Shown: positions 1-64,000 of the stretch, piece by piece
Layout: every line of letters begins with the position of its first letter
How positions within the stretch are numbered: the stretch's first letter is position 1
Assembly: GCF_024639685.1 (NCBI RefSeq)
Contig: NZ_JAHEHX010000021.1
Span: 186,001-250,000 of the forward strand
From: Polaribacter sp.
Lineage (GTDB): Bacteria > Bacteroidota > Bacteroidia > Flavobacteriales > Flavobacteriaceae
Direction of reading: 5' to 3'
Length of the DNA: 64,000 bases
Made by a program: the position numbers and the translations under genes
Notes under the pieces: model-generated
The model's database searches: none
Told to the model about the DNA's origin: nothing
What the model saw: the letters and a program-made list of their open reading frames with translations, nothing else

Positions 1-574
1 ATTACCAAAGAAAGCTGAGGGACTAAAAAAAGTAAGGCGAAAAAACTATGTAATTATTATTGATGAAATAAACCGAGCTAACATTTCAAGAGTTTTTGGA
101 GAGCTTATTACATTAATTGAGCCTGACAAAAGATCTCATGGAAAAATTCCATTAGAAGCAAAGTTACCTTCAGGAGATCCATTTATTGTTCCATCCAATT
201 TATTCATAATTGGCACTATGAATACTGCTGACAAATCAATAGCATTATTGGATATCGCTCTTAGAAGAAGATTTGAGTTTGAATCAATGTATCCGAAATA
301 TGAAATCCAAGGTCAAGAAATCTATGATGTAGATATTCTAAAAAAAATCAATCAGCAAATCATTAAATCAAAAGGTCACGATTTTCAAATAGGTCATGCT
401 TATTTCATGGGAGAAAATAAAAATTTGATTGAGAGAATGAACAAAAAAGTGATTCCTCTTCTACTTGAATATTACATGAATGACGAAAAAGAAGTCAAAG
501 GAATACTAAATTCTGTAGGTCTTGCTATTGAAGAAAATAATTGGCCATTAAAAATCACAGGTAAAAATGATTAA
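1..574 (+). CDS. mcrB: McrB-type AAA+ restriction GTPase, C-terminal part (5' end outside window)
   Basis: This reading frame is open from base 2, so the gene begins upstream of the window. The visible part has a Walker B and following helix (YVIIIDEINRANISRVFGE), a sensor-1-like IGTMNTADKS and an arginine-finger segment LDIALRRRFEF. These are the hallmark order of McrB-family AAA+ NTPases. McrB translocates DNA for McrC in modification-dependent (type IV) restriction. The Walker A motif and the N-terminal DNA-reading domain are not visible, so the recognised modification cannot be predicted. The stop overlaps the mcrC start by 8 bases, showing one transcript and probable translational coupling. 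It could also be the NTPase of a LlaJI-like system, where McrBC homologues are the cutting module of a modification system. Confidence 0.93.
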   Translation, partial: LPKKAEGLKKVRRKNYVIIIDEINRANISRVFGELITLIEPDKRSHGKIPLEAKLPSGDPFIVPSNLFIIGTMNTADKSIALLDIALRRRFEFESMYPKYEIQGQEIYDVDILKKINQQIIKSKGHDFQIGHAYFMGENKNLIERMNKKVIPLLLEYYMNDEKEVKGILNSVGLAIEENNWPLKITGKND

Positions 575-1922
575 TCTTTTTGAATATCAAAATAAGATAG
601 ATATTCAAGACTCATTTAAGGGCTTGGAAGGATTTCTTGATGAAATCTGGAATAGTCGTGAAAAGAATTCATTCTACTCTAAAAATGAGAACGATAAAAT
701 AGAGTCACAAAGATTCCTTCAATTCATACATAAGTCAAATGAATTAAAATCAAATAAATATGTTGGTGTAATCCATTACGAGGGAAATAAAATTAATTTA
801 TTACCGAAGATATTTTTTGATCCTGAAAAAGATTATTCAAAAAATGAAGTAAATCAAATCCAAAACCACATTCTTTGGTGGCTAAGTTATTGTCGCAAAA
901 TTAAATTTCCCAATTATCAAGTTTCATTAGGTAGTGCAAAAAGTGATTTTTTTGAAGTTTTAATTTATCTATTCTCAAAATACACCCGCGAACTTTTAAA
1001 TTCATCTATCTACCAGCAATATGAAGAAGTAAATCGTGAATTATCATTTATCAAAGGAAGACTAAATACTAACGAATACATTAACGAAAACTTAAGCAAA
1101 GGTAAATGGCACAAACTCAATTGTACATATGATGCTTTCGTTTTTGATAATGAATTCAATCGCATAATAAAGTATGTTACTACTCTCCTATTTAATGTTA
1201 CCTCGAGCCAGGATAACAAGAAGAACTTGAGGGAAATCCTTTTTATATTAGATGAAGTAACGGACGAAAGAGCTACAGCTGAACAATGTTCCAGAATCTC
1301 ATTCAATCTAATGTTTGGTGAGTTTGAAACAGTTCGTGATTATTGCCAATTGTTTCTCACCAACTGTATTTCGTTTGACTATAAAAATGATTTAAAACTT
1401 TTCGCTTTCCTTCTTCCAATGGAATATGTTTTTGAAGATTTTATTTTTGGTTTTATTGAGAAAGAATTAGAGGCTGTAAAAGCCAAATCTCAGAGGAGTG
1501 ACACTTATTTAGATGAAGGAAAAGCCTTTAATCTAAAGCCGGATTTATGGCTAAAAACAAATGATAAATCTCTGATTGCTGACACAAAATATAAGATTGT
1601 TTATTCTGATGAAAAAGACCCAAAAAAAGGAATTTCTCAGAACGATCTATATCAAATGCTTGCCTATGCCGTGAGATTTGAGGTTAATGAAATTATATTA
1701 TTCTATCCTAATACAATTAAGCAAGTGCAGGAAGAAGAAACAGAATTAATAATTAAAGATGCTTTAGCGGATGGAAAAGAAATATCTATTAAAGCATTTC
1801 AATTACCTATAATTAACAGAGAATTATTAGAAAATAATATAGAGACGAAAACGAATTTGAGCGAACTGTTTAAATCAACAAGAGAGGGATTAATCAGTAA
1901 AGTAGAAAAAATATTAAAATAA
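567..1922 (+). CDS. mcrC: McrC-type PD-(D/E)xK restriction subunit
   Basis: This 451-residue protein is the nuclease partner of the preceding McrB. A C-terminal PD-(D/E)xK site is visible: PD with D326, then D339-T-K341 in ADTKYK, followed by a helix containing DLYQMLAYA, as in the DUF2357/McrC family. The N-terminal 300 residues lack an obvious enzymatic motif and would contact McrB. The ATG lies inside the end of mcrB (8-base overlap), typical of the mcrBC pair. The protein acts in the cytoplasm on invading DNA. The residues expected for activity are present, so I read it as intact. Confidence 0.93.
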   Translation: MINLFEYQNKIDIQDSFKGLEGFLDEIWNSREKNSFYSKNENDKIESQRFLQFIHKSNELKSNKYVGVIHYEGNKINLLPKIFFDPEKDYSKNEVNQIQNHILWWLSYCRKIKFPNYQVSLGSAKSDFFEVLIYLFSKYTRELLNSSIYQQYEEVNRELSFIKGRLNTNEYINENLSKGKWHKLNCTYDAFVFDNEFNRIIKYVTTLLFNVTSSQDNKKNLREILFILDEVTDERATAEQCSRISFNLMFGEFETVRDYCQLFLTNCISFDYKNDLKLFAFLLPMEYVFEDFIFGFIEKELEAVKAKSQRSDTYLDEGKAFNLKPDLWLKTNDKSLIADTKYKIVYSDEKDPKKGISQNDLYQMLAYAVRFEVNEIILFYPNTIKQVQEEETELIIKDALADGKEISIKAFQLPIINRELLENNIETKTNLSELFKSTREGLISKVEKILK

Positions 1923-1925
1923 GTA

Positions 1926-1991
1926 ATGTTGGAACAAAAACAACAATTAGAACAACAAGCAGAATTACTTGAAAAAAGAGAAAATATATAA
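1926..1991 (+). CDS. 21-codon micro-ORF between mcrC and the RM gene
   Basis: A short frame starts 3 bases after the mcrC stop and encodes a very polar, Gln/Glu-rich peptide, MLEQKQQLEQQAELLEKREN plus one residue. Its TAA stop overlaps the ATG of the next gene by one base (TAATG). The peptide looks like one amphipathic helix or coiled-coil turn. It may be translated only to couple mcrC and the methylase gene, or it may be chance in A-rich DNA. No family is recognised. Confidence 0.35.
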   Translation: MLEQKQQLEQQAELLEKRENI

Positions 1992-4702
1992 TGAGTGATT
2001 GGAAAAAATTAACAAAAGACAAACTTGCTAAAAGCAAGAATAAGGTAGCGAAAATCGATCTTGACAAATCCAAAGTTGAATATTCAAAAGATATTACTAA
2101 ACCGAAAATTGAAAAACTTGGACCAGAAGAAGTTGTAAGAGCTTTTTTAATTGACAAACTTGTTAACGAACTTGGATATTCTGAAAAAAATATTGAACTC
2201 GAAAAGTACTATGTAAGAGGTAGTATTGGCAGGGAAAAACAAAAAAACAAAGATGATTCTGCGCGAATTGACGTTATAGTTAAAGATAAAACTGGTAACC
2301 CATTTTTATACATTGAGGTTAAAGCACCTGATATGTTTGAAGATGGAGAAAAAGATATAAAAGGGCAACTTTTTGAACTTTCCGATTTAGAGCAAAAACA
2401 GAACAAAACCAAAGTAAAATATCTTGTCTACTACTCATTGGACACTAGTGAAGAACTAGCAGATAGAATGTATTTAATTGAAAAAGATGAATATAAAGAA
2501 TATGATGATTGGCTAGAAGAAAAGGATAAAACTTTTGGTTTAGAAATACCTTTCAATTATGGCAAACCAAAATTGAAAGAGCGAGTTAAAGATGAAGATG
2601 ATTCTGATTTACTTTCTATTTCAGAGACAAAGATGTCCGAAATTAGAAGAAACATACATAATACACTTTGGAGTTCTGGAGTTGAGGATAATGAAGCTTA
2701 TATTTTCTTAGTTCAATTTTTACTAACCAAAATTTATGACGAAGACGAAACCATTGAAGGAGAAAAATATAGATGTCAGATTTACGACAAAGATTATGAT
2801 GACCAAAATAAATTCTTTGATCGTATAAACCAATGCTACAAAGATGCTCTTCAAAACAAATTAAACTATACAGAAGAAGATTTAAAAAACGTAGGAAATA
2901 TTTTAACTACCGAAAAAATATCTTTACAAAGTTTATATTTTCTTGTAAAAGAACTTCAAAATTATTCGTTCTCCAAAAGTATTAAAACACAGAAAAAAGA
3001 TATTCTAGGGCATTTCTTTGAAGAAACAAACAGAGAAAAATTCAAACAATCAAAGGGTCAATTTTTCACAACAACAAATGTTGTTGACTTTTTAGTTTAT
3101 GCTATGAAAGTTGATGAATTAGCTATTGAGAAATTTGAAAAAGATTATTCTTTACCATACATAATTGATCCTAGTACTGGCAGTGGCACCTTTTTAATTC
3201 AAGCAATGAAAATAATTACTAAAGAATTTTCAAAGCACGATTTCAAATTAACGAACACTAAAAAATCAAAACTTAAAAAACTATTTCCAGCCGAAAAGCC
3301 AAATGATTGGGCAGAAGAATACATTTATGGAATAGATAATTCATATAGCTTAACAGTTTCTACAAAAGTAAATATGATTTTACACGGTGATGGTAGTAGT
3401 AATACGTTCAAAGATGATGGATTAAAAAGTTTACAAACCTACTCTAAGTACACTAATTCAAAATTAGCTAGTTATGAAACTGGTCATAATGTATATAATA
3501 AGGCAAAAGGGAATATAGGAGTTAATGAACAATTTGATATAATTATTTCAAATCCGCCATTTAGTGTAAACATAAACGATTCAAAAGAGGAAGTAGATAA
3601 ATATTTCTTATTCGGAAAGAAAAAGAATTCTGAAAACTTGTTTTTAGAGCGTTATTACCAACTTTTAAAAGAAGGTGGGAGACTAGGAGTTGTTTTGCCT
3701 GAAAGTGTTTTTGATACTACTGAAAACAAGTACATTCGTTTGTTTTTATTCAAGTATTTTCAGATTAAAGCAATTGTAAGTTTACCTCAAGTAACTTTCG
3801 AACCATTTACTTCAACTAAGACAAGTATTCTTTTTGCTCAAAAAAAGAAAGTATCTGAAATTGATAAATGGAATACACAATGGGATAAATATGGTAAGGA
3901 ATGGAGTTTATTAAAAACAAGATCTCTTAACCTAATAAAGGTCTATCTAGAGGATAAAGACCGTAAAAGGCTACCTTCTGTTAAAGACTTAAAGCCAAAA
4001 GAAGAAAAAACTGTATTATATAGATTTTTAAAAGATTATATAACAGAAGAAGATAAACTATTGGAAGTAAAAGAATTGATTACAAAATACCTTCCAGAAA
4101 TTATCGAATTATCAAAAATGGAAAAAGAAACAGAAATCTTTGGCCATTATAATGCTTGGTGGGTTTTTGGAGAAGTTGCAAAAGAAATGGACATTGATTA
4201 TGATGTTTTTATGGCAGAAGCTGAAAATGTAGGTTATAAAAGAACTACAAAAAGTGAAAACCCAAGACCAAATGATTTATATGATATTGAATACGCTCCA
4301 AACACTCTAGATTGTTCTAAAATCATTTCTGATTATAATGAAAAAATTAAAAACTTACAAGATGAACAAGAAGAAGCAGAAACAAAAGTAAAAGCTTTAA
4401 AAGAAAAAGACGAAACTGCAAAATCAAAAAAATCAATTGAAAAGCTAGAAGCCGAAATTGAAATCCTAAAGGTAAATACAGTAAACCTAGAAGCAGTAAA
4501 AAAGACAGTAAAAGAGATTCTAGAAACATATTATGAAAAAGATATTTTAAAAACCGAATTCTACGAAAGAACTGATGAGATTTTAATAAATCATTTTAAA
4601 AAAGGTCTATTACATAAATATAAAAGCAATGATATTTTATTAAGAAAAACGGAAACCCATAAAATTTTAGATTTAATTAGAAAAGAAGTAATATGGGCAT
4701 AA
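1991..4702 (+). CDS. Fused restriction nuclease / N6-adenine DNA methylase (HsdM-like)
   Basis: This 903-residue protein joins two enzymes. Residues about 40-190 resemble the HsdR N-terminal nuclease domain: EEVVRAFLIDKLVNELGY, then D94 and E109-V-K111 of a PD-(D/E)xK site. Residues about 300-680 are an N6-adenine methylase of HsdM type, with the SAM motif DPSTGSGTF at 393-401 and the catalytic NPPF at 521-524. A charged coiled coil fills about 785-850. No SF2 helicase motor is present, so this is not a classical type I enzyme. The arrangement recalls BcgI-like type IIB or other fused RM proteins that work with a separate S subunit. The downstream hsdS overlaps it by 10 bases. The McrBC genes just upstream may supply an additional cutting module. 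Confidence 0.9.
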   Translation: MSDWKKLTKDKLAKSKNKVAKIDLDKSKVEYSKDITKPKIEKLGPEEVVRAFLIDKLVNELGYSEKNIELEKYYVRGSIGREKQKNKDDSARIDVIVKDKTGNPFLYIEVKAPDMFEDGEKDIKGQLFELSDLEQKQNKTKVKYLVYYSLDTSEELADRMYLIEKDEYKEYDDWLEEKDKTFGLEIPFNYGKPKLKERVKDEDDSDLLSISETKMSEIRRNIHNTLWSSGVEDNEAYIFLVQFLLTKIYDEDETIEGEKYRCQIYDKDYDDQNKFFDRINQCYKDALQNKLNYTEEDLKNVGNILTTEKISLQSLYFLVKELQNYSFSKSIKTQKKDILGHFFEETNREKFKQSKGQFFTTTNVVDFLVYAMKVDELAIEKFEKDYSLPYIIDPSTGSGTFLIQAMKIITKEFSKHDFKLTNTKKSKLKKLFPAEKPNDWAEEYIYGIDNSYSLTVSTKVNMILHGDGSSNTFKDDGLKSLQTYSKYTNSKLASYETGHNVYNKAKGNIGVNEQFDIIISNPPFSVNINDSKEEVDKYFLFGKKKNSENLFLERYYQLLKEGGRLGVVLPESVFDTTENKYIRLFLFKYFQIKAIVSLPQVTFEPFTSTKTSILFAQKKKVSEIDKWNTQWDKYGKEWSLLKTRSLNLIKVYLEDKDRKRLPSVKDLKPKEEKTVLYRFLKDYITEEDKLLEVKELITKYLPEIIELSKMEKETEIFGHYNAWWVFGEVAKEMDIDYDVFMAEAENVGYKRTTKSENPRPNDLYDIEYAPNTLDCSKIISDYNEKIKNLQDEQEEAETKVKALKEKDETAKSKKSIEKLEAEIEILKVNTVNLEAVKKTVKEILETYYEKDILKTEFYERTDEILINHFKKGLLHKYKSNDILLRKTETHKILDLIRKEVIWA

Positions 4703-6120
4703 AATATAGTGTGAAAAATATATCAAACTTTTCAGCCGAAAATAGCTGTCGTTTTGATTACAAGTTTATTGACGATTATAATTTCACTAATAATGGATTT
4801 TATACATACAAAGATTTATTTGACTTTGTAGATGTAGATAATAAAATATTGTTAGCAGAAGATAAGCCATTTGAATATGTTGAAATTGGTTGCGTAAATA
4901 AAATTGGAGATGTTTCTCCTCATAAGTTAAGTTATGAAAACAGAGATGAATTAAACGAACCGTTATTTAAAAAAATTGAAAAAGGAGATATTATAAAACC
5001 TCAATTAGATGACATCTTAATTTCAAAAATTAGACCTTATCTTAATAAAATAGTTTTGATAAATGATGATTCTCATTACTTTACGAAAGCATTTATTCAA
5101 ATACGCCCAAAAGTAAACTCTAAACTATTATATTATTGCTTGAGAAGTGTGTTCTTAAATAAAATAAATTCTGTTTCTAGACAAGGAAAAGGTTATCCTA
5201 CATTAAAGGAAAATGACATAAAAACAATACAATTTTCGAGTAAAATAATTGACAACCTTGAAGTAAATAAAGATTTAATACTATCGGAAATTGAACCATT
5301 AGAAAATGAGATTTCAATCTTAAAAGGCAAGAGAATTAACACAAAAGTCCTTTTAGATAAAGTTTTCAGTAACTCATTTAAGATAGATTTAGAATCAATT
5401 AAGGAAATTGACGACATTAATAAAATCAATGTTCCAATTCATTTAATAACTTCTAGGAATATTAATTTTAGAAATAGCTACAGATGGTTTAAAATTCAAA
5501 GTTTACAAAAGCAACTTTATAAAGAAATAAATTGTATTAAAAAATTAGGTAATCATATAATTAGTACAAAAAATGGTTGGAGTCCAAGTTCACAAGAAGG
5601 CGGAGATGGAACTCCAATTTTAGGTCAAGAACATTTTAATTACGATTCTCACCTGAATATTAATGCCAATAAAACAACACAAGAAACTAGAAATAAAATT
5701 GAGGATTTTTATATAAAAAAAGGAGACTTCTTTGTTAGCAGAGGAAATACAATTGATTTAGTAGCTCTAGCTTCAATTGTAGAAGAAGAAGTTGAAGATG
5801 ATATACTTTTTCCAGATTTGTATATTAAAATGATATTTGATGATGAAATCAATGATAAATACCTAGCATACTTATTTAATTCATTTTTAGGTAGATATTA
5901 TTTTAAGTATGTTTCTAAAGGTAAAAATCAAACAATGGTAAAAATATCATCTACAGAATTAGATAATTTTTATCTTCCGATTCCTGATAAAAAGAAACAG
6001 TTAACCATAGTAAATAAAATAAAAAAACAAATAGACGCACAAAAAGAAATTGACAAACGAATAGCAGAAAAACAAGCAGAAATAAGTGCAATAATTGAAA
6101 AAGCAATTCAAACGGAATAG
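4693..6120 (+). CDS. hsdS: HsdS-like specificity subunit
   Basis: This 475-residue protein has the two-fold layout of type I S subunits. A first target-recognition domain covers about 15-190 and ends in YPTLKENDIKTIQFSS. A helical spacer follows at about 195-225, then a second recognition domain at about 255-430 ending in KISSTELDNFYLPIPDK, and a closing coiled coil at 435-475. It would direct the fused methylase/nuclease to a bipartite DNA site. The start codon lies within the end of the methylase gene (10-base overlap). No frameshift or truncation is seen. The target sequence cannot be predicted from the domains. Confidence 0.9.
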   Translation: MGIKYSVKNISNFSAENSCRFDYKFIDDYNFTNNGFYTYKDLFDFVDVDNKILLAEDKPFEYVEIGCVNKIGDVSPHKLSYENRDELNEPLFKKIEKGDIIKPQLDDILISKIRPYLNKIVLINDDSHYFTKAFIQIRPKVNSKLLYYCLRSVFLNKINSVSRQGKGYPTLKENDIKTIQFSSKIIDNLEVNKDLILSEIEPLENEISILKGKRINTKVLLDKVFSNSFKIDLESIKEIDDINKINVPIHLITSRNINFRNSYRWFKIQSLQKQLYKEINCIKKLGNHIISTKNGWSPSSQEGGDGTPILGQEHFNYDSHLNINANKTTQETRNKIEDFYIKKGDFFVSRGNTIDLVALASIVEEEVEDDILFPDLYIKMIFDDEINDKYLAYLFNSFLGRYYFKYVSKGKNQTMVKISSTELDNFYLPIPDKKKQLTIVNKIKKQIDAQKEIDKRIAEKQAEISAIIEKAIQTE

Positions 6121-6307
6121 CCAACGCAAGTTCAAGCATATTGCAGTCCTCCTACGTGCGGTTGCAAAGAGCTTTCTCGCCAACGCTAAAAACGAAATGA
6201 ATAAAATAAAAACGGCATACAACAATGTGTATAGTGCATAGCACCCTTCGGGCCGCTAAGACACCATACACGGAACGTTTAAAAACAGAATTAACCCATT
6301 TTTAACA
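6120..6307. repeat. Hairpin-rich spacer at the edge of the defence island
   Basis: This spacer is richer in G+C than its surroundings. The octamer GCCAACGC occurs at 6120-6127 and again at 6179-6186. An imperfect long hairpin pairs 6227-6242 (GTGTATAGTGCATAGC) with 6255-6271, with an apical CCC-TTC-GGG at 6244-6252. It could be a terminator for the restriction operon, a recombination or insertion scar, or a mobile palindromic element. It lacks the R-box sequences expected of a canonical integron attC site. Confidence 0.55.
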
Positions 6308-6802
6308 ATGGATCAAAAAGAAATTAATAATATCTTAGAAGAACTCAACAATGGCAAATTCCATATTGAGTGTCCGTCTTGCTATGAGGAAGTGAATTTA
6401 AAAGATGCAGGATTGTTTTATTTGGATCAATTTAGCAAAGAAGCCAAGTTGGTGTATAAAATGATGCTGGAATGGCAAAAGGAACGCCGTGCAGCACTTA
6501 AAAAACGAAAGTCTAATATTCCCAAAAAATCAGAAGTTGGCGCAAAAGCTGTCAACCTTGGTTTTTTATTGGAGCGCCTCGCTCCTACTTTAGATGGATT
6601 TACGTTTAATAAAAATGATTGTCGTTCTATGTTTGACCCCATTGACTATGTAATTTTTGAGGGCTTGAGCGAAAAACAAAAAGTGGATAAAATCTTATTT
6701 GTAGACATAAAATCTGGAAAAGCGCGCTTATCGCCAAAGCAAAAGAAAATCAAGACAGCGGTAGAAGAAAAGCAAGTTGAATTTAAAACTTATAAGCCAT
6801 GA
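6308..6802 (+). CDS. Holliday-junction-resolvase-related endonuclease domain protein, active-site copy
   Basis: This 164-residue protein matches the small family of predicted endonucleases distantly related to archaeal Holliday junction resolvases. A hydrophobic/coiled N-terminus with a C22-x2-C25 knuckle is followed by FDPIDYVIFEGL (D113) and LFVDIKSGKARLS (D133, K135), then the QKKIKTAVEEKQVEF helix-strand. D113, D133 and K135 fit a PD-(D/E)xK nuclease. Substrate and role are unknown; DNA junction processing or defence is a family-based guess. It overlaps the next gene by 4 bases and is its paralogue. Confidence 0.75.
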   Translation: MDQKEINNILEELNNGKFHIECPSCYEEVNLKDAGLFYLDQFSKEAKLVYKMMLEWQKERRAALKKRKSNIPKKSEVGAKAVNLGFLLERLAPTLDGFTFNKNDCRSMFDPIDYVIFEGLSEKQKVDKILFVDIKSGKARLSPKQKKIKTAVEEKQVEFKTYKP

Positions 6803-7308
6803 ACAGTGAGCTGATTAAATTCTTTTCTGTACAACGCCAAATCTTTGGAGTATGTTCTTGTTGTGGTGACATCTTTCGTTTAAGTGATGCCAAGGTATAT
6901 CTAAAAGAAAAACCTCAACCCGATTGGATGGATAAGCTTCATAAATCTGAAGAACGCCTGGATAAACAAGAAGATAAAATTAATGCTGAAGAAGCCCAAA
7001 CCAGAGAAATTGCCAGAGAAAAAGGACGGAAAGCGGCCATGGCATCAACCAAAAAGATTGATACCATCTTTACCCCTAACAATTACAATGCTGATGATGC
7101 AAAGGTGATGTTTCACCCTGTTGACTTTTTGATCTTCAATGGTATGAAAGAAAAAAATAGCATTGATAATTTGGTGTTATTTGACAGAGAAGTAAAGGAA
7201 GCTGCTCAAAAAGCTTTGCAAAAAAGTGTTGAGAAAACAGTAGAGAAAGAAAATTATGAATGGATCACCATGCAAGTCAGCGAGGATGGTTCCGTAGAAT
7301 ATAAATAA
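6799..7308 (+). CDS. Holliday-junction-resolvase-related paralogue with altered active site
   Basis: This 169-residue protein is a diverged sister of the preceding one. Shared features are a cysteine cluster (C19, C21, C22) near the N-terminus, a charged coiled coil at about 45-80 and VMFHPVDFLIFNGM (D109). At the position of the first copy's D-x-K the sequence is LFDREVKEAA, so the catalytic Lys is replaced by Glu131. It is therefore probably not a nuclease itself and may pair with the active copy as a structural partner. Its start overlaps the previous stop by 4 bases (ATGA), implying coupled translation. Confidence 0.7.
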   Translation: MNSELIKFFSVQRQIFGVCSCCGDIFRLSDAKVYLKEKPQPDWMDKLHKSEERLDKQEDKINAEEAQTREIAREKGRKAAMASTKKIDTIFTPNNYNADDAKVMFHPVDFLIFNGMKEKNSIDNLVLFDREVKEAAQKALQKSVEKTVEKENYEWITMQVSEDGSVEYK

Positions 7309-7324
7309 CAAAAAATTAAAAGAT

Positions 7325-7819
7325 ATGACTTTACACCAATTAGCTAAAAGTATTGTTGCTTCCTTGTGGCACAACTCCATTGAAGAATTCAGGACCGATG
7401 GTATCGTTAAAAATTATGAAAAACCAACTGAAAGTCTTTCAGAGTTTTTAAGCGAAGTGGTATTTAGAGAACGAATTAATTTCTATCCTGGAGATCCAGG
7501 TGGTGATTGTGCAAAAACAGCAGTTTTTATGAGCATAACCAAAACTCCTCCTAGAGCAGAATGGCTCAAACCAAAAGACAAGGTAAATCTTCAAAAAATG
7601 ATACCTAAAGTTATTCAGCATATGCAAGGAGGGTGTATTGATAAAACCCAAAAAATGCTCTTGATCACTGATAACATGAATACAGACCTAATAAACCCCT
7701 GGCGTGGAAATCTAAAAAATATACAGTCTAGAGATGGTAAAGAGGTGGTGATACTTTTTGTGGACCCAGAGGGTGAATTACATGATATGGGCATGGCCTG
7801 TGGCTTGTCTCCTTTTTAA
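7325..7819 (+). CDS. Protein of unknown function, third gene of the resolvase-like operon
   Basis: I do not recognise a family for this 164-residue soluble protein. It has no signal peptide or membrane segment. Notable parts are an acidic/aromatic N-terminal half, FYPGDPGGDCAKTAVFM in the middle (a Gly/Asp-rich loop) and a C-terminal EVVILFVDPEGELHDMGMA that looks like a beta strand and turn. It starts 16 bases after the second resolvase-related gene, so it likely belongs to the same transcript. It runs tail to tail, with a 4-base overlap, into the HD-domain gene on the other strand. Confidence 0.6.
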   Translation: MTLHQLAKSIVASLWHNSIEEFRTDGIVKNYEKPTESLSEFLSEVVFRERINFYPGDPGGDCAKTAVFMSITKTPPRAEWLKPKDKVNLQKMIPKVIQHMQGGCIDKTQKMLLITDNMNTDLINPWRGNLKNIQSRDGKEVVILFVDPEGELHDMGMACGLSPF

Positions 7820-8355
7820 ACATAACTATTGTAACTCAATATCTTTTCTTGAATTCTTTTGTCCAAATACTCATTTTTACCCTGTAGTCTTTCTGCTATT
7901 TTGATGGCTTGCAAATGGTATTTTTTAATTTTCGCATTGTCCCATTTTTTAGGCGGTCTCTGTAAATTTGTGATACGGTCACAAAGTTTTACGATAGCCA
8001 CTTCACTACTCAAATCTAAAATACGATTCAAGCTGTCATCCATCTGGTTTTTTTTATCAAGCGTAATATCTTTAGTCAAGGCTAGAACACCCATTGCCAC
8101 TACATTACCAAAATCGTCCTCAAGCGCCTTAAAACTAAGCGCTGTGTCTTCTAAGACATCATGAAGTAAAGCTAGCTGTATTGAAATTTCTAGATTAAAA
8201 TCTGGTTTTTGTTTGTGAGCCATAAAAACCTCCATAGCAACATTTGATAAATGAACAATATAAGGGAGGCCATTGGGCATTTTTTGTTGCCCGTGCTTCT
8301 CAGCTGCAAAATCAATGGTTTTTTGGTAAATGGTTTGAATGTTATTATCCTTCAT
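7816..8355 (-). CDS. HD-domain (p)ppGpp hydrolase-like protein (small alarmone hydrolase type)
   Basis: The 179-residue protein is a single HD domain of the RelA/SpoT-hydrolase (MESH1) type. It shows HGQQKMPNGLPYIVHL with H35, then LLHDVLEDT with H65-D66 and E69-D70, and a later KLCDRITNLQ carrying the last metal Asp. This family removes the 3'-pyrophosphate of ppGpp or related nucleotides with a Mn2+ ion. No synthetase, TGS or ACT domain is present, so it would be hydrolase-only. It is monocistronic and converges with the unknown gene at 7325-7819 (4-base overlap). Confidence 0.85.
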   Translation of the reverse strand: MKDNNIQTIYQKTIDFAAEKHGQQKMPNGLPYIVHLSNVAMEVFMAHKQKPDFNLEISIQLALLHDVLEDTALSFKALEDDFGNVVAMGVLALTKDITLDKKNQMDDSLNRILDLSSEVAIVKLCDRITNLQRPPKKWDNAKIKKYHLQAIKIAERLQGKNEYLDKRIQEKILSYNSYV

Positions 8356-8437
8356 ATTACAAAGATAAGAAACGATTCATTTCGATTAAATCTACACTAA
8401 AATAGTTCGACTTTACTCCCTTTGGCTCCACAACTTT

Positions 8438-8463
8438 AAACCCTAATCAATCGATTAGGGTTT
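8438..8463 (-). terminator. Hairpin terminator after the 2OG oxygenase gene
   Basis: AAACCCTAATC (8438-8448) pairs perfectly with GATTAGGGTTT (8453-8463) around a 4-base loop. The stem touches the stop codon of the oxygenase gene on the minus strand. Confidence 0.6.
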
Positions 8464-9275
8464 TATTTTTTATACTGATGTGGATTTTCTCTAATTCCTT
8501 TTTTAAAAAATTTTCGAACTGAACTTCTTAAAGCGTTATCTAATTTTAATAATACATCTTTTACTTTTTGTGAAGGTCTGCCCCTAAATGTAGTAACATG
8601 AAAATTGTCATTTTCCAACAAAGCTTTTTCAGAAAAATAATAATTAGAAACACAACATCTAACAAAGTTTGTCGAAACCTTGCTAACGGAATGCCAAGAT
8701 TTTTGATGAGTTGCCATAACAACTAATCTATTAAATTTGCAACTAATGGAAACTTGTTTCCTTTTTAGACCACTAGGCCATAATTCTAAATTACCTCCAT
8801 CACTATCTTTCCAATTTGGTGTTGTATAATACAAAACATTTAATACACGCCAAAGTTCCCTGTTTTTATCGTGAGAATTATCTAAATGTGGACTTAAATA
8901 GTTATCTTTTGCCATAAGAGACAAACCACCAGCATATAAATTTTCATCTGGTAAAAGAGACTGTATATTGCAAATCTCTGAGATAAGATGTACAACACTT
9001 TTCTCTTGAAATGCGTAAATAACTTCTTCTAATAATGGATGATATTGATTCATTTGATAAGCAACGTGCTTATGCTCTCTTAAGTTTTTTCTTTCTTTAG
9101 TTTTTGTTAAATCTGGAAAACAGGTATGTATTTGTTGTGCAATATTCTTAGGCAACAAATCGTCTATAATAAAATAACCAATTTGAGGTTGTGTCTTAGA
9201 AAAAAATTGTTTCAACCTTATTATTTCTTCTTCTAATCGAGTTGTAATAAATGTTGCTAGTTGTACCCTATCCAT
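8463..9275 (-). CDS. 2-oxoglutarate/Fe(II)-dependent oxygenase
   Basis: The 270-residue protein has the double-stranded beta-helix iron site of the prolyl-4-hydroxylase-like 2OG oxygenases: H130-x-D132 in SPHLDNSH, distal H195 in KSWHSVSKV and a 2OG-binding R206 in VRCCVSNYYF. No signal peptide is present, so it acts in the cytoplasm. It is co-transcribed with two glycosyltransferases (8-base overlap with the GT2 gene), so a sugar, lipid-linked glycan or glycosyl carrier is a likely substrate, but this is inferred from context. Peptidyl hydroxylation is the main alternative. Confidence 0.85.
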   Translation of the reverse strand: MDRVQLATFITTRLEEEIIRLKQFFSKTQPQIGYFIIDDLLPKNIAQQIHTCFPDLTKTKERKNLREHKHVAYQMNQYHPLLEEVIYAFQEKSVVHLISEICNIQSLLPDENLYAGGLSLMAKDNYLSPHLDNSHDKNRELWRVLNVLYYTTPNWKDSDGGNLELWPSGLKRKQVSISCKFNRLVVMATHQKSWHSVSKVSTNFVRCCVSNYYFSEKALLENDNFHVTTFRGRPSQKVKDVLLKLDNALRSSVRKFFKKGIRENPHQYKK

Positions 9276-10020
9276 TTATAGTCCTTTTTCGAAGATTGTA
9301 TTTTATTTTGGCGATTAAATAGAAAAAAGGTTTTAATAAAGGATTACTTAATGCCGTTTTAAAATTGATTTCCTCTTTGTATAATTCCCAGGTTCCTGAC
9401 TTTGAAATTCCATCAGAGTTACAATTTGCTACTATTATATCTACAATCTTACACATAGCATTATTTTTATATAAATTAAGGTTTAAGTGATAATCTGCTA
9501 AAATTTTATAATTTAAATTATAAAATGTATTTTTAAATAATGTTTTTTTATAAAATGTTCCTTGATGATGCAAACCGTTTCTTACCCAAATTAAAGGAGA
9601 CCAATAAACATTTTTAACTTTTTGAGTAACATTCAATATAAATGGATTTTTTATACCTTCATAACGTACTTTTCCTGCAATAATTTCATTTTTTATATTT
9701 TTTTTATTTGAAAAAATGGACATCAATACAGTCGAGGTATTAAAAATATCACCAGAACCTAAAAAATACAACCATTCACCTTTGGCTAAAGCTATTCCTT
9801 TATTCATAGCATCATAAATACCCCTATCTACTCTAGACTGATAATAAAATGGCTTTTCTAAGTTACTAAGGTAATTTTGAGTGTCTAAAGAAGAGCCTCC
9901 ATCTAAAATCCAAACTTCATAATCTTTAAAATCTTGTTGTTGAATACTATCGATAGATTTCTTTAAACCTAAAAGATTTTCAAATACTGGAATAATTATT
10001 GATACTATTGGAGGAGCCAT
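9268..10020 (-). CDS. Family 2 glycosyltransferase
   Basis: This 250-residue GT-A fold enzyme begins with VSIIIPVFENLLGLKKSIDS and contains WILDGGSSLDTQ and the conserved SRVDRGIYDAMNKGIALAKG, ending the catalytic core in YFLGSGDIF. Such enzymes transfer a sugar from a nucleotide donor during O-antigen, capsule or glycan assembly on the inner face of the membrane. It has no membrane helix. It lies between a GT4 enzyme and a 2OG oxygenase. Acceptor and donor sugars are not predictable from sequence. Confidence 0.92.
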   Translation of the reverse strand: MAPPIVSIIIPVFENLLGLKKSIDSIQQQDFKDYEVWILDGGSSLDTQNYLSNLEKPFYYQSRVDRGIYDAMNKGIALAKGEWLYFLGSGDIFNTSTVLMSIFSNKKNIKNEIIAGKVRYEGIKNPFILNVTQKVKNVYWSPLIWVRNGLHHQGTFYKKTLFKNTFYNLNYKILADYHLNLNLYKNNAMCKIVDIIVANCNSDGISKSGTWELYKEEINFKTALSNPLLKPFFYLIAKIKYNLRKRTING

Positions 10021-10032
10021 TTAGTTATGATA

Positions 10033-11127
10033 TTAAAAAAAATTTGCTAATTGTAATTGCTCTTTTTCCCAACATAGCTCAGTTTTTGCTTTTTGTTGAT
10101 TTTCTTTTATTTGCAATAACAGGGGTTTATTAGCAACAAGGTCTTTTACTGCTTTTGCAATTGTTTTTGGCGAATAATCTTCTACAATAACACCTACTTT
10201 ATGTTTTTTTATAATACGAACTACCTCTGGAAGTTTCCCAGCTATTATTGGCAATTCTGCATGTATATAATCAAATAATTTATTAGGCAATGCATATTTA
10301 AAACTTAAACCTAAAGGTTCTTCTAAAACCATTCCTAAAGTAGCTTTTTTTGTATAGTTAAAAAGTTTTTCTCTAGCAATTCTTCCTAAAAAGTGAACTC
10401 TATGCTGCATGTTTTGTTGTAAAACAAACTCTTTAAGCTCCTGCTCTACTTTACCATATCCAATAATTACTAAATCGAAATCATCTAAAAAATGTAATGC
10501 TTTTATCATTTTTTTTAAACCTCTACCTGGATTTAATACACCCTGATACAAAATAGTTTTTTGTGCTGTAGGAAACTGTACATCTTCAGTTTTTAAGAAA
10601 TCTTTTTGTAAAGGAATATTTCTTACTAAACCCATTTTGTTTTTATATTTTGTATTGTAAAAATTAACAATAGACTGACTTACAGTATATGATTTATCTA
10701 TTTTAGGCAAAAAATAGTCTTCTAAGTTTCTCCAAAAACTTTGTACTAATTTTCTTCCTTGCAACTCAGGACCTTCAGAGAAAAGTTCATGACTATCATA
10801 AACCAAGGAAACCTTTTTTAAGCGACTTGCAAAAAAACAAGCGGGTAAAGTATCTAAATCATTAGCAAGAATAACTTCAGTTTTTGTAAATAGTAAGGTA
10901 AAAAAGAGACGTATGTTAAATTCTGCGTAAAACAAAAAATTTTCTTGAAACCAATGTTTCTTTCTAATAATTTGGTAAGGCCTTTGTACAGGGATTGTAT
11001 TTGGTAAAACTCTACCGTAAACAGTTACAATATAACCTCTACTTAATAGGTAATTACATACCTTATGTACTCGATAATCTGTGGAAACATCGTTAGTTAC
11101 TGCAACAAAAATAGTTTTTCTAGTCAA
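10033..11127 (-). CDS. Family 4 (GT-B) glycosyltransferase
   Basis: The 364-residue protein has an N-terminal half with a Rossmann start (TIFVAVTNDVSTDYRVHKV) and LANDLDTLPACFFASRLK. The C-terminal donor-binding half contains ILYQGVLNPGRGLKKMIKA and the later E-rich segment LEEPLGLSFKYALPNKLFDY typical of GT4 enzymes. It likely adds a sugar in the same glycan pathway as the neighbouring GT2 gene, 12 bases downstream. The upstream neighbour on the same strand is ftsE, 26 bases away. Confidence 0.92.
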   Translation of the reverse strand: MTRKTIFVAVTNDVSTDYRVHKVCNYLLSRGYIVTVYGRVLPNTIPVQRPYQIIRKKHWFQENFLFYAEFNIRLFFTLLFTKTEVILANDLDTLPACFFASRLKKVSLVYDSHELFSEGPELQGRKLVQSFWRNLEDYFLPKIDKSYTVSQSIVNFYNTKYKNKMGLVRNIPLQKDFLKTEDVQFPTAQKTILYQGVLNPGRGLKKMIKALHFLDDFDLVIIGYGKVEQELKEFVLQQNMQHRVHFLGRIAREKLFNYTKKATLGMVLEEPLGLSFKYALPNKLFDYIHAELPIIAGKLPEVVRIIKKHKVGVIVEDYSPKTIAKAVKDLVANKPLLLQIKENQQKAKTELCWEKEQLQLANFF

Positions 11128-11153
11128 AAGGAATAAATTTATTAGATTCTTGT

Positions 11154-11828
11154 TTAATGTGAAACCTCAAAAAGCGCTCCTGCCTCTACTTTAAGTGTTT
11201 TATGTTTAAACTTAACTATTAATTGATAGTCATGGGTTGCCATTAGTATGGTTTTTCCACTTTTATGAATCTCATTTAAAAGTTCCATAACTTCTAAAGA
11301 AGTTTTTGGGTCTAAGTTACCTGTAGGCTCGTCTGCTAAGATTAACTCAGGATCGTTTAAAAGAGCTCTTGCGATGGAAACCCTTTGCTGCTCTCCACCA
11401 GAAAGCTCAAAAGTATTTTTATAATATTGAGATTGCATACCTACTTTGTCTAACACCTCATTAATTTTTGCTTTAATTTCATCTTTATTTTTCCATCCTG
11501 TTGCCTTCAAAACAAAAGCTAGGTTATCGAAAACAGATCTATCACTTAGCAATTTAAAATCCTGAAAAACGATACCAATTTTTCTTCTTAAAAATGGAAT
11601 TTCTTTTTCTTTTAACTTTTTTAAATCAAAATCTACAATAGTCCCTGTTCCTTTTTGTAGTCGTAAATCTCCATAAAGCGTTTTCAATAGACTACTTTTT
11701 CCACTTCCAGTTTTACCAATCATGTAATAAAAATCGCCTTTATTAATTGTTAAATTAACATTTGATAATACCAAATTATCTCTTTGATAAATATCTGCAT
11801 TTTCTAATTGGAGTACTTTTTTTTCCAT
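11154..11828 (-). CDS. ftsE: Cell-division ABC ATPase FtsE
   Basis: This 224-residue ABC ATPase shows Walker A GKTGSGKS (38-45), Q-loop in IVFQDFKLL, signature [10 protein letters not shown], Walker [13 protein letters not shown] and a switch His in ATHDYQ. Length and the [15 protein letters not shown] stretch fit FtsE, which with membrane FtsX activates peptidoglycan hydrolases at the septum. ftsX is not adjacent. The same operon continues into glycosyltransferases. A LolD-type lipoprotein exporter ATPase is the nearest alternative. Confidence 0.82.
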
Positions 11829-11984
11829 AAAATAGTCGTTTATACAAACTTATAAGTTTCTTATGATTTTATAACAAGAATTTAGAAGTATTCTTATTTT
11901 TGATAATAATTTTTGTCATTTTAATTTAATGCGCCAACATTTTAAAGAAATTTACGTTATTAAATATGTATCAAAAACATTTGT

Positions 11985-14900
11985 ATGAAAATTAAATATA
12001 TAACAAAACAGGGTTTGTGGTTACTTTTATTAAATATACCATTTTGTTTATTTTCACAACAATCTGTAATCCATACAAATGCAACATCCGATTTTAATTT
12101 AGGTTTAGAACTTTACCAAAATAAGGCTTATAGAGCAGCACAAAAAATCTTTAGTGTTGTAAAAAATAATGCATCTCCAAAAAGTAATTTAGTGGCAGAT
12201 GCGAGTTATTACAGTGCAATGTGTAGCATTAAACTAAATCAAACAGATGCAGACAAAAAAGTGTTGACTTTTGTAAAAAACTATCCTGCAAGTAAAAAAA
12301 AAAACAAAGCTTTTTTTAACGTAGGTAACTATTATTTTGCTAACAAAAAAGCAGCTCAAGCATTAAAGTGGTATCAAAAAGCAAATCTACAAGGCTTATC
12401 TAAAGAGAATCAGATAGAAATCAACTTTAAAATGGGGTATAGTTTGCTAGTTGCTAAACGTTTAGATTTAGCTAAAGACAAGTTTCTACCTTTAATTAAT
12501 GATGCCAAATATGGTAATGATTCTAGATATTACTATGGATATATTTCATACAAACTAGAAGATTATGGTATTGCAGAATCTACCTTAAAAGAAATTGCAG
12601 ATAATGATTCTTACAAAGCAGAGATTTCCTATTATCTATTAGATATTAGTTTTAAGGCTGGTAGTTTTGAAAGATGTATAAAAGTAGGAAAAGAGCTTTT
12701 GAAAACAGCAAAAAGAAAAGAGGCTTCAGAGATTTCAAAAATTATTGGTGAGAGTTATTTTAACCTAAATAAATACGAAGATGCTATCCCTTATTTAAAG
12801 GCTTATAGAGGTAAAAGTGGTAAATGGAATAATACTGATTATTATCAATTAGGTTATGCTTTCTACAAACAAAAAGATTTTATAAATGCTGTTAGTTACT
12901 TTAATAAAATTATAGATCAGAAAAATGCAGTAGCACAGAATGCGTATTATCATTTGGCTGAATGTTACTTAAATTTAGAAAAGAAAAACGAAGCTTTAAA
13001 TGCATTTAAAACTGCAAGTGAAATGAGCTATAGCTTAAGCATTAAAGAAGATGCAGCTTCAAATTATGCTAAACTAAGTTATGAAGAAGGTAATCCTTTT
13101 GAGAATGTTTCTGATGTTTTACAGAATTATTTAAAAGCATATCCTAACTCTAAATCGTATAAAGAAATCAATGAATTGGTTGTGTCATCTTTTATTCATC
13201 AAAATGATTATAAAGGTGCTTTAGACTATTTAAAAAAGAAAAAAAACAACGAAAATATAAACCTGAGTTTAAAGGTTTCTTTATACAGAGGAATTCAATT
13301 GTTTAATGAGAAAAAAATAGCTGAAGCATTAAGTTATTTTACCACTGCAAAAAAATCTAAAACTAATAAGATAAGTAAAAAAGCTGGTTATTGGGAAGCA
13401 GAAACTTTATATCGTTTAGAAAATTATGAAGAGGCACTTTCTAAATTTATCAACTTAAACAACAATCTAGGAAGTTTAAATAAAGCTGATTTTCCTTTAT
13501 TGGAATACAATATTGCTTATTGTCATTTTAAGTTAAAAGATTATGATAATGCTACTTTAACATTTAAGCAATTTTCAGCTAAAAACAATATCAATAAAAC
13601 CATTATTGATGATACTTATTTACGTTTAGGAGATAGTTATTTTGCCATTAGAAATTATGAAAAAGCCATAAGAGCTTATAAGGTTATTGTAGATAATTCT
13701 GGTTTAGATGCAGATTATGCTATGTATCAAATAGGAATGAGTTATGGCTTTCAAGATGCAAACAAATCTAAAGTTGATGCGCTAACAAAGGTGATTAACA
13801 ACTACCAAATTTCTTCTTTAAAAGATGATGCATTATTTCAATTGGCAATTACTTACACGATGCTTAATAACAATAAAAAGGCTCATCAAGCTTATTACAG
13901 GCTATTAGAAAAACATCCTAAAAGTGTATTTATTCCTAAAGCTTTAGTTCGTGAAGGACTCTTGTACTATAATCAAAATAAAAATTCATTAGCTTTAAAA
14001 AACTTTAAAAGGGTAGCAAAAGAATACCCTAATTCTTCTGATGCTTTAGAAGCGGTAAGGAATGCTAAGAATATTTATGTAGATGAAGATAAAATGAATG
14101 AATATGTAGCTTGGACCAAGACATTAAGTTTTGTTGAAGTATCAAATTCTGAATTAGAAAACTCAACCTTTGCAATTGCAGAACGTAAATATTTTGAAGG
14201 CAAAATTGATGGTAGTATTCTTAGTTTAAAAAAATACTTAAGAAACTTTCCAACTGGAAAAAACAGTTTAAAAGCGAATTATTATTTAGCAGATATTTTA
14301 TATACAGAAGCATTATACAATCAATCCATAGATAAATACAAAACAGTTTTAGATGCTGGACAAACCGAATTTAGTGAAGATGCATTAGCAAAACTATCTC
14401 AAGTTTATTTACAAGAAAACAATTTTAATGATGCTGAACCGTATTTATTACGTTTAGAACAAGAAGCCTATGTTTCTGATAACATTTTATTTTCACAAAG
14501 TAATTTAATGAAAGGTTATGCAACCTTAAACAAAAACGAAGCAGCTTTAGACTATGCAAAAAAAGTTTTATCTAAAGATAAATTAGATAATGAAGTAATT
14601 TTAGATGCTAAAATTATTATTGCAAGAACTGCATTTAAAACAGAGGATTACGATACTGCAAAAGAGTATTTTAACACCATAGAGCAAACTGCTGATGGAG
14701 AATTAAAGGCAGAAACATTATACTACAAAGCGTACTTTCTAAATACTGAAAAACAGTATGGAAATTCTACAAAAATTGTACAGGACCTTATTGCTAATTA
14801 TAGCAATTACAAATATTGGGGTGTAAAAAGCTACATTATTATGGCTAAGAATTATTATAGTCTAGAAGATGCTTACCAGGCTACATTTATTTTAGAAAAT

Positions 14901-15017
14901 ATAATTAAAAACTTTGGTCAGTTTGAAGACATTGTAATTGAAGCTAAACAAGAATTAAAAACCATTAAGGAAAATGAAGCCAAAACAAATAATTCTGTAA
15001 CTCCTAAAAATAAATAA
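11985..15017 (+). CDS. Large TPR-repeat periplasmic protein
   Basis: The 1010-residue protein begins with a signal peptide (KQGLWLLLLNIPFCLFSQ). The rest is a long superhelix of tetratricopeptide repeats, recognisable by repeated signatures such as YYQLGYAFYKQKDFINAVSY, YLRLGDSYFAIRNYEKAIRA and NAYYHLAECYLNLEKKNEAL. No catalytic motif is present, so it is probably a scaffold in the periplasm or at the outer membrane. Its stop is 2 bases before an outer-membrane beta-barrel gene, which makes the barrel a likely partner. Divergent from ftsE. Confidence 0.85.
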   Translation: MKIKYITKQGLWLLLLNIPFCLFSQQSVIHTNATSDFNLGLELYQNKAYRAAQKIFSVVKNNASPKSNLVADASYYSAMCSIKLNQTDADKKVLTFVKNYPASKKKNKAFFNVGNYYFANKKAAQALKWYQKANLQGLSKENQIEINFKMGYSLLVAKRLDLAKDKFLPLINDAKYGNDSRYYYGYISYKLEDYGIAESTLKEIADNDSYKAEISYYLLDISFKAGSFERCIKVGKELLKTAKRKEASEISKIIGESYFNLNKYEDAIPYLKAYRGKSGKWNNTDYYQLGYAFYKQKDFINAVSYFNKIIDQKNAVAQNAYYHLAECYLNLEKKNEALNAFKTASEMSYSLSIKEDAASNYAKLSYEEGNPFENVSDVLQNYLKAYPNSKSYKEINELVVSSFIHQNDYKGALDYLKKKKNNENINLSLKVSLYRGIQLFNEKKIAEALSYFTTAKKSKTNKISKKAGYWEAETLYRLENYEEALSKFINLNNNLGSLNKADFPLLEYNIAYCHFKLKDYDNATLTFKQFSAKNNINKTIIDDTYLRLGDSYFAIRNYEKAIRAYKVIVDNSGLDADYAMYQIGMSYGFQDANKSKVDALTKVINNYQISSLKDDALFQLAITYTMLNNNKKAHQAYYRLLEKHPKSVFIPKALVREGLLYYNQNKNSLALKNFKRVAKEYPNSSDALEAVRNAKNIYVDEDKMNEYVAWTKTLSFVEVSNSELENSTFAIAERKYFEGKIDGSILSLKKYLRNFPTGKNSLKANYYLADILYTEALYNQSIDKYKTVLDAGQTEFSEDALAKLSQVYLQENNFNDAEPYLLRLEQEAYVSDNILFSQSNLMKGYATLNKNEAALDYAKKVLSKDKLDNEVILDAKIIIARTAFKTEDYDTAKEYFNTIEQTADGELKAETLYYKAYFLNTEKQYGNSTKIVQDLIANYSNYKYWGVKSYIIMAKNYYSLEDAYQATFILENIIKNFGQFEDIVIEAKQELKTIKENEAKTNNSVTPKNK

Positions 15018-15019
15018 AA

Positions 15020-16795
15020 ATGAAAAAGAGTTTATTCATATTTGCAGTAGTTTTAGGAGGATTTGGTTCTTATGCTCAAACTAAAAAACCAGTTAAAAAA
15101 AACAGTAAAATAGATACTGTAAAAACAGAGGTTGTAGAAGTAGTTACAAAATATAATCCAAAAATAGCAGATGCTAATAAAATAAAGCAAAACCCAACTA
15201 TAGCGCTTTCATCAAGAAGCAAAAAGAAAAAATTATCTTACACCATTTTTTCAGCTCCAGTTGCTTCTACTTTTATTCCAAAAAGTGGTGTTGCCAAAAG
15301 TATTGATGTTGTTGTAAAAGAACGCATTTACAACAACTTTTTAGCTTTAGGTTATGGAAACTTTAATTCACCTTACGTAGAAACTTACCTACATAATTAC
15401 ACACGTTTTCAAAGTGAGTTTGGATTATCTGCCAAATACACAGGTTCATTAGATAATATCCAAAATACCAGACTCAATAGCGATTTCAGCAATTTAAATG
15501 CATCTATATTCTACAAAAATGAAGACCGCTATTTTAATTGGACCATCACTTTAAATGGAGAAAGAAACACCTACAATTGGTATGGAATTGATGAAACTGC
15601 ATTTACTGAAACAGCAACAAATAATATATATGAAAGTCAAACTTATAATTACTTTAATTTGGTGGGTGATCTTGATTTTACAGATGCATATATCACTAAT
15701 AGTCTGCTTTCTTTAGCTTATTTTGCTGACGATTATAACAGTTCTGAGTACTTATTTACTTTTAATACTAATTTCGATTTACCTATAGATTTTGTGAGTG
15801 CCAGTTTAAATAATTTACAAGTAAAAACAGGGTTAGAATATTTAGGAGGATCATTTGCAAGTGAATTTGCCAATTCAAATACCATAGATTATTCCTTATT
15901 TACTGCCAAAATAAACCCTGAATACAATGCTACCTTTGGTGATTTTGCATTAAAACTAGGCTTTAAATTCTTTGCTACTTTTGATATAGATAATGAAGTA
16001 AATCACTTCTTAGTGTATCCAGATATACAAATTCAAAAACCGATTATAAAAGATAATCTTACCATATATGCAGGTGTTTTTGGAAATTTAAACATCAACA
16101 CTTACAAACAATTTTCTGATGAAAATCCATTTATAAGTCCAACTCAATTTATTACCCAAACCAATGAAAAATACAACGCCTTTTTAGGATTAAATGGGGT
16201 TATTAAAAAAAGTTTTAGTTATAGTTTATCTGCAACTGTTAAAGAAGAAGAAGACAAAGCTTTGTTTTTAAAAAACTACTCAAAATCTAATGGAGAAAAT
16301 AGTAGTAACAATGGAGTTCTCTTTAAAGGGTATGAATATGGCAACTCATTATCTGTAGTTTATGATGATGTTAGAACCATTTCTTTGGCTGCTGAATTAG
16401 AATATGATGTAAGTAAACAGTTAACACTTTCTTCTAGCTTTCGGTTTGATAATTTCGAATCTACAACAGAAGCTGAAGCATGGAACTTACCTAACCTACA
16501 AGCCTCTTTTAATGCAAAATACAAAACCAACAAATGGTATGCCCATACAAAGGTATTTTTTGTGGGCCAACGAAAAGATGTCTTTTATTCAGGCTCATCT
16601 TTTAACATAAGTGGTTCGCAAACACTAGATTCTTTTGTAGATGTAAATCTAAATGGTGGGTATCACTTCTCAGATAAATTCTCTGCTTTCATAAAATTAA
16701 ACAACGTTTTAAATAACAGTTATCAGAGGTTTACCAACTTTAATGTACAAGGTTTTCAAATTTTAGGAGGAATAACTTATAAATTCGATTTCTAG
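15020..16795 (+). CDS. TonB-receptor-like outer-membrane beta-barrel without plug
   Basis: The 591-residue protein starts with a signal peptide (MKKSLFIFAVVLGGFGSYAQ). A short Lys-rich periplasmic segment follows, with VVTKYNPKIADANKIKQNP, and then many alternating amphipathic strands ending in GGITYKFDF with a C-terminal Phe, the signal for BAM-assembled barrels. The last third resembles TonB-dependent receptor barrels, but I see no plug domain or CarboxypepD repeat. It may be a porin-like or assembly-factor barrel served by the TPR protein encoded 2 bases upstream. Its function is not known to me. Confidence 0.8.
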   Translation: MKKSLFIFAVVLGGFGSYAQTKKPVKKNSKIDTVKTEVVEVVTKYNPKIADANKIKQNPTIALSSRSKKKKLSYTIFSAPVASTFIPKSGVAKSIDVVVKERIYNNFLALGYGNFNSPYVETYLHNYTRFQSEFGLSAKYTGSLDNIQNTRLNSDFSNLNASIFYKNEDRYFNWTITLNGERNTYNWYGIDETAFTETATNNIYESQTYNYFNLVGDLDFTDAYITNSLLSLAYFADDYNSSEYLFTFNTNFDLPIDFVSASLNNLQVKTGLEYLGGSFASEFANSNTIDYSLFTAKINPEYNATFGDFALKLGFKFFATFDIDNEVNHFLVYPDIQIQKPIIKDNLTIYAGVFGNLNINTYKQFSDENPFISPTQFITQTNEKYNAFLGLNGVIKKSFSYSLSATVKEEEDKALFLKNYSKSNGENSSNNGVLFKGYEYGNSLSVVYDDVRTISLAAELEYDVSKQLTLSSSFRFDNFESTTEAEAWNLPNLQASFNAKYKTNKWYAHTKVFFVGQRKDVFYSGSSFNISGSQTLDSFVDVNLNGGYHFSDKFSAFIKLNNVLNNSYQRFTNFNVQGFQILGGITYKFDF

Positions 16796-16887
16796 ATAAA
16801 TAACTAAAATCTCATAGAATACTTTTAATTGTTCTGATTATCAATTTTGATTTTTGTAATTTTATAAAGTAAATAAAAAACTACAAA

Positions 16888-18321
16888 ATGAAAAAAATTC
16901 TCTTCTTTCTTTCCATTTCACTATTGATGATTTCTTGTAATGAAAAACAAGAAAAACAAATAAATAGCAATCAATTAACTGCTGAAGAAAAATCTGATTC
17001 AACACATATTAAGACTTTTTTTAATACTGCTTTAACCCATGGTAAATCTTATGAATGGTTAAGAGATTTAACACAAAATATTGGAGGTAGATTATCTGGC
17101 TCTCAAGAAGCACAAATGGCTGTTGAATGGGGAGAAAAAGTAATGAATGAGGTAGATTTAGATTCAGTCTGGTTGCAACCTGTTATGGTTCCTAATTGGG
17201 TTAGAGGTGAAAAAGAAATTGCTTCCTACACAATAAATGGTATTCAAAGAAATGTAGCTATTTGTGCTTTAGGCTTTTCTGTAGCAACTCCAAATTCTGG
17301 AGTTTTAGCAGAAGTTTTAGAGGTTAAAAGTTTAGAAGAAGCAGAAGCTTTAGGAGATAAGATGAAAGATAAAATAGTCTTCTTTAATAGACCTTTTGAC
17401 AATACCTTAATCCATACATTTAAAGCTTATGGTGGTTGTGTAGACCAAAGAGTTAGAGGAGCTGCAATTTGTGGGATATATGGAGCAAAAGGTGTAATTG
17501 TAAGATCTATGACCAACTCAATAGACGATTTTCCACATACAGGAACAATGAGTTATGGAGATTTACCTGCAGAACAACATATACCTGCAGCTGCAATTAG
17601 CTCTCTTGCTGCAGAAAATTTGAGCAAAGATTTAAGCTCCAACCCTAATTTAAAATTCTATTTCAAGCAAAATTGTGAAACATTACCTGATGCGCACTCT
17701 TTTAATGTAGTTGGTGAAATTAGAGGTAGTGAAACACCAGAAAATATTTTTGTAGTTGGTGGTCATTTAGATTCTTGGGATTTGGGAGAAGGTGCACATG
17801 ATGATGGAACAGGTGTTGTGCAATCATTAGAAGTAGCGAATCTATTTAAAAAAAACAACATAAAACCTAAAAACACAATTCGAATCGTGTTTTTTATGAA
17901 CGAGGAAAATGGTACAAGAGGAGCTAAAAAATATACTGAATTAGCTACGCTAAACAAAGAAAATCATATTGGTGGCTTAGAATCAGATTCAGGTGGTCAT
18001 ACACCAAGAGGTTTCTCTATAGATGCAAATGCTGCAAATACAAGCCTTTTACAAAGCTGGAAAAAGCTATTATCTCCTTATGGTTTGCATGATATAGAAA
18101 AAGGAGGTTCAGGTGCAGATATTAGTCCTTTAAAAAAAGAAAATGTAACTTTAGTAGGTTACAGACCAGATTCACAACGTTATTTCGACTATCATCACAC
18201 AAGCAGAGATACTTTTGATAAAGTAAACAAAAGAGAGTTAGAATTAGGTAGTGCATCTATGGCCAGTATTGTTTATTTGATGGATAAATATCTTTATGGA
18301 GATACACCTGTAAAATTATAA
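16888..18321 (+). CDS. M28-family zinc aminopeptidase, lipoprotein
   Basis: The 477-residue protein has a lipoprotein signal (LFFLSISLLMISC). A PA-type insert domain covers about 130-250. The M28 catalytic core contains GGHLDSWDLGEGAHDDGTG (metal His/Asp, around 291-309), FFMNEENGTRGAK (catalytic Glu pair), DSGGHTPRGF and YHHTSRDTFDK (last metal His). It would trim amino acids from peptides at the cell surface or in the periplasm as a di-zinc exopeptidase. A DoxX-like gene follows after 4 bases and an amidohydrolase lipoprotein after that, so the three probably form one operon. Confidence 0.92.
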   Translation: MKKILFFLSISLLMISCNEKQEKQINSNQLTAEEKSDSTHIKTFFNTALTHGKSYEWLRDLTQNIGGRLSGSQEAQMAVEWGEKVMNEVDLDSVWLQPVMVPNWVRGEKEIASYTINGIQRNVAICALGFSVATPNSGVLAEVLEVKSLEEAEALGDKMKDKIVFFNRPFDNTLIHTFKAYGGCVDQRVRGAAICGIYGAKGVIVRSMTNSIDDFPHTGTMSYGDLPAEQHIPAAAISSLAAENLSKDLSSNPNLKFYFKQNCETLPDAHSFNVVGEIRGSETPENIFVVGGHLDSWDLGEGAHDDGTGVVQSLEVANLFKKNNIKPKNTIRIVFFMNEENGTRGAKKYTELATLNKENHIGGLESDSGGHTPRGFSIDANAANTSLLQSWKKLLSPYGLHDIEKGGSGADISPLKKENVTLVGYRPDSQRYFDYHHTSRDTFDKVNKRELELGSASMASIVYLMDKYLYGDTPVKL

Positions 18322-18325
18322 TCTG

Positions 18326-18688
18326 ATGGATATAGTAATCATTGTATTGAAAATAATTTTTGGTGGATTTTTCTCATATGCAGGAATCATGCATATTATT
18401 AAACCAAACATATTTAAACATTTTATACCTGATATCTTTCCAAAAAAAATGGTAAATTATAGTATTGGCCTTATTGAATTGGTGCTAGGTTTAGGTGTGT
18501 TTTTTCCTCAAACACAAAAAATTGCAGCTTTAGGAATTATCTTTTTATTGATTTTTTTATTACCCATACATATTTGGGATGTTACAAAAAAAAGACCTGC
18601 TATTGGCTCAAAAATTATAGCAATAGTAAGAATACCATTTCAATTTGTTCTTATTTATGGTGCTTATTTAATTTATATCAACACTTAA
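18326..18688 (+). CDS. DoxX-like small membrane protein
   Basis: This 120-residue protein consists of four hydrophobic segments, including IFGGFFSYAGIMHIIKPNIF near the start and GLIELVLGLGVFFPQTQKIA, the layout of the DoxX/MauE-like family. Members are linked to redox or thiol chemistry at the cytoplasmic membrane, but the exact role here is unknown. It sits 4 bases after the M28 peptidase gene and 10 bases before the amidohydrolase gene. Confidence 0.78.
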   Translation: MDIVIIVLKIIFGGFFSYAGIMHIIKPNIFKHFIPDIFPKKMVNYSIGLIELVLGLGVFFPQTQKIAALGIIFLLIFLLPIHIWDVTKKRPAIGSKIIAIVRIPFQFVLIYGAYLIYINT

Positions 18689-18698
18689 TTTATATTAA

Positions 18699-20321
18699 AT
18701 GAAAAATTTATACCCACTTTTTATTTTTATGCTATTAATTACTTCTTGTCAAAAAGAGCAAGCAGATTTAATTGTTGTAAATGCGAATGCATACACAGTA
18801 AATTCATCTTTTGATAATGCAGAAGCATTTGCAATTAAAAATGGTAAATTTATTGCTATTGGTACTACTTCAGAAATTGAAGAAAAATACCAATCAGAAA
18901 ATATTGTTGACGCTAAGAATAAAACTATTGTTCCTGGCTTAATTGATGCTCATTGTCACTTTTATAGAATGGGGTTACAACAACAGAAAGTAGATTTGGA
19001 AGGTACAACCAGTTATGATGATGTGCTTCAAAAATTAGTAGCATTTCAAAAAGAAAAAAATACGACCTATATTACAGGTCGTGGTTGGGATCAAAATGAT
19101 TGGGAAATAAAAGAATTTCCAACTAAGGACAAATTAGATGCGCTATTCCCTAAAACACCTGTTGCAGTAACTAGGGTTGATGGTCATGCACTATTAGTAA
19201 ATCAAGCTGTCTTAGATTTAACAGAAATTACAAATGAAACAGAAGTTTCTGGAGGAGAAATCATTAAAAAGGATGGTAAAATTACTGGAGTTTTAATTGA
19301 TGCTGCAATGGATTTTATAAAGTTACCTTCAGTTTCTAAAGAATTTGCCATTAAAGGTTTACTAGATGCGCAAGACATCTGTTTTTCCTATGGATTAACC
19401 ACTGTAGATGATGCTGGTTTAGACAGGAATACCATAGAACTTATTGATGAATTGCAAAATAGCAAAGAGTTAAAAATGAGAATTTACGCTATGGTTTCTG
19501 GTGATAAACAAGAACAAATTGATTACTATTTAAATAAAGGAACTTATAAAACAGATTATCTAAATGTAAGATCGTTCAAAGTTTATGGTGATGGAGCTTT
19601 AGGTTCTAGAGGGGCTGCTATGAGAAAAACGTATTCAGATAGAGATAATCATTATGGAGCGTTGATTTATAGTCCTGAAAGATATCAAGAAATTGCAAAA
19701 CAAATTGCTGCTTCTGAATTTCAAATGAACACGCATGCAATTGGAGATTCAGCTAATACTTGGTTAGTAAAAACCTATAAAGATGTTTTAAAAAATAAAA
19801 AAAATAGACGTTGGAGAATAGAACATGCACAGATTATCAGTCCAGAAGATTTTAAAAATTTCGATAACATTTTACCATCAGTACAACCCACACATGCAAC
19901 TTCAGACATGTATTGGGCTGCAGACAGAGTTGGTGCAGAGAGAATGAAAGGTGCTTATGCTTTTAAAAATTTATTAAAGAATTATGGAAAAGTAGCTTTA
20001 GGTACAGATTTCCCAGTAGAAAAGGTTAATCCTTTTTATACCTTTTATGCATCTGTAGCTCGTAAAGATTTAAATAATTATCCTGAAAATGGTTTTCAAA
20101 TGGAAAATGCACTTTCTAGAGAAGAAACTTTAAAAGGGATGACGCTTTGGGCTGCTTATTCAAATTTTGAAGAGGATGAAAAAGGTAGTATTGAAGTAGG
20201 TAAATTTGCAGATTTTGTGATTTTAAATCAAGATATCATGACAGTAAATGAAACAGAATTACCAACTACAACTGTTATTACAACTTTTCTAAATGGTGAA
20301 AAAGTGTACCAAGCCTTCTAG
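18699..20321 (+). CDS. YtcJ-like metal-dependent amidohydrolase, lipoprotein
   Basis: The 540-residue protein has a lipoprotein signal ending LLITSC. The amidohydrolase_3 fold follows: LIVVNANAYTVN at the start of the beta-sandwich, DAHCHFYRMG with the H-x-H metal site near residue 83, FKVYGDGALGSRGAA, NTHAIGDSAN, RIEHAQIIS and a late ALGTDFPVE with the metal Asp. It hydrolyses an amide or related bond. Substrates of this family (YtcJ/NfdA-type) vary and cannot be inferred. It is the last gene of the M28/DoxX operon. Confidence 0.88.
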   Translation: MKNLYPLFIFMLLITSCQKEQADLIVVNANAYTVNSSFDNAEAFAIKNGKFIAIGTTSEIEEKYQSENIVDAKNKTIVPGLIDAHCHFYRMGLQQQKVDLEGTTSYDDVLQKLVAFQKEKNTTYITGRGWDQNDWEIKEFPTKDKLDALFPKTPVAVTRVDGHALLVNQAVLDLTEITNETEVSGGEIIKKDGKITGVLIDAAMDFIKLPSVSKEFAIKGLLDAQDICFSYGLTTVDDAGLDRNTIELIDELQNSKELKMRIYAMVSGDKQEQIDYYLNKGTYKTDYLNVRSFKVYGDGALGSRGAAMRKTYSDRDNHYGALIYSPERYQEIAKQIAASEFQMNTHAIGDSANTWLVKTYKDVLKNKKNRRWRIEHAQIISPEDFKNFDNILPSVQPTHATSDMYWAADRVGAERMKGAYAFKNLLKNYGKVALGTDFPVEKVNPFYTFYASVARKDLNNYPENGFQMENALSREETLKGMTLWAAYSNFEEDEKGSIEVGKFADFVILNQDIMTVNETELPTTTVITTFLNGEKVYQAF

Positions 20322-20401
20322 TTAAAATCTTATTTAATGTGGATAAACTAATTTATTTTCGTTTCTTTTATTAGAATACATATAATATAATATAATGGCA
20401 T

Positions 20402-20409
20402 TATTTTTG
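20402..20409 (+). promoter_or_regulatory. Candidate -7 box for the plug-domain gene
   Basis: TATTTTTG matches the Bacteroidota -7 consensus TAnnTTTG and lies 26 bases before the ATG of the gene at 20436. No clear -33 TTG is seen. Confidence 0.45.
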
Positions 20410-20435
20410 ATGCTACTTTTAAAATTAAAAACTGT

Positions 20436-21062
20436 ATGAAACTATTTAAAAATCTACTTATTTTAGTTGTATTTATTTTTACAACTCACCTTTCTGCACA
20501 AGAAAAAATAAAACTAACTCTATTAATAAAAGATTCAAAAAATAAAGCAGTTCCTGGAGCTATTATTTTGATTGACAATAAAAAACAAAGGAGAGTAGCA
20601 AATAAAGCCGGTTACTTTAAAATAAAATTAGATAAAGCACCTAAAGAAATTACTGCTTTTTCTCCTTTAATTGGAGCAAAAAAAGTAGCTTACAATGGAC
20701 AAAAATCTATGATTATTAACATTACTAGTGATGATAATGATAAAAGTTTCGCTACTGGAGATCGAAACACAAAAATCGCAGATCCAATACAATTTAGAGA
20801 CATTTATGACTACTTAAGAGGTAAAGTTGCTGGTTTAAATATTTCAACAACTAATGTAATTCGTGTTAGAGGAACAGCTTCCTGGAATGGAGGTAGAGAT
20901 CCCTTACTTGTTCTAAATGGTGTTCCAATAGATAATGATACCTTTGGAGATATTGTTCCAACAACTATAAGAAATGTAAAAGTCTTAAAAGGACCTGAAA
21001 CTTCTATTTATGGACTAAGAGGCGCCAATGGTGTGATAGAGGTAACTACAATGATAAATTAA
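20436..21062 (+). CDS. Stand-alone CarboxypepD-like plus TonB plug domain protein (no barrel)
   Basis: The 208-residue protein has a signal peptide (LLILVVFIFTTHLSAQ), a CarboxypepD_reg-like beta-sandwich at about 24-95 (LLIKDSKNKAVPGAIILIDN), and then a SusC-type plug at about 110-206 (YDYLRGKVAGLNIS, IRVRGTASWNGGRDPLLVLN, IRNVKVLKGPETSIYGLRGA, NGVIEVTT). In SusC proteins the plug is followed by a 22-strand barrel of about 700 residues. Here the gene stops immediately after the plug, and a terminator follows. It is either a functional soluble or periplasmic plug-like domain or the stable remnant of a receptor. Confidence 0.88.
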   Translation: MKLFKNLLILVVFIFTTHLSAQEKIKLTLLIKDSKNKAVPGAIILIDNKKQRRVANKAGYFKIKLDKAPKEITAFSPLIGAKKVAYNGQKSMIINITSDDNDKSFATGDRNTKIADPIQFRDIYDYLRGKVAGLNISTTNVIRVRGTASWNGGRDPLLVLNGVPIDNDTFGDIVPTTIRNVKVLKGPETSIYGLRGANGVIEVTTMIN

Positions 21063-21095
21063 AAAAAAGCGATGTTTTTAACATCGCTTTTTTTT
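21061..21095. terminator. Bidirectional terminator between the plug gene and trpA
   Basis: GCGATGTT (21069-21076) pairs with AACATCGC (21080-21087) around TTT. The stem is flanked by an A-tract on the left and a T-tract on the right, so it can end transcripts arriving from either side. Confidence 0.9.
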
Positions 21096-21110
21096 ACCAA
21101 TAATTACTAG

Positions 21111-21875
21111 TTACCTAATTCCAGAGATAAAAGGTTCAATACCTGAAACTCCAGATTGTTTTATACTTTTAATAAAAGCAGAACCAATAATAGCTCCATT
21201 TGCATAAGAACATGCTGTACTAAAAGTTTTATGATCAGAAATACCAAAACCTATAATTAACTTACTTTTTAAGTTCAGCGCTTTTATTCTTTCAAAGTAG
21301 GCAATTTGCTGGTTAGAAATTTCGCCTTTTGCACCAGTAATAGATGCAGAGGCAACTACATAAATAAAAGCATTGGTATAATTATCTATCTTATGGATAC
21401 GTTCTTTTGAAGTATGAGGTGTAATTAAAAAAACGTTTGTTAACCCATATTTATTAAACAATTCCTGGTAATGGTTTTCGAACTCTACCATTGGTAAATC
21501 AGGAATAATTAACGTATCTATTCCACATTCAATTACCTTTTTACAAAATTTATCCTCTCCATATTTAAGCATTTGATTTAAATAACCCATTAACACTAAA
21601 GGCGTTTTATTGGTATCTTTAATCTCCATTAACTGCTCAAAAACAACATCTAAATTAATTCCATTTTTTAAAGCTTGCTGACTACTATCTTGTATGGTTG
21701 GCCCATCTGCTAAAGGATCTGAATAAGGTAAACCTACCTCAATAAAATCGACATTATTAGCTTCTAATGCTTTAATTACTTTATTAGTGTCATTTAGTTC
21801 AGGATAGCCACAGGTAAAATAAATTGATAAAAGATTTTGATCTTTCTGTTCGAATATTTTTTGAATTGAATTCAT
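21111..21875 (-). CDS. trpA: Tryptophan synthase alpha subunit
   Basis: TrpA cleaves indole-3-glycerol phosphate to indole and glyceraldehyde 3-phosphate and channels indole to TrpB. The 254-residue TIM barrel shows the catalytic region FIEVGLPYSDPLADGPTIQ, LVLMGYLNQML, IPDLPMVE and the phosphate-binding GFGISDHKTF and GAIIGSAFIK near the end. It is the last gene of the trp operon, 2 bases after trpB. Length is normal. Confidence 0.97.
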   Translation of the reverse strand: MNSIQKIFEQKDQNLLSIYFTCGYPELNDTNKVIKALEANNVDFIEVGLPYSDPLADGPTIQDSSQQALKNGINLDVVFEQLMEIKDTNKTPLVLMGYLNQMLKYGEDKFCKKVIECGIDTLIIPDLPMVEFENHYQELFNKYGLTNVFLITPHTSKERIHKIDNYTNAFIYVVASASITGAKGEISNQQIAYFERIKALNLKSKLIIGFGISDHKTFSTACSYANGAIIGSAFIKSIKQSGVSGIEPFISGIR

Positions 21876-21877
21876 GC

Positions 21878-23062
21878 TTAATCTTCTAAATATTGTATAA
21901 ATGTTTCTAAATCCTTGTCTCCTCTTCCAGATAGATTGATAACAACAACTTGATCTTTCTTAAAATCTATTTTAGGTAAAACAGCTAAAGCATGTGCAGT
22001 TTCTAAAGCAGGAATAATACCTTCTAACTTCGTTAACTCAAAACCAGCAGCCAAAGCTTCCTTGTCTGTTGCATTCATAAATTTTGCTCTTCCACTCTCA
22101 TACAAATAAGCATGTAGAGGACCAACACCAGGATAATCTAACCCTGCAGAAATAGAATAAGGCTCTACAATTTGTCCATAATCATCTTGCATTAAAATGG
22201 TTTTAGAACCATGTATAATACCCACTTCACCCAATTGAGAAGTTGCTGCACTTTCACCTGAATTTACGCCTAAACCTGCAGCCTCAACAGCAATTAATTC
22301 TACATCTTCATCATCAAAATAATGATAAAAAGCACCAGCAGCGTTAGAACCACCACCAACACAGGCTATAATTGTATCTGGATCTTCTTTACCCGTTTTC
22401 TCTTTTAACTGCCATTTCATTTCTTCAGAAATAGTAGCTTGTAAACGTGCAACCATATCTGGATGTGGATGAGGCCCTACAACAGAACCAATCAAATAGA
22501 AAGTTTCTGGGTTTTGAATCCAATAACGAATGGCTTCATTAGTAGCGTCTTTTAAAGTTTTAGAACCAGAAGTTGCAGGTACAATTTTGGCTCCTAACAT
22601 TTTCATTCGAGCAACATTTGGTGCTTGACGAACAATGTCTTTTTCGCCCATAAAAACAGTACAATCTAAACCCATTAAAGCACAAACTGTAGCTGTTGCT
22701 ACTCCATGCTGTCCTGCACCTGTCTCTGCTATAATTTTAGTTTTACCTAATTTTTTAGCAATTAAAATCTGACCAACAGTATTATTTACTTTATGAGCAC
22801 CCGTATGACATAAATCTTCTCTTTTCAAATAAATATGAGCTCCATATTTTTCAGATAAAGTTTTTGCCAAATACAAAGGTGTAGGCCTACCCACAAAGTC
22901 TTTTAAAAGCGATTTGTACTCATCTTGAAATTCTTTAGATTCGATAATTTGAATGTAATTATCTTCTAACTCCTTCACATTTGGATGCAATAATTCAGGG
23001 ATAAACGCTCCTCCAAATTGTCCAAAATATCCGTTTTTGTCTGGGTGAAATTTTGATTTCAT
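21878..23062 (-). CDS. trpB: Tryptophan synthase beta subunit
   Basis: TrpB condenses indole with serine using PLP. It contains HTGAHKVNN with the PLP Lys, [13 protein letters not shown], the phosphate loop [12 protein letters not shown] and [10 protein letters not shown] near the C-terminus. I start at the ATG at 23062 ([18 protein letters not shown]), which matches the usual TrpB N-terminus. An in-frame ATG seven codons upstream is less likely. About 394 residues, normal for TrpB1. Encoded 49 bases after trpF. Confidence 0.97.
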
Positions 23063-23111
23063 AATTCTATATTTTGTAATCAATTACTATGTAAAATCGA
23101 TTTAAAGGTGA

Positions 23112-23807
23112 TTAAACAAATACTTCTTTTTTAAACTTTTCTAATTCTTCTATTTTTTTAACACCTGGCTTACTTTCAAACCTACTGTTTACGTCTAATG
23201 CATATATAGGTAAACCTAATTTTTGAATTTTCTTAACCTCTTCTGCTTCTTGCAAACCTATACCTCCGCTTAAAAAGAAAGGTTTATCAAATGGATAACC
23301 ATATAGAACAGACCAATCAAATTGAGTTCCATTTCCTCCTCTTTCCTTTCCTTTTGTATCAAACAAAAAATAATGTACAACCTCTAAATAAGGTTCTAGC
23401 ACATCAAAATTAAAGGACTCTTTAACTCCAAAAACCTTTATAATTTCAATCTCATTTTTTGAAATATAATGTTGATTTTTTCTCTTTTTAATAGACTTAT
23501 TTTCTTCAATAAACAAAGTTCTTCTTTCTGATAAATGCTGTTTTAACTCTTTTACATAAGCTACAGATTCATCTCCATGCAACTGTATTGCGTCTAACCT
23601 ATACTCTTCTATTAATGAAATTACAATTTCTAAATGCTCATTGACAAAAACACCTGTTTTTTTTATTTCATTCGAAAAGTCTGGAATAATTCCTTCAAAA
23701 TTTCTTTTTGATTTTTCATAGAAAATAAAGCCCAGATAATCAGGCTGTAATTCAGCTACTTGCTGAATATTTTCTACATATTTCATTCCACAAACTTTTA
23801 GTTTCAT
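23112..23807 (-). CDS. trpF: Phosphoribosylanthranilate isomerase
   Basis: TrpF performs the Amadori rearrangement of phosphoribosylanthranilate to CdRP. The barrel begins MKLKVCGMKYVENIQQ with the catalytic Cys and has DYLGFIFYEKSKR, IQLHGDE, FLFDTKG, FFLSGGIGLQEA and ALDVNSRFESKPGVKK. The start at 23807 overlaps the preceding glycosylase stop by 4 bases (ATGA). The longer version starting at 23825 would add residues not found in TrpF. Confidence 0.95.
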   Translation of the reverse strand: MKLKVCGMKYVENIQQVAELQPDYLGFIFYEKSKRNFEGIIPDFSNEIKKTGVFVNEHLEIVISLIEEYRLDAIQLHGDESVAYVKELKQHLSERRTLFIEENKSIKKRKNQHYISKNEIEIIKVFGVKESFNFDVLEPYLEVVHYFLFDTKGKERGGNGTQFDWSVLYGYPFDKPFFLSGGIGLQEAEEVKKIQKLGLPIYALDVNSRFESKPGVKKIEELEKFKKEVFV

Positions 23808-24283
23808 ACTATTTTCTCTTTCCAATTATTTAACTTTTCTCTGAACGAAAACCTTGTATTTGCTAGACTTGTAGACAAGACTACATCGTAAATTATACCC
23901 TCAATTTTGGTAAAATGTTTGCGATACAAATCATGTGCTTTTTGACCGTTAAAAATGATTTGTTTTATTGATGGATACATTTCTACAATCTCATTTATTG
24001 GATTTGGAACTTCATTTTTCACGTTCTGAGCACCTGGATTTATACGTTCTCCAAACTGCACTACATCCCAAATTGCAATATGGTTTCTTTTTAAAAAATC
24101 TATTCTTTGTGCATAGTTTTTACTAAATATTTCACCTGTCAATTCATAAACAATTTTCCAAAATGAATTTCCATTGTTTGCATAATATTCTTGTTTCCTT
24201 AATTCTAAATTTCCTGGTTTAGTTACTAAAATAAAAACTTTAGGATTTTGAGGTAAAACTGGATCTAAAGAAACTCTTTCCAT
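23804..24283 (-). CDS. Hypoxanthine-DNA / deoxyinosine glycosylase (UDG superfamily) inside the trp operon
   Basis: The 159-residue protein matches the DNA-deoxyinosine glycosylase (family 6 UDG) pattern. It shows VFILVTKPGNLELRKQEYYA, NSFWKIVYELTG, YAQRIDFLKRNHIAIWDVV, then QNVKNEVPNPINEIV and QIIFNGQKAHDLYRKHF. This family excises hypoxanthine from deaminated DNA, which has no link to tryptophan synthesis. It shares 1 base with trpC and 4 bases with trpF, so it is fully embedded in the operon. The first motif has VTKPG where other members have GSxPG, so activity needs checking. Confidence 0.82.
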   Translation of the reverse strand: MERVSLDPVLPQNPKVFILVTKPGNLELRKQEYYANNGNSFWKIVYELTGEIFSKNYAQRIDFLKRNHIAIWDVVQFGERINPGAQNVKNEVPNPINEIVEMYPSIKQIIFNGQKAHDLYRKHFTKIEGIIYDVVLSTSLANTRFSFREKLNNWKEKIV

Positions 24284-25071
24284 TATTTAACTTGATTTAT
24301 AAAGTCTTGACAAGCTTCTCCAGGATTATCAGTTTTCATAAAATTTTCTCCAATTAAAAACCCTTGAAATCCATATTCTTTTAAACCAGTAATAATTCTT
24401 GGATCAGAAATTCCGCTTTCTGAAACCTTAATACATGTATCTGGAATTTGATTTGCCAATTTTATTGAATGATCTAAATCAACCTCAAATGTTTTTAAAT
24501 TACGGTTATTGATTCCTATAATCTTATTGTTTAAATCAGAAATTTTATCTAAATCTTCTTGTGTATGCACTTCATATAAAACCTCTAAACCTAAATCTGT
24601 AGCCAAATTTCCATAATTTTTTAATTCTTCTGATGTTAAACAAGAAGCTATTAATAAAATTACATCTGCTCCAATGGCTTTTGCTTCCACAATTTGAAAA
24701 CCATCAACCACAAAATCTTTTCTTAGAATTGGTTTTGTTTGATTGATTATTCTTGCTTCCATCAAATCTGCCATTGTTCCTCCAAAGAAAGAAGTATCAG
24801 TTAAAATAGATTGCGCAGCTACGTTTGCATCTAAATATCCGTTTATAACCTCAGCAATTGTTGCTTTATCATTAATGATACCTTTAGATGGTGATTGACG
24901 TTTAAATTCTGCAATAATTCCAGTTGAACCTACTTCTAATAAAGACTTCTTTAAAGAGATTGGTGTCCTTTTAAATTTAGGACTTTCTACTAGTTTCTTG
25001 AGAGGCACATCTGCTTTTATTTTAGCAATTTCCTTCTTTTTAAATGCTATTATTTTGTCTAAAATCGTCAT
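24283..25071 (-). CDS. trpC: Indole-3-glycerol phosphate synthase
   Basis: TrpC closes the indole ring from CdRP. The 262-residue barrel has MTILDKIIAFKKKEIAKIK, IAEFKRQSPSKGIIND with the catalytic Lys, QSILTDTSFFGGT, LRKDFVVDGFQI, IGINNRNLKTFEVD and VSESGISDPR ahead of a phosphate-binding GFLIGENFMK. Length and motifs are standard. It stands 54 bases after trpD and overlaps the glycosylase gene by one base. Confidence 0.97.
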   Translation of the reverse strand: MTILDKIIAFKKKEIAKIKADVPLKKLVESPKFKRTPISLKKSLLEVGSTGIIAEFKRQSPSKGIINDKATIAEVINGYLDANVAAQSILTDTSFFGGTMADLMEARIINQTKPILRKDFVVDGFQIVEAKAIGADVILLIASCLTSEELKNYGNLATDLGLEVLYEVHTQEDLDKISDLNNKIIGINNRNLKTFEVDLDHSIKLANQIPDTCIKVSESGISDPRIITGLKEYGFQGFLIGENFMKTDNPGEACQDFINQVK

Positions 25072-25125
25072 TTTATTAATCTCTTATTTTTATTGTTGTC
25101 TCTCCTAAAAAAGAGTATTATTCGT

Positions 25126-26115
25126 TTAACTTTGAACTAATTTGTTCAGGCATTCTTTTGCTTTACCTCCAAATAATGAATCCTTAGCCTCTTCAAATGC
25201 TTCACTAAATGCTTTTTTGTCATCTACAATATTTAGTGCAAAAGCAGCATTAGTAAGTACTACATTATTTTGAGCATCTGTACCTTCGCCCTCTAAAATA
25301 GTTCTAAAAATCTTTGCTGCATCAGCCACAGAATTTCCTCCAAAAATTTCAGATTGTTGTATTCTTTTCTGACATATATCTTCTGGATTTATTAATTGCT
25401 CTCCTTTTTTGGTAAACATTTTAAAACCGCTTGTCAATGAAATTTCATCATAACCATCTAAAGAATGTATAATTCCATAGTTGATATCTTCATCTTGTAG
25501 AATATAGTTATATAAACGTGCAACCTCTAGATTGAAGGTTCCTAACATATGGTTTTTAGGAGAACTAGGATTTACCAAGGGCCCAAGCATATTAAAAAAT
25601 GTCTTTAATTTTAAAGCCTTTCTTGTAGGGCCAACAGCTTTCATTGCCGGGTGAAATTTTGGCGCATGTAAAAAACAAATATTGGCTTTGTCTAAATGAT
25701 TTTTAAGTGTGTTTTCATCATTCGTGAATTCATAACCAAAACTGGCTAACATATCTGATGAACCAGATTTGGAAGACACAGAATAGTTACCATGTTTTGC
25801 AACTTTTTGACCTGTACCCGCAACAATAAAAGAGGTTAAAGTAGATATATTAAAAGTATCTTTTCCATCACCTCCAGTACCAACAATATCAATGGTATTA
25901 AAATCAGATAAATCTATTTTTATAGCCAATTCTTTTAAAGCGTCTCTGAAACCAGCAAGTTCATTAACTGTAATTGGTCTCATCATAAAAACAGTCATAA
26001 ATGAAGCCAAATGCGCATCATTATATTTCTCTAAAGCAATGTCTTTTAAAACTTGTTTTGCTTCAAATTTGGTTAACCTTTCGTGATTGTATAATTTATT
26101 TAAAATTGCTTTCAT
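25126..26115 (-). CDS. trpD: Anthranilate phosphoribosyltransferase
   Basis: TrpD transfers phosphoribose from PRPP to anthranilate. The 329-residue protein has the PRPP/anthranilate loops IVGTGGDGKDTFNIST, KHGNYSVSSKSGSSDMLASF and FLHAPKFHPAMKAVGPTRK. The small N-terminal helical domain (LYNHERLTKFEAKQVLKDI) is intact. It follows trpG by 29 bases, in which a small palindrome lies. Confidence 0.97.
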   Translation of the reverse strand: MKAILNKLYNHERLTKFEAKQVLKDIALEKYNDAHLASFMTVFMMRPITVNELAGFRDALKELAIKIDLSDFNTIDIVGTGGDGKDTFNISTLTSFIVAGTGQKVAKHGNYSVSSKSGSSDMLASFGYEFTNDENTLKNHLDKANICFLHAPKFHPAMKAVGPTRKALKLKTFFNMLGPLVNPSSPKNHMLGTFNLEVARLYNYILQDEDINYGIIHSLDGYDEISLTSGFKMFTKKGEQLINPEDICQKRIQQSEIFGGNSVADAAKIFRTILEGEGTDAQNNVVLTNAAFALNIVDDKKAFSEAFEEAKDSLFGGKAKECLNKLVQS

Positions 26116-26121
26116 AATATG

Positions 26122-26190
26122 CTGAATTTAATTCAGTATCTTTTTTATTTAGATGCTGAAACTAGTTCAGCATTCAACTCTGCAGAGTTG
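26122..26190. repeat. Cluster of three small palindromes at the trpG 3' end
   Basis: Three hairpins occur within 69 bases: CTGAATT-T-AATTCAG (26122-26136), ATGCTGAA-ACTAG-TTCAGCAT (26153-26173) and the perfect CAACTCTGCAGAGTTG (26175-26190). The middle unit resembles the TTCAG/CTGAA palindromic repeats I associate with Bacteroidota intergenic DNA. The last two lie inside trpG coding sequence and encode its final residues. They may also modulate trpG/trpD mRNA ratios. Confidence 0.6.
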
Positions 26191-26750
26191 ATAAAATTAG
26201 TCACCAATTGTTTACCAACATCTGTTAAAATAGATTCTGGATGAAATTGAACTGCAGAAATTTGATAAGCAACATGTTCAATAGCCTGAATTAAACCTTC
26301 TTCATCTCTAGCTGTGACCTTTATTTCATTTGGAAAACCTTCATCTGTTGCTGCCCAAGAATGATAACGCGCAGCTAAAAATGTTTCTGGAACATCTTTA
26401 AAAATTACTGCACTATTATCTGTAACCTTCATTTCTGTTGCTACTCCATGATACACATCATTTAAATTGATAATTTTACCCCCAAATACTTCTGTAATTG
26501 CCTGTAAGCCAAGGCAAACACCAAATATAGGTTTTACACCTGCATAGGTTTTAATAACTTCTTTTAAAATACCTGCTTCATCTGGAATTCCAGGTCCAGG
26601 AGACAGCATAATTAAATCGAATTCATCAATTTGATTAATACTTATTTCATCGTTTCTAAAAACTGCAGGAAAAGCACCTGTAATTTCTTCAACCATATGA
26701 ACTAAGTTATAGGTGAATGAATCGTAGTTATCTATTATTAATATTTTCAT
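26145..26750 (-). CDS. trpG: Anthranilate synthase glutaminase subunit
   Basis: TrpG supplies ammonia from glutamine to TrpE. The 201-residue class I amidotransferase shows ILIIDNYDSFTYNLVHMV, LSPGPGIPDE, FGVCLGLQAI with the catalytic Cys, RYHSWAA and QFHPESILT with the catalytic His. The last residues (about 188-201, SAELNAELVSASK) lie outside the conserved fold and are encoded by palindromic DNA, suggesting a repeat-derived extension. trpE ends 15 bases upstream. Confidence 0.96.
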   Translation of the reverse strand: MKILIIDNYDSFTYNLVHMVEEITGAFPAVFRNDEISINQIDEFDLIMLSPGPGIPDEAGILKEVIKTYAGVKPIFGVCLGLQAITEVFGGKIINLNDVYHGVATEMKVTDNSAVIFKDVPETFLAARYHSWAATDEGFPNEIKVTARDEEGLIQAIEHVAYQISAVQFHPESILTDVGKQLVTNFINSAELNAELVSASK

Positions 26751-26764
26751 TTTAAAAGCTAGTT

Positions 26765-28156
26765 TTAAATTTTTTCTGCTAGAATTAATGCTTTTTTCAA
26801 AGCTGCTAATTTGTTATTTACTTCTTGTAATTCTTTTTCTTCATCTGAGTGAATTACGATTCCTGCTCCTGCTTGATAATACAAGGTTTTATTTTTGCTC
26901 ACAAAAGAACGTATTGCAATAGCTAAATTTACAGAACCATCTAAACCAATAATACCAACTGCACCACCATAAAATCCTCTAGATTGATTTTCATAATCAT
27001 CAATTAATTGCATTGCCTTATATTTTGGTGCACCACTTAAAGTACCTGCAGGAAATGTATCCCCTACAATTTCTATTGGATTTCCTTTTAATTGTCCTGT
27101 TACAGTCGAAACTAAATGAATAACATGACTAAAATATTGTACTTCTTTAAAGACCTCTACTTCTACTTGATCTGAATGTTTACTTAAATCGTTTCTAGCT
27201 AAATCTACTAACATTACATGCTCTGCAGTTTCTTTTTTATCTTCAGAAAGCTTTTTACCTAACTTAATATCTTTAGCCATATCTCCTGTTCTTCTAAAAG
27301 TACCAGCAATAGGATTAATGGTTGCTTTACCTGCCGAAATTTTTATCTGTGCTTCAGGAGAAGAACCCATTAATTTAAAAGAACCGTAATCAAAATAAAA
27401 TAAATAAGGTGATGGATTAATAGAACGTAAAGCTCTATATACATTAAACTCATCTCCTTTAAATTTTTGTTGAAATTGGCGTGATAAAACCAGTTGAAAA
27501 ACATCTCCTCTTTTACAATGTGCTTTTGCTTTCTTTACATACTCAATAAACTCTTCACCTTTAACATTAGAAGTTTCTTCACCTACAATATCAAATTGAT
27601 GTGTATTAAAAGCCTGCGCATTTATTAAAGTTTGAATTTCTTTAATTCTAGACTCAGTACCCTCTTCAATATTTTCTATCAAAGTCATTTCGTCATTAAA
27701 ATGATTGATAGCAATAATAAATCTATAAAAACTGTATTGTAATAAAGGTATGGCTGAAGGAGCCTCATCAACTGTTAACTCTATATTCTCAAAATACTGC
27801 ACAGAATCATAAGTAGTATACCCATACAAACCATTAAATGATTTTAATTCTGGAGGACAATCTAACTCAATTCTTTTACTATACTCTTCAAATATCTGGT
27901 TAAAATTTCTACCAATTTGTTTATTTTCTATTTCTACATTTTTATGAGAAATACTTAAATGATGATTTTCTGCTTTTATAGAAACTACTGGCTCAATAGC
28001 TATAAACGTAAAACTTTCGTCTTTACTATGATAATCTGAGCTTTCTAATAAAAGAGTATTTGCATACTTATCTCTAAAACGCAAATACAAACCAACAGGT
28101 GTTATTGTATCAGCAATTTTGGTTTTATGTATTGTTTTAAATTTTATATTCTTCAT
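26765..28156 (-). CDS. trpE: Anthranilate synthase component I
   Basis: TrpE converts chorismate to anthranilate. The chorismate-binding domain includes RGDVFQLVLSRQFQQKF, FKLMGSSPEAQIKI, INPIAGTFRRTG, ARNDLSKHSDQVEV, FPAGTLSGAPKYKAM and YQAGAGIVIHSDEEKE. I start at the ATG at 28156 (MKNIKFKTIHKTKIADTITP). The 24 upstream in-frame codons run through the leader terminator hairpin and are unlikely to be translated. First structural gene of the trp operon, preceded by trpL and an attenuator. Confidence 0.95.
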   Translation of the reverse strand: MKNIKFKTIHKTKIADTITPVGLYLRFRDKYANTLLLESSDYHSKDESFTFIAIEPVVSIKAENHHLSISHKNVEIENKQIGRNFNQIFEEYSKRIELDCPPELKSFNGLYGYTTYDSVQYFENIELTVDEAPSAIPLLQYSFYRFIIAINHFNDEMTLIENIEEGTESRIKEIQTLINAQAFNTHQFDIVGEETSNVKGEEFIEYVKKAKAHCKRGDVFQLVLSRQFQQKFKGDEFNVYRALRSINPSPYLFYFDYGSFKLMGSSPEAQIKISAGKATINPIAGTFRRTGDMAKDIKLGKKLSEDKKETAEHVMLVDLARNDLSKHSDQVEVEVFKEVQYFSHVIHLVSTVTGQLKGNPIEIVGDTFPAGTLSGAPKYKAMQLIDDYENQSRGFYGGAVGIIGLDGSVNLAIAIRSFVSKNKTLYYQAGAGIVIHSDEEKELQEVNNKLAALKKALILAEKI

Positions 28157-28168
28157 TGTATTGAATTG

Positions 28169-28198
28169 AAAAAGGCTTACCGTGAGATAAGCCTTTTT
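28169..28198 (-). terminator. trp operon attenuator terminator
   Basis: AAAAAGGCTTA pairs with TAAGCCTTTTT around an 8-base loop, ending in U residues on the minus strand 12 bases before trpE. The loop holds UCUCAC (28182-28187), which can instead pair with GUGAGA (28223-28228) just after the leader-peptide stop. That gives an antiterminator alternative. Confidence 0.88.
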
Positions 28199-28228
28199 AA
28201 TATATTTTACATACAGGTATAGTCTCAC

Positions 28229-28279
28229 TTAATCATCAAGAGAGTTCCACCACCAAGATATGTTTTGTTTGTTAATCAT
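28229..28279 (-). CDS. trpL: trp operon leader peptide
   Basis: The 16-codon ORF MINKQNISWWWNSLDD contains three consecutive Trp codons (28247-28255). It ends just before a GUGAGA segment that can pair with the terminator loop. A ribosome halted on Trp codons would leave GUGAGA free to disrupt the terminator. A ribosome reaching the stop would cover it. This is classical tryptophan attenuation. The -7 box at 28287-28294 places the transcription start almost at the ATG, so the leader mRNA is nearly leaderless. Confidence 0.88.
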   Translation of the reverse strand: MINKQNISWWWNSLDD

Positions 28280-28286
28280 TATTTTA

Positions 28287-28317
28287 CAAATGTAAAAATG
28301 GTTTTTTATTTGAGCAA
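28287..28317 (-). promoter_or_regulatory. trp operon promoter
   Basis: On the minus strand a TACATTTG -7 box (28287-28294) lies 20 bases downstream of a TTG (-33, 28315-28317), matching the Bacteroidota sigma consensus TTG-N19-21-TAnnTTTG. The -7 box lies within a palindrome TTTTACA-AA-TGTAAAA (28282-28297) that might also bind a regulator. Confidence 0.7.
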
Positions 28318-28664
28318 ATTATATGTGAAGTATTTTAAAGATTTAAGTAATTTAAAGCAGAACTTATTTTTTTAAGCAGATAGCTTACATTTGTAAACTA
28401 AAATCAATAATTATTAGCATAATTATAACTGATGTGTAAAATATTGTTTACAATTAATACATTAATTTGTTTATTTATAAACCCAAACTTATGTTGGATT
28501 TGAATTTAATGAATTAAAAGAATGCGCTATTAATTTAACTATAAATTTTTAGTGCATTTTCTTAAAATTTTTATCAGATTGATATTTAAATTTAAGATTA
28601 TTATCAAAACAATAAGTCTCAGATAAAATTAATAAAAATCAATTTTTATAGCATTCATTCTACA

Positions 28665-28672
28665 TATATTTG
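28665..28672 (+). promoter_or_regulatory. -7 promoter box for the Asn leader / gat operon
   Basis: TATATTTG fits TAnnTTTG and would start transcription around 28678-28680, about 12-14 bases before the leader-peptide ATG. No TTG is present at the -33 position, so the promoter may be weak or assisted by an activator. Confidence 0.6.
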
Positions 28673-28691
28673 CGAGTATAGTATACTAATT

Positions 28692-28739
28692 ATGAGAAAT
28701 ATTAATAACAATCTTAATTTCATTAATCCTAATCTATAA
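28692..28739 (+). CDS. Asparagine-rich leader peptide of the gatCA-gatB::aspS operon
   Basis: This 15-residue ORF reads MRNINNNLNFINPNL then TAA, with Asn at positions 3, 5, 6, 7, 9, 12 and 14. It is the first ORF after the -7 box, ends 4 bases before the first antiterminator arm and is followed by a terminator with a U-tract. It parallels trpL in size and layout. Codons 5-8 (28704-28715) also form segment 1 of the RNA switch. I infer that it senses charged tRNA-Asn by ribosome stalling. No Asn leader for tRNA-amidation genes is known to me. Confidence 0.8.
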   Translation: MRNINNNLNFINPNL

Positions 28740-28801
28740 GGAAGGAAGGTTGTTGTTTATTCAAATATTAATCTAACCTTCCTAGTTGGGAGGTTTTTTT
28801 T
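28704..28801 (+). promoter_or_regulatory. Four-segment transcription attenuator for the gat/aspS operon
   Basis: Segment 1 (28704-28715, inside the leader ORF) pairs with segment 2 (28746-28757) over 12 bp including two G.U pairs. Segment 2 shifted (AGGAAGGTT, 28743-28751) pairs perfectly over 9 bp with segment 3 (AACCTTCCT, 28775-28783). Segment 3 (28775-28782) pairs with segment 4 (GGGAGGTT, 28788-28795; one G.U, 5-base loop), followed by T to 28801: an intrinsic terminator. The 1:2 and 3:4 helices give termination and 2:3 gives read-through. The terminator lies 20 bases before the GatC-like start. Confidence 0.82.
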
Positions 28802-28821
28802 ATGTATTAAATTATAAGAAA

Positions 28822-29091
28822 ATGAGTAAAATTATGACAGTAGACATTTTGTCTAGCATTAAAGGAGCCCAGCCATCTGAAGCTGTAAATAAATTGTTTG
28901 ATGTAATTAAAAATGCAAATCTGAATAATTCAAATGCCTTTAATAAAAATCATAACAATGCTGTTTCTCTAAATGATTTAAGAGAAGATGTAGTGATAAA
29001 TAGCTCTGCTATAGAGAAAGAAATAATCATAGAGAATTTTCCAAAAGAGAAGAATGATTATTTAGTAGTTTCTAAAGTAATTGAGGAATAA
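28822..29091 (+). CDS. gatC: GatC-like subunit with divergent, Asn-rich N-terminal half
   Basis: This 89-residue protein starts at ATG 28822 (MSKIMTVDILSSIKG); a TTG 12 codons earlier lies in the terminator and is rejected. The C-terminal half, LNDLREDVVINSSAIEKEII then NFPKEKNDYLVVSKVIEE, follows the GatC pattern of LRED-V near the middle, a N-x-P segment and a VPKVLE-like end. The N-terminal half lacks the usual GatC helix motif and has 9 Asn among residues 31-46. GatC clamps GatA to GatB in tRNA-dependent amidotransferase. Position directly before gatA (3-base gap) supports the call. Confidence 0.72.
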   Translation: MSKIMTVDILSSIKGAQPSEAVNKLFDVIKNANLNNSNAFNKNHNNAVSLNDLREDVVINSSAIEKEIIIENFPKEKNDYLVVSKVIEE

Positions 29092-29094
29092 ATA

Positions 29095-30495
29095 ATGGAA
29101 TCGCAAATACACAAAATCCATCAGCAATTGATGGCCAAAGAATTTACTTGCACAAAACTGGTACAAGACAGATTAGATTTACTAAAATCTAATACTTATA
29201 ATTCTGTAAATTCTTTGTTAGATAAAATAGCCTTAGAATTGGCTACAAAAGTTGATGCTAAAATTGAAAGCGGACAGGAAATCGGACTTTTAGAAGGAAT
29301 TCCTTTCGGAATTAAAGATGTATATATGGTTCAAGGAACTTACACTACTGCAAGTTCTGATTTACTAAAAAATTACAAATCTGCTTATACAGCTACAGCA
29401 ATTCAGAAATTATTAGATGCAGGAGCAATTCCTTTAGTAAAAGAAAATTGCGATTCTTTTGGTCATGGTTCATCTTCTGAAAACACCATTTTTGGTGCTG
29501 TAAAAAATGCCATTAATTCTGATTTAGTTTCAGGAGGTTCAAGTGGTGGTTCTGCTGTAAATGTTGCCAAAGATTACACTGTTTTTTCTATTGGTGGAGA
29601 TACAGGAGGTTCAATTCGTCAGCCAGCTGGTTACAATAAAGTATTCGGATTAAAACCAACTTATGGTAAAATTTCTCGTTTTGGGTTGATGGCTTACGCA
29701 TCTTCTACAGATTGTGTTGGGCCAATTGCAAAATCGATAGAAGATATTAGAATTGTTTTAAATGTAATGAGTGGTAAAGACATAAAAGATCTAACTACTT
29801 ATCAATCAGAAAAAATATCCGAAGAAAGTATTTTAAATATTGATGAAATAAAAACCATTGGTTATTTTAAAAACTTTATAGAAAGTGATGCTATTGATGC
29901 CCAAGTTAAAGCTGATTTTTTAGCATCCATAGAAAAAATAAAAGGAAAAGGAATTGAAGTAAAAGAATTAGACTTTTTTGAATCTGATACTTTAGTTTCT
30001 ACATACTACACTTTAGCAATGGCTGAAACTGCTTCTAATTTATCGAGATTAGATGGTACAAATTACGGAGCAAGAATTGAAGGTGATAATTTAAAGAATA
30101 CCTATTCTATAACTCGTTCAGAAAATTTTTCTGATGAATCTAAAAGAAGAATTGTGGGTGGTAATCAAGTTTTATCTCAAGGTTTTTCTGATGAAATTTA
30201 CTTAAAAGGCTTAAACTTAAGAGATCAGATTTCTAATAATTTCGAAAAAGATTTTAAGGAAGTTGATATTATTTTATCGCCAGTTACACCAAATACACCT
30301 CCAAAAATTGGAGAAAGCCTAAACAATCCTTTAGCAATGTATTTATCTGATGCTTATACAGTTGGATTTAGTTTAGGTAAATTACCAACATTAACAATAC
30401 CAAAAGGAACTGGAACAGGTTTGCAAATTTCTGCAGCAAAAAATAATGATGCTTTGGTTTTACAATTCGCTAATTTCTTAAATGATTTGATATAA
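29095..30495 (+). CDS. gatA: Aspartyl/glutamyl-tRNA amidotransferase subunit A
   Basis: The 466-residue amidase-signature enzyme has the catalytic Lys in FGIKDVYMVQGTYT, the cis-Ser in SGGSSGGSAVNVA and the nucleophile Ser in GGDTGGSIRQPAGY, followed by FGLKPTYGKISRFGL. GatA frees ammonia from glutamine (or asparagine) and passes it to GatB. It shares one base (TAATG) with the gatB::aspS fusion and follows the GatC-like gene by 3 bases, completing the GatCAB set. Confidence 0.94.
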   Translation: MESQIHKIHQQLMAKEFTCTKLVQDRLDLLKSNTYNSVNSLLDKIALELATKVDAKIESGQEIGLLEGIPFGIKDVYMVQGTYTTASSDLLKNYKSAYTATAIQKLLDAGAIPLVKENCDSFGHGSSSENTIFGAVKNAINSDLVSGGSSGGSAVNVAKDYTVFSIGGDTGGSIRQPAGYNKVFGLKPTYGKISRFGLMAYASSTDCVGPIAKSIEDIRIVLNVMSGKDIKDLTTYQSEKISEESILNIDEIKTIGYFKNFIESDAIDAQVKADFLASIEKIKGKGIEVKELDFFESDTLVSTYYTLAMAETASNLSRLDGTNYGARIEGDNLKNTYSITRSENFSDESKRRIVGGNQVLSQGFSDEIYLKGLNLRDQISNNFEKDFKEVDIILSPVTPNTPPKIGESLNNPLAMYLSDAYTVGFSLGKLPTLTIPKGTGTGLQISAAKNNDALVLQFANFLNDLI

Positions 30496-33400
30496 TGGAG
30501 CTAGAGAAATTAAATGATTTATTAAAAAAACACGATTTAGAACTTGTAATTGGTTTAGAAACGCACGTTCGTTTAAACACAAAAACCAAGTTATTTTGTT
30601 CTTGTGCAAATACAGAATCTACACATCCTAATACCAATATATGTTCAGTTTGTACTGGTCAAATGGGAGTTTTACCATCAATAAATGCAGCAGCAATTAC
30701 CAAAGCCATTTACTTCGGTAAATCAGTTCGTTCAACCTTTTCAAACGAGATTATCTCGTGGGATCGTAAACATTATGAATATCCAGATAATCCTAAAAAT
30801 ATACAGATTACACAGTTTCATAATCCTGTAATTCCTGATGGACAAGTTTCTTGTTTCAGAAATGATGGATCTCAATTTACAGTGAACTTAACGCAAGTTC
30901 ATATTGAGGAAGATGCAGCAAAATTAATGCACGAAAAGAAAGTTTCTTTAGTAGATTTTAACAAAGCTGGTGTACCTTTAATTGAGATTGTAACTGAACC
31001 TTGTATCAGACATATAGAGGATGCTTCAACTTATGCTCAATACATCCAAAGGATTGTTCAGAATTTAAAAATATCCGAAGCAAATTTGGAGAAAGGTGAA
31101 TTTAAATCTGATGTTTCTGTATCACTTAGAAAAAAACATAGTTACAATTTAAATCCACGCACAGAAATCAAAAACTTGAACTCTTTTAAGTTTATGATTG
31201 AGGCTTTAAAAGAAGAAGTTGAAAAGCAATTAAACTATTACATAGAACATAAAGAATTTAGACCAGACCAAACTACAGTATTGTTTGATGCAGATTTAAA
31301 GCAAACCAAAACAATGCGTAAAAAGGAGTTTGAAGCAGATTACAGATTTATTTCTGAACCAGATTTGCCTTTTGTAAATATTAAAAATGTTGTAGAAAGT
31401 ATAGATGTTGATATTAGTTCTTTGCCTTTTGCAGTTGAATCTATTTTGATAAAAGGTGGTGTTTTACCACAAGATGCTAAGTTTTTTACTGCGGATTCTT
31501 TGCGTTCTGAAACCTTTATTGCTATAAACAATGTAATTAAAGATTCGTCTTTTGTTGCTAAAACTTTAGTAAATAATATTGGTGCAGATGAGTACGCAAA
31601 TATTCATAATGTACATCAGCTAATTGAAATTTTCCAATTATTTAAAGCAGATAAAATTACGTCTGTTTTAGTTCAAAACGGAATTACAAGATATTTAAAA
31701 GACAGAACTTTCGATTACAATAAGTACTTTGAAGAAAATACAATTTCTGAAGATAAAATTAAAGGTGCTGTTCAACAACTAATTAATGAAAACGAAGCGA
31801 TTGCCAACGACATTAAAAATGGAAATCAAGGTAAAGCCGGAATTTTAGTTGGTAAAGTCATCAAAATTATTGGTAAAGGAGCTTCAGGAAAAGTGATTCG
31901 TGAAGAGATTCTTAACGCTGTTAGCGGAAATTCAGCCCTTAGCAATTCGCCTTTAGCTATTAGCGAAAAACCAAGGGCTAAAAACCAACAGCCTACTGCT
32001 AAAAAAGATGATGAGCTGCAACAAACTCCAATTATAATAAAAGAAAATTACAGAACCCATAAAATATCAGAATTATCTGATGAATCAATTTATAAAGAAG
32101 TAACATTATCTGGTTGGGTTGCTAGTGTTAGAGATCATGGAGAATTAATTTTTATCGATTTACGTGATTCTTGTTATCAAGTTTTTCAGGTTCGTTTAAG
32201 TAGAGAAACTTTCCCAAATTTAGATGAATTGGTAAAATTAAAACCAGAAACTGTAATTATGGTTACTGGTGTTGTTGTTCAAAGAAGAGAAGATGATTAT
32301 AATGCAGGTATAAGAACTGGTAAAATAGAACTTGAAACATCTGCATTAGAAATTTTAAACTTATCTAAAACTTTGCCTTTTGAAATTAAAAGAGCAATGA
32401 AAACCAATGAAAACGTTCGTTTTCAATACAAGTTTTTAGATCATAGAAATGATGAAGTTCGCAAGGCAATTGTAAACAGACATAAAGTAATTAAATTACT
32501 TCGTGATATTTTAGATGATGAAGAATTCCTAGAAATAGAAACCCCGATTTTAACTGCTGGTACAGATGAAGGTGCAAGAGAATTTATTGTACCAACAAGA
32601 AAACAAGCTGGTTCTTTTTATACATTACCACAAGCACCTCAACAATTTAAGCAAATGTTGATGGTTGGGGGATTTGAGAAATACTTTCAAATTGCACGTT
32701 GTTTTAGAGATGAAGATTCTAGAGGTGATAGACAACCAGAATTTACACAACTAGATATAGAAATGGCATACGCAAGTATGCAGCAAATTATAGATTTAAA
32801 CACGAGAATGTTTAATGAAATAGTGAAAAAAATCTATGGTAAAAAATGGATTTTACGTCCGTTTGAAGTAATTACTTACAAAGAAGCTATGTATAAATAT
32901 GGCTGTGATAGACCAGATTTACGTTATGGTTTAGAAATGCAAGACATTACAGAAATTGTAAAAGACACCTCTTTTCAGGTGTTTAGCAAGCCTATTGATG
33001 AAGGCGGAATTGTAAAATGTATTAAAGTTTCTGCGGAAGAACAAGGAAACAAACGTATGTCTAAAGGTCAAATAGAAAACCTGACTGCAATTGCGCAACA
33101 AAATGGTTTAGGTGGTCTCGCTTATATTATTGTAAATGAAAACGATTTACAATCTCCAATTATTAAGTTTTTGGGAGAAGAAATTGCTGCAAATATCATA
33201 AAAGTTACAGATACTAAAATAGGTGATATTGTCTTTTTCTCTGCTGCTGATTACGCAACTGCAAACAAAGCTTTAGATGCTGTACGTCAAGAAATGGGTC
33301 GAATTTTAAAGTTGATAAATCCGAAGGAATTAAGACCTGCTTGGGTTGTAGATTTCCCAATGTTCGAAAAAACGGATGAAGGCAGATGGACGTTCACACA

Positions 33401-33827
33401 CAATCCATTTTCAATGCCAGCTGTTTATGATTTAGAGAAACATATGAATGGTGAAGGTGAAGAAATTGGAACAATCATAGCCCAACAATATGACTTAATT
33501 TTAAACGGTTATGAAATTGGTGGTGGTTCTGTGCGTGCACACAAAGCAGAAATTTTAGAAGCAACCTACAAAAATATGGGTTACAATAAAGAGGAAATGC
33601 TAAAAAGTGTTGGCACCATGTATAAAGCGTTTCAATATGGAGCACCTCCTCATGGAGGAATTGCTTGGGGAGTAGATAGGTTAATGATGATTTTAGAGAA
33701 AAAAACTTCAATTAGAGAAGTTATGGCTTTTCCTAAAACAGGAACATCTGAAGACTTATTATTTAATGCGCCTTCAATTTTATCAGATAAAAAAGTAGAA
33801 GAAATGAATGTGAAGATCATAAAATAA
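30495..33827 (+). CDS. gatB-aspS: GatB :: aspartyl-tRNA synthetase fusion protein
   Basis: The 1110-residue protein joins two enzymes. Residues 1-475 are GatB: IGLETHVRLNTKTKLFCSC, the second Cys pair CSVCTGQMGVLPS, NFNKAGVPLIEIV-type core and a YqeY-like tail ending GKVIREEILNAV. A low-complexity linker (about 477-515) follows. Residues about 520-1110 are a bacterial AspRS: GWVASVRDHGELIFIDLRD, motif 2 FRDEDSRGDRQPEFTQLD, GAD-like insert and motif 3 GGIAWGVDRLMM. His548 in RDHG matches the His found in non-discriminating AspRS of Pseudomonas type. The protein would charge Asp on tRNA-Asn and amidate it in one complex. Last gene of the operon. Confidence 0.93.
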   Translation: MELEKLNDLLKKHDLELVIGLETHVRLNTKTKLFCSCANTESTHPNTNICSVCTGQMGVLPSINAAAITKAIYFGKSVRSTFSNEIISWDRKHYEYPDNPKNIQITQFHNPVIPDGQVSCFRNDGSQFTVNLTQVHIEEDAAKLMHEKKVSLVDFNKAGVPLIEIVTEPCIRHIEDASTYAQYIQRIVQNLKISEANLEKGEFKSDVSVSLRKKHSYNLNPRTEIKNLNSFKFMIEALKEEVEKQLNYYIEHKEFRPDQTTVLFDADLKQTKTMRKKEFEADYRFISEPDLPFVNIKNVVESIDVDISSLPFAVESILIKGGVLPQDAKFFTADSLRSETFIAINNVIKDSSFVAKTLVNNIGADEYANIHNVHQLIEIFQLFKADKITSVLVQNGITRYLKDRTFDYNKYFEENTISEDKIKGAVQQLINENEAIANDIKNGNQGKAGILVGKVIKIIGKGASGKVIREEILNAVSGNSALSNSPLAISEKPRAKNQQPTAKKDDELQQTPIIIKENYRTHKISELSDESIYKEVTLSGWVASVRDHGELIFIDLRDSCYQVFQVRLSRETFPNLDELVKLKPETVIMVTGVVVQRREDDYNAGIRTGKIELETSALEILNLSKTLPFEIKRAMKTNENVRFQYKFLDHRNDEVRKAIVNRHKVIKLLRDILDDEEFLEIETPILTAGTDEGAREFIVPTRKQAGSFYTLPQAPQQFKQMLMVGGFEKYFQIARCFRDEDSRGDRQPEFTQLDIEMAYASMQQIIDLNTRMFNEIVKKIYGKKWILRPFEVITYKEAMYKYGCDRPDLRYGLEMQDITEIVKDTSFQVFSKPIDEGGIVKCIKVSAEEQGNKRMSKGQIENLTAIAQQNGLGGLAYIIVNENDLQSPIIKFLGEEIAANIIKVTDTKIGDIVFFSAADYATANKALDAVRQEMGRILKLINPKELRPAWVVDFPMFEKTDEGRWTFTHNPFSMPAVYDLEKHMNGEGEEIGTIIAQQYDLILNGYEIGGGSVRAHKAEILEATYKNMGYNKEEMLKSVGTMYKAFQYGAPPHGGIAWGVDRLMMILEKKTSIREVMAFPKTGTSEDLLFNAPSILSDKKVEEMNVKIIK
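31934..31979. repeat. Palindromic insert coding for the GatB-AspRS linker
   Basis: AGCCCTT (31934-31940) and AAGGGCT (31973-31979) are inverted arms around a segment with TTCGC...GCGAA and several TTAGC/GCTAA units. The element is read through in frame and encodes most of the low-complexity linker between the two enzymes, so it looks like a palindromic repeat captured at the fusion joint. Confidence 0.5.
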
Positions 33828-33925
33828 AATCAACACTCAAAACCTTAAACAAATTAATTAATCAAAACCTTGCATTTACGAAGTTTTTAATTTTTTTTAA
33901 AAAATAATCACAAAACAAAAAACAC

Positions 33926-33948
33926 AAAACCACACGAAATGTGGTTTT
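33926..33948 (+). terminator. Probable terminator of the gat/aspS operon
   Basis: AAAACCACA pairs with TGTGGTTTT around CGAAA, about 100 bases after the fusion gene's stop. The T-run after the stem is short, so termination may be partial. Confidence 0.5.
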
Positions 33949-34041
33949 AAGACGATTTAAGACATTTTTAGATTTTTCAACAAATGTTAATAATTTGAAT
34001 GCAAGATTGCTTAAAAAGCTTAAAAATAAGTTTAAAAATTG

Positions 34042-34077
34042 TAAATTTGAATTTAAAGCATTGTCTATATAGACAAT
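34042..34077 (+). promoter_or_regulatory. gyrB promoter with operator-like palindrome
   Basis: TAAATTTG (34042-34049) is a good -7 box. The predicted start near 34056 is followed at once by a perfect 18-base palindrome, ATTGTCTATATAGACAAT (34060-34077), which ends 35 bases before the gyrB ATG. Its position suits an operator or an mRNA hairpin controlling gyrB. Confidence 0.55.
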
Positions 34078-34100
34078 AATTATCAACCTAGAAATAATAA

Positions 34101-36050
<1,950 letters not shown>

Positions 36051-36073
36051 ACACGTCGATTTCTAAACTACCT

Positions 36074-36103
36074 AAACACACCTCAAGATTTTGAAGTGTG
36101 TTT
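36074..36103 (+). terminator. gyrB terminator
   Basis: AAACACAC...TCAA pairs with TTGA...GTGTGTTT (one internal mismatch, 4-base loop), beginning 24 bases after the gyrB stop. T-rich sequence follows. Confidence 0.7.
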
Positions 36104-36263
36104 ATTTGTTTTGATTACATTTTTTTTCATATCAAAATAGTAAAAAATAATATAAAAAAATACTGTGTAATTTTTTAATTTTTCAAAAAAAAAACGAAAG
36201 ATAACACCATCAAAATTTGTAATTTTAAGGACGAAAAATCATTGATAATAAAATTAAATAAAA

Positions 36264-37304
36264 ATGAAAAAATGTATTTTAATTTTTGTTGTGGTGTTAA
36301 CATTCTCATTTCAAACAAAAGCACAGAGTGGTTTCGAAAATATTTTACTTGCTGATGTAAATGATTCTCAAAAGCTGATGCAAGCCTATTTTGCACCTGG
36401 AATGGATGGATTTATTAATGCAATGAATGGTGGCTGGTATCACACAGCTAAAGTGCATAAGAAATTTGGTTTCGATATTTCAATCGGAGCTAGTGGATCA
36501 CAAATTCCATCAGAAAAAGATCTTATTAATATTGCTGCTTTAGAGCTTTCAAGCAGTTTAACTTCAAGTTCATCTACAACACCTTCTTTTTCTGGTTCAG
36601 ATGGTGGAGCTAATTTCCAAGTAAACACAACTGTGCAAGGACAAAATGTTACAGCAGATTTCACAGCTCCTGGAGGTGTTAATTTACCCGCAAACTTAGT
36701 ACCTGCTCCAGCTGTGCAAATTGGTTTAGGACTTCCTTGGAAACTTGAAGCAATAGTTAGATTTGTACCAGATATCAATTTTGGAGACGATCAAGATGAA
36801 AGTTCTTTAAATATGTTTGGTGTTGGTCTTAAAAAAGAGATTACAGATTGGTTTGGTCCTTTAAATAAAACTCCTCTGCACGTTTCACTTTTGGCAGCAT
36901 ACACAACTATGACAGTTAGCTATGGAATAGCAGATATAACTTCAGGATCTATAAGAACACAAAATGCTTTGGCTGAATTTGATTTAAATGCATTTACTGT
37001 ACAAGCAATTGCATCTTTAAACTTCCCTTTTATTAATGTGTATGGTGGTTTAGGCTTTAATTCTGGCTCATCTTCATTTAATATGTCTGGGCAATATACA
37101 GGTGTTTTTGAAACTGGTTTTCCTGCACCAATTGATACAGTTACTAAAACATTAGCAATCCCTTCTAACTTAGATTTCAATTCTAATGGAATGGCAGCAA
37201 CTATTGGTGCTCGATTAAGCTTAGGTTTTTTCAAAATCTATGGAAGTTATGCTCTACAGGAATATAATACCGCCAATTTAGGTATAGCATTTAGCATAAG
37301 GTAG
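36264..37304 (+). CDS. DUF6588-like outer-membrane protein
   Basis: The 346-residue protein has a signal peptide (LIFVVVLTFSFQTKAQ), then QAYFAPGMDGFINAMNGGWY and many Gly/aromatic strand-like segments such as VQIGLGLPWKLEAIVRFVPD and FINVYGGLGFNSGSSSFNMS. The C-terminal strand ends in LGIAFSIR. This resembles a family of Bacteroidota outer-membrane beta-barrels known to me as DUF6588. Function is unknown. It stands alone between two terminators. Confidence 0.7.
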   Translation: MKKCILIFVVVLTFSFQTKAQSGFENILLADVNDSQKLMQAYFAPGMDGFINAMNGGWYHTAKVHKKFGFDISIGASGSQIPSEKDLINIAALELSSSLTSSSSTTPSFSGSDGGANFQVNTTVQGQNVTADFTAPGGVNLPANLVPAPAVQIGLGLPWKLEAIVRFVPDINFGDDQDESSLNMFGVGLKKEITDWFGPLNKTPLHVSLLAAYTTMTVSYGIADITSGSIRTQNALAEFDLNAFTVQAIASLNFPFINVYGGLGFNSGSSSFNMSGQYTGVFETGFPAPIDTVTKTLAIPSNLDFNSNGMAATIGARLSLGFFKIYGSYALQEYNTANLGIAFSIR

Positions 37305-37322
37305 TTTGTTACAAAATACAAC

Positions 37323-37356
37323 AAAAAAAGACAACTCGTTGAGTTGTCTTTTTTTT
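37323..37356. terminator. Bidirectional terminator before mdh
   Basis: GACAACTC (37330-37337) pairs with GAGTTGTC (37341-37348) around GTT, flanked by an A-tract and a T-tract. Confidence 0.9.
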
Positions 37357-37391
37357 ATGATATATATCACATTCAAATATTTTTTATGTTG

Positions 37392-37399
37392 TATTTTTG
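37392..37399 (+). promoter_or_regulatory. -7 box of mdh
   Basis: TATTTTTG fits TAnnTTTG, 36 bases before the mdh ATG. The -33 element is not clear. Confidence 0.5.
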
Positions 37400-37435
37400 C
37401 ATAGGCATATATTAATATAATTAAAATAAATAAAA

Positions 37436-38362
37436 ATGAAAATTACAGTAGTTGGTGCAGGAGCAGTTGGTGCAAGTTGTGCAGAATATATAGCAATTAA
37501 AGATTTTGCATCTGAAGTTGTTTTGTTAGACATTAAAGAAGGTTATGCAGAAGGTAAAGCAATGGACTTAATGCAAACAGCATCTCTAAACGGTTTTGAT
37601 ACAAAAATTACTGGAAGTACAAATGATTACTCAAAAACTGCAGGGTCAAACATTTGCGTAATAACCTCTGGTATTCCTAGAAAACCAGGTATGACTCGCG
37701 AAGAATTAATTGGCATTAACGCAGGTATTGTAAAAACAGTTTCTGCTAGCTTAATCGAACACTCTCCAGAAACTATAATCATTGTAGTTTCTAATCCAAT
37801 GGATACTATGACTTATTTAGTTCATAAAACTACAAGTTTACCAAAAAATAGAATTATTGGTATGGGTGGAGCATTAGATTCAGCTCGTTTTAAATATAGA
37901 TTAGCAGAAGCATTAAAAGCACCTATTTCTGATGTTGATGGAATGGTAATTGGTGGTCATTCAGACAAAGGAATGGTACCTTTAACACGTTTAGCTACTC
38001 GTAATTCTTTGCCAGTTTCAGAATTTATATCAGACGATAGATTAGAGCAAGTGAAGCAAGATACTAAAGTTGGTGGTGCAACTTTAACAGGTTTATTAGG
38101 CACTTCTGCATGGTATGCTCCAGGAGCTGCAGTTTCTGGTTTAGTACAAGCAATTGCTTGCGACCAAAAGAAAATATACCCATGTTCTACTTTATTAGAA
38201 GGAGAATATGGTTTAAATGACTTATGTATTGGTGTACCTGTAGTATTGGGTAAAAACGGTATAGAAAGTATTGTAGAAATTAATTTAAGTGATGCAGAAA
38301 AAGATCATTTAAAAGAATCTGCAGAGGGCGTTTCTAAAACAAATGGTTTACTAGAACTATAG
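37436..38362 (+). CDS. mdh: Malate dehydrogenase
   Basis: The 308-residue NAD-dependent enzyme oxidises malate to oxaloacetate in the TCA cycle. The N-terminal Rossmann loop GAGAVGASCAEYIA is followed by SGIPRKPGMTREELIGIN (substrate loop Arg), VSNPMDTMTYL, GGALDSARFKYRLA and the catalytic VIGGHSDKGMVPL. The pattern is the LDH-like MDH found in Bacteroidota. Flanked by terminators, so monocistronic. Confidence 0.97.
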   Translation: MKITVVGAGAVGASCAEYIAIKDFASEVVLLDIKEGYAEGKAMDLMQTASLNGFDTKITGSTNDYSKTAGSNICVITSGIPRKPGMTREELIGINAGIVKTVSASLIEHSPETIIIVVSNPMDTMTYLVHKTTSLPKNRIIGMGGALDSARFKYRLAEALKAPISDVDGMVIGGHSDKGMVPLTRLATRNSLPVSEFISDDRLEQVKQDTKVGGATLTGLLGTSAWYAPGAAVSGLVQAIACDQKKIYPCSTLLEGEYGLNDLCIGVPVVLGKNGIESIVEINLSDAEKDHLKESAEGVSKTNGLLEL

Positions 38363-38385
38363 TAAATCACTAATTTCATATTAAA

Positions 38386-38426
38386 TAGATTGCTTTTAAA
38401 TCAGTTAAAAGCAATCTATTTTTTTA
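38386..38426. terminator. Terminator after mdh
   Basis: A perfect 14-bp stem, TAGATTGCTTTTAA with TTAAAAGCAATCTA, encloses ATCAG and is followed by a T-tract. It lies immediately before the ATG of the next gene at 38437. Confidence 0.9.
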
Positions 38427-38436
38427 TATTTGAGGT

Positions 38437-39051
38437 ATGAACACAAAATGGTACTTGAGTACACTTTTAGTTTTATTCATTTTTCTTGGAACTATCCAAG
38501 AAAAAAAACCTGCACCTAATCAAGAAATTGTTTTAGAGTTTACCAATTCTACAATAAATGAGTTAGAAAAGGAGAAAACAATTATCGATCTAAAAAAACG
38601 ATTAGCAAAGGTTGGTGCTTCAAATATTCAAATTCAGAAATCAAAAAATGGCAACCTAAAAATTGCATATTATAGTGCAGAACACGTTTCTAATATAAAA
38701 GATGCGCTTTCTATAAAAGGAGATGTATCAAACAATATTTCTAAATTTCCTTTAGAAGAGAACAATTATCTATCAGAAAAAACAGCAACATTTAATATTG
38801 ATGTTTATGAAATAGATACAAGCAGTTACTCTTCTAATTGTAATGGTAATTCTATTCTAGAAATTAAATATGATTCAGATAGATTTACAACCATGCAAAA
38901 CTATGGTTCATCATCTAAATTAACATTACTAGGAAGCAAAAAAACTTATAAATTAAAATCTAAATTTTGCAATGCAAATCAAATTGTAAAAAATAGTACT
39001 TCGCATAATATTCCAGAAGTTAGAGCTGGACCACATCCCTATTTTTCTTAA
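38437..39051 (+). CDS. Exported protein of unknown function with SecD-like N-terminal region
   Basis: The 204-residue protein has one N-terminal hydrophobic segment (YLSTLLVLFIFLGTI), a signal or anchor. Residues about 30-75 (IIDLKKRLAKVGASNIQIQK, then IAYYSAEHVSNIKDAL) resemble the periplasmic head of SecD (RSRIDKFGVTQPNIQRIG in the SecDF encoded downstream). The rest is Ser/Asn-rich with two cysteines (CNGN, FCNA) and no known motif. It may be a periplasmic accessory of SecDF or unrelated. No family is assigned. Confidence 0.6.
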   Translation: MNTKWYLSTLLVLFIFLGTIQEKKPAPNQEIVLEFTNSTINELEKEKTIIDLKKRLAKVGASNIQIQKSKNGNLKIAYYSAEHVSNIKDALSIKGDVSNNISKFPLEENNYLSEKTATFNIDVYEIDTSSYSSNCNGNSILEIKYDSDRFTTMQNYGSSSKLTLLGSKKTYKLKSKFCNANQIVKNSTSHNIPEVRAGPHPYFS

Positions 39052-39164
39052 AAAGAAAACTGTTTTCTCGGTAAAAGAAAAAAAATCAGAATTAAAATGT
39101 ACTCAAAGTTCTGAAAACAAATTATTAAACAAAATTAAATGTCAAAAAAGTTCGAGAAGTTATC

Positions 39165-39172
39165 TATATTTG
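39165..39172 (+). promoter_or_regulatory. -7 box of secDF
   Basis: TATATTTG fits TAnnTTTG, 35 bases before the secDF ATG. Confidence 0.55.
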
Positions 39173-39207
39173 CTCGTTTTTAAAATTTTTGACTAAAACC
39201 ATACAAA

Positions 39208-42177
39208 ATGCAAAACAAAGGATTAATCAAATTATTCGCCATCCTTTTCGGATTAGTAAGTTTATATCAACTTTCATTTACCTTCTTAGCCAACAAAGTA
39301 GAAGAAGATGCAGTTGCATATTCAAACGAAAAAAATGTAGAAAGTGATGCAAGAGCAAAGGCTAAATTCGAAAGAAACTATTTAGATAGCGTTGCCAATA
39401 AAGAAATCATCGATTTAGGTATTGGAAAATATACGTATAACGATGTAAAAGACAAAGAAATGAATCTTGGTCTTGATTTAAAAGGTGGTATTAATGCAAT
39501 TCTACAAGTTTCTGTAAAAGAAGTTCTAAAAAGTTTATCAAACGAATCTGAAAATGTTGCGTTTAATACAGCCCTAGAAAATGCTGATGAAAGACAAAAA
39601 AACAGTAATTTAAATTACTTAGATTTATTTTTTGAAGAATTCGAGAAAGTAGCTGGTGATACAAAATTAAGTGATCCTTCTATATTTGGTACAAAAGCGT
39701 TAAGTGATAAAATTGCTTTTAACGAAGCAAATATAACTGTTAGAGAAACATTACAAGAAGAGATTAATAGCTCTATAGGTACTGCTTTTGAGGTATTAAG
39801 AAGTAGGATTGATAAATTTGGAGTAACGCAACCTAATATCCAAAGAATTGGAAATTCTGGTAGAATTCAAATAGAATTACCAGGAGCGAAAGATATTGAA
39901 CGTGTAACAAAATTAATTACAAGCAAGGCTGAGTTACAGTTTTGGGAAGTATACACTAACGCAGAAGTTCAGAACTTTTTGTTTGCAGCAAATGCAAAAG
40001 TTTCTGAAATGCTAGAGGATAATACCACACCTGATACACAAGAAGAGACTAAAAAAGATGATATCGATGAGTTATTAGGTGAAGAAGCAGACTCTACTAA
40101 GGTTAAAAAGAATTTATTTACGTATTTATTCCCTAATGTAGCACAATCTCAGCAACAATTAAGCTCTTTGGTTGCAAATGCAAGAGTATTAGATACTGCA
40201 ACTGTAAATAATTTATTAGCTAAAAAAGAGGTTAGAGCATTATTGTCTCCTGAACTTAAATATGTGAAGTTTTTATGGGATTACAAATCTGTTAAAGGAA
40301 ATGATGGGTCAGAAATTATTGGTCTTTATGCCGTTAAAGGAAATAGAAATGATAAACCAACTATAGAAGGTGATGTTATTTTAGACGCTGGTCAGGTATT
40401 TGATCAATTAAATAAACCAGAAGTAAGCATGACTATGAATAGCTCTGGAACAAAGCAATGGGCTAAAATGACAGCAGATAATGTTGGTAATTTTGTTGCT
40501 GTTGTTTTAGATGACTATGTATATACTGCACCTTCTGTAAATCAAGCCATTACCGGTGGTAGAACTTCTATTTCTGGTGGTAGTATGACAGTTGCTGAAG
40601 CAGAAGATATTGCAACCGTATTAAAAGCTGGTAAATTACCTGCAACTGCAAGAATTATTCAAATAGAGGTTGTTGGGCCATCATTAGGTCAAGAAGCAAT
40701 TGATGCAAGTTTCCTTTCTTTTGGGTTAGCAATTATCTTGGTATTACTATGGATGATTCTATACTATGGTAAAGCGGGTGCTTATGCAAATGTTGCTTTA
40801 ATTGTAAACATTTTATTCATTTTTGGTGTTTTAGCATCATTTAATGCTGTTTTAACTTTACCTGGTATTGCTGGTATTATTTTAACTATTGGTATGTCTG
40901 TAGATGCCAACGTTATTATTTTCGAAAGAATTAAAGAAGGTCTTTTCAAAAAGAAAGGTTTAAAGCAATCTGTAGAAGAAGGTTTCTCTATTAAAGGAGC
41001 TTTATCTGCAATTATAGATGCAAATATTACAACTTTATTAACAGGTATTATTCTTTATGTTTTTGGTACAGGACCAATTAAAGGTTTTGCATTAACATTA
41101 ATGATTGGTATTGCAACATCATTATTTACAGCTGTGTTTATTACACGTTTGTTAATTGATAGTTCTGTAAATAAAGGATCTAATCTTACTTTCAATACAT
41201 CACTCTCTAAAGGATGGTTCCAAAACATTAATGTAGAATTCTTAAAGAAACGTAAGATTGCATACATCATATCTGGAGCTATTATTTTAGCAGGGATTGC
41301 TTCTATCTTTTCGATAGGATTAAAGCAAGGTGTAGATTTTAAAGGAGGTAGATCTTATGTAGTTCGTTTTGACCAAGACATGAACGCTACAGAAGTAGCA
41401 GGTACTTTAAAAGATGCATTTGGTTCTGCTCCTGAAGTAAAAACTTATGGACAAGCAAATCAGTTAAAAATTACTACTGTTTACAAAATCGAAGAAGAAG
41501 GAACAGAAGTTGATGAAGAAGTACAAAATACTTTATTCACTGGTTTACAGCCTTATTTAGGTGATACTTTTTACGATAACTTTAAGCCAGGTTTTGAGAA
41601 GCAAGGTGCAGGTGTTATGAGTTTTATGAAAGTAGAACCTACAATTGCAGATGATATTAAAACATCAGCTTTGTATGCTGTATTTGGATCATTAATTGTA
41701 GTTTTCTTATACATCTTATTACGTTTTAGAAAAGTATCGTTCTCACTGGGTGCTGTAATTGCAGTATTCCATGATGTATTAATTGTATTGGGTGTATTCT
41801 CTATTACCTATAACTTTATGCCTTTTGATATGGAAATTGGCCAATCATTTATTGCAGCCATACTTACAGTAGTGGGTTACTCCCTAAATGATACTGTAGT
41901 AATATTCGATAGAATTAGAGAATTTGCTGGCTCTTATCCAAATTGGAAATATAGTAAAGTTGTAGACTCGGCATTAAGCTCTACATTAGGTAGAACTATA
42001 AATACCTCTTTAACTACTTTATTAGTAATGTTAGCGATCTTCTTATTTGGTGGAGATTCTATTAAAGGATTTATGTTTGCATTAATTGTGGGTGTAGTTG
42101 TAGGTACATACTCATCATTATTTGTAGCAACACCAATTATGTTTGACGCATCAAAAAAAGAAGAAAAGAAAAAATAA
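39208..42177 (+). CDS. secDF: Protein-export membrane protein SecDF (fused)
   Basis: The 989-residue protein fuses SecD and SecF, as usual in Bacteroidota. SecD has a first membrane helix, LGLDLKGGINAILQV, the head domain and six-helix core with GPSLGQEAIDASFLSFG and DANVIIFERIKEG. SecF begins near residue 690 (KRKIAYIISGAIILAGIASI, GVDFKGGRSYVV) and ends with VVGYSLNDTVVIFDRIRE. It uses the proton gradient to pull proteins across the inner membrane behind SecYEG. An acidic insertion at about 270-300 looks species-specific. Confidence 0.97.
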   Translation: MQNKGLIKLFAILFGLVSLYQLSFTFLANKVEEDAVAYSNEKNVESDARAKAKFERNYLDSVANKEIIDLGIGKYTYNDVKDKEMNLGLDLKGGINAILQVSVKEVLKSLSNESENVAFNTALENADERQKNSNLNYLDLFFEEFEKVAGDTKLSDPSIFGTKALSDKIAFNEANITVRETLQEEINSSIGTAFEVLRSRIDKFGVTQPNIQRIGNSGRIQIELPGAKDIERVTKLITSKAELQFWEVYTNAEVQNFLFAANAKVSEMLEDNTTPDTQEETKKDDIDELLGEEADSTKVKKNLFTYLFPNVAQSQQQLSSLVANARVLDTATVNNLLAKKEVRALLSPELKYVKFLWDYKSVKGNDGSEIIGLYAVKGNRNDKPTIEGDVILDAGQVFDQLNKPEVSMTMNSSGTKQWAKMTADNVGNFVAVVLDDYVYTAPSVNQAITGGRTSISGGSMTVAEAEDIATVLKAGKLPATARIIQIEVVGPSLGQEAIDASFLSFGLAIILVLLWMILYYGKAGAYANVALIVNILFIFGVLASFNAVLTLPGIAGIILTIGMSVDANVIIFERIKEGLFKKKGLKQSVEEGFSIKGALSAIIDANITTLLTGIILYVFGTGPIKGFALTLMIGIATSLFTAVFITRLLIDSSVNKGSNLTFNTSLSKGWFQNINVEFLKKRKIAYIISGAIILAGIASIFSIGLKQGVDFKGGRSYVVRFDQDMNATEVAGTLKDAFGSAPEVKTYGQANQLKITTVYKIEEEGTEVDEEVQNTLFTGLQPYLGDTFYDNFKPGFEKQGAGVMSFMKVEPTIADDIKTSALYAVFGSLIVVFLYILLRFRKVSFSLGAVIAVFHDVLIVLGVFSITYNFMPFDMEIGQSFIAAILTVVGYSLNDTVVIFDRIREFAGSYPNWKYSKVVDSALSSTLGRTINTSLTTLLVMLAIFLFGGDSIKGFMFALIVGVVVGTYSSLFVATPIMFDASKKEEKKK

Positions 42178-42196
42178 TTTTATTTTTAAATATATG

Positions 42197-42232
42197 AAAA
42201 CCGTTTTGAACTAAACTCAAAACGGTTTTTTC
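42197..42232 (+). terminator. secDF terminator
   Basis: AAAACCGTTTTGA pairs with TCAAAACGGTTTT around a 7-base loop, with a T-tract following. It starts 20 bases after secDF. Confidence 0.9.
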
Positions 42233-42249
42233 ATTCCATTTACAGCACT

Positions 42250-42257
42250 TATATTTG
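42250..42257 (+). promoter_or_regulatory. -7 box giving a leaderless hpt::adk mRNA
   Basis: TATATTTG ends only 7 bases before the ATG at 42265, so transcription should begin at or next to the start codon. This implies a leaderless or nearly leaderless message. Confidence 0.6.
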
Positions 42258-42264
42258 CAAATTA

Positions 42265-43383
42265 ATGAGTATTTTAAAACTTCATGATTTATATTTTAAG
42301 CCTTTTATAAGTAAGGCAGAAATACATGCAATTGTAAAACATTTAGCACAGCAAGTAAAACACGATTTACCAAAAAATGAAGTTCCTGTTTTTGTTGGAA
42401 TTTTAAATGGGTGTTTTCTTTTTGCTGCAGATTTCATAAGAGAATTTAATGGAGATTGCGAAGTGTCTTTTGTTAAATTGGCATCTTATGAAGGCACATC
42501 ATCTACTAATAATGTTAAAGAATTAGTAGGTATAAATGAAGATTTAACCAATAGAACTGTCATTATATTAGAAGATATTATAGATACTGGAAACACACTT
42601 CAAGAAATTTATAATATATTTAGAAATCAAAACGTAAAGCAACTTAAAGTTGTATCATTATTTTTTAAACCAGATGTTTTTAGGAAAGAATTACCTATAG
42701 ATTATATTGGTAAAAGTATAGAAGACAAGTTTATTGTTGGATATGGCTTAGATTACAATGGTTTAGGAAGAAATTATCCAGAAATATATCAATTATCAAC
42801 AACACCAAAAATGAAAAACATCGTATTATTTGGCCCTCCAGGAGCAGGAAAAGGAACACAAGCAAACTTTTTAAAAGAAATGTACCAATTTGTACATATT
42901 TCTACTGGAGATGTTTTTAGATTTAATATTAAAAATTCTACTGAGTTAGGCTTATTAGCAAAAAAATATATGGATGAAGGTGATTTAGTACCTGATGAAG
43001 TAACTATAAATATGCTAAAAGTAGAAGTAGAGAAAAATACAAATGCCAATGGTTTTATCTTTGATGGTTTTCCTAGAACACAATCTCAAGCAGAAGCTTT
43101 AGACGCTTTCTTAAGTGATAAAGGCGAACAGATTAATGGCATGATTGCTTTAGAAGTACCAGAAGATGTTTTAGTTACTCGATTGTTAGAAAGAGGTAAG
43201 ACTAGTGGTAGAACAGATGATACAGACGAAAGTAAAATTAGAAATCGTTTTAAGGAATACAATACAAAAACGGCTATTCTAAAAGATTACTTTGATGCAC
43301 AGAACAAATATTATGGGATTAATGGTGTTGGTTCTATAGAAGATATTACAAAAAGAATTTCTGAAGTTTTTGATACGCTATAA
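42265..43383 (+). CDS. hpt-adk: Hypoxanthine phosphoribosyltransferase :: adenylate kinase fusion
   Basis: This 372-residue protein joins two purine enzymes. Residues 1-180 form a type I PRTase: VGILNGCFLFAADFIREF, VKLASYEG and the PRPP loop VIILEDIIDTGNTL, then an FIVGYGLDYNGLGRNYPEIY tail. Met183 starts a complete adenylate kinase, with P-loop GPPGAGKGT (190-198), HISTGDVFR, GFIFDGFPRTQSQAEAL and a short LID (RGKTSGRTDDTDE). It would make IMP/GMP by salvage and balance AMP/ADP/ATP. obg follows after 77 bases. Both active sites look intact. Confidence 0.95.
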   Translation: MSILKLHDLYFKPFISKAEIHAIVKHLAQQVKHDLPKNEVPVFVGILNGCFLFAADFIREFNGDCEVSFVKLASYEGTSSTNNVKELVGINEDLTNRTVIILEDIIDTGNTLQEIYNIFRNQNVKQLKVVSLFFKPDVFRKELPIDYIGKSIEDKFIVGYGLDYNGLGRNYPEIYQLSTTPKMKNIVLFGPPGAGKGTQANFLKEMYQFVHISTGDVFRFNIKNSTELGLLAKKYMDEGDLVPDEVTINMLKVEVEKNTNANGFIFDGFPRTQSQAEALDAFLSDKGEQINGMIALEVPEDVLVTRLLERGKTSGRTDDTDESKIRNRFKEYNTKTAILKDYFDAQNKYYGINGVGSIEDITKRISEVFDTL

Positions 43384-43460
43384 TTAAACTTATTAATTAC
43401 TAAATTCTTATTACACCCAATAGTATTCTTGTACTGCAAGATTTAAAGAAATAAAAAAAC

Positions 43461-44450
43461 ATGACTGAAGGAAACTTTGTAGATTATATTAAAATATATG
43501 CTTCTTCTGGTAAAGGTGGACAAGGTTCTGCGCATTTACACAGAGAAAAATATATTACCAAAGGTGGTCCTGATGGTGGTGATGGAGGACGTGGAGGACA
43601 CATCATTTTGCGAGGAGACAAAAACATGTGGACTTTATTTCATTTAAAGTTTAAACGTCATTTTAGAGCAGAAGGTGGTGGAGCAGGAAGTAAAAGTAGA
43701 AGTACAGGTTCTGATGGTGAGGATATTTATGTAGATGTACCTTTAGGAACAATTATTAAAGATGCAGATACAGACGAAGTAATTGTTGAAATTACCGAAG
43801 ATAAAAAAGAAGTAATTTTATTAAGAGGTGGTAAAGGTGGTTTAGGAAACTGGAACTTTAAATCATCTACAAATCAAACTCCAAGATATGCACAACCAGG
43901 CATGGATGGTGCAGAAGGTTGGTTTAGAATTGAATTAAAATTATTGGCAGATGTTGGTTTAGTAGGTTTTCCTAATGCTGGTAAATCTACCTTATTATCT
44001 GTGTTAACTTCTGCAAAACCAAAAATTGCAGATTATGCTTTTACAACACTAAAACCCAATTTAGGAATTGTAGAACATAGAAATCATCAAACTTTTGTAA
44101 TGGCAGATATTCCTGGTATTATAGAGGGTGCTGCTGAAGGAAAAGGTTTAGGTCATCGTTTTTTACGACATATAGAGCGTAATTCTGCCTTACTTTTCTT
44201 AATTCCTGCAGATGCTGATGACATCAACAAAGAATATGAAATTTTGTTGAATGAACTTAAAAAACACAATCCAGAATTGTTAGATAAAGATCGTTTATTG
44301 GCAATTTCAAAATCGGATATGTTAGATGATGAACTACAAGCAGAAATTAAAGCTGATTTACCAAAAGGTGTAAATGCTTTATTTATTTCTTCTGTAGCTC
44401 AAAAAGGCTTGCAAGAGCTAAAAGACAAACTTTGGAAAATGCTAAACTAA
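43461..44450 (+). CDS. obg: Obg/CgtA GTPase
   Basis: The 329-residue protein has the Gly-rich Obg fold ([46 protein letters not shown]) followed by the GTPase domain: P-loop [12 protein letters not shown], switch [32 protein letters not shown] and a KSD-type G4 (ISKSDML). It acts in 50S ribosome assembly and stress control. The C-terminal OCT domain of some homologues is absent, as is common in Bacteroidota. Confidence 0.97.
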
Positions 44451-44451
44451 T

Positions 44452-44922
44452 TCAGTTTTTTAACTGAATTTTTATAGGCAACTGATATCTTGTAGTAACT
44501 GGTATACCTCTTTTTATGGCAGGATAAACTTTGCTTAATTTATTTACAGAAGCTTGTACTAGACTATCAAATTTAGGTAACTCTTTTTTTAATAAATTTG
44601 AAGCTTGCAAACTTTGATAGTTTATAACACCGTTTTTATCTATTAGTAAATCTACCAAAACAGTTTCATTTATAGAATCTTTAATAATAAAGGTGTGTTT
44701 TTTTAGCTCCTCTCCTATTTTGGTATATATTGAAGTTCTAAAGCAATTTTGTTTGTTAATCTTCTGTATGATTGAATCACAATTTGTAAATGAAGGATAA
44801 GTATCTACTGAAGTAAAATCTACTATAGTATCTAAGCCTTTTATGTTACTATCTGAAGTAAGCGCAATTTTATTGCAAGAAGTAATAAAAAACAGAAATA
44901 TCAAAAAAATAAAAACACGCAT
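44452..44922 (-). CDS. Lipoprotein with TonB C-terminal-like domain
   Basis: The 156-residue protein has a lipoprotein signal (FIFLIFLFFITSC) and a C-terminal region of energy-transducer type, LLIDKNGVINYQSLQ to YPAIKRGIPVTTRYQLPIKI, close to the TonB CTD end. Cysteines in TNCDS and QNCFR match those in related Bacteroidota proteins. It lacks the Pro-rich linker and cytoplasmic anchor of real TonB. A companion gene of the same domain type follows upstream on the same strand. Confidence 0.7.
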   Translation of the reverse strand: MRVFIFLIFLFFITSCNKIALTSDSNIKGLDTIVDFTSVDTYPSFTNCDSIIQKINKQNCFRTSIYTKIGEELKKHTFIIKDSINETVLVDLLIDKNGVINYQSLQASNLLKKELPKFDSLVQASVNKLSKVYPAIKRGIPVTTRYQLPIKIQLKN

Positions 44923-44980
44923 ATATAGCTCTCTAAATGTAGTGTGAATTTACTAAAAATTACTGAACTTTATTTTAAAT

Positions 44981-45700
44981 TTATTCTACAAACAAAGTAA
45001 AAGGTATAGAATATTTAACACTAACTTTTTTACCTTTATTCTCACCTGGCTGTATTTTAGGTAAAGTTTCCATTACTCGAATAACTTCTTTCTCAATCTC
45101 AGGATGTGGAGCTCTAGAAATTACATCTACTACATCACCTTCTTTATCTATTTTAAAACCAATAAAAACACGCTTTTTACCAGGGCTTAATCCTAAAGTT
45201 TTTGGTATTTTACTATCGAAATTTTTAACAAAATGTTTCTGAACCATTCTAGAAAAACAGGCTTTATCTCCATCTTCACAGCCAGGAAAAACAGGGACTT
45301 TATCAATAGTCATAAAAGATACAGTTTCTGTCCCTACAACTGTTCTTTCGTTAATTCTATTTAAGAAACCTTTTTTTCGTAAAACCTTTATCTCATTTTC
45401 TTTTACAAAAAACGAAACCATACTTTTAAATGATCCTTGAAAATACCAATTCATTAACTTGTGTAAACTTTCATTGCTATAGGTATCTTTATCAATTATT
45501 GGATAATAAACATACCCTCTACCTTCTTCTTTGTGTGCAACAAATTCTTTTGTTTCTAAAATTCTAATTATTGTAGAAACTGTGTTGTATGCAGGTTTTG
45601 GTTCTGGTAACTTTTCGATAACTTCTTTAACAGAGGTTTCTTCTAAATCCCATAAAACTTGCATTATTTGTTCTTCTGCTTTTGTTAATTGTTTTGCCAT
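44981..45700 (-). CDS. BlaI-type repressor fused to a TonB-C-like domain
   Basis: I start at ATG 45700 (MAKQLTKAEEQIMQVLWDLE). Residues 1-105 are a BlaI/MecI/CopY winged helix ending GSFKSMVSFFVKENEI, including the recognition helix region PAYNTVSTIIRILE. From about 127 the protein is a TonB CTD as found at the C-terminus of BlaR1/M56 sensors: IDKVPVFPGCEDGDKACFS, SPGKKRVFIGFKIDKEGDV, then VKYSIPFTLFVE. The M56 protease and membrane helices are missing, so it looks like an in-frame loss between blaI and the 3' end of blaR1. The DNA-binding part should still act at the adjacent operators. Confidence 0.85.
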   Translation of the reverse strand: MAKQLTKAEEQIMQVLWDLEETSVKEVIEKLPEPKPAYNTVSTIIRILETKEFVAHKEEGRGYVYYPIIDKDTYSNESLHKLMNWYFQGSFKSMVSFFVKENEIKVLRKKGFLNRINERTVVGTETVSFMTIDKVPVFPGCEDGDKACFSRMVQKHFVKNFDSKIPKTLGLSPGKKRVFIGFKIDKEGDVVDVISRAPHPEIEKEVIRVMETLPKIQPGENKGKKVSVKYSIPFTLFVE

Positions 45701-45707
45701 AATTTTC

Positions 45708-45772
45708 AACTAATATTTTAGTTCAACAAAACAAATACAACTAAATATTTAGTTTAAACTAATTTTTTAGTT
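45708..45772 (-). promoter_or_regulatory. Three tandem operator palindromes for the BlaI-like regulator
   Basis: Three 16-base sites occur just upstream of the repressor gene: AACTAATATTTTAGTT (45708-45723), the perfect palindrome AACTAAATATTTAGTT (45739-45754) and AACTAATTTTTTAGTT (45757-45772). Their AACTAAnnnnTTAGTT form and location point to autorepression by a BlaI-family dimer. Confidence 0.8.
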
Positions 45773-45803
45773 GAAAAATCTAATAATACTTGTAGTTCAA
45801 AAT

Positions 45804-45837
45804 CAAAAAAGCCTTTAATCATAAGGATTAAAGGCTT
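45804..45837 (-). terminator. phnA terminator
   Basis: AAGCCTTTAATC pairs perfectly with GATTAAAGGCTT around a 5-base loop. On the minus strand the stem is followed by a U-tract, 22 bases after the phnA stop. Confidence 0.85.
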
Positions 45838-45858
45838 CTTATTATAATTTAAAAAATA

Positions 45859-46449
45859 CTATTCTTTATCAGCGATTTTTTTTACGTAATCTGTTATAAT
45901 CACTATTTGTGTTGGACCAACTTTACCTTCTATGTATTTTGCATTTTCATGATCTAAAGAAATTCTACGAACTGCTGTGCCTTGCTTTGCCACCATACTA
46001 GAACCTTTAACTTTTAAGTCTTTAATCAGTACTACATTATCTCCTGCTTGTAATATTGTACCATTAACATCTCTATGAATTATTTTTTCACTTTCAGATA
46101 AGTGATCTCCAGATTCTTTAGCATAAGCCAATTCAGTATCTTCCATATACATCATGCCTAATAAATCTGTAGGCCAATCCTCATTTTTTAAACGATGTAA
46201 CATTCTCCAAACAACAACTTTTACTGGGGTAAACTCAGACCACATTGCATCATTTAAACAACGCCAATGATTTACGTTTACCTCTTCTGGGTTTTCAATT
46301 TGATTAATACAAGTTTCGCAAGCTAGAATACTGCCGTCAAAACCACCTGTAGAAATTGGTTTTACCTCATAAATAGATAAATTCTGCTTTGCTGCACATA
46401 ATTCACATTGATTCCCACTTCTCTTTTCTAAATCTTGCTGTAAATTCAT
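45859..46449 (-). CDS. PhnA-like (YjdM) zinc-ribbon protein
   Basis: The 196-residue protein has an N-terminal zinc ribbon (CELCAAKQNLSIYEV, then CETCINQI) and a C-terminal SH3-like domain, DVNGTILQAGDNVVLIKDLK to YIEGKVGPTQIVI. This is the PhnA/YjdM layout. Despite the old alkylphosphonate name the biochemical role is uncertain. A cytoplasmic location is expected. Monocistronic with its own terminator. Confidence 0.88.
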   Translation of the reverse strand: MNLQQDLEKRSGNQCELCAAKQNLSIYEVKPISTGGFDGSILACETCINQIENPEEVNVNHWRCLNDAMWSEFTPVKVVVWRMLHRLKNEDWPTDLLGMMYMEDTELAYAKESGDHLSESEKIIHRDVNGTILQAGDNVVLIKDLKVKGSSMVAKQGTAVRRISLDHENAKYIEGKVGPTQIVIITDYVKKIADKE

Positions 46450-46488
46450 TATTGTTTTTTGGTTGCTGATGGCAAATTTAGGATTTTA

Positions 46489-46741
46489 TTTGAAGCTATT
46501 TCCTGCTTTTCGCACTCGCTTTTTTATTCTGAAAAAGAATAAAAAGAGCTCAAACAACTGCTACAAAAAGGGCTAAACTCGTTTGCTTAATTTCTAATTC
46601 TATTTTTATAATGTCAGTTTTGTCATTCCTATATAAAGAATACCTCTAATTTTACTAGCTAAAACATCTACATAATATTGGTGTATGTTTTTCAAATCTA
46701 CTATTAAATTATGGATTCTCACTTTCGTTGGAATAACAAAA
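46489..46741. repeat. Structured non-coding spacer between phnA and ade
   Basis: The 296-base gap 46450-46745 holds no credible gene. At 46489-46574 a segment starting GAAGCTATTTCCTGCTTTTC contains a hairpin TTTTTATTCT-GAAA-AAGAATAAAAA and ends GGGCTAAA. At 46618-46629 TTTTGTCATTCC is an inverted copy (one mismatch) of GGAATAACAAAA at 46730-46741, suggesting a roughly 125-base palindromic repeat element ending next to ade. Confidence 0.5.
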
Positions 46742-46745
46742 GTGG

Positions 46746-48368
46746 TTACTCAACCTCCAAAGATGTAAATTCAAAATTTGCCCCATCAAACAATCCTTTG
46801 TCAGATAGTTTTAAAGATGGTATTACTAGTAACGCCATAAAAGACAAACTCATGTAAGGTGCTTTTAATTGGCTACCCATTTCTTTAGCCATTTTATCTA
46901 ATGATACATAAGCAACTCCAATTTCTTTTGCTGGTTTATCAGACATAATCCCTGCGACTGGTAAAGATACTATTTTTTGTTGGGTTGATGTTACAGCACA
47001 AACTCCACCTCTATTTTCGATAATTAAATTTACAGCTTTACATATCATTTCGTCAGAGACTCCAATTGCGATGATATTATGAGAATCATGACCAACAGAG
47101 CTTGCAATTGCACCTTCTTTTAGTCCGAAATTTTTAATAAATCCTATTGACGGTTCAGCGTTTTTATAACGATTAACAACAGTCATCTTTAAAATATCAG
47201 TATCAATATTCGAAACTAAATTTCCATTTTCAATTAAAGAATCTACTTCTATTTTATTGGTAACTAACTCCCCATCTAAAGCTTTAATTACTTTAATTTT
47301 TGCTGATGAAGATTCAAATTTAAAATCTTCTATTTTCTTTTTATCAGTATTAAAATTATTCAATACTTCAAAACTCACATCTCTTACAAATGATTTACGA
47401 TCCTTAGCAACCAATTCACCATTAATATAGGTTTCTAAAACATTGAATTTCTCTAGATTATCAATAACAATAAAATCAGCAAAATCATCTTTTTGCAATA
47501 AACCAACATCCAAATCATAATGCTTTACAGCATTGATACAGGCTGCTTGTAACACTTTAAAAACATCTATTCCTTTTGCAACTGCCCTTTCACACAATTG
47601 ATTAATGTGGCCCAACAATAAATCATCTGGATGTTTATCATCAGAACAAAACATCATGTTTTCGAAATTATCTGGCAAAAGCTCAATTAAAGCTTCAAAA
47701 TTTTTGGCAGCAGAACCTTCTCTAATAATTACTTTCATTCCTTTTTGTAATTTCTCTTTGGCTTCATCAAAAGAGAAACATTCGTGATCTGTAGAAATAC
47801 CTGCTGCAATATATTTGGTAATCTCGTTACTTCTTAAACCTGGCGCATGCCCATCAATAGGTTTGTTGTTGTTTTTTGCATGCTGTATTTTTGCTAAAAC
47901 TTCTGTATCATCAAAGAGAACTCCAGGATAATTCATCATTTCTGCTAAATATTTAATATCTGGACTTTCCATCATTCTTTTAATATCACCAGCATTAATA
48001 ATTGCTCCTGCACTTTCAAAAGAAGTTGCTGGCACACAACTTGGCGCTCCAAAATTGAATTTCAATGGAACTTTCTTCCCATTTTCTATCATAAAATCTA
48101 CACCTGCCAACCCTAAAACATTCGCAATTTCGTGAGGATCTGAAACGGTTGCAACTGTACCATGGGTTACTGCAATTTTTGCAAACTCAGAAGGCACTAA
48201 CATAGAACTTTCAATATGGATGTGTGCATCTACAAACCCTGGTAAAATGAAAGTTTCTATAGAATGATTAGATTCACGGATTTCTACAATTTTCTCACCT
48301 CTAACCTCAACTTCTCCTTTAGAAATAGTACGATTTTGTATGTCTACTATATTTCCCTGAATTATCAT
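46746..48368 (-). CDS. ade: Adenine deaminase
   Basis: The 540-residue amidohydrolase converts adenine to hypoxanthine. It has [16 protein letters not shown] with the HxH metal site, [58 protein letters not shown] and [13 protein letters not shown] second segment, [20 protein letters not shown], carries the family-typical C-terminal histidines. Its product feeds the Hpt half of the fusion at 42265. Full length for AdeC. Confidence 0.97.
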
Positions 48369-48447
48369 TTTTATTGCTTTTACACAAAACTACAAATAAT
48401 AGAAAGAGGATTTCTTAAAATGTAAATAGAATATTCTATTTTTGAAT

Positions 48448-49161
48448 ATGGATAGAAAAATACAGTATAAAGAATTTAAGAACTGGGCAGAAAAACACCA
48501 ATTCTCTCTTAACGATTTGTTTCCAACTATTAGGAAAACTAAGGTATATCATATAGATTTAAGTAAAGAAAATACCACTGTAAGAACTGAAGCTGAATTT
48601 AATAACCCTGTATCTTTTAAAGGTAAATTAGCTGAAATTCAAGAAAAAAATGCGGATACTATTATTACTGGTGGTTATTTAGAAAAACGATCATTATATA
48701 CTTCAGATATTTACAATTCAGAGAACTCTACAGAGAAGAGAAATATACATTTAGGGATAGATTTTTGGTTGGCAGGAGGTACTGCAATTCATGCTTTTTT
48801 AGAAGGGGAAGTAGTGTGTGCTGTTCATCAAAAATCTCATAAAGGTTATGGAGGTTTTATGATTTTAAAACATAAAATTGATAATCTAGAATTTTATACT
48901 TTATATGGCCATCTTTCTGAAGAAAGTATAAATAAATGTACTGTTGGCAATCCATTAAAAAAAGGGGATAAAATTGGTATTCTTGGCACCTATGAAGAAA
49001 ATGGGTCTTGGGTACCTCATTTACATTTTCAAATAATGCTTTCTTTATTAGATTATAAAGATGATTTTCCAGGCGTGGCATTAGAAAGTGAAATTGATTT
49101 TTGGAGAGAAATGTGCCCTAATCCTAATTACCTCATTAAAAGCAAAGCTTTGAACCAATAG
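48448..49161 (+). CDS. M23-type peptidase domain protein without signal peptide
   Basis: I use ATG 48448 (MDRKIQYKEFKNWAEKHQF); a TTG two codons earlier is less likely. The M23/LytM zinc site is visible as IHLGIDFWLAGG (H, D), then TLYGHLSEESI and PHLHFQIM. No signal peptide or lipobox exists, which is unusual for a cell-wall endopeptidase, so the substrate may be cytoplasmic or intracellular. A TATTTTTG -7 box at 48437-48444 ends just 3 bases before the ATG. The true start or promoter therefore remains uncertain. Confidence 0.82.
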   Translation: MDRKIQYKEFKNWAEKHQFSLNDLFPTIRKTKVYHIDLSKENTTVRTEAEFNNPVSFKGKLAEIQEKNADTIITGGYLEKRSLYTSDIYNSENSTEKRNIHLGIDFWLAGGTAIHAFLEGEVVCAVHQKSHKGYGGFMILKHKIDNLEFYTLYGHLSEESINKCTVGNPLKKGDKIGILGTYEENGSWVPHLHFQIMLSLLDYKDDFPGVALESEIDFWREMCPNPNYLIKSKALNQ

Positions 49162-49170
49162 CATAATTTA

Positions 49171-49719
49171 TTATTTAGGATAAAGAACTAGATCTAACGA
49201 AATATCAAATTGATTTTTATCTGCTATATGTCTTATAGGTGTAAAAAAATTAAGGCCTATTTTTTTGCAATCTTTTCTACAATTAGATAAAAATCGATCA
49301 TAAAAACCCTTGCCATAACCAACTCTGTAGTTGTTTTTATCTGAAATTAAAAGCGGAACAAAAACTATATCTAAATCTATCTCTTTTGCTTGAACTGCAT
49401 TTTTAGGTTCTGGAATTCCATATTTATTCAATTCAATCTGAGTGTCGTTTTCTAAATAAAAATGAGTTAAAGTGTTGTTTATAAAATTACTTTTAGACAC
49501 TACGATTTGAATATTTTTACTTCTAAAATAATCGATAATTGGTTTTGTATCAATCTCTTTAAATTTTTCTAATGTTAAAAAAACATGAATGATTTTAACG
49601 CTTGATATATCTAAATCATAAATTTGCTGATAAATATTTTGTTGCAAATTCTGAGTGTCAGAAAAAGATAAATCTTGCCTTTTTTGTTTGAATATTTTTC
49701 GAAGTTCTGTTTTTAGCAT
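49171..49719 (-). CDS. 5-formyltetrahydrofolate cyclo-ligase
   Basis: The 182-residue enzyme turns 5-formyl-THF into methenyl-THF using ATP. It has the N-terminal KTELRKIFKQKRQDLS, the folate/ATP site around DLDIVFVPLLISDKNNYRVG and the signature YGKGFYDRFLS. It is 1 base downstream of the mmcQ-like gene, suggesting one transcript. Confidence 0.93.
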   Translation of the reverse strand: MLKTELRKIFKQKRQDLSFSDTQNLQQNIYQQIYDLDISSVKIIHVFLTLEKFKEIDTKPIIDYFRSKNIQIVVSKSNFINNTLTHFYLENDTQIELNKYGIPEPKNAVQAKEIDLDIVFVPLLISDKNNYRVGYGKGFYDRFLSNCRKDCKKIGLNFFTPIRHIADKNQFDISLDLVLYPK

Positions 49720-49720
49720 C

Positions 49721-50089
49721 TTACAAACTTTCTAATTCAGTTTTTGCTTTTTTAGTAAGACCTTTTACAACTAAATCATAAGAATGATTTATCAATTGAT
49801 AAACCATTTCAGTAGAAACATCAGCATTGTTTATAATAACAGAGTTCCAATGTTTTTTATTCATATGATATCCCGCTGAAATACCATCATATTCAGACCT
49901 TAAATTTATTGCTTTTTCTGGATCACATTTTAAGCCGATAGCAAATTCTCCTTTTTCCCAAGCATTTAGGTTTACAACAGCAAATATTTTTTGCTTTACT
50001 TTAAAAACCAAAGTAACATCATCGAAAGGAAAATGTTCTGTAACTCCTTTCTTACTAATGCAAGAATCTCTTAATTGCGCTATGTTCAT
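49721..50089 (-). CDS. MmcQ/YjbR-family protein
   Basis: The 122-residue protein belongs to the CyaY-like MmcQ/YjbR family: ISKKGVTEHFPFDDVTLVFK, VNLNAWEKGEFAIGLKCDP, then GYHMNKKHWNSVII. Members bind DNA or act as small single-domain proteins of uncertain role. It is the first gene of a pair with the folate enzyme and is divergent from corA. Confidence 0.88.
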   Translation of the reverse strand: MNIAQLRDSCISKKGVTEHFPFDDVTLVFKVKQKIFAVVNLNAWEKGEFAIGLKCDPEKAINLRSEYDGISAGYHMNKKHWNSVIINNADVSTEMVYQLINHSYDLVVKGLTKKAKTELESL

Positions 50090-50136
50090 TTTTAATAATG
50101 TATCTTTATAATACCAAATTTACAATTATTTTGCAC

Positions 50137-51117
50137 ATGAAAAGTGAATTTTTAAAGCAGACTTCGTTGATCAGCTATTCTAAAAAAAACTATGAAAAAT
50201 TAAGCTACATAGCTATTTCTGATATTATTCTTAGTAATACAACACCATTTACTGAATGGCTAAATACCTATGGAATAACATATAGAGAAGATTATAAAAA
50301 AGTAATAACTAATAATAAATTAGATGATTTTTTAATAAAGTTATTTATGGATAAAGAACATTCTAATAAAGTAATTTTATTGAATGATTTGGTTTTTATA
50401 AGTACAAGAGTTTTAAAAACGGAAAGCAGAGCATTAGATTCTGAACAAATGTTCTTTATTATATCTTCTGGTTTTTTGTGGAGTATTCAAGAAAAAGAAG
50501 GTGACTATTTTAATTGGATTCGCGAAAGAATTGAGAGCAATAGTGGCATTGTTCGTAGAAAAAAAGCAGATTATTTGTTGTTTTTAATTTTAGAATCTAT
50601 TGTTGACAATTACGAAGAAACCTATCAAAAAAATGCAGAACTAAGTACTTCTATTTTAGAAGCAGAAAATATAAAACCAACACCAGATTTTACAGCTAAA
50701 GTTGAAAAAAGAAAACAGGAATTATTTAATTTTAAAAAAGCTACTTTAAGTCTAAAAGACACAATTATTAAACTAGAAAAAATAAAAATTAACAATTTTG
50801 ATATTAAATATTTTAGCGAACTAAAAGAGCAAACAAATAATTTGATCTCTAATATCGATTTTGAATTGCAAGAGCTCGAAAGCAAAATAAATTTGATTTT
50901 TAGCATACAAGGCCATCGTTTAAATGAAGTAATGAAAACGCTTACAATATTATCTGTAATATTTATTCCGCTTACTTTTTTAGCAGGAATTTACGGAATG
51001 AATTTCGAACACATTCCAGAGCTTAAATTTAAATATGGTTATTTTATGTTACTTGGAATTATGGTCTTAGTAACCATTATTTCTATTTGGTATTTTAAGC
51101 GTAAAAAGTGGTTTTAA
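50137..51117 (+). CDS. corA: CorA-family divalent cation channel
   Basis: The protein has a long soluble N-terminal domain with helices (about 1-250) and two membrane helices at the end: VIFIPLTFLAGIYGMNF with the GMN selectivity motif, and YFMLLGIMVLVTIISIWYF. The GMN is followed by EHIPEL, a short acidic loop. It imports Mg2+ (or Co2+/Ni2+) as a pentamer. I use ATG 50137; a start at 50098 would place 13 residues over a TTATTTTG promoter-like box. Confidence 0.92.
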   Translation: MKSEFLKQTSLISYSKKNYEKLSYIAISDIILSNTTPFTEWLNTYGITYREDYKKVITNNKLDDFLIKLFMDKEHSNKVILLNDLVFISTRVLKTESRALDSEQMFFIISSGFLWSIQEKEGDYFNWIRERIESNSGIVRRKKADYLLFLILESIVDNYEETYQKNAELSTSILEAENIKPTPDFTAKVEKRKQELFNFKKATLSLKDTIIKLEKIKINNFDIKYFSELKEQTNNLISNIDFELQELESKINLIFSIQGHRLNEVMKTLTILSVIFIPLTFLAGIYGMNFEHIPELKFKYGYFMLLGIMVLVTIISIWYFKRKKWF

Positions 51118-51174
51118 ATTTTATGGGTATATAATTTCAAAGAATTTAATAAATTAAGAGAATAGCTTTTATTT

Positions 51175-52119
51175 CTAGTTACTTAAAAAAGATCTTAAAA
51201 CATCCAAACTCTCTTTTGGATTTTCTTCCATAGGCACATGACCAGAATTTTCTAATACTACTAATTTAGAGTTTTGCATTATACTATCCATACGTTTTCC
51301 ATTATATAAAGGAATCCAATTATCTTGTGCACCCCAAATTAATAATGTTGGTGTTTGCACATTTTTTAGTTTCTCAAAATTTGCTTTTGAGCCTTGTTTA
51401 AAATCCATTCTTGCTCTATCTATAAAGGCTTGTCGGTTTCCTTCTCTTAAAGCCATTTTATGGTATCTACTAACTAAATTATCTGTGATTTTTTTGTAAT
51501 CTGCATAAACCTCTTGCATATTTTTATTGATAAAAAACTTTGGAGTTATGTGTAAAAATAAGTTACTTAAAACTGGCATTTTTGCCATTTTAAAAACAGC
51601 TGGCTGTGGCTTATTTGTTGGCAAGCCACTAGAGGCTACCAAAATTAATTTATTAACTTTAATGGGATGTTCTGCTGCATAATTCCAAGCAATATTACCT
51701 CCTAAAGAATTACCTGCCAAATGAAAACTATCAATAGCTATTTCGTTTAAAAATTGATCTAAAAAGGTTGTGTATGTGTTTATGGAATAATCTGCAGTTT
51801 CATTTGGACCTGTTAAACCAAAAGCAGGCAAATCCATTCTAATTATAGTGTTGGTTTTCTTTAATTCTTTAGTCCAATCATCCCAAGTATGCAAAGAAGA
51901 TGCTGTTCCATGAATTAAAACAATTGGAAAACCTTCTCCTTCAATTCTGTAATGCACTTGCATACCATCAACTTCTATAAACTTAGAGTATTGATTAGCA
52001 TATTCTACCTTTAAATCATCAACAGAAATATCTGAATATACTATACTATTTATTGCTAAAATTAAAGCAATTAGAATCGTATATAACCAATATTTTCTTT
52101 TAGACGATTTGGATTTCAT
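51175..52119 (-). CDS. Membrane-anchored alpha/beta hydrolase
   Basis: The 314-residue protein has an N-terminal hydrophobic anchor (YWLYTILIALILAINSIVY) and an alpha/beta hydrolase core: IVLIHGTASSLHTWDDW (oxyanion), LAGNSLGGNIAW with the nucleophile Ser, and a catalytic His in VVLENSGHVPMEENP. The Asp is likely in LLIWGAQDNWIPL. It hydrolyses an ester or related bond; the substrate is unknown. It begins 1 base after the cyclase-family gene, so the two likely form an operon. Confidence 0.9.
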   Translation of the reverse strand: MKSKSSKRKYWLYTILIALILAINSIVYSDISVDDLKVEYANQYSKFIEVDGMQVHYRIEGEGFPIVLIHGTASSLHTWDDWTKELKKTNTIIRMDLPAFGLTGPNETADYSINTYTTFLDQFLNEIAIDSFHLAGNSLGGNIAWNYAAEHPIKVNKLILVASSGLPTNKPQPAVFKMAKMPVLSNLFLHITPKFFINKNMQEVYADYKKITDNLVSRYHKMALREGNRQAFIDRARMDFKQGSKANFEKLKNVQTPTLLIWGAQDNWIPLYNGKRMDSIMQNSKLVVLENSGHVPMEENPKESLDVLRSFLSN

Positions 52120-52869
52120 TTACTTATTAATTTTATACAAAATAGGTTTACTTGGTGTAGCATCATTCTCAAAAGGTGCAACCATTAAGTTTAATAAATA
52201 CTCACCATCTGTAACATCATTTGGTACGTAAATGAATTCTGTAATTGTAGCATCCATTCTTAAAGGTCCATTAGTATTCCAAAAGGCATTATGTGCTAAT
52301 AACTTTCCTTCATCTTTTTCTTTATCTACAGAAGGAAGGTCTACCAATAAATGCTTTATGTTTTTCTGTTTTAAAAATTCAGCGGTTTCCTCTAATAAAT
52401 ACGTAGGGTTTGTATTTGAGTACTGCATGCTTTTTTTATCGGATAAATTTGGTAATGTTCTAATAATCACAGCATCTCTTTTCTTATTTCTTAAGGCCAT
52501 TTTTAGCTGTTTTGTTGCTATAACCATATCACCATCAACCTCTATAGGTGCAATTGTAATTAACTCTGCTAAATGAAAGTAATGCTTTAGATTTTGATTT
52601 ACAGAATGTACTTTCTTTGTGATATGACCAACACATTCTGTGTGTGTTATATGAGAATGAGGGTTAAAATGTATAGAGTTGAAATTAACAACTGCACCAT
52701 TTTCTACAGAAATATTTTCGCCTTCAGACTCTTCAGGAAAAATCTTTGGCTCTTTTAAATACCAAGCATTTACATTTTGCTTAGTAGCATTTATTGCAAT
52801 TGAAATATCTATAGGTTTAGAAACATCTATTTCTATTTTTCTTGAATTGTATTCTATTATTGCTTTCAT
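52120..52869 (-). CDS. Cyclase-family (kynurenine formamidase-like) protein
   Basis: The 249-residue protein fits the metal-dependent cyclase/arylformamidase family. Its motif HFNPHSHITHTECVGH (around 72-87) replaces the usual H-x-G-T-H-x-D with a related His cluster. Further conserved parts are AVIIRTLPN and LLVDLPSVDKEKDEGKLLAH. It may hydrolyse an N-formyl or lactone substrate. A role in tryptophan (kynurenine) breakdown is only one possibility. Adjacent to an alpha/beta hydrolase. Confidence 0.78.
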   Translation of the reverse strand: MKAIIEYNSRKIEIDVSKPIDISIAINATKQNVNAWYLKEPKIFPEESEGENISVENGAVVNFNSIHFNPHSHITHTECVGHITKKVHSVNQNLKHYFHLAELITIAPIEVDGDMVIATKQLKMALRNKKRDAVIIRTLPNLSDKKSMQYSNTNPTYLLEETAEFLKQKNIKHLLVDLPSVDKEKDEGKLLAHNAFWNTNGPLRMDATITEFIYVPNDVTDGEYLLNLMVAPFENDATPSKPILYKINK

Positions 52870-52906
52870 AATTACTGCTTGTAATTCTGTATTTTTTAAT
52901 TGATAA

Positions 52907-54040
52907 TTATTTTAAGTTTAGCATAAATAAATCTGAAGCCAAACCATCTGATAAAAATTTACCTTTTCTAGTTGTTTTTAAAACATCATTTTCAATACAC
53001 AGCAATTCTTGATCTATATATTTCTGTACTTGCATTTTAAGGTATTTTGCATAATTACCTCCAAAATCTGATTCAATTTTAGAAAAAGAAACACCCCAAA
53101 TTGTGCGCAAACCAGTCATAACATATTCGTTATACCTATCTATAACGGAGAGTGTTTCTCTTTGAATTGGTAATTTATTTTCTACAATATCTTTAATGTA
53201 TTTTGTATTATTCTGAACATTCCAACTACGTTGTATACCATCAAAAGAATGAGCTGCTGGACCAATACCTAAATATGATTTACCTAACCAATATGCTGAA
53301 TTATTCTTACTAAAAAAATTCTCTTTACCAAAGTTAGAAAGTTCATAATGTATAAAACCAGCTGCATTTAATTCGTCTGTAAGAATTAGAAATTGTTCTT
53401 CTGCTTTATCATCGTCTACATTTTTAATGACACCTTTATCTATAAAACGTTCTAGAGCTGTATTTGGCTCTACAGTTAGTGCATAACTAGATATATGAGG
53501 CACACCAAAACTAAGTGCTGTTAAAATATTACTTGTCCACTGCTCATTAGAACAATCAGGTATTCCGTAAATTAAATCTACAGAAATATTAGAAAAATAT
53601 TGAGTAGCAATTTGCAGACATTTTTTAGATTCCTCTGCATTGTGTGCTCTATTCATTAGCTTTAAATCTCTCTCAAAAAAAGACTGCACACCAATACTTA
53701 ATCTATTAATTTTTGATGCTGCTAATTCTTTTATTTTTTCTTCTGATAAGTCATCAGGATTGGCTTCTAACGTAATTTCAGGATACTCAACAACATCGAA
53801 ACTACTGTAAACAGCTTCAATTAACCTATTTATCTCTTCAGTTGATAAAATACTAGGAGTTCCACCTCCAAAATAAATGGTTTCTACAACATCATTATTC
53901 AATTCAGATTTACGCAACTCAATTTCTTTAACCAAACAATCTAAAAGTTCTTTTTTCTTTTTTAAGGATGTAGAAAAATAAAAGTTGCAGTAATAACAAG
54001 CTTGTTTACAAAATGGGATATGTATGTATATTCCAATCAT
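52907..54040 (-). CDS. hemW: Heme chaperone HemW (radical SAM)
   Basis: The 377-residue protein begins GIYIHIPFCKQACYYCNFYF with the C-x3-C-x2-C iron-sulfur motif plus the fourth Cys-free CNF pattern of HemW. It continues with TIYFGGGTPSILS, TLEANPDDLS, RLSIGVQSFFERDLKLMNR and DLIYGIPD. It binds heme and a 4Fe-4S cluster and delivers heme to respiratory proteins; it was once called HemN-like. It overlaps ruvC by 4 bases. Confidence 0.95.
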   Translation of the reverse strand: MIGIYIHIPFCKQACYYCNFYFSTSLKKKKELLDCLVKEIELRKSELNNDVVETIYFGGGTPSILSTEEINRLIEAVYSSFDVVEYPEITLEANPDDLSEEKIKELAASKINRLSIGVQSFFERDLKLMNRAHNAEESKKCLQIATQYFSNISVDLIYGIPDCSNEQWTSNILTALSFGVPHISSYALTVEPNTALERFIDKGVIKNVDDDKAEEQFLILTDELNAAGFIHYELSNFGKENFFSKNNSAYWLGKSYLGIGPAAHSFDGIQRSWNVQNNTKYIKDIVENKLPIQRETLSVIDRYNEYVMTGLRTIWGVSFSKIESDFGGNYAKYLKMQVQKYIDQELLCIENDVLKTTRKGKFLSDGLASDLFMLNLK

Positions 54041-54591
54041 TTTTTTACCCTTTTTTCATTCTGTTTTACAAAGCTTGCCCAGCCAGAATAATTTTTACCA
54101 CCAACTACTTTACCTGAATTATAATAGTGACAAACTGCTGCTGCTAAACCATCTGTTGCATCTAAATTTTTGGGCAATGTTTTAAGGTTTAAAAGAGATT
54201 TTAGCATTAAAGCCACTTGCTCTTTACTAGCATTACCATTCCCTGTAATTGCCATTTTAATTTTTTTGGGCAGATATTCTGTTATTGGCACTTCTCTAGA
54301 TAAACCAGCAGCCATTGCTACACCTTGTGCTCTACCTAACTTTAACATAGATTGCACATTCTTACCAAAAAAAGGCGCTTCAATTGCAATCTCGTCTGGA
54401 TGATAGGTATCTATAAGTTCTATAGTTCTTTCAAATATTAATTTCAGCTTTAAATAATGATCATCGTACTTTTTTAGAATTAATTCGTTCATTTGAATAA
54501 ATTCCATTTTTTTACCCACAATTTTTATGAGACCAAATCCCATAATTGTTGTTCCTGGATCAATACCTAAAATAATTTTTTCAGTTGCCAA
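54037..54591 (-). CDS. ruvC: Holliday junction resolvase RuvC (TTG start)
   Basis: The 184-residue protein has the RuvC catalytic acids in IILGIDPGTT (D11), IAIEAPFFGKNVQSM and LDATDGLAAAVCHYY. The first residues can only be read from a TTG at 54591: the first downstream Met lies after D11, and a stop codon sits two codons upstream. A 44-codon membrane ORF ends with that stop, in the same frame, implying translational reinitiation. RuvC cuts four-way junctions with RuvAB. Confidence 0.93.
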   Translation of the reverse strand: MATEKIILGIDPGTTIMGFGLIKIVGKKMEFIQMNELILKKYDDHYLKLKLIFERTIELIDTYHPDEIAIEAPFFGKNVQSMLKLGRAQGVAMAAGLSREVPITEYLPKKIKMAITGNGNASKEQVALMLKSLLNLKTLPKNLDATDGLAAAVCHYYNSGKVVGGKNYSGWASFVKQNEKRVKK

Positions 54592-54594
54592 ATA

Positions 54595-54729
54595 TTAATT
54601 GAATAATGAATTTAAAAGAGATTCTGCATTAAACCATAAAAATAGAATGACAGCTAATAATAATACTAAAAACAATCCTTTTTTAGGTTTCGATTCTTTT
54701 TTTCTACCAAATTTTCTTTTAAACTCCAT
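54595..54729 (-). CDS. 44-residue single-span membrane protein upstream of ruvC
   Basis: MEFKRKFGRKKESKPKKG is a Lys/Arg-rich head followed by one hydrophobic helix (LFLVLLLAVILFLWF) and a short tail, AESLLNSLFN. The stop lies 3 bases before the ruvC TTG and in its frame. The positive head predicts a cytoplasmic N-terminus. The ORF begins 8 bases after mnmD. I do not recognise a family. Confidence 0.6.
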   Translation of the reverse strand: MEFKRKFGRKKESKPKKGLFLVLLLAVILFLWFNAESLLNSLFN

Positions 54730-54737
54730 TGTTTTAT

Positions 54738-55409
54738 TTAGCTTTTAGTTGCTCTAAGCATTTCTCTTTTTCCTGGTGGCCCTTCTAATCTTTCTACTGT
54801 AAAACCTACAACTTGCATAGCTCTTCTAACACTGCCCTTTGCAGAATAAGTAGTTAAAATTCCGCCTTTTTTTAAAGCAATATACATTTTCTTAAAAATG
54901 CTTTCAGTCCATAATTCTGGTTGATTTTTAGCACCAAAAGCATCAAAATAAATTAAGTTAAATACATCTACGTCATTAATATGCTCAAAAAACTGCTTTC
55001 TCTTTAAAAGTTGAAAGTTGGAAGAAATTGTATGTTTTTCTTCCCAAGCAACTTCATGCATTTGTTTAAAATCTTTTTTAAAAGCTAAGGCATTTAATTC
55101 AGACACATAATTTAAACTTTCTATTTCGTTTTCAGATACAGGATAGGCTTCTACCCCAACATATGAAACAGATATATTTTTCTTCTTAGTCTCTAAATAC
55201 GTTATAAATGAATTTAAACCAGTACCAAAACCAATTTCTAAAATTGATAATTGCTTTTCTGATTTTTCTAAATATTTATACAAACCCGTTTTTATAAAAA
55301 CGTGTTTTGCCTCTTGTATTGCACCATGTTTGGAATGATATTGTTCATCCCAATCTGGAAGGTGAATACTAGTTGAACCATCAGATGTTATAAAAACTTC
55401 TCTCTTCAA
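54738..55409 (-). CDS. mnmD: tRNA 5-methylaminomethyl-2-thiouridine methyltransferase MnmD
   Basis: The 223-residue SAM methyltransferase shows SILEIGFGTGLNSFITYLE (SAM loop), FNLIYFDAFGAKNQPELW and the late segment LEGPPGKREMLRA typical of MnmD/MnmC(m). It finishes wobble-uridine modification of tRNAs (nm5s2U to mnm5s2U). It lacks the MnmC oxidase half, as in other bacteria with stand-alone MnmD. Encoded 6 bases after the DUF4920 gene. Confidence 0.92.
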   Translation of the reverse strand: MKREVFITSDGSTSIHLPDWDEQYHSKHGAIQEAKHVFIKTGLYKYLEKSEKQLSILEIGFGTGLNSFITYLETKKKNISVSYVGVEAYPVSENEIESLNYVSELNALAFKKDFKQMHEVAWEEKHTISSNFQLLKRKQFFEHINDVDVFNLIYFDAFGAKNQPELWTESIFKKMYIALKKGGILTTYSAKGSVRRAMQVVGFTVERLEGPPGKREMLRATKS

Positions 55410-55415
55410 TAGTAA

Positions 55416-55925
55416 TTATTTCTTCATTAAAACACCATTTGCTTCAAAAGCAAATTCATTTTTTGGCTCTGTAATTAATGCAATTTCTTCTTCAGTTTTA
55501 CCTGCATCCTCTGCATAATGTCTTAATTCATCTACAGAAGTTTCTTTTACAAATGCTTTACCAGCTACTATAACTTCTTTCTCTTTTGAATCTAAAGGTA
55601 TGAAAAATCCGTAATCTTTAAAACGAACCATAGTTTCAGTTTCTGAATCTAAAGGTAACTTCATCCAACACCCTTTTTTAGAACAAACTTCATTAATTTT
55701 TGATGCAAATTTTGCGTCAATAGTGTCTCCAACATTCATGTTTTCGAACTTAGCTAACATCTCATCAGAAGTCATTACTGCATCATCACTTATTTTATCA
55801 CCAAAAGAATTGTAACTTTCTGCGATAACCTCTACATTTTTTGTTTCAGATTTATCTGTTTTTTCACTCTTACAAGCAGTTGCTACCAACAAAAAAACAA
55901 CACATAATTGAATTATATTTTTCAT
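55416..55925 (-). CDS. DUF4920-type lipoprotein
   Basis: I start at ATG 55925 (MKNIIQLCVVFLLVATAC), which gives a clean lipoprotein signal. The mature part matches the DUF4920 pattern SYNSFGDKISDDAV, GDTIDAKFASKINEVCSKKG, CWMKLPLDS and VRFKDYGFFIPLD. The domain resembles an OB-fold; ligand and function are unknown. Monocistronic or with mnmD. Confidence 0.82.
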   Translation of the reverse strand: MKNIIQLCVVFLLVATACKSEKTDKSETKNVEVIAESYNSFGDKISDDAVMTSDEMLAKFENMNVGDTIDAKFASKINEVCSKKGCWMKLPLDSETETMVRFKDYGFFIPLDSKEKEVIVAGKAFVKETSVDELRHYAEDAGKTEEEIALITEPKNEFAFEANGVLMKK

Positions 55926-56014
55926 ATTATAATTATTTAACATATTTATTACAAAAGTAATAAATTTAACAACAAAACTAGGTCTTTGTATAAGAATTGG
56001 ATAAATAAATTATG

Positions 56015-56022
56015 TACATTTG
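56015..56022 (+). promoter_or_regulatory. -7 box of ilvE
   Basis: TACATTTG fits TAnnTTTG, 21 bases before the ATG at 56044. Candidate TTG elements upstream have non-standard spacing. Confidence 0.55.
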
Positions 56023-56043
56023 CAGTCTAAAATTCAACTTAAA

Positions 56044-57099
56044 ATGACTTCAAATATAGAAATTCAACGTGTAAAAAAATCAAAGATTGACGCTGTTGAT
56101 TTTAACAACTTACCTTTTGGAAGTGTATATTCTGATCATATGTTAACCTGTGATTTTGTGGATGGTAGATGGCAAACTCCAAAAGTTGAGCCTTTTGCCC
56201 CAATTTCATTAGATCCTTCAGCCAAGATTTTTCATTATGGACAATCTATTTTTGAGGGAATGAAAGCCTACAAAGATGCTGATGGAAACATGATGCTTTT
56301 TAGACCTTTAGAAAACTGCAAGCGTTTAAATAAATCTGCTGAACGTTTGGTTATACCTCAAATTCCTGAGGATATTTTCATGGATGGTTTAAAGAAACTT
56401 TTAGAAATAGATAGTGCTTGGATACCTACATACGAAGGTAGTTCATTATATATTAGACCATTCATGTTTGCAACTGGTAATGGTTTTCATGCATCTCCTG
56501 CAGATGCTTACAAGTTTGTTATTTGTACTGCACCTTCTGGTGCTTATTTTGCTGGTAAAGTAAAAGTATTAATTGAAGAAAAATATGCTAGAGCTGCAAA
56601 TGGTGGTGTTGGTTATGCTAAAGCAGGTGGTAACTATGCTGCACAATTTTATCCAACTCAATTAGCAATAGAAAAAGGATACAACCAAGTAATTTGGACA
56701 GATGATAACACACACCAATTTATAGAAGAAGCTGGTGCAATGAACATTTTTATCAGAATAAATGACACTTTAATTACCAGCCCAACTAGTGATAGAATAT
56801 TAGATGGTATTACTCGTAAAAGTATTTTACAGATTGCAGAAGATAATGGTATACAAACAGAGGTAAGAAAAATTTCTGTTGGTGAAGTTGTGGATGCTGC
56901 TAAAAATGGTAACTTAAAAGAAATGTTCGGTGCAGGAACTGCTGCTGTTATTTCACCAATTGCTGGTTTTGGATATCAAGAAAATGATTTTGATTTACCT
57001 GAATTAGAAAATCCTTATGCACAACAGCTAAAAAAATTAATTACAGATATTCAAACTAACAAAACTGAAGATCCTTATGGATGGAGAATTATGGTTTAA
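56044..57099 (+). CDS. ilvE: Branched-chain amino-acid aminotransferase
   Basis: I use ATG 56044 (MTSNIEIQRVKKSK). The class IV PLP enzyme contains YGQSIFEGMKAYKDADGN, IRPFMFATGN, GYAKAGGNYAAQFYP with the PLP Lys193, IEEAGAMNIFIRI and MFGAGTAAVISPI. It interconverts Ile/Leu/Val with their keto acids. Length is standard at about 351 residues. Followed by a strong terminator. Confidence 0.96.
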   Translation: MTSNIEIQRVKKSKIDAVDFNNLPFGSVYSDHMLTCDFVDGRWQTPKVEPFAPISLDPSAKIFHYGQSIFEGMKAYKDADGNMMLFRPLENCKRLNKSAERLVIPQIPEDIFMDGLKKLLEIDSAWIPTYEGSSLYIRPFMFATGNGFHASPADAYKFVICTAPSGAYFAGKVKVLIEEKYARAANGGVGYAKAGGNYAAQFYPTQLAIEKGYNQVIWTDDNTHQFIEEAGAMNIFIRINDTLITSPTSDRILDGITRKSILQIAEDNGIQTEVRKISVGEVVDAAKNGNLKEMFGAGTAAVISPIAGFGYQENDFDLPELENPYAQQLKKLITDIQTNKTEDPYGWRIMV

Positions 57100-57114
57100 G
57101 ATAATTTGATTTAT

Positions 57115-57146
57115 AAAAAAAGCATCACTTAAGTGATGCTTTTTTT
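57115..57146. terminator. Bidirectional terminator after ilvE
   Basis: A palindrome with A-tract, GCATCACTTAAGTGATGC and T-tract serves ilvE and the MazG-like gene coming from the other side. Confidence 0.9.
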
Positions 57147-57177
57147 ATGATTTAAAATGGTTTTTATTCAGTAAAAA

Positions 57178-57570
57178 CTAAGTATTAGAATTTAAAATTT
57201 TTTCGATATTGGGTTTAAAATAGTTTGGTCCTTTTAACACTTTACCATCTTCTCTGTAAATTGGTTCTCCATCTTCACCCAATTTACTCATGTTTGAGTT
57301 TTGTATTTCGTTAAAAACCTCTTCAATTTTATTTTGCATTCCATGCTCTATAATTGTACCACATAAGATATAAAGCATATCTCCTAAAGCATCTGCAACC
57401 TCTACCAAATCGTTATTTTTAGCAGCCTCTAAGTACTCTTCATTTTCTTCTTTCATTAATTCATATCGCAATTGTTTTCTATCATCAGAAATACCTACAG
57501 TTGGTGAATTTTGAATATTTAATTTAAATGCACTATGAAATGCGTGTACAGCAGCTATTTTATTTTTCAT
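57178..57570 (-). CDS. MazG-like / PRA-PH nucleotide pyrophosphohydrolase
   Basis: The 130-residue all-alpha NTP pyrophosphohydrolase has RYELMKEENEEYLEAAKNND and LVEVADALGDMLYILCGTI, the E-x2-E plus E-x2-D metal sites of the MazG/dUTPase-like superfamily. The tail includes YREDGKVLKGPNYF. It probably removes pyrophosphate from an NTP or histidine-pathway nucleotide. Substrate unknown. Confidence 0.82.
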   Translation of the reverse strand: MKNKIAAVHAFHSAFKLNIQNSPTVGISDDRKQLRYELMKEENEEYLEAAKNNDLVEVADALGDMLYILCGTIIEHGMQNKIEEVFNEIQNSNMSKLGEDGEPIYREDGKVLKGPNYFKPNIEKILNSNT

Positions 57571-57726
57571 TTTAGTAGTTTTTTTTAAAGTTCTGTATCC
57601 TTAAAAGATTAGAATTGGTATATAATTTTGTAATTTTGCAATTTTGCAATTAACAATATAGAAATTCTTCTTATATAAGAAACTCTAAATTATTTATTAT
57701 TTACAAAACTTATAAAGATAAACCTC

Positions 57727-57933
57727 ATGATTTTTAATGCTTACTTTACTACTGGCAGAATTATGTTTATGGTATTTTTTGTGTTAGCTTTTGGTATTTT
57801 AATTTACCTAAGCTACAAGAAAGATACAGGAAACCACAATCGTTATTATAAAGGTGCAGGGAAAAAAGTATTAATATATGGAGGTCTTATCATCGCTATT
57901 TTTACTGCAATAAGATTAATTTTCGGAAACTAA
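57727..57933 (+). CDS. Small two-span membrane protein
   Basis: The 68-residue protein has hydrophobic helices at about 11-28 (IMFMVFFVLAFGILIYLS) and 49-65 (VLIYGGLIIAIFTAIRL), joined by a basic loop (KKDTGNHNRYYKGAGKK). No family is assigned; it looks like a widespread small inner-membrane protein. It converges with the next gene by a 4-base overlap. Confidence 0.65.
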   Translation: MIFNAYFTTGRIMFMVFFVLAFGILIYLSYKKDTGNHNRYYKGAGKKVLIYGGLIIAIFTAIRLIFGN

Positions 57934-58526
57934 TTTTTACGAAATATTTTTAAACGATTCCAAACTTTTTTATTTATTTGAGTGTAAATAAAGAAACAGC
58001 TTATGTCTAACAAAAAATAAAACAAACTTATTCCACTTGGAGGATTGTTACTAGGCAAAAAATCAAAAAAACCAAATGCAGTTTCTGGCCATTTCCAGCA
58101 ACTAAATGCAGTACCTCCTATTTCTAAAATAGCCACTAAAATATACATAGCGTAAAAGAACAATCTATCTTTAGGCCTTTTTAGAAGCAACAGAAATACA
58201 CAAATTGTCATTACAAAACCAAAGAGATCTGTAAAAAAGGCCAGGTAAATAGTTGCAAAAATACCAATTGCAATTGCAAACAATTGTTCTATAGCTTTAT
58301 GATGTTTTCTTACCACTGATTCTTTACTAAACATAAATATTCTACCGTATAAAGCTGCATGACCAATAGGGACATATAAAGGCACATTCTCTAGTCTGTA
58401 AGTATACATTCCTAAAAACCTCGAGAAAAAATATTCACCTAAAAAACCTAGTATTACTGCATAAATCATTAATTCTTTTACTTTTGGTATAGATCTAAAA
58501 TACATTTTAAAAAAACCAGCAAGCAT
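57930..58526 (-). CDS. Multi-span membrane protein of unknown function
   Basis: I start at ATG 58526 (MLAGFFKMYFRSIPKVKEL). The 198-residue protein has about six hydrophobic segments, including ELMIYAVILGFLGEYFF, AIAIGIFATIYLAFFTDL and VMTICVFLLLLK, with YRLENVPLYVPIGHAALYG between spans. No motif is recognised. It follows a 49-codon membrane ORF and tag on the same strand. Confidence 0.65.
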   Translation of the reverse strand: MLAGFFKMYFRSIPKVKELMIYAVILGFLGEYFFSRFLGMYTYRLENVPLYVPIGHAALYGRIFMFSKESVVRKHHKAIEQLFAIAIGIFATIYLAFFTDLFGFVMTICVFLLLLKRPKDRLFFYAMYILVAILEIGGTAFSCWKWPETAFGFFDFLPSNNPPSGISLFYFLLDISCFFIYTQINKKVWNRLKIFRKN

Positions 58527-58534
58527 CAAAATAT

Positions 58535-58684
58535 TTATCCAAATTTGAGAATCTGAAATATTTTCAGCAAAATAAATACTATCAAAAAAAATACAAAAAC
58601 AAAAAATATAAATCGACCAATTTCTCTATTAAAGATTGCTACAATCTCTTTTAAATCTTGTTTAGGTATTTGGAATATTTGCAT
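58535..58684 (-). CDS. 49-residue single-span membrane protein coupled to tag
   Basis: MQIFQIPKQDLKEIVAIFNR is an amphipathic head, followed by a very hydrophobic segment (FIFFVFVFFLIVFILL) and a basic end (KIFQILKFG). The ATG overlaps the tag stop by one base (TAATG on the minus strand), and the next gene starts 8 bases after its stop. Real translation is likely from this context. No family is known to me. Confidence 0.6.
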   Translation of the reverse strand: MQIFQIPKQDLKEIVAIFNREIGRFIFFVFVFFLIVFILLKIFQILKFG

Positions 58685-59241
58685 TAATTGGAATATTTAA
58701 AACAATTTCTGGTATGATCATTAACCATACCTATTGCCTGCATAAAAGCATACACAACTGTTGATCCTACAAATTTAAAACCTTTTTTCTTTAAATCTTT
58801 AGAAATTATATCTGATAATTCTGTAGTTGCAGGCACCTCTTTTTTACTGTGAAACTTATTTAAGATAGGTTTGTGATTTACAAAGCTCCATATATACTTA
58901 GAGAACGAACCATACTCTTTTTTAATTTCAATAAATAATTGAGCGTTTATAATAGCACTTCTAATCTTTAGTTTATTTCTAATAATACTAGCATTTTTAA
59001 GCAACTCATTATACTTAGTTTCTGAATATTTTGAAATTTCATAATAGTCAAATCCATCAAAAGCGGCCCTAAAATTCTCTCTTTTGTTAAGAATAGTAAT
59101 CCAACTTAAACCAGCTTGAAAAGTTTCTAAAAGTAAAAACTCAAACAGAGTCTCATCATCATAAACTGGAACACCCCATTCAAAATCATGATAATCTTCA
59201 TACAATTTGCTATCTGTAACCCAAAAACAACGCTGTTCCAT
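58684..59241 (-). CDS. tag: DNA-3-methyladenine glycosylase I
   Basis: The 185-residue enzyme removes 3-methyladenine from alkylated DNA. It has the N-terminal zinc ligands C5 (RCFWV) and H18 (YHDFEWGVP), ETFQAGLSWITILNKRENF and the C-terminal ligands in GMVNDHTRNCF. FVGSTVVYAFMQAIGMVNDH is the family's conserved late segment. First gene of a three-gene run with two membrane proteins. Confidence 0.95.
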   Translation of the reverse strand: MEQRCFWVTDSKLYEDYHDFEWGVPVYDDETLFEFLLLETFQAGLSWITILNKRENFRAAFDGFDYYEISKYSETKYNELLKNASIIRNKLKIRSAIINAQLFIEIKKEYGSFSKYIWSFVNHKPILNKFHSKKEVPATTELSDIISKDLKKKGFKFVGSTVVYAFMQAIGMVNDHTRNCFKYSN

Positions 59242-59328
59242 GTATTTTAATTTAGCTAAGAAGTGCTATATTTTGCACTAAAAAAGTTTATTTTAAAATC
59301 AATATATAAATTAATATCTTTATAATGT

Positions 59329-59766
59329 ATGAAAATCTTTAAACACCTCTTATTACTAACTATTTTCAGTTTATGCTATTACAATTGTAAATCATTACCT
59401 TACAACAATAAAGTTAAAACTTTAGAAGAAAAACCTGTTGTAATTGAAAACGATAGCTTAGCCTATGAGATTATAATTATAGAACCTGGCTTTACAAACT
59501 TTTTAAATAATATTGCACAACCTGAAGGGTTTTACTCTCAAAAGTATCTTGAATCTAGAAACAGAACCTGGGTAATAACTTGGAATGAAAGAGCTAGAAA
59601 TCCTCTTCGATTCAATCCTTCTATTTATGAAAACAGTATCGATTTTCAACCAACTATAAATTATGGGTATGATGTGAATTATAAACTATTTAATTATTTT
59701 TTATTTGCACAAAAAAAATACAGAATGAATTTAGGTGGTGGATTTAGAACCAATAGAATTAATTAG
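59329..59766 (+). CDS. DUF6146-like lipoprotein
   Basis: The 145-residue protein has a lipoprotein-like signal (LLLLTIFSLCYYNC). The mature part contains IIIIEPGFTNFLNNIAQPEG, YLESRNRTWVITWNERARNP and IDFQPTINYGYDVNYKLFNY, a pattern I associate with the DUF6146 family of Flavobacteriaceae. No function is known. It converges with folA (8-base overlap). Confidence 0.7.
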   Translation: MKIFKHLLLLTIFSLCYYNCKSLPYNNKVKTLEEKPVVIENDSLAYEIIIIEPGFTNFLNNIAQPEGFYSQKYLESRNRTWVITWNERARNPLRFNPSIYENSIDFQPTINYGYDVNYKLFNYFLFAQKKYRMNLGGGFRTNRIN

Positions 59767-60253
59767 TTATTTTTTTATACTTAATAAAGCTATAGCTATA
59801 TTTATTTTTTTCATCTGGTTCAAAATCTTCTTGCGTTACTTTTTTCCAAATTAAAGGATCAATTTTAGGGAAATAAACATCAGCTTCGAATTTTTCGTGA
59901 ACAAAAGTTATGTCTAAAACATCGGCTAATTGTTGTTTAACAGCGTATTCATAAATTTGAGCACCTCCTATAATAAATATTTGCTCATCTTCTTTAGCCA
60001 TTTCTAGAGCTTGCTCTAAACTATTTGCGACTAAACATCCTTCTTTTTGATAATCAGTATTTCTAGTTACAATTACTGAAGTTCTGTTTGGTAAAGGTTT
60101 TCCTATAGAATCATAAGTGTTTCTTCCCATAATGATATGGTGCCCTGTAGTAACTTGCTTAAACCTTTTTAGGTCTGCAGGCAAATACCAAATTAAATCG
60201 TTGTCTCTGCCCAGTTCATTATTTTTTGCAAATGCTGCTATAATTGTAATCAT
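59759..60253 (-). CDS. folA: Dihydrofolate reductase
   Basis: The 164-residue enzyme reduces dihydrofolate with NADPH. It shows IAAFAKNNELGRDNDLIWYL, LKRFKQVTTGHHIIMGRNTY and IFIIGGAQIYEYA with the catalytic acid in the first stretch. It lies just downstream of thyA, whose reaction produces dihydrofolate, on the same strand. Confidence 0.96.
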   Translation of the reverse strand: MITIIAAFAKNNELGRDNDLIWYLPADLKRFKQVTTGHHIIMGRNTYDSIGKPLPNRTSVIVTRNTDYQKEGCLVANSLEQALEMAKEDEQIFIIGGAQIYEYAVKQQLADVLDITFVHEKFEADVYFPKIDPLIWKKVTQEDFEPDEKNKYSYSFIKYKKITN

Positions 60254-60335
60254 GTAATATAATCGATTAAAATGAAGTAAGCATAGTTAATGTATGTACT
60301 TCATAGACAAATTAGTTTATAATTTATACCATTTC

Positions 60336-61160
60336 TTAAATAGCGACTTTCCCTTTTATATGAGGATGTGGATTATAATCCAACAATTCAAAATCATCAA
60401 AAGTAAAATCTTCAATGTTTGTAATTGCAGAATTTAACTTCATTTTTGGCAAGGGTCTAATATCTCTAGATAATTGCAATTCCAGTTGCTCTATATGATT
60501 ATTATAGATATGAGCATCTCCAAAAGTATGAATAAATTCACCTGCCTCATAACCACAAACCTGAGCCATCATCATAGTGAATAAAGCGTAAGAAGCTATA
60601 TTAAAAGGTACTCCTAAAAATATATCAGCACTTCTTTGGTATAATTGACATGATAATTTACCGTCAGAAAAATAAAACTGAAAAAATGCATGACAAGGAG
60701 GTAATGCAGCTTTTCCGTTTGCAACATTTTCTGAGAAAGTTTTACTTGTATCTGGCAAAACAGAGGGGTTCCAAGCAGAAACCAACATTCTTCTTGAATT
60801 AGGGTTGGTTTTTAAAGTTGCGATAACTTCTTTTAACTGGTCTACCTCATCACTATTCCAATTACGCCATTGATGTCCATAAACGGGTCCTAAATCTCCA
60901 TTTTCGTCTGCCCATTCATTCCAAATTCTAACTCCATTTTCTTGCAAATAATTTATGTTAGTATCTCCTTTTATAAACCATAATAATTCATGAACAATAC
61001 TTTTTAAATGCAACTTTTTAGTAGTTACCATCGGAAAACCTTCACTTAAATCAAATCGCATTTGATATCCAAAAACACTTTTAGTTCCTGTTCCAGTTCT
61101 GTCTTCCTTTTCATTTCCGTTTTGTAAAACATGTTTTACTAAATCGTGGTATTGTTTCAT
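60336..61160 (-). CDS. thyA: Thymidylate synthase
   Basis: The 274-residue enzyme makes dTMP from dUMP and methylene-THF. It has [18 protein letters not shown], the catalytic Cys in [33 protein letters not shown] and [17 protein letters not shown] [16 protein letters not shown]. The length is typical of the short ThyA. Coupled to folA in function and place. Confidence 0.97.
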
Positions 61161-61186
61161 AATTAAAATTCACTTTTTGTAAAAAT

Positions 61187-61220
61187 AAAAAAGCTTCCAC
61201 TAAATAAGTTGAAGCTTTTT
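61187..61220. terminator. Terminator between nupC and thyA
   Basis: AAAAAGCTTC pairs with GAAGCTTTTT around a 13-base loop. Its A- and T-tracts allow bidirectional use, but both neighbours run on the minus strand, so it ends the nupC transcript before thyA. Confidence 0.6.
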
Positions 61221-61298
61221 AAAAATTGTATAAAAGTTATTAACGAATTGAAGATAAAATATATAATCTAATTAATACTTATGATTTTATTCTTGTTG

Positions 61299-62702
61299 TT
61301 ATCCAATAATCATCCCTGCAATTGCAGCAGACATCAAAGATGCAATTGTCCCTCCAATTAAGGCTTTTACTCCAAATTCAGACAAAGTTTTTCGTTGGCT
61401 TGGCGCTAAAGAACCTATACCACCAATTTGAATACCAATAGAGGCAAAGTTTGCAAAACCGCACAACATATAGGTAGCCATAATAATAGATTTGTTAAAT
61501 GATAAATGTGTAGCACTTGTAATATCTTTTAGCTCTGCTAGTTGTATATACCCAACAAATTCACTTGCAGCTAATTTAATACCTAATAATTGCCCCATTA
61601 AAGCCATATCTTCTGCAGCAACTCCAATTAACCACATTAAAGGCGCAAATAAATAACCTAAAATGGCTTCTAAAGAAAAACTATTATATTCAGTATTTGC
61701 TGCCATCCAAGAGTTTAAGGTTGTTATATCTCCTACCCAACCTAAAATCCCGTTAATCATTGCAATTACAGCAACAAATACAAGCAACATAGCTCCTACA
61801 TTTACTGCAAGTCTTAGCCCCTCTGTTGTTCCATTTGCAATTGCATCTAAAATATTAGATCCTATTTTTTCTTGTGAAACTGATACATCTGTATTTACTG
61901 CTTCTGTTTGCGGATATAAAATTTTTGAAATTACAATTGCACCAGGTGCTGCCATAACTGAAGCTGCAAGTAAATGCTTTGCAAAAATTAATTCTAACGT
62001 TTTATCACCACCACCTAAAAAACCAATATAAGCTGCTAACACAGCACCAGCAACTGTAGCCATACCTCCTATCATTACTAACAGCATCTCAGACCTATTC
62101 ATCTTATCTAAATAAGCCTTAATTAGTAATGGAGCTTCTGTTTGACCTAAAAATATATTACCTGCTACAGATAAACTTTCTGTTCCTGAAATACCTAAAA
62201 CTTTACTTAAAGCTATAGCTAGAAGCTTCACAACTTTTTGAATAATACCTAAATAAAATAATAATGATGTTAAGGCCGAAAAGAAGATTATCGTTGGTAA
62301 AACTTGAAAAGCAAAAATATACCCAAAAGTATTTACATCACCTACCATACCTGAAAACAGAAACTCGCTTCCTGCTTTGGTATATTCTAAAATTTCGATA
62401 AAAATTCCGCCTATAAATTCAAAAACCTTCTGAATAAAAGCAATTTTTAGCACACCAATTGCAATTAATAATTGAATTGATAAACCTATACCTACTTTTT
62501 TCCAATCAATAGCTTTTTTATTACTACTAAATAAAAATGCAATTATAATTAAAGAGCACATTCCTAAGACACCCCTCCATAAACTATTAAAAGAAAAACC
62601 TTGGCTCGGTAAAATCTTACTCGCTGTTTGCACAACCTCTGTATCTTGAGAAAAAATAGACAAAGAAAAGATACAGAAAAATACGATAAGTATTTTTTTC
62701 AT
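61299..62702 (-). CDS. nupC: NupC-type concentrative nucleoside transporter
   Basis: The 467-residue protein starts with a signal-like helix (ILIVFFCIFSLSIFSQ) and has about ten membrane helices. Conserved CNT segments are VLPTIIFFSALTSLLFYLGI, GQTEAPLLIKAYLDKMNRSE and GFANFASIGIQIGGIGSLAP. It imports nucleosides with Na+ or H+ for salvage. It stands between the bifunctional nuclease and thyA, a nucleotide-related neighbourhood. Confidence 0.94.
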   Translation of the reverse strand: MKKILIVFFCIFSLSIFSQDTEVVQTASKILPSQGFSFNSLWRGVLGMCSLIIIAFLFSSNKKAIDWKKVGIGLSIQLLIAIGVLKIAFIQKVFEFIGGIFIEILEYTKAGSEFLFSGMVGDVNTFGYIFAFQVLPTIIFFSALTSLLFYLGIIQKVVKLLAIALSKVLGISGTESLSVAGNIFLGQTEAPLLIKAYLDKMNRSEMLLVMIGGMATVAGAVLAAYIGFLGGGDKTLELIFAKHLLAASVMAAPGAIVISKILYPQTEAVNTDVSVSQEKIGSNILDAIANGTTEGLRLAVNVGAMLLVFVAVIAMINGILGWVGDITTLNSWMAANTEYNSFSLEAILGYLFAPLMWLIGVAAEDMALMGQLLGIKLAASEFVGYIQLAELKDITSATHLSFNKSIIMATYMLCGFANFASIGIQIGGIGSLAPSQRKTLSEFGVKALIGGTIASLMSAAIAGMIIG

Positions 62703-62722
62703 AATTATAATATAAATAAGTT

Positions 62723-63331
62723 TTAAGAGCGTTTGCTTATTTCGTCTCTAATATTTGCTGCCAGTTCGTAATTTTCATTGGCAACAGCAAGATCTAACTG
62801 TTTATTTAATTCTTTCAAGGATAACGAAGTATAGTCTTTTTTTATTGATGAAGAATCATTCTTAGAAACCATATCCTCTTTTTGATTTAAATTATTTTGT
62901 ATTTCTAACTCCTCTTCTACTTTAAGATAAACACCTGCTTTATCCAAAATATTTTCATAAGTATAAATAGGAGCATCAAATCGAACTGCAATAGCAATTG
63001 CGTCTGAAGTTCTAGTATCTATGACTTCTTTTTTGCCATCTTTTTCGCAAACTAAACTTGAAAAAAACACACCATCAACTAATTTATGGATAATAACTTC
63101 TTTTATATTAATAGAAAAAGTAGCAGAAAATGTTTTAAATAAATCGTGTGTTAGTGGTCTTGGAGGCCTAATTTCTGTTTCTAAGGCAATAGCAATAGAT
63201 TGTGCTTCAAAAGCTCCAATAATAATAGGTAAAGTTCTTGTTCCTTCTATCTCGCTCAAAACCAAAGCATAAGCACCAGTTTGTGTTTGACTATAAGAAA
63301 TCCCTTTGATGGTTAATAATGTTAAACTCAT
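62723..63331 (-). CDS. Bifunctional nuclease (DUF151) with C-terminal UVR motif
   Basis: I start at ATG 63331 (MSLTLLTIKGISYSQTQTGA). Residues 1-135 are the BFN/DUF151 domain (LPIIIGAFEAQSIAIALE, RTSDAIAIAVRFDAPIYT), and 165-200 carry a UvrB/UvrC-type helix pair (KELNKQLDLAVANENYELAA). Homologues show DNase/RNase activity. The UVR motif suggests protein-protein contact. Encoded just after etfA. Confidence 0.92.
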   Translation of the reverse strand: MSLTLLTIKGISYSQTQTGAYALVLSEIEGTRTLPIIIGAFEAQSIAIALETEIRPPRPLTHDLFKTFSATFSINIKEVIIHKLVDGVFFSSLVCEKDGKKEVIDTRTSDAIAIAVRFDAPIYTYENILDKAGVYLKVEEELEIQNNLNQKEDMVSKNDSSSIKKDYTSLSLKELNKQLDLAVANENYELAANIRDEISKRS

Positions 63332-63436
63332 AGACAAATCTACATAATTAAAAAGCAAATAAACTTTTTTTAAGAGGGCACAATTTAATAAAAATAATAG
63401 ATTGAGAACTTTTATTTCGTGAGTTTTTTAAAAAGT

Positions 63437-63466
63437 AAAAACCTACTAAAAGAATAGTAGGTTTTT
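63437..63466. terminator. Terminator between etfA and the nuclease gene
   Basis: AAAAACCTACTA pairs with TAGTAGGTTTTT around a 6-base loop, 24 bases after the etfA stop on the minus strand. Confidence 0.85.
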
Positions 63467-63489
63467 TTTTAATCTTCTTTTTTAAAAAA

Positions 63490-64000
63490 TTAAGAAGCTT
63501 GTTTAAAAGCTTTTAATTTTTCTATTAAGGTTGGCACAACTTCAAAAGCGTCACCAACAATACCATAATCTGCAGCTTTAAAGAAAGGTGCCTCAGGATC
63601 AGTGTTAATAACTACTTTTACTTTTGATGCATTAATACCTGCTAAATGCTGTATCGCTCCAGAAATACCTATTGCTATGTATAAATTAGATGCAACAGGC
63701 TTACCTGTTTGACCTACGTGTTCTCCATGAGGCCTCCATCCTAAATCAGAAACTGGCTTAGAACATGCAGTAGCTGCTCCTAAAACATCAGCTAAATCTT
63801 CAACCATATTCCAATTTTCTGGCCCTTTTAAACCTCTACCTGCAGAAACTACAACTTCTGCATCTGCAATAGTAACTTTACCTGTTACTCTTTCTAGTTT
63901 TTCTGAAGTAACTCCAGAATCTACTACTGCAGCATCAAAATTTTCTGTTGATCCTGAAACTGCATTCTCATGCACACCATAAGAATTTTTAGCTACCCCA
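63490..64000 (-). CDS. etfA: Electron transfer flavoprotein alpha subunit, C-terminal part (5' end outside window)
   Basis: The open frame continues past the window edge, so only the C-terminal 170 residues are seen. They hold the FAD-binding domain of Etf[60 protein letters not shown] and [20 protein letters not shown]. EtfAB carries electrons from acyl-CoA and other dehydrogenases to the quinone pool. etfB is expected upstream, outside the window. Confidence 0.97.

What the first reader, a model, noticed from the sequence alone, without database searches (positions are those of the whole stretch)
28692..28801. Asn-rich leader peptide and four-segment attenuator controlling tRNA-Asn-forming enzymes
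The sequence shows a 15-residue ORF, MRNINNNLNFINPNL (7 Asn). Segment 1 (28704-28715, on the Asn codons) pairs with segment 2 (28746-28757, 12 bp with two G.U). Segment 2 (28743-28751) pairs with segment 3 (28775-28783, 9 bp perfect). Segment 3 pairs with segment 4 (28788-28795), which is followed by a U-tract. A ribosome stalled at the Asn cluster would block segment 1 and free segment 2, giving antitermination. A ribosome at the stop codon (28737-28739) would cover segment 2, giving termination. The downstream genes are GatC-like, GatA and GatB::AspRS, the enzymes that make Asn-tRNA by transamidation. Leader-peptide attenuation is classical for biosynthetic operons, but I know of no Asn leader on a GatCAB/AspRS operon.
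Basis: partly seen in the sequence, partly recalled or inferred. Interest (0 to 1): 0.93.

Follow-up and report, generated by a model that had tools for sequence, protein, structure and literature searches.

The report
Asparagine-leader switch for on-tRNA asparagine synthesis
A Polaribacter genome carries, just ahead of three genes predicted to make asparagine directly on its transfer RNA, a tiny asparagine-rich reading frame with competing RNA hairpins that likely turns those genes on only when asparagine runs short; in the Polaribacter genomes sampled, this gene set was found only where the housekeeping asparagine synthetase gene asnB was not.

Summary
Observation confirmed. A 15-codon Asn-rich ORF (28692-28739), three mutually exclusive helices and an intrinsic terminator precede gatC-gatA-gatB::aspS. 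The element is conserved: 62 distinct relatives were aligned, and a covariance model finds it in 37 of 397 family genomes (27 of 237 genera, window included); all 30 copies fetched lie directly upstream of gatC-gatA. No Rfam family covers it.

The genome also has AsnRS, GlnRS and a separate AspRS, so the operon looks like a replacement of asparagine synthetase. In 146 genus genomes its GatA (67) and housekeeping AsnB (70) never co-occur; AsnA occurs in only two, which lack both. In the family, 0 of 37 leader genomes have AsnB (26 expected). In Polaribacter asnB occupies the same trpE-divergent slot. So the leader likely controls tRNA-dependent asparagine synthesis by Asn-tRNA charging. The closest precedent is the T-box on the C. 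acetobutylicum transamidation operon.

Limits: no expression or biochemical data. Helix 1:2 is weakly supported, the antiterminator shows no covariation, and equilibrium folding does not show switching in 57 of 62 relatives (nor in the E. coli trp control).

The parts
28665..28672 (+). Predicted promoter -7 box TATATTTG (Bacteroidota consensus TAnnTTTG)
   Evidence: TAnn[TC]TTG lies within 60 nt upstream of 62 of 62 distinct leaders, in 33 of them ending 17 nt before the ATG; 72 of 1240 shuffled controls match. Consensus from PMC9723704, passage seen.
28692..28739 (+). Leader ORF MRNINNNLNFINPNL, stop TAA
   Evidence: Sequence; 62 distinct copies with 6-10 Asn each.
28704..28715 (+). Segment 1, on Asn codons; pairs with segment 2
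   Evidence: 12 bp, -10.2 kcal/mol; pairing less constrained in relatives.
28727..28742 (+). Small hairpin over the stop codon (UCCU:AGGA here, UCCUA:UAGGA in most relatives)
   Evidence: 99.4% of cells paired; one pair changes on both sides in 3 of 62 copies, which also change Pro to Ser and whose GatA proteins differ.
28743..28757 (+). Segment 2, antiterminator 5' arm; predicted to be covered by a ribosome at the stop codon
   Evidence: Pairs with segment 3; 97.6% of cells paired across 62 copies, no two-sided change.
28775..28783 (+). Segment 3, shared by antiterminator and terminator
28788..28801 (+). Segment 4 and U-tract: intrinsic terminator 3' arm
   Evidence: terminator helix 97.5% paired, two pairs with changes on both sides; copies were partly selected by this hairpin's core.
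28822..29091 (+). gatC-like gene
   Evidence: PF02686 20.2 bits (cut-off 23); TIGR00135 19.8 bits (cut-off 47.1): a divergent GatC.
29095..30495 (+). gatA, Asp-tRNA(Asn) amidotransferase subunit A
   Evidence: PF01425 366 bits; TIGR00132 428 bits, under its cut-off of 481.
30495..33827 (+). gatB::aspS fusion (GatB domains, then bacterial-type AspRS with GAD domain)
   Evidence: Pfam domains; TIGR00133 338.5 and TIGR00459 643.4 bits, both over cut-off.
26765..28156 (-). trpE, divergent neighbour; in Polaribacter genomes without this operon the same slot holds asnB
   Evidence: Pfam; asnB next to trpE in 15 of 16 loci fetched.

Best explanation
This is a short Asn-rich leader ORF followed by mutually exclusive RNA helices and an intrinsic terminator, predicted to work as a ribosome-mediated transcription attenuator that lets RNA polymerase into gatC-gatA-gatB::aspS only when charged tRNA-Asn is scarce. 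Inferred working: with Asn-tRNA plentiful (from imported asparagine through AsnRS, or from the operon itself), the ribosome reaches the stop codon and covers segment 2, so 3:4 forms and transcription ends. When Asn-tRNA is short, the ribosome stalls in the Asn cluster over segment 1, segment 2 pairs with segment 3 before segment 4 is made, and the operon is read. The second AspRS, fused to GatB, would load Asp on tRNA-Asn and GatCAB would amidate it. Shown here: the anatomy, its conservation, its constant downstream genes, and the exclusion of housekeeping asparagine synthetase in the genomes sampled. Inferred: stalling, read-through, order of folding, enzyme specificity.
For: In-frame Asn codons in 62 distinct leaders. 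Helix conservation and two-sided changes. All 30 R1 loci fetched, of 37 found in 397 family genomes, precede gatC+gatA. Promoter box in 62 of 62. Before segment 4 is made, mean P(2:3) over 62 leaders is 0.99 with a ribosome stalled at the third Asn codon and 0.01 with a ribosome at the stop. In this window's RNA the equilibrium P(terminator) is 0.97 free, 0.03 stalled at the third Asn codon, 0.996 at the stop. Operon GatA and AsnB exclude each other in 146 genus genomes; leader and AsnB do so in 397 family genomes. AsnA occurs only in two genomes that lack both. Sister genomes with asnB show no such leader: no R1 hit above 33 bits in 18 loci and no terminator between the trp leader and asnB in 16. 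The fused AspRS has His where the Asp/Asn-type AspRS 4wj3 has His and E. coli and T. thermophilus AspRS have Leu.
Against: No expression data. At equilibrium the terminator wins in the stalled state in 57 of 62 leaders, although E. coli trp behaves the same (0.965). Without any ribosome 2:3 also forms in 60 of 62 before segment 4 is made, so basal termination needs 1:2 to form first. For the window a stall at the last Asn codon gives equilibrium P(terminator) 0.996, and a stall at the third-last gives P(2:3) 0.016 in the register counted. Helix 1:2 pairs in 90.3% of cells, the swap test is mixed, and 36% of synonymous reshuffles are as stable. 2:3 shows no covariation beyond shuffles. The leader is absent in 35 of 108 operon copies. 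20 of 67 operon genomes keep an AsnB-like paralogue. Leaders before a prephenate dehydratase-like gene in another family also hold Asn codons.
Confidence: 0.9

Rival explanations
1. A tRNA-binding (T-box) or protein-binding attenuator with the short ORF incidental.
For: [quoted passage not shown] 2013, as described in the passage of PMC4052509 seen).
Against: No T-box family among Rfam matches of the window at gathering score, or of 28640-28840 at E up to 1. The element is about 110 nt and its frame is kept as Asn codons, which a tRNA- or protein-binding RNA would not need.
Confidence: 0.03
2. A constitutive terminator or simple 5' hairpin that only lowers expression; the Asn run is an AT-rich accident.
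For: Equilibrium folding gives the terminator in most states and most leaders.
Against: 0 of 2000 shuffles give 7 Asn; 61 and 62 of 62 leaders have stops in the other frames; the antiterminator complement is kept in 97.6% of cells.
Confidence: 0.03
3. The leader acts on translation, by re-initiation or coupling to gatC, more than on transcription.
For: In 67 of 73 copies gatC starts 12-68 nt after the terminator's U-tract.
Against: A terminator with U-tract is conserved, and the spacing to gatC reaches 183 and 190 nt in two copies.
Confidence: 0.04

Closest known systems
trp/his-type leader-peptide attenuators (E. coli trpL used as control)
   Same: Short ORF with regulatory codons, overlapping 1:2, 2:3 and 3:4 helices, intrinsic terminator, biosynthetic genes downstream.
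   Different: Codons are Asn; the genes are predicted to make the amino acid on its tRNA; a conserved small hairpin spans the stop codon (not known to me from trp or his; recalled).
T-box of the C. acetobutylicum transamidation operon (Saad et al. 2012, 2013; not held, seen only as described or cited in PMC4052509 and PMC4206432)
   Same: The state of tRNA-Asn controls a tRNA-dependent amidation operon in a bacterium with redundant Asn routes.
   Different: There uncharged tRNA binds the RNA directly; here a translating ribosome is the predicted sensor. A 2008 survey found no T-box before amidotransferase genes in its species lacking Gln- or Asn-tRNA ligase (PMC2494555, passage).
Bacteroid-trp leader, RF01692
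   Same: Bacteroidota leader-peptide attenuator; one lies back to back with this element.
   Different: Trp codons (peptide MINKQNISWWWNSLDD), other operon; no Rfam match of the Asn element at gathering score.
Flavobacteriaceae 5' elements upstream of pheA and hisG in F. psychrophilum (PMC9723704, section 19)
   Same: Leader-peptide attenuation of amino-acid operons proposed in the same family.
   Different: gatA and asparagine are not named in the main text; its Table S7 could not be read here.
Thermus/Deinococcus and Bdellovibrio tRNA-dependent Asn synthesis beside AsnRS (PMC4206432)
   Same: AsnRS, GlnRS and GatCAB coexist without AsnA/AsnB; a second AspRS in Thermus/Deinococcus.
   Different: Here the second AspRS is bacterial type (GAD domain), fused to GatB, and under a predicted Asn attenuator; that survey saw a second AspRS in 5 of its 18 such genera, all Deinococcus-Thermus.

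Membership tests
Ribosome-mediated leader-peptide attenuator | Short ORF rich in codons of the regulated amino acid | tested here: met
   533 of 933 leader codons are Asn in 62 copies; codons starting AA end in a pyrimidine in 533 of 549 cases. Translation itself not tested.
Ribosome-mediated leader-peptide attenuator | Mutually exclusive antiterminator and terminator helices | tested here: met
   2:3 97.6% and 3:4 97.5% of cells paired; 2:3 without covariation; copies were partly selected by the terminator core.
Ribosome-mediated leader-peptide attenuator | Protector 1:2 helix overlapping the regulatory codons | tested here: inconclusive
   Present in the window; 90.3% of cells paired in relatives; swap test mixed; native better than the mean synonymous reshuffle in 56 of 62.
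Ribosome-mediated leader-peptide attenuator | Downstream genes make or load the same amino acid | tested here: met
   30 of 30 loci fetched precede gatC+gatA; operon GatA and AsnB exclude each other. Enzyme activity not tested.
Ribosome-mediated leader-peptide attenuator | Read-through depends on charging of the cognate tRNA | not testable with these tools
   Needs transcript or reporter data.
T-box riboswitch | Conserved T-box sequence and specifier stem | tested here: not met
   No T-box family among the Rfam matches.
Known Rfam leader families | Match at or above gathering score | tested here: not met
   Best leader match is Phe_leader, 19.6 bits against 55 needed.
tRNA-dependent Asn synthesis beside AsnRS (Deinococcus/Thermus type) | AsnRS and GlnRS present, GatCAB and second AspRS present, no AsnA/AsnB | tested here: met
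   G000: AsnRS 617 bits and a separate AspRS, GlnRS 720 bits, no AsnB above cut-off, no AsnA.
tRNA-dependent Asn synthesis beside AsnRS (Deinococcus/Thermus type) | Second AspRS is non-discriminating | tested here: inconclusive
   His as in 4wj3 in 76 of 80 named loci (motif not found in the other 4); the standalone AspRS has Lys there. The meaning of this position is recalled; activity untested.

The most novel reading that the evidence does not exclude
In at least 27 Flavobacteriaceae genera asparagine is made only on tRNA, by a GatB::AspRS-fused transamidosome that replaced asparagine synthetase (in Polaribacter at the same trpE-side slot), and an Asn leader peptide reading Asn-tRNA charging decides between importing asparagine for AsnRS and building it on the tRNA: the first ribosome-read asparagine attenuator and the first on a transamidation pathway.
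Probability: 0.6. Interest if true: 0.8.

Novelty: new member of a known kind. Interest (0 to 1): 0.72.

Why it matters
PMC4206432 says it is not clear why Bdellovibrio, which has AsnRS, keeps the tRNA-dependent Asn route. Here the genomes suggest an answer for Flavobacteriaceae: the route stands in for asparagine synthetase, and a leader peptide would switch it by Asn-tRNA charging. An inducible second AspRS fused to GatB would also confine the risk of Asp-tRNA(Asn) to times of need. Leaderless operons and asnB-carrying sister species are ready natural controls.

Tried and rejected
Operon as replacement of AsnRS: rejected, AsnRS (E <= 1e-60) is in 142 of 146 genus genomes and 110 of 110 good ones. 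GatCAB needed for Gln-tRNA: unlikely in this genome, GlnRS is present. A similar attenuator before asnB: not found; 16 asnB loci and 2 asnA loci gave no R1 hit above 33 bits, and the only terminator-like sites in the 330 nt before asnB (2 of 16) are at about -300, at the trp-leader end. Short ORFs with 3-7 Asn do occur in some of these AT-rich regions, and one with 6 Asn lies 286 nt before asnA in L160; not followed up. Leader tied to the trpE neighbourhood: rejected, 12 leader and 10 leaderless copies lie by trpE among 107 loci. Equilibrium folding as proof of switching: not adequate, the E. coli trp control fails it too. Class-wide search with the model: 3 of 395 including the window.

Selection and dropped rows: the 73 copies were picked by a core pattern (18 nt over the C-terminal codons, up to 4 mismatches) plus a terminator core, so conservation of just those letters is partly by selection. 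L062 and L080 lack gatC; L030 matched the core by chance without a terminator. Identical leaders were merged, 73 to 62. Full-length operon GatA (74% identity or more) is the operon marker; the whole operon was not checked in each genome. AsnB type was read by eye from the match pattern (1-385 plus 437-517, about 555 aa) and the handles typed into; one of the 70 (G020) has an in-frame stop. The overlap was checked handle by handle by eye; only its probability was computed. One search asked 47 of the 80 named loci; 46 were held. 30 of the 37 leaders were fetched. Tree: 60 of 146 genomes. The ribosome footprint (14-15 nt past the A site) is my assumption.

Full report
OBSERVATION. The ORF MRNINNNLNFINPNL lies at 28692-28739. 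The three helices are as described: 1:2, 12 bp; 2:3, 9 bp; 3:4, 8 bp followed by T. The terminator scan reports 28775-28795. Chance is small for the segment-3 partner (1 of 2000 shuffles) and for 7 Asn in a short ORF (0 of 2000), moderate for 1:2 (14 of 2000). A promoter-like TATATTTG ends 19 nt before the ATG; such a box lies within 60 nt upstream of all 62 distinct leaders, against 72 of 1240 shuffled controls.

ORGANISM AND GENES. The window's genus is taken as Polaribacter: the nearest named relatives are Polaribacter, and the same-genus genome G078 has a contig of the length of that of Polaribacter sp. MSW5 (2448486). Downstream are a divergent GatC (20 bits), GatA, and a fusion of GatB with a bacterial-type AspRS holding a GAD domain. 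The best solved match of the AspRS part is 4wj3, named Aspartate--tRNA(Asp/Asn) ligase. Where 4wj3 reads RDHG, E. coli 1c0a and T. thermophilus 1efw read RDLG. The fusion reads RDHG, with His in all 76 of 80 named loci where the motif was found; the genome's separate AspRS has Lys. That this residue separates non-discriminating from discriminating enzymes is recalled, not tested. NCBIfam lists an AspRS-GatC fusion (NF009460), so AspRS fusions to transamidosome parts are known; the GatB partner is the difference.

Of 108 upstream regions (window included), 73 hold ORF plus terminator by pattern; 62 are distinct. The other 35 gave no hit above 36 bits with the covariance model (39 loci searched), whereas the window scores 90.4 bits and the next site in its genome 39.3. 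In 62 leaders 533 of 933 codons are Asn, 6 to 10 each; codons starting AA end in T 439, C 94, A 15, G 1; the other frames are stopped in 61 and 62 leaders. A model search of 397 family genomes finds 37 at E <= 1e-6, in 27 of 237 genera, one copy each. All 30 copies fetched precede gatC and gatA on the same strand. Named carriers include Polaribacter, Algibacter, Flavivirga, Aestuariibaculum, Mariniflexile and Hyunsoonleella. The 6 Flavobacterium, 4 Lutibacter and 4 Tamlana copies with a gatC upstream region are leaderless, and so are several Polaribacter and Algibacter copies.

STRUCTURE. Antiterminator 2:3 pairs in 97.6% of cells with no two-sided change and no excess over shuffles: sequence conservation, not covariation. 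Terminator 3:4 pairs in 97.5%, two pairs changed on both sides; a small hairpin over the stop codon pairs in 99.4%, with one C-G to U-A change in three copies (L041, L064, L107) whose codon changes Pro to Ser. Over the three helices, 94.9% of cells pair against 94.1% in shuffles (0 of 500 as high), a small excess; sliding the partners drops it to 28-62%. Helix 1:2 pairs in 90.3%, one pair with two-sided change. The choice between AAC and AAT favours 1:2 pairing in 56 of 62 leaders (mean -0.82 kcal/mol), yet 36% of reshuffles are as stable. Exchanging segment 2 between the two classes weakens pairing for one class (-10.2 to -8.6) but not for the other (-8.5 to -9.2). So 1:2 is the least certain part.

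SWITCH CALCULATION. In the window's RNA the equilibrium terminator probability is 0.97 free, 0.03 with a ribosome stalled at the third Asn codon, 0.996 at the stop, but also 0.996 with a stall at the last Asn codon. Across 62 leaders only 5 drop below 0.5 when stalled at the third Asn codon. E. coli trp, the textbook case, gives 0.965 when stalled (sequence, computed), so this measure cannot decide. Just before segment 4 is made, mean P(2:3) is 0.94 without ribosome, 0.99 stalled at the third Asn codon, 0.98 at the third-last, and 0.01 with a ribosome at the stop. The contrast stalled against at-stop is therefore strong; termination without any ribosome needs 1:2 to form first. For the window the register counted gives 0.58, 0.61, 0.016 and 0; the 0.016 may reflect its doubled GGAAGG (inferred). 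Ribosome edges were assumed at 14-15 nt past the A site.

WHAT THE OPERON DOES. The genome has AsnRS, a separate AspRS and GlnRS, no AsnB over cut-off and no AsnA. In 146 genus genomes a full-length GatA of this kind occurs in 67, plus a fragment in G004; housekeeping-type AsnB occurs in 70, one with an in-frame stop; no genome has both (Fisher 4.9e-32, not corrected for kinship). AsnA occurs only in G117 and G130, both without operon and AsnB. The six others with none, G030, G031, G057 (AsnB fragment), G069, G074 and G100, are incomplete or contaminated assemblies. Against a too simple picture, 20 of the 67 operon genomes have an AsnB-like paralogue over cut-off, as do 15 of 46 named operon genomes; whether these make free asparagine is unknown. 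In the family, AsnB orthologues (query an asparagine synthase B by NF006949; E <= 1e-180) are in 284 of 397 genomes and in none of the 37 with the leader (26.5 expected, P 5e-23, uncorrected); genus g133 has one of each. An AsnRS tree of 60 of the 146 genomes needs 5 changes among the three routes, and starred branches force at least 3 for the operon, so the exclusion is not one event. In 15 of 16 asnB loci fetched asnB is divergent from trpE (14 by motif, L173 by coordinates; L164 is the exception), as the operon is in the window and in 22 of 107 operon loci, some with short flanks. asnB itself has no such leader.

MECHANISM. The best reading is leader-peptide transcription attenuation of tRNA-dependent asparagine synthesis. 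The sensor is the charging of tRNA-Asn, whether by AsnRS with imported Asn or by transamidation. Stalling, read-through, folding order and enzyme specificity are inferred.

KNOWN AND NEW. PMC4206432 (first of five parts and passages seen) describes AsnRS plus GatCAB plus a second AspRS in Deinococcus and Thermus, and says it is not clear why Bdellovibrio keeps the route. PMC4052509 (passage) reports a T-box on the C. acetobutylicum transamidation operon. PMC2494555 (passages) found no T-box before amidotransferase genes. PMC9723704 (section 19 and passages) reports leader-peptide clues before amino-acid operons of F. psychrophilum and names elements upstream of pheA and hisG. PMC7366714 (passages) mentions leader-like short ORFs in Bacteroides. 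PMC2965389 (six terms, none found) and PMC2864571 (passages) do not name this element. In nine full-text searches I saw no listing that reports an Asn leader or a GatB::AspRS attenuator; only the top listings were shown, and subscription papers and supplements were not searched. By mechanism this is a new member of a known kind; amino acid and target appear to be new.

Noticed in passing
window 28299-28186 (-): A Bacteroid-trp leader (RF01692, 56.2 bits) with peptide MINKQNISWWWNSLDD precedes trpE, so Trp and Asn attenuators lie back to back in one intergenic region.
   Followed up: partly
L158 (G856:C1:345500-359000), L156: In another family of the class, two tandem leaders (MKTNFNNNFYFNPKN, MMNFYFNNNFNYATPPGGD) with terminators precede asnA (over cut-off) and genes best matching prephenate dehydratase, an aminotransferase, prephenate dehydrogenase and DAHP synthase, some under cut-off: possibly joint Asn/Phe/Tyr control.
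   Followed up: partly
L157/L159 (G955:C50): Tandem leaders MNNFFNNYFFNYSRT and MNKTMTYFFFYFFNPN before a gene that reads like prephenate dehydratase (by eye); Asn codons occur there with no asnA seen in the stretch, a caution on codon counts.
   Followed up: partly
L162-L177: asnB sits divergent from trpE in 15 of 16 loci fetched, the slot of the gatCAB operon in the window: a pathway swap in place.
   Followed up: yes
L005 upstream of gatC (3332): Polaribacter sp. Hel1_85 keeps the operon but shows no leader core, segment-2, leader-terminator or TAnnTTTG pattern within 1500 nt upstream: a possible natural deletion.
   Followed up: partly
window 28822-29091: GatC is very divergent (20 bits against cut-offs of 23 and 47), perhaps because fusion of AspRS to GatB changes its role.
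   Followed up: no
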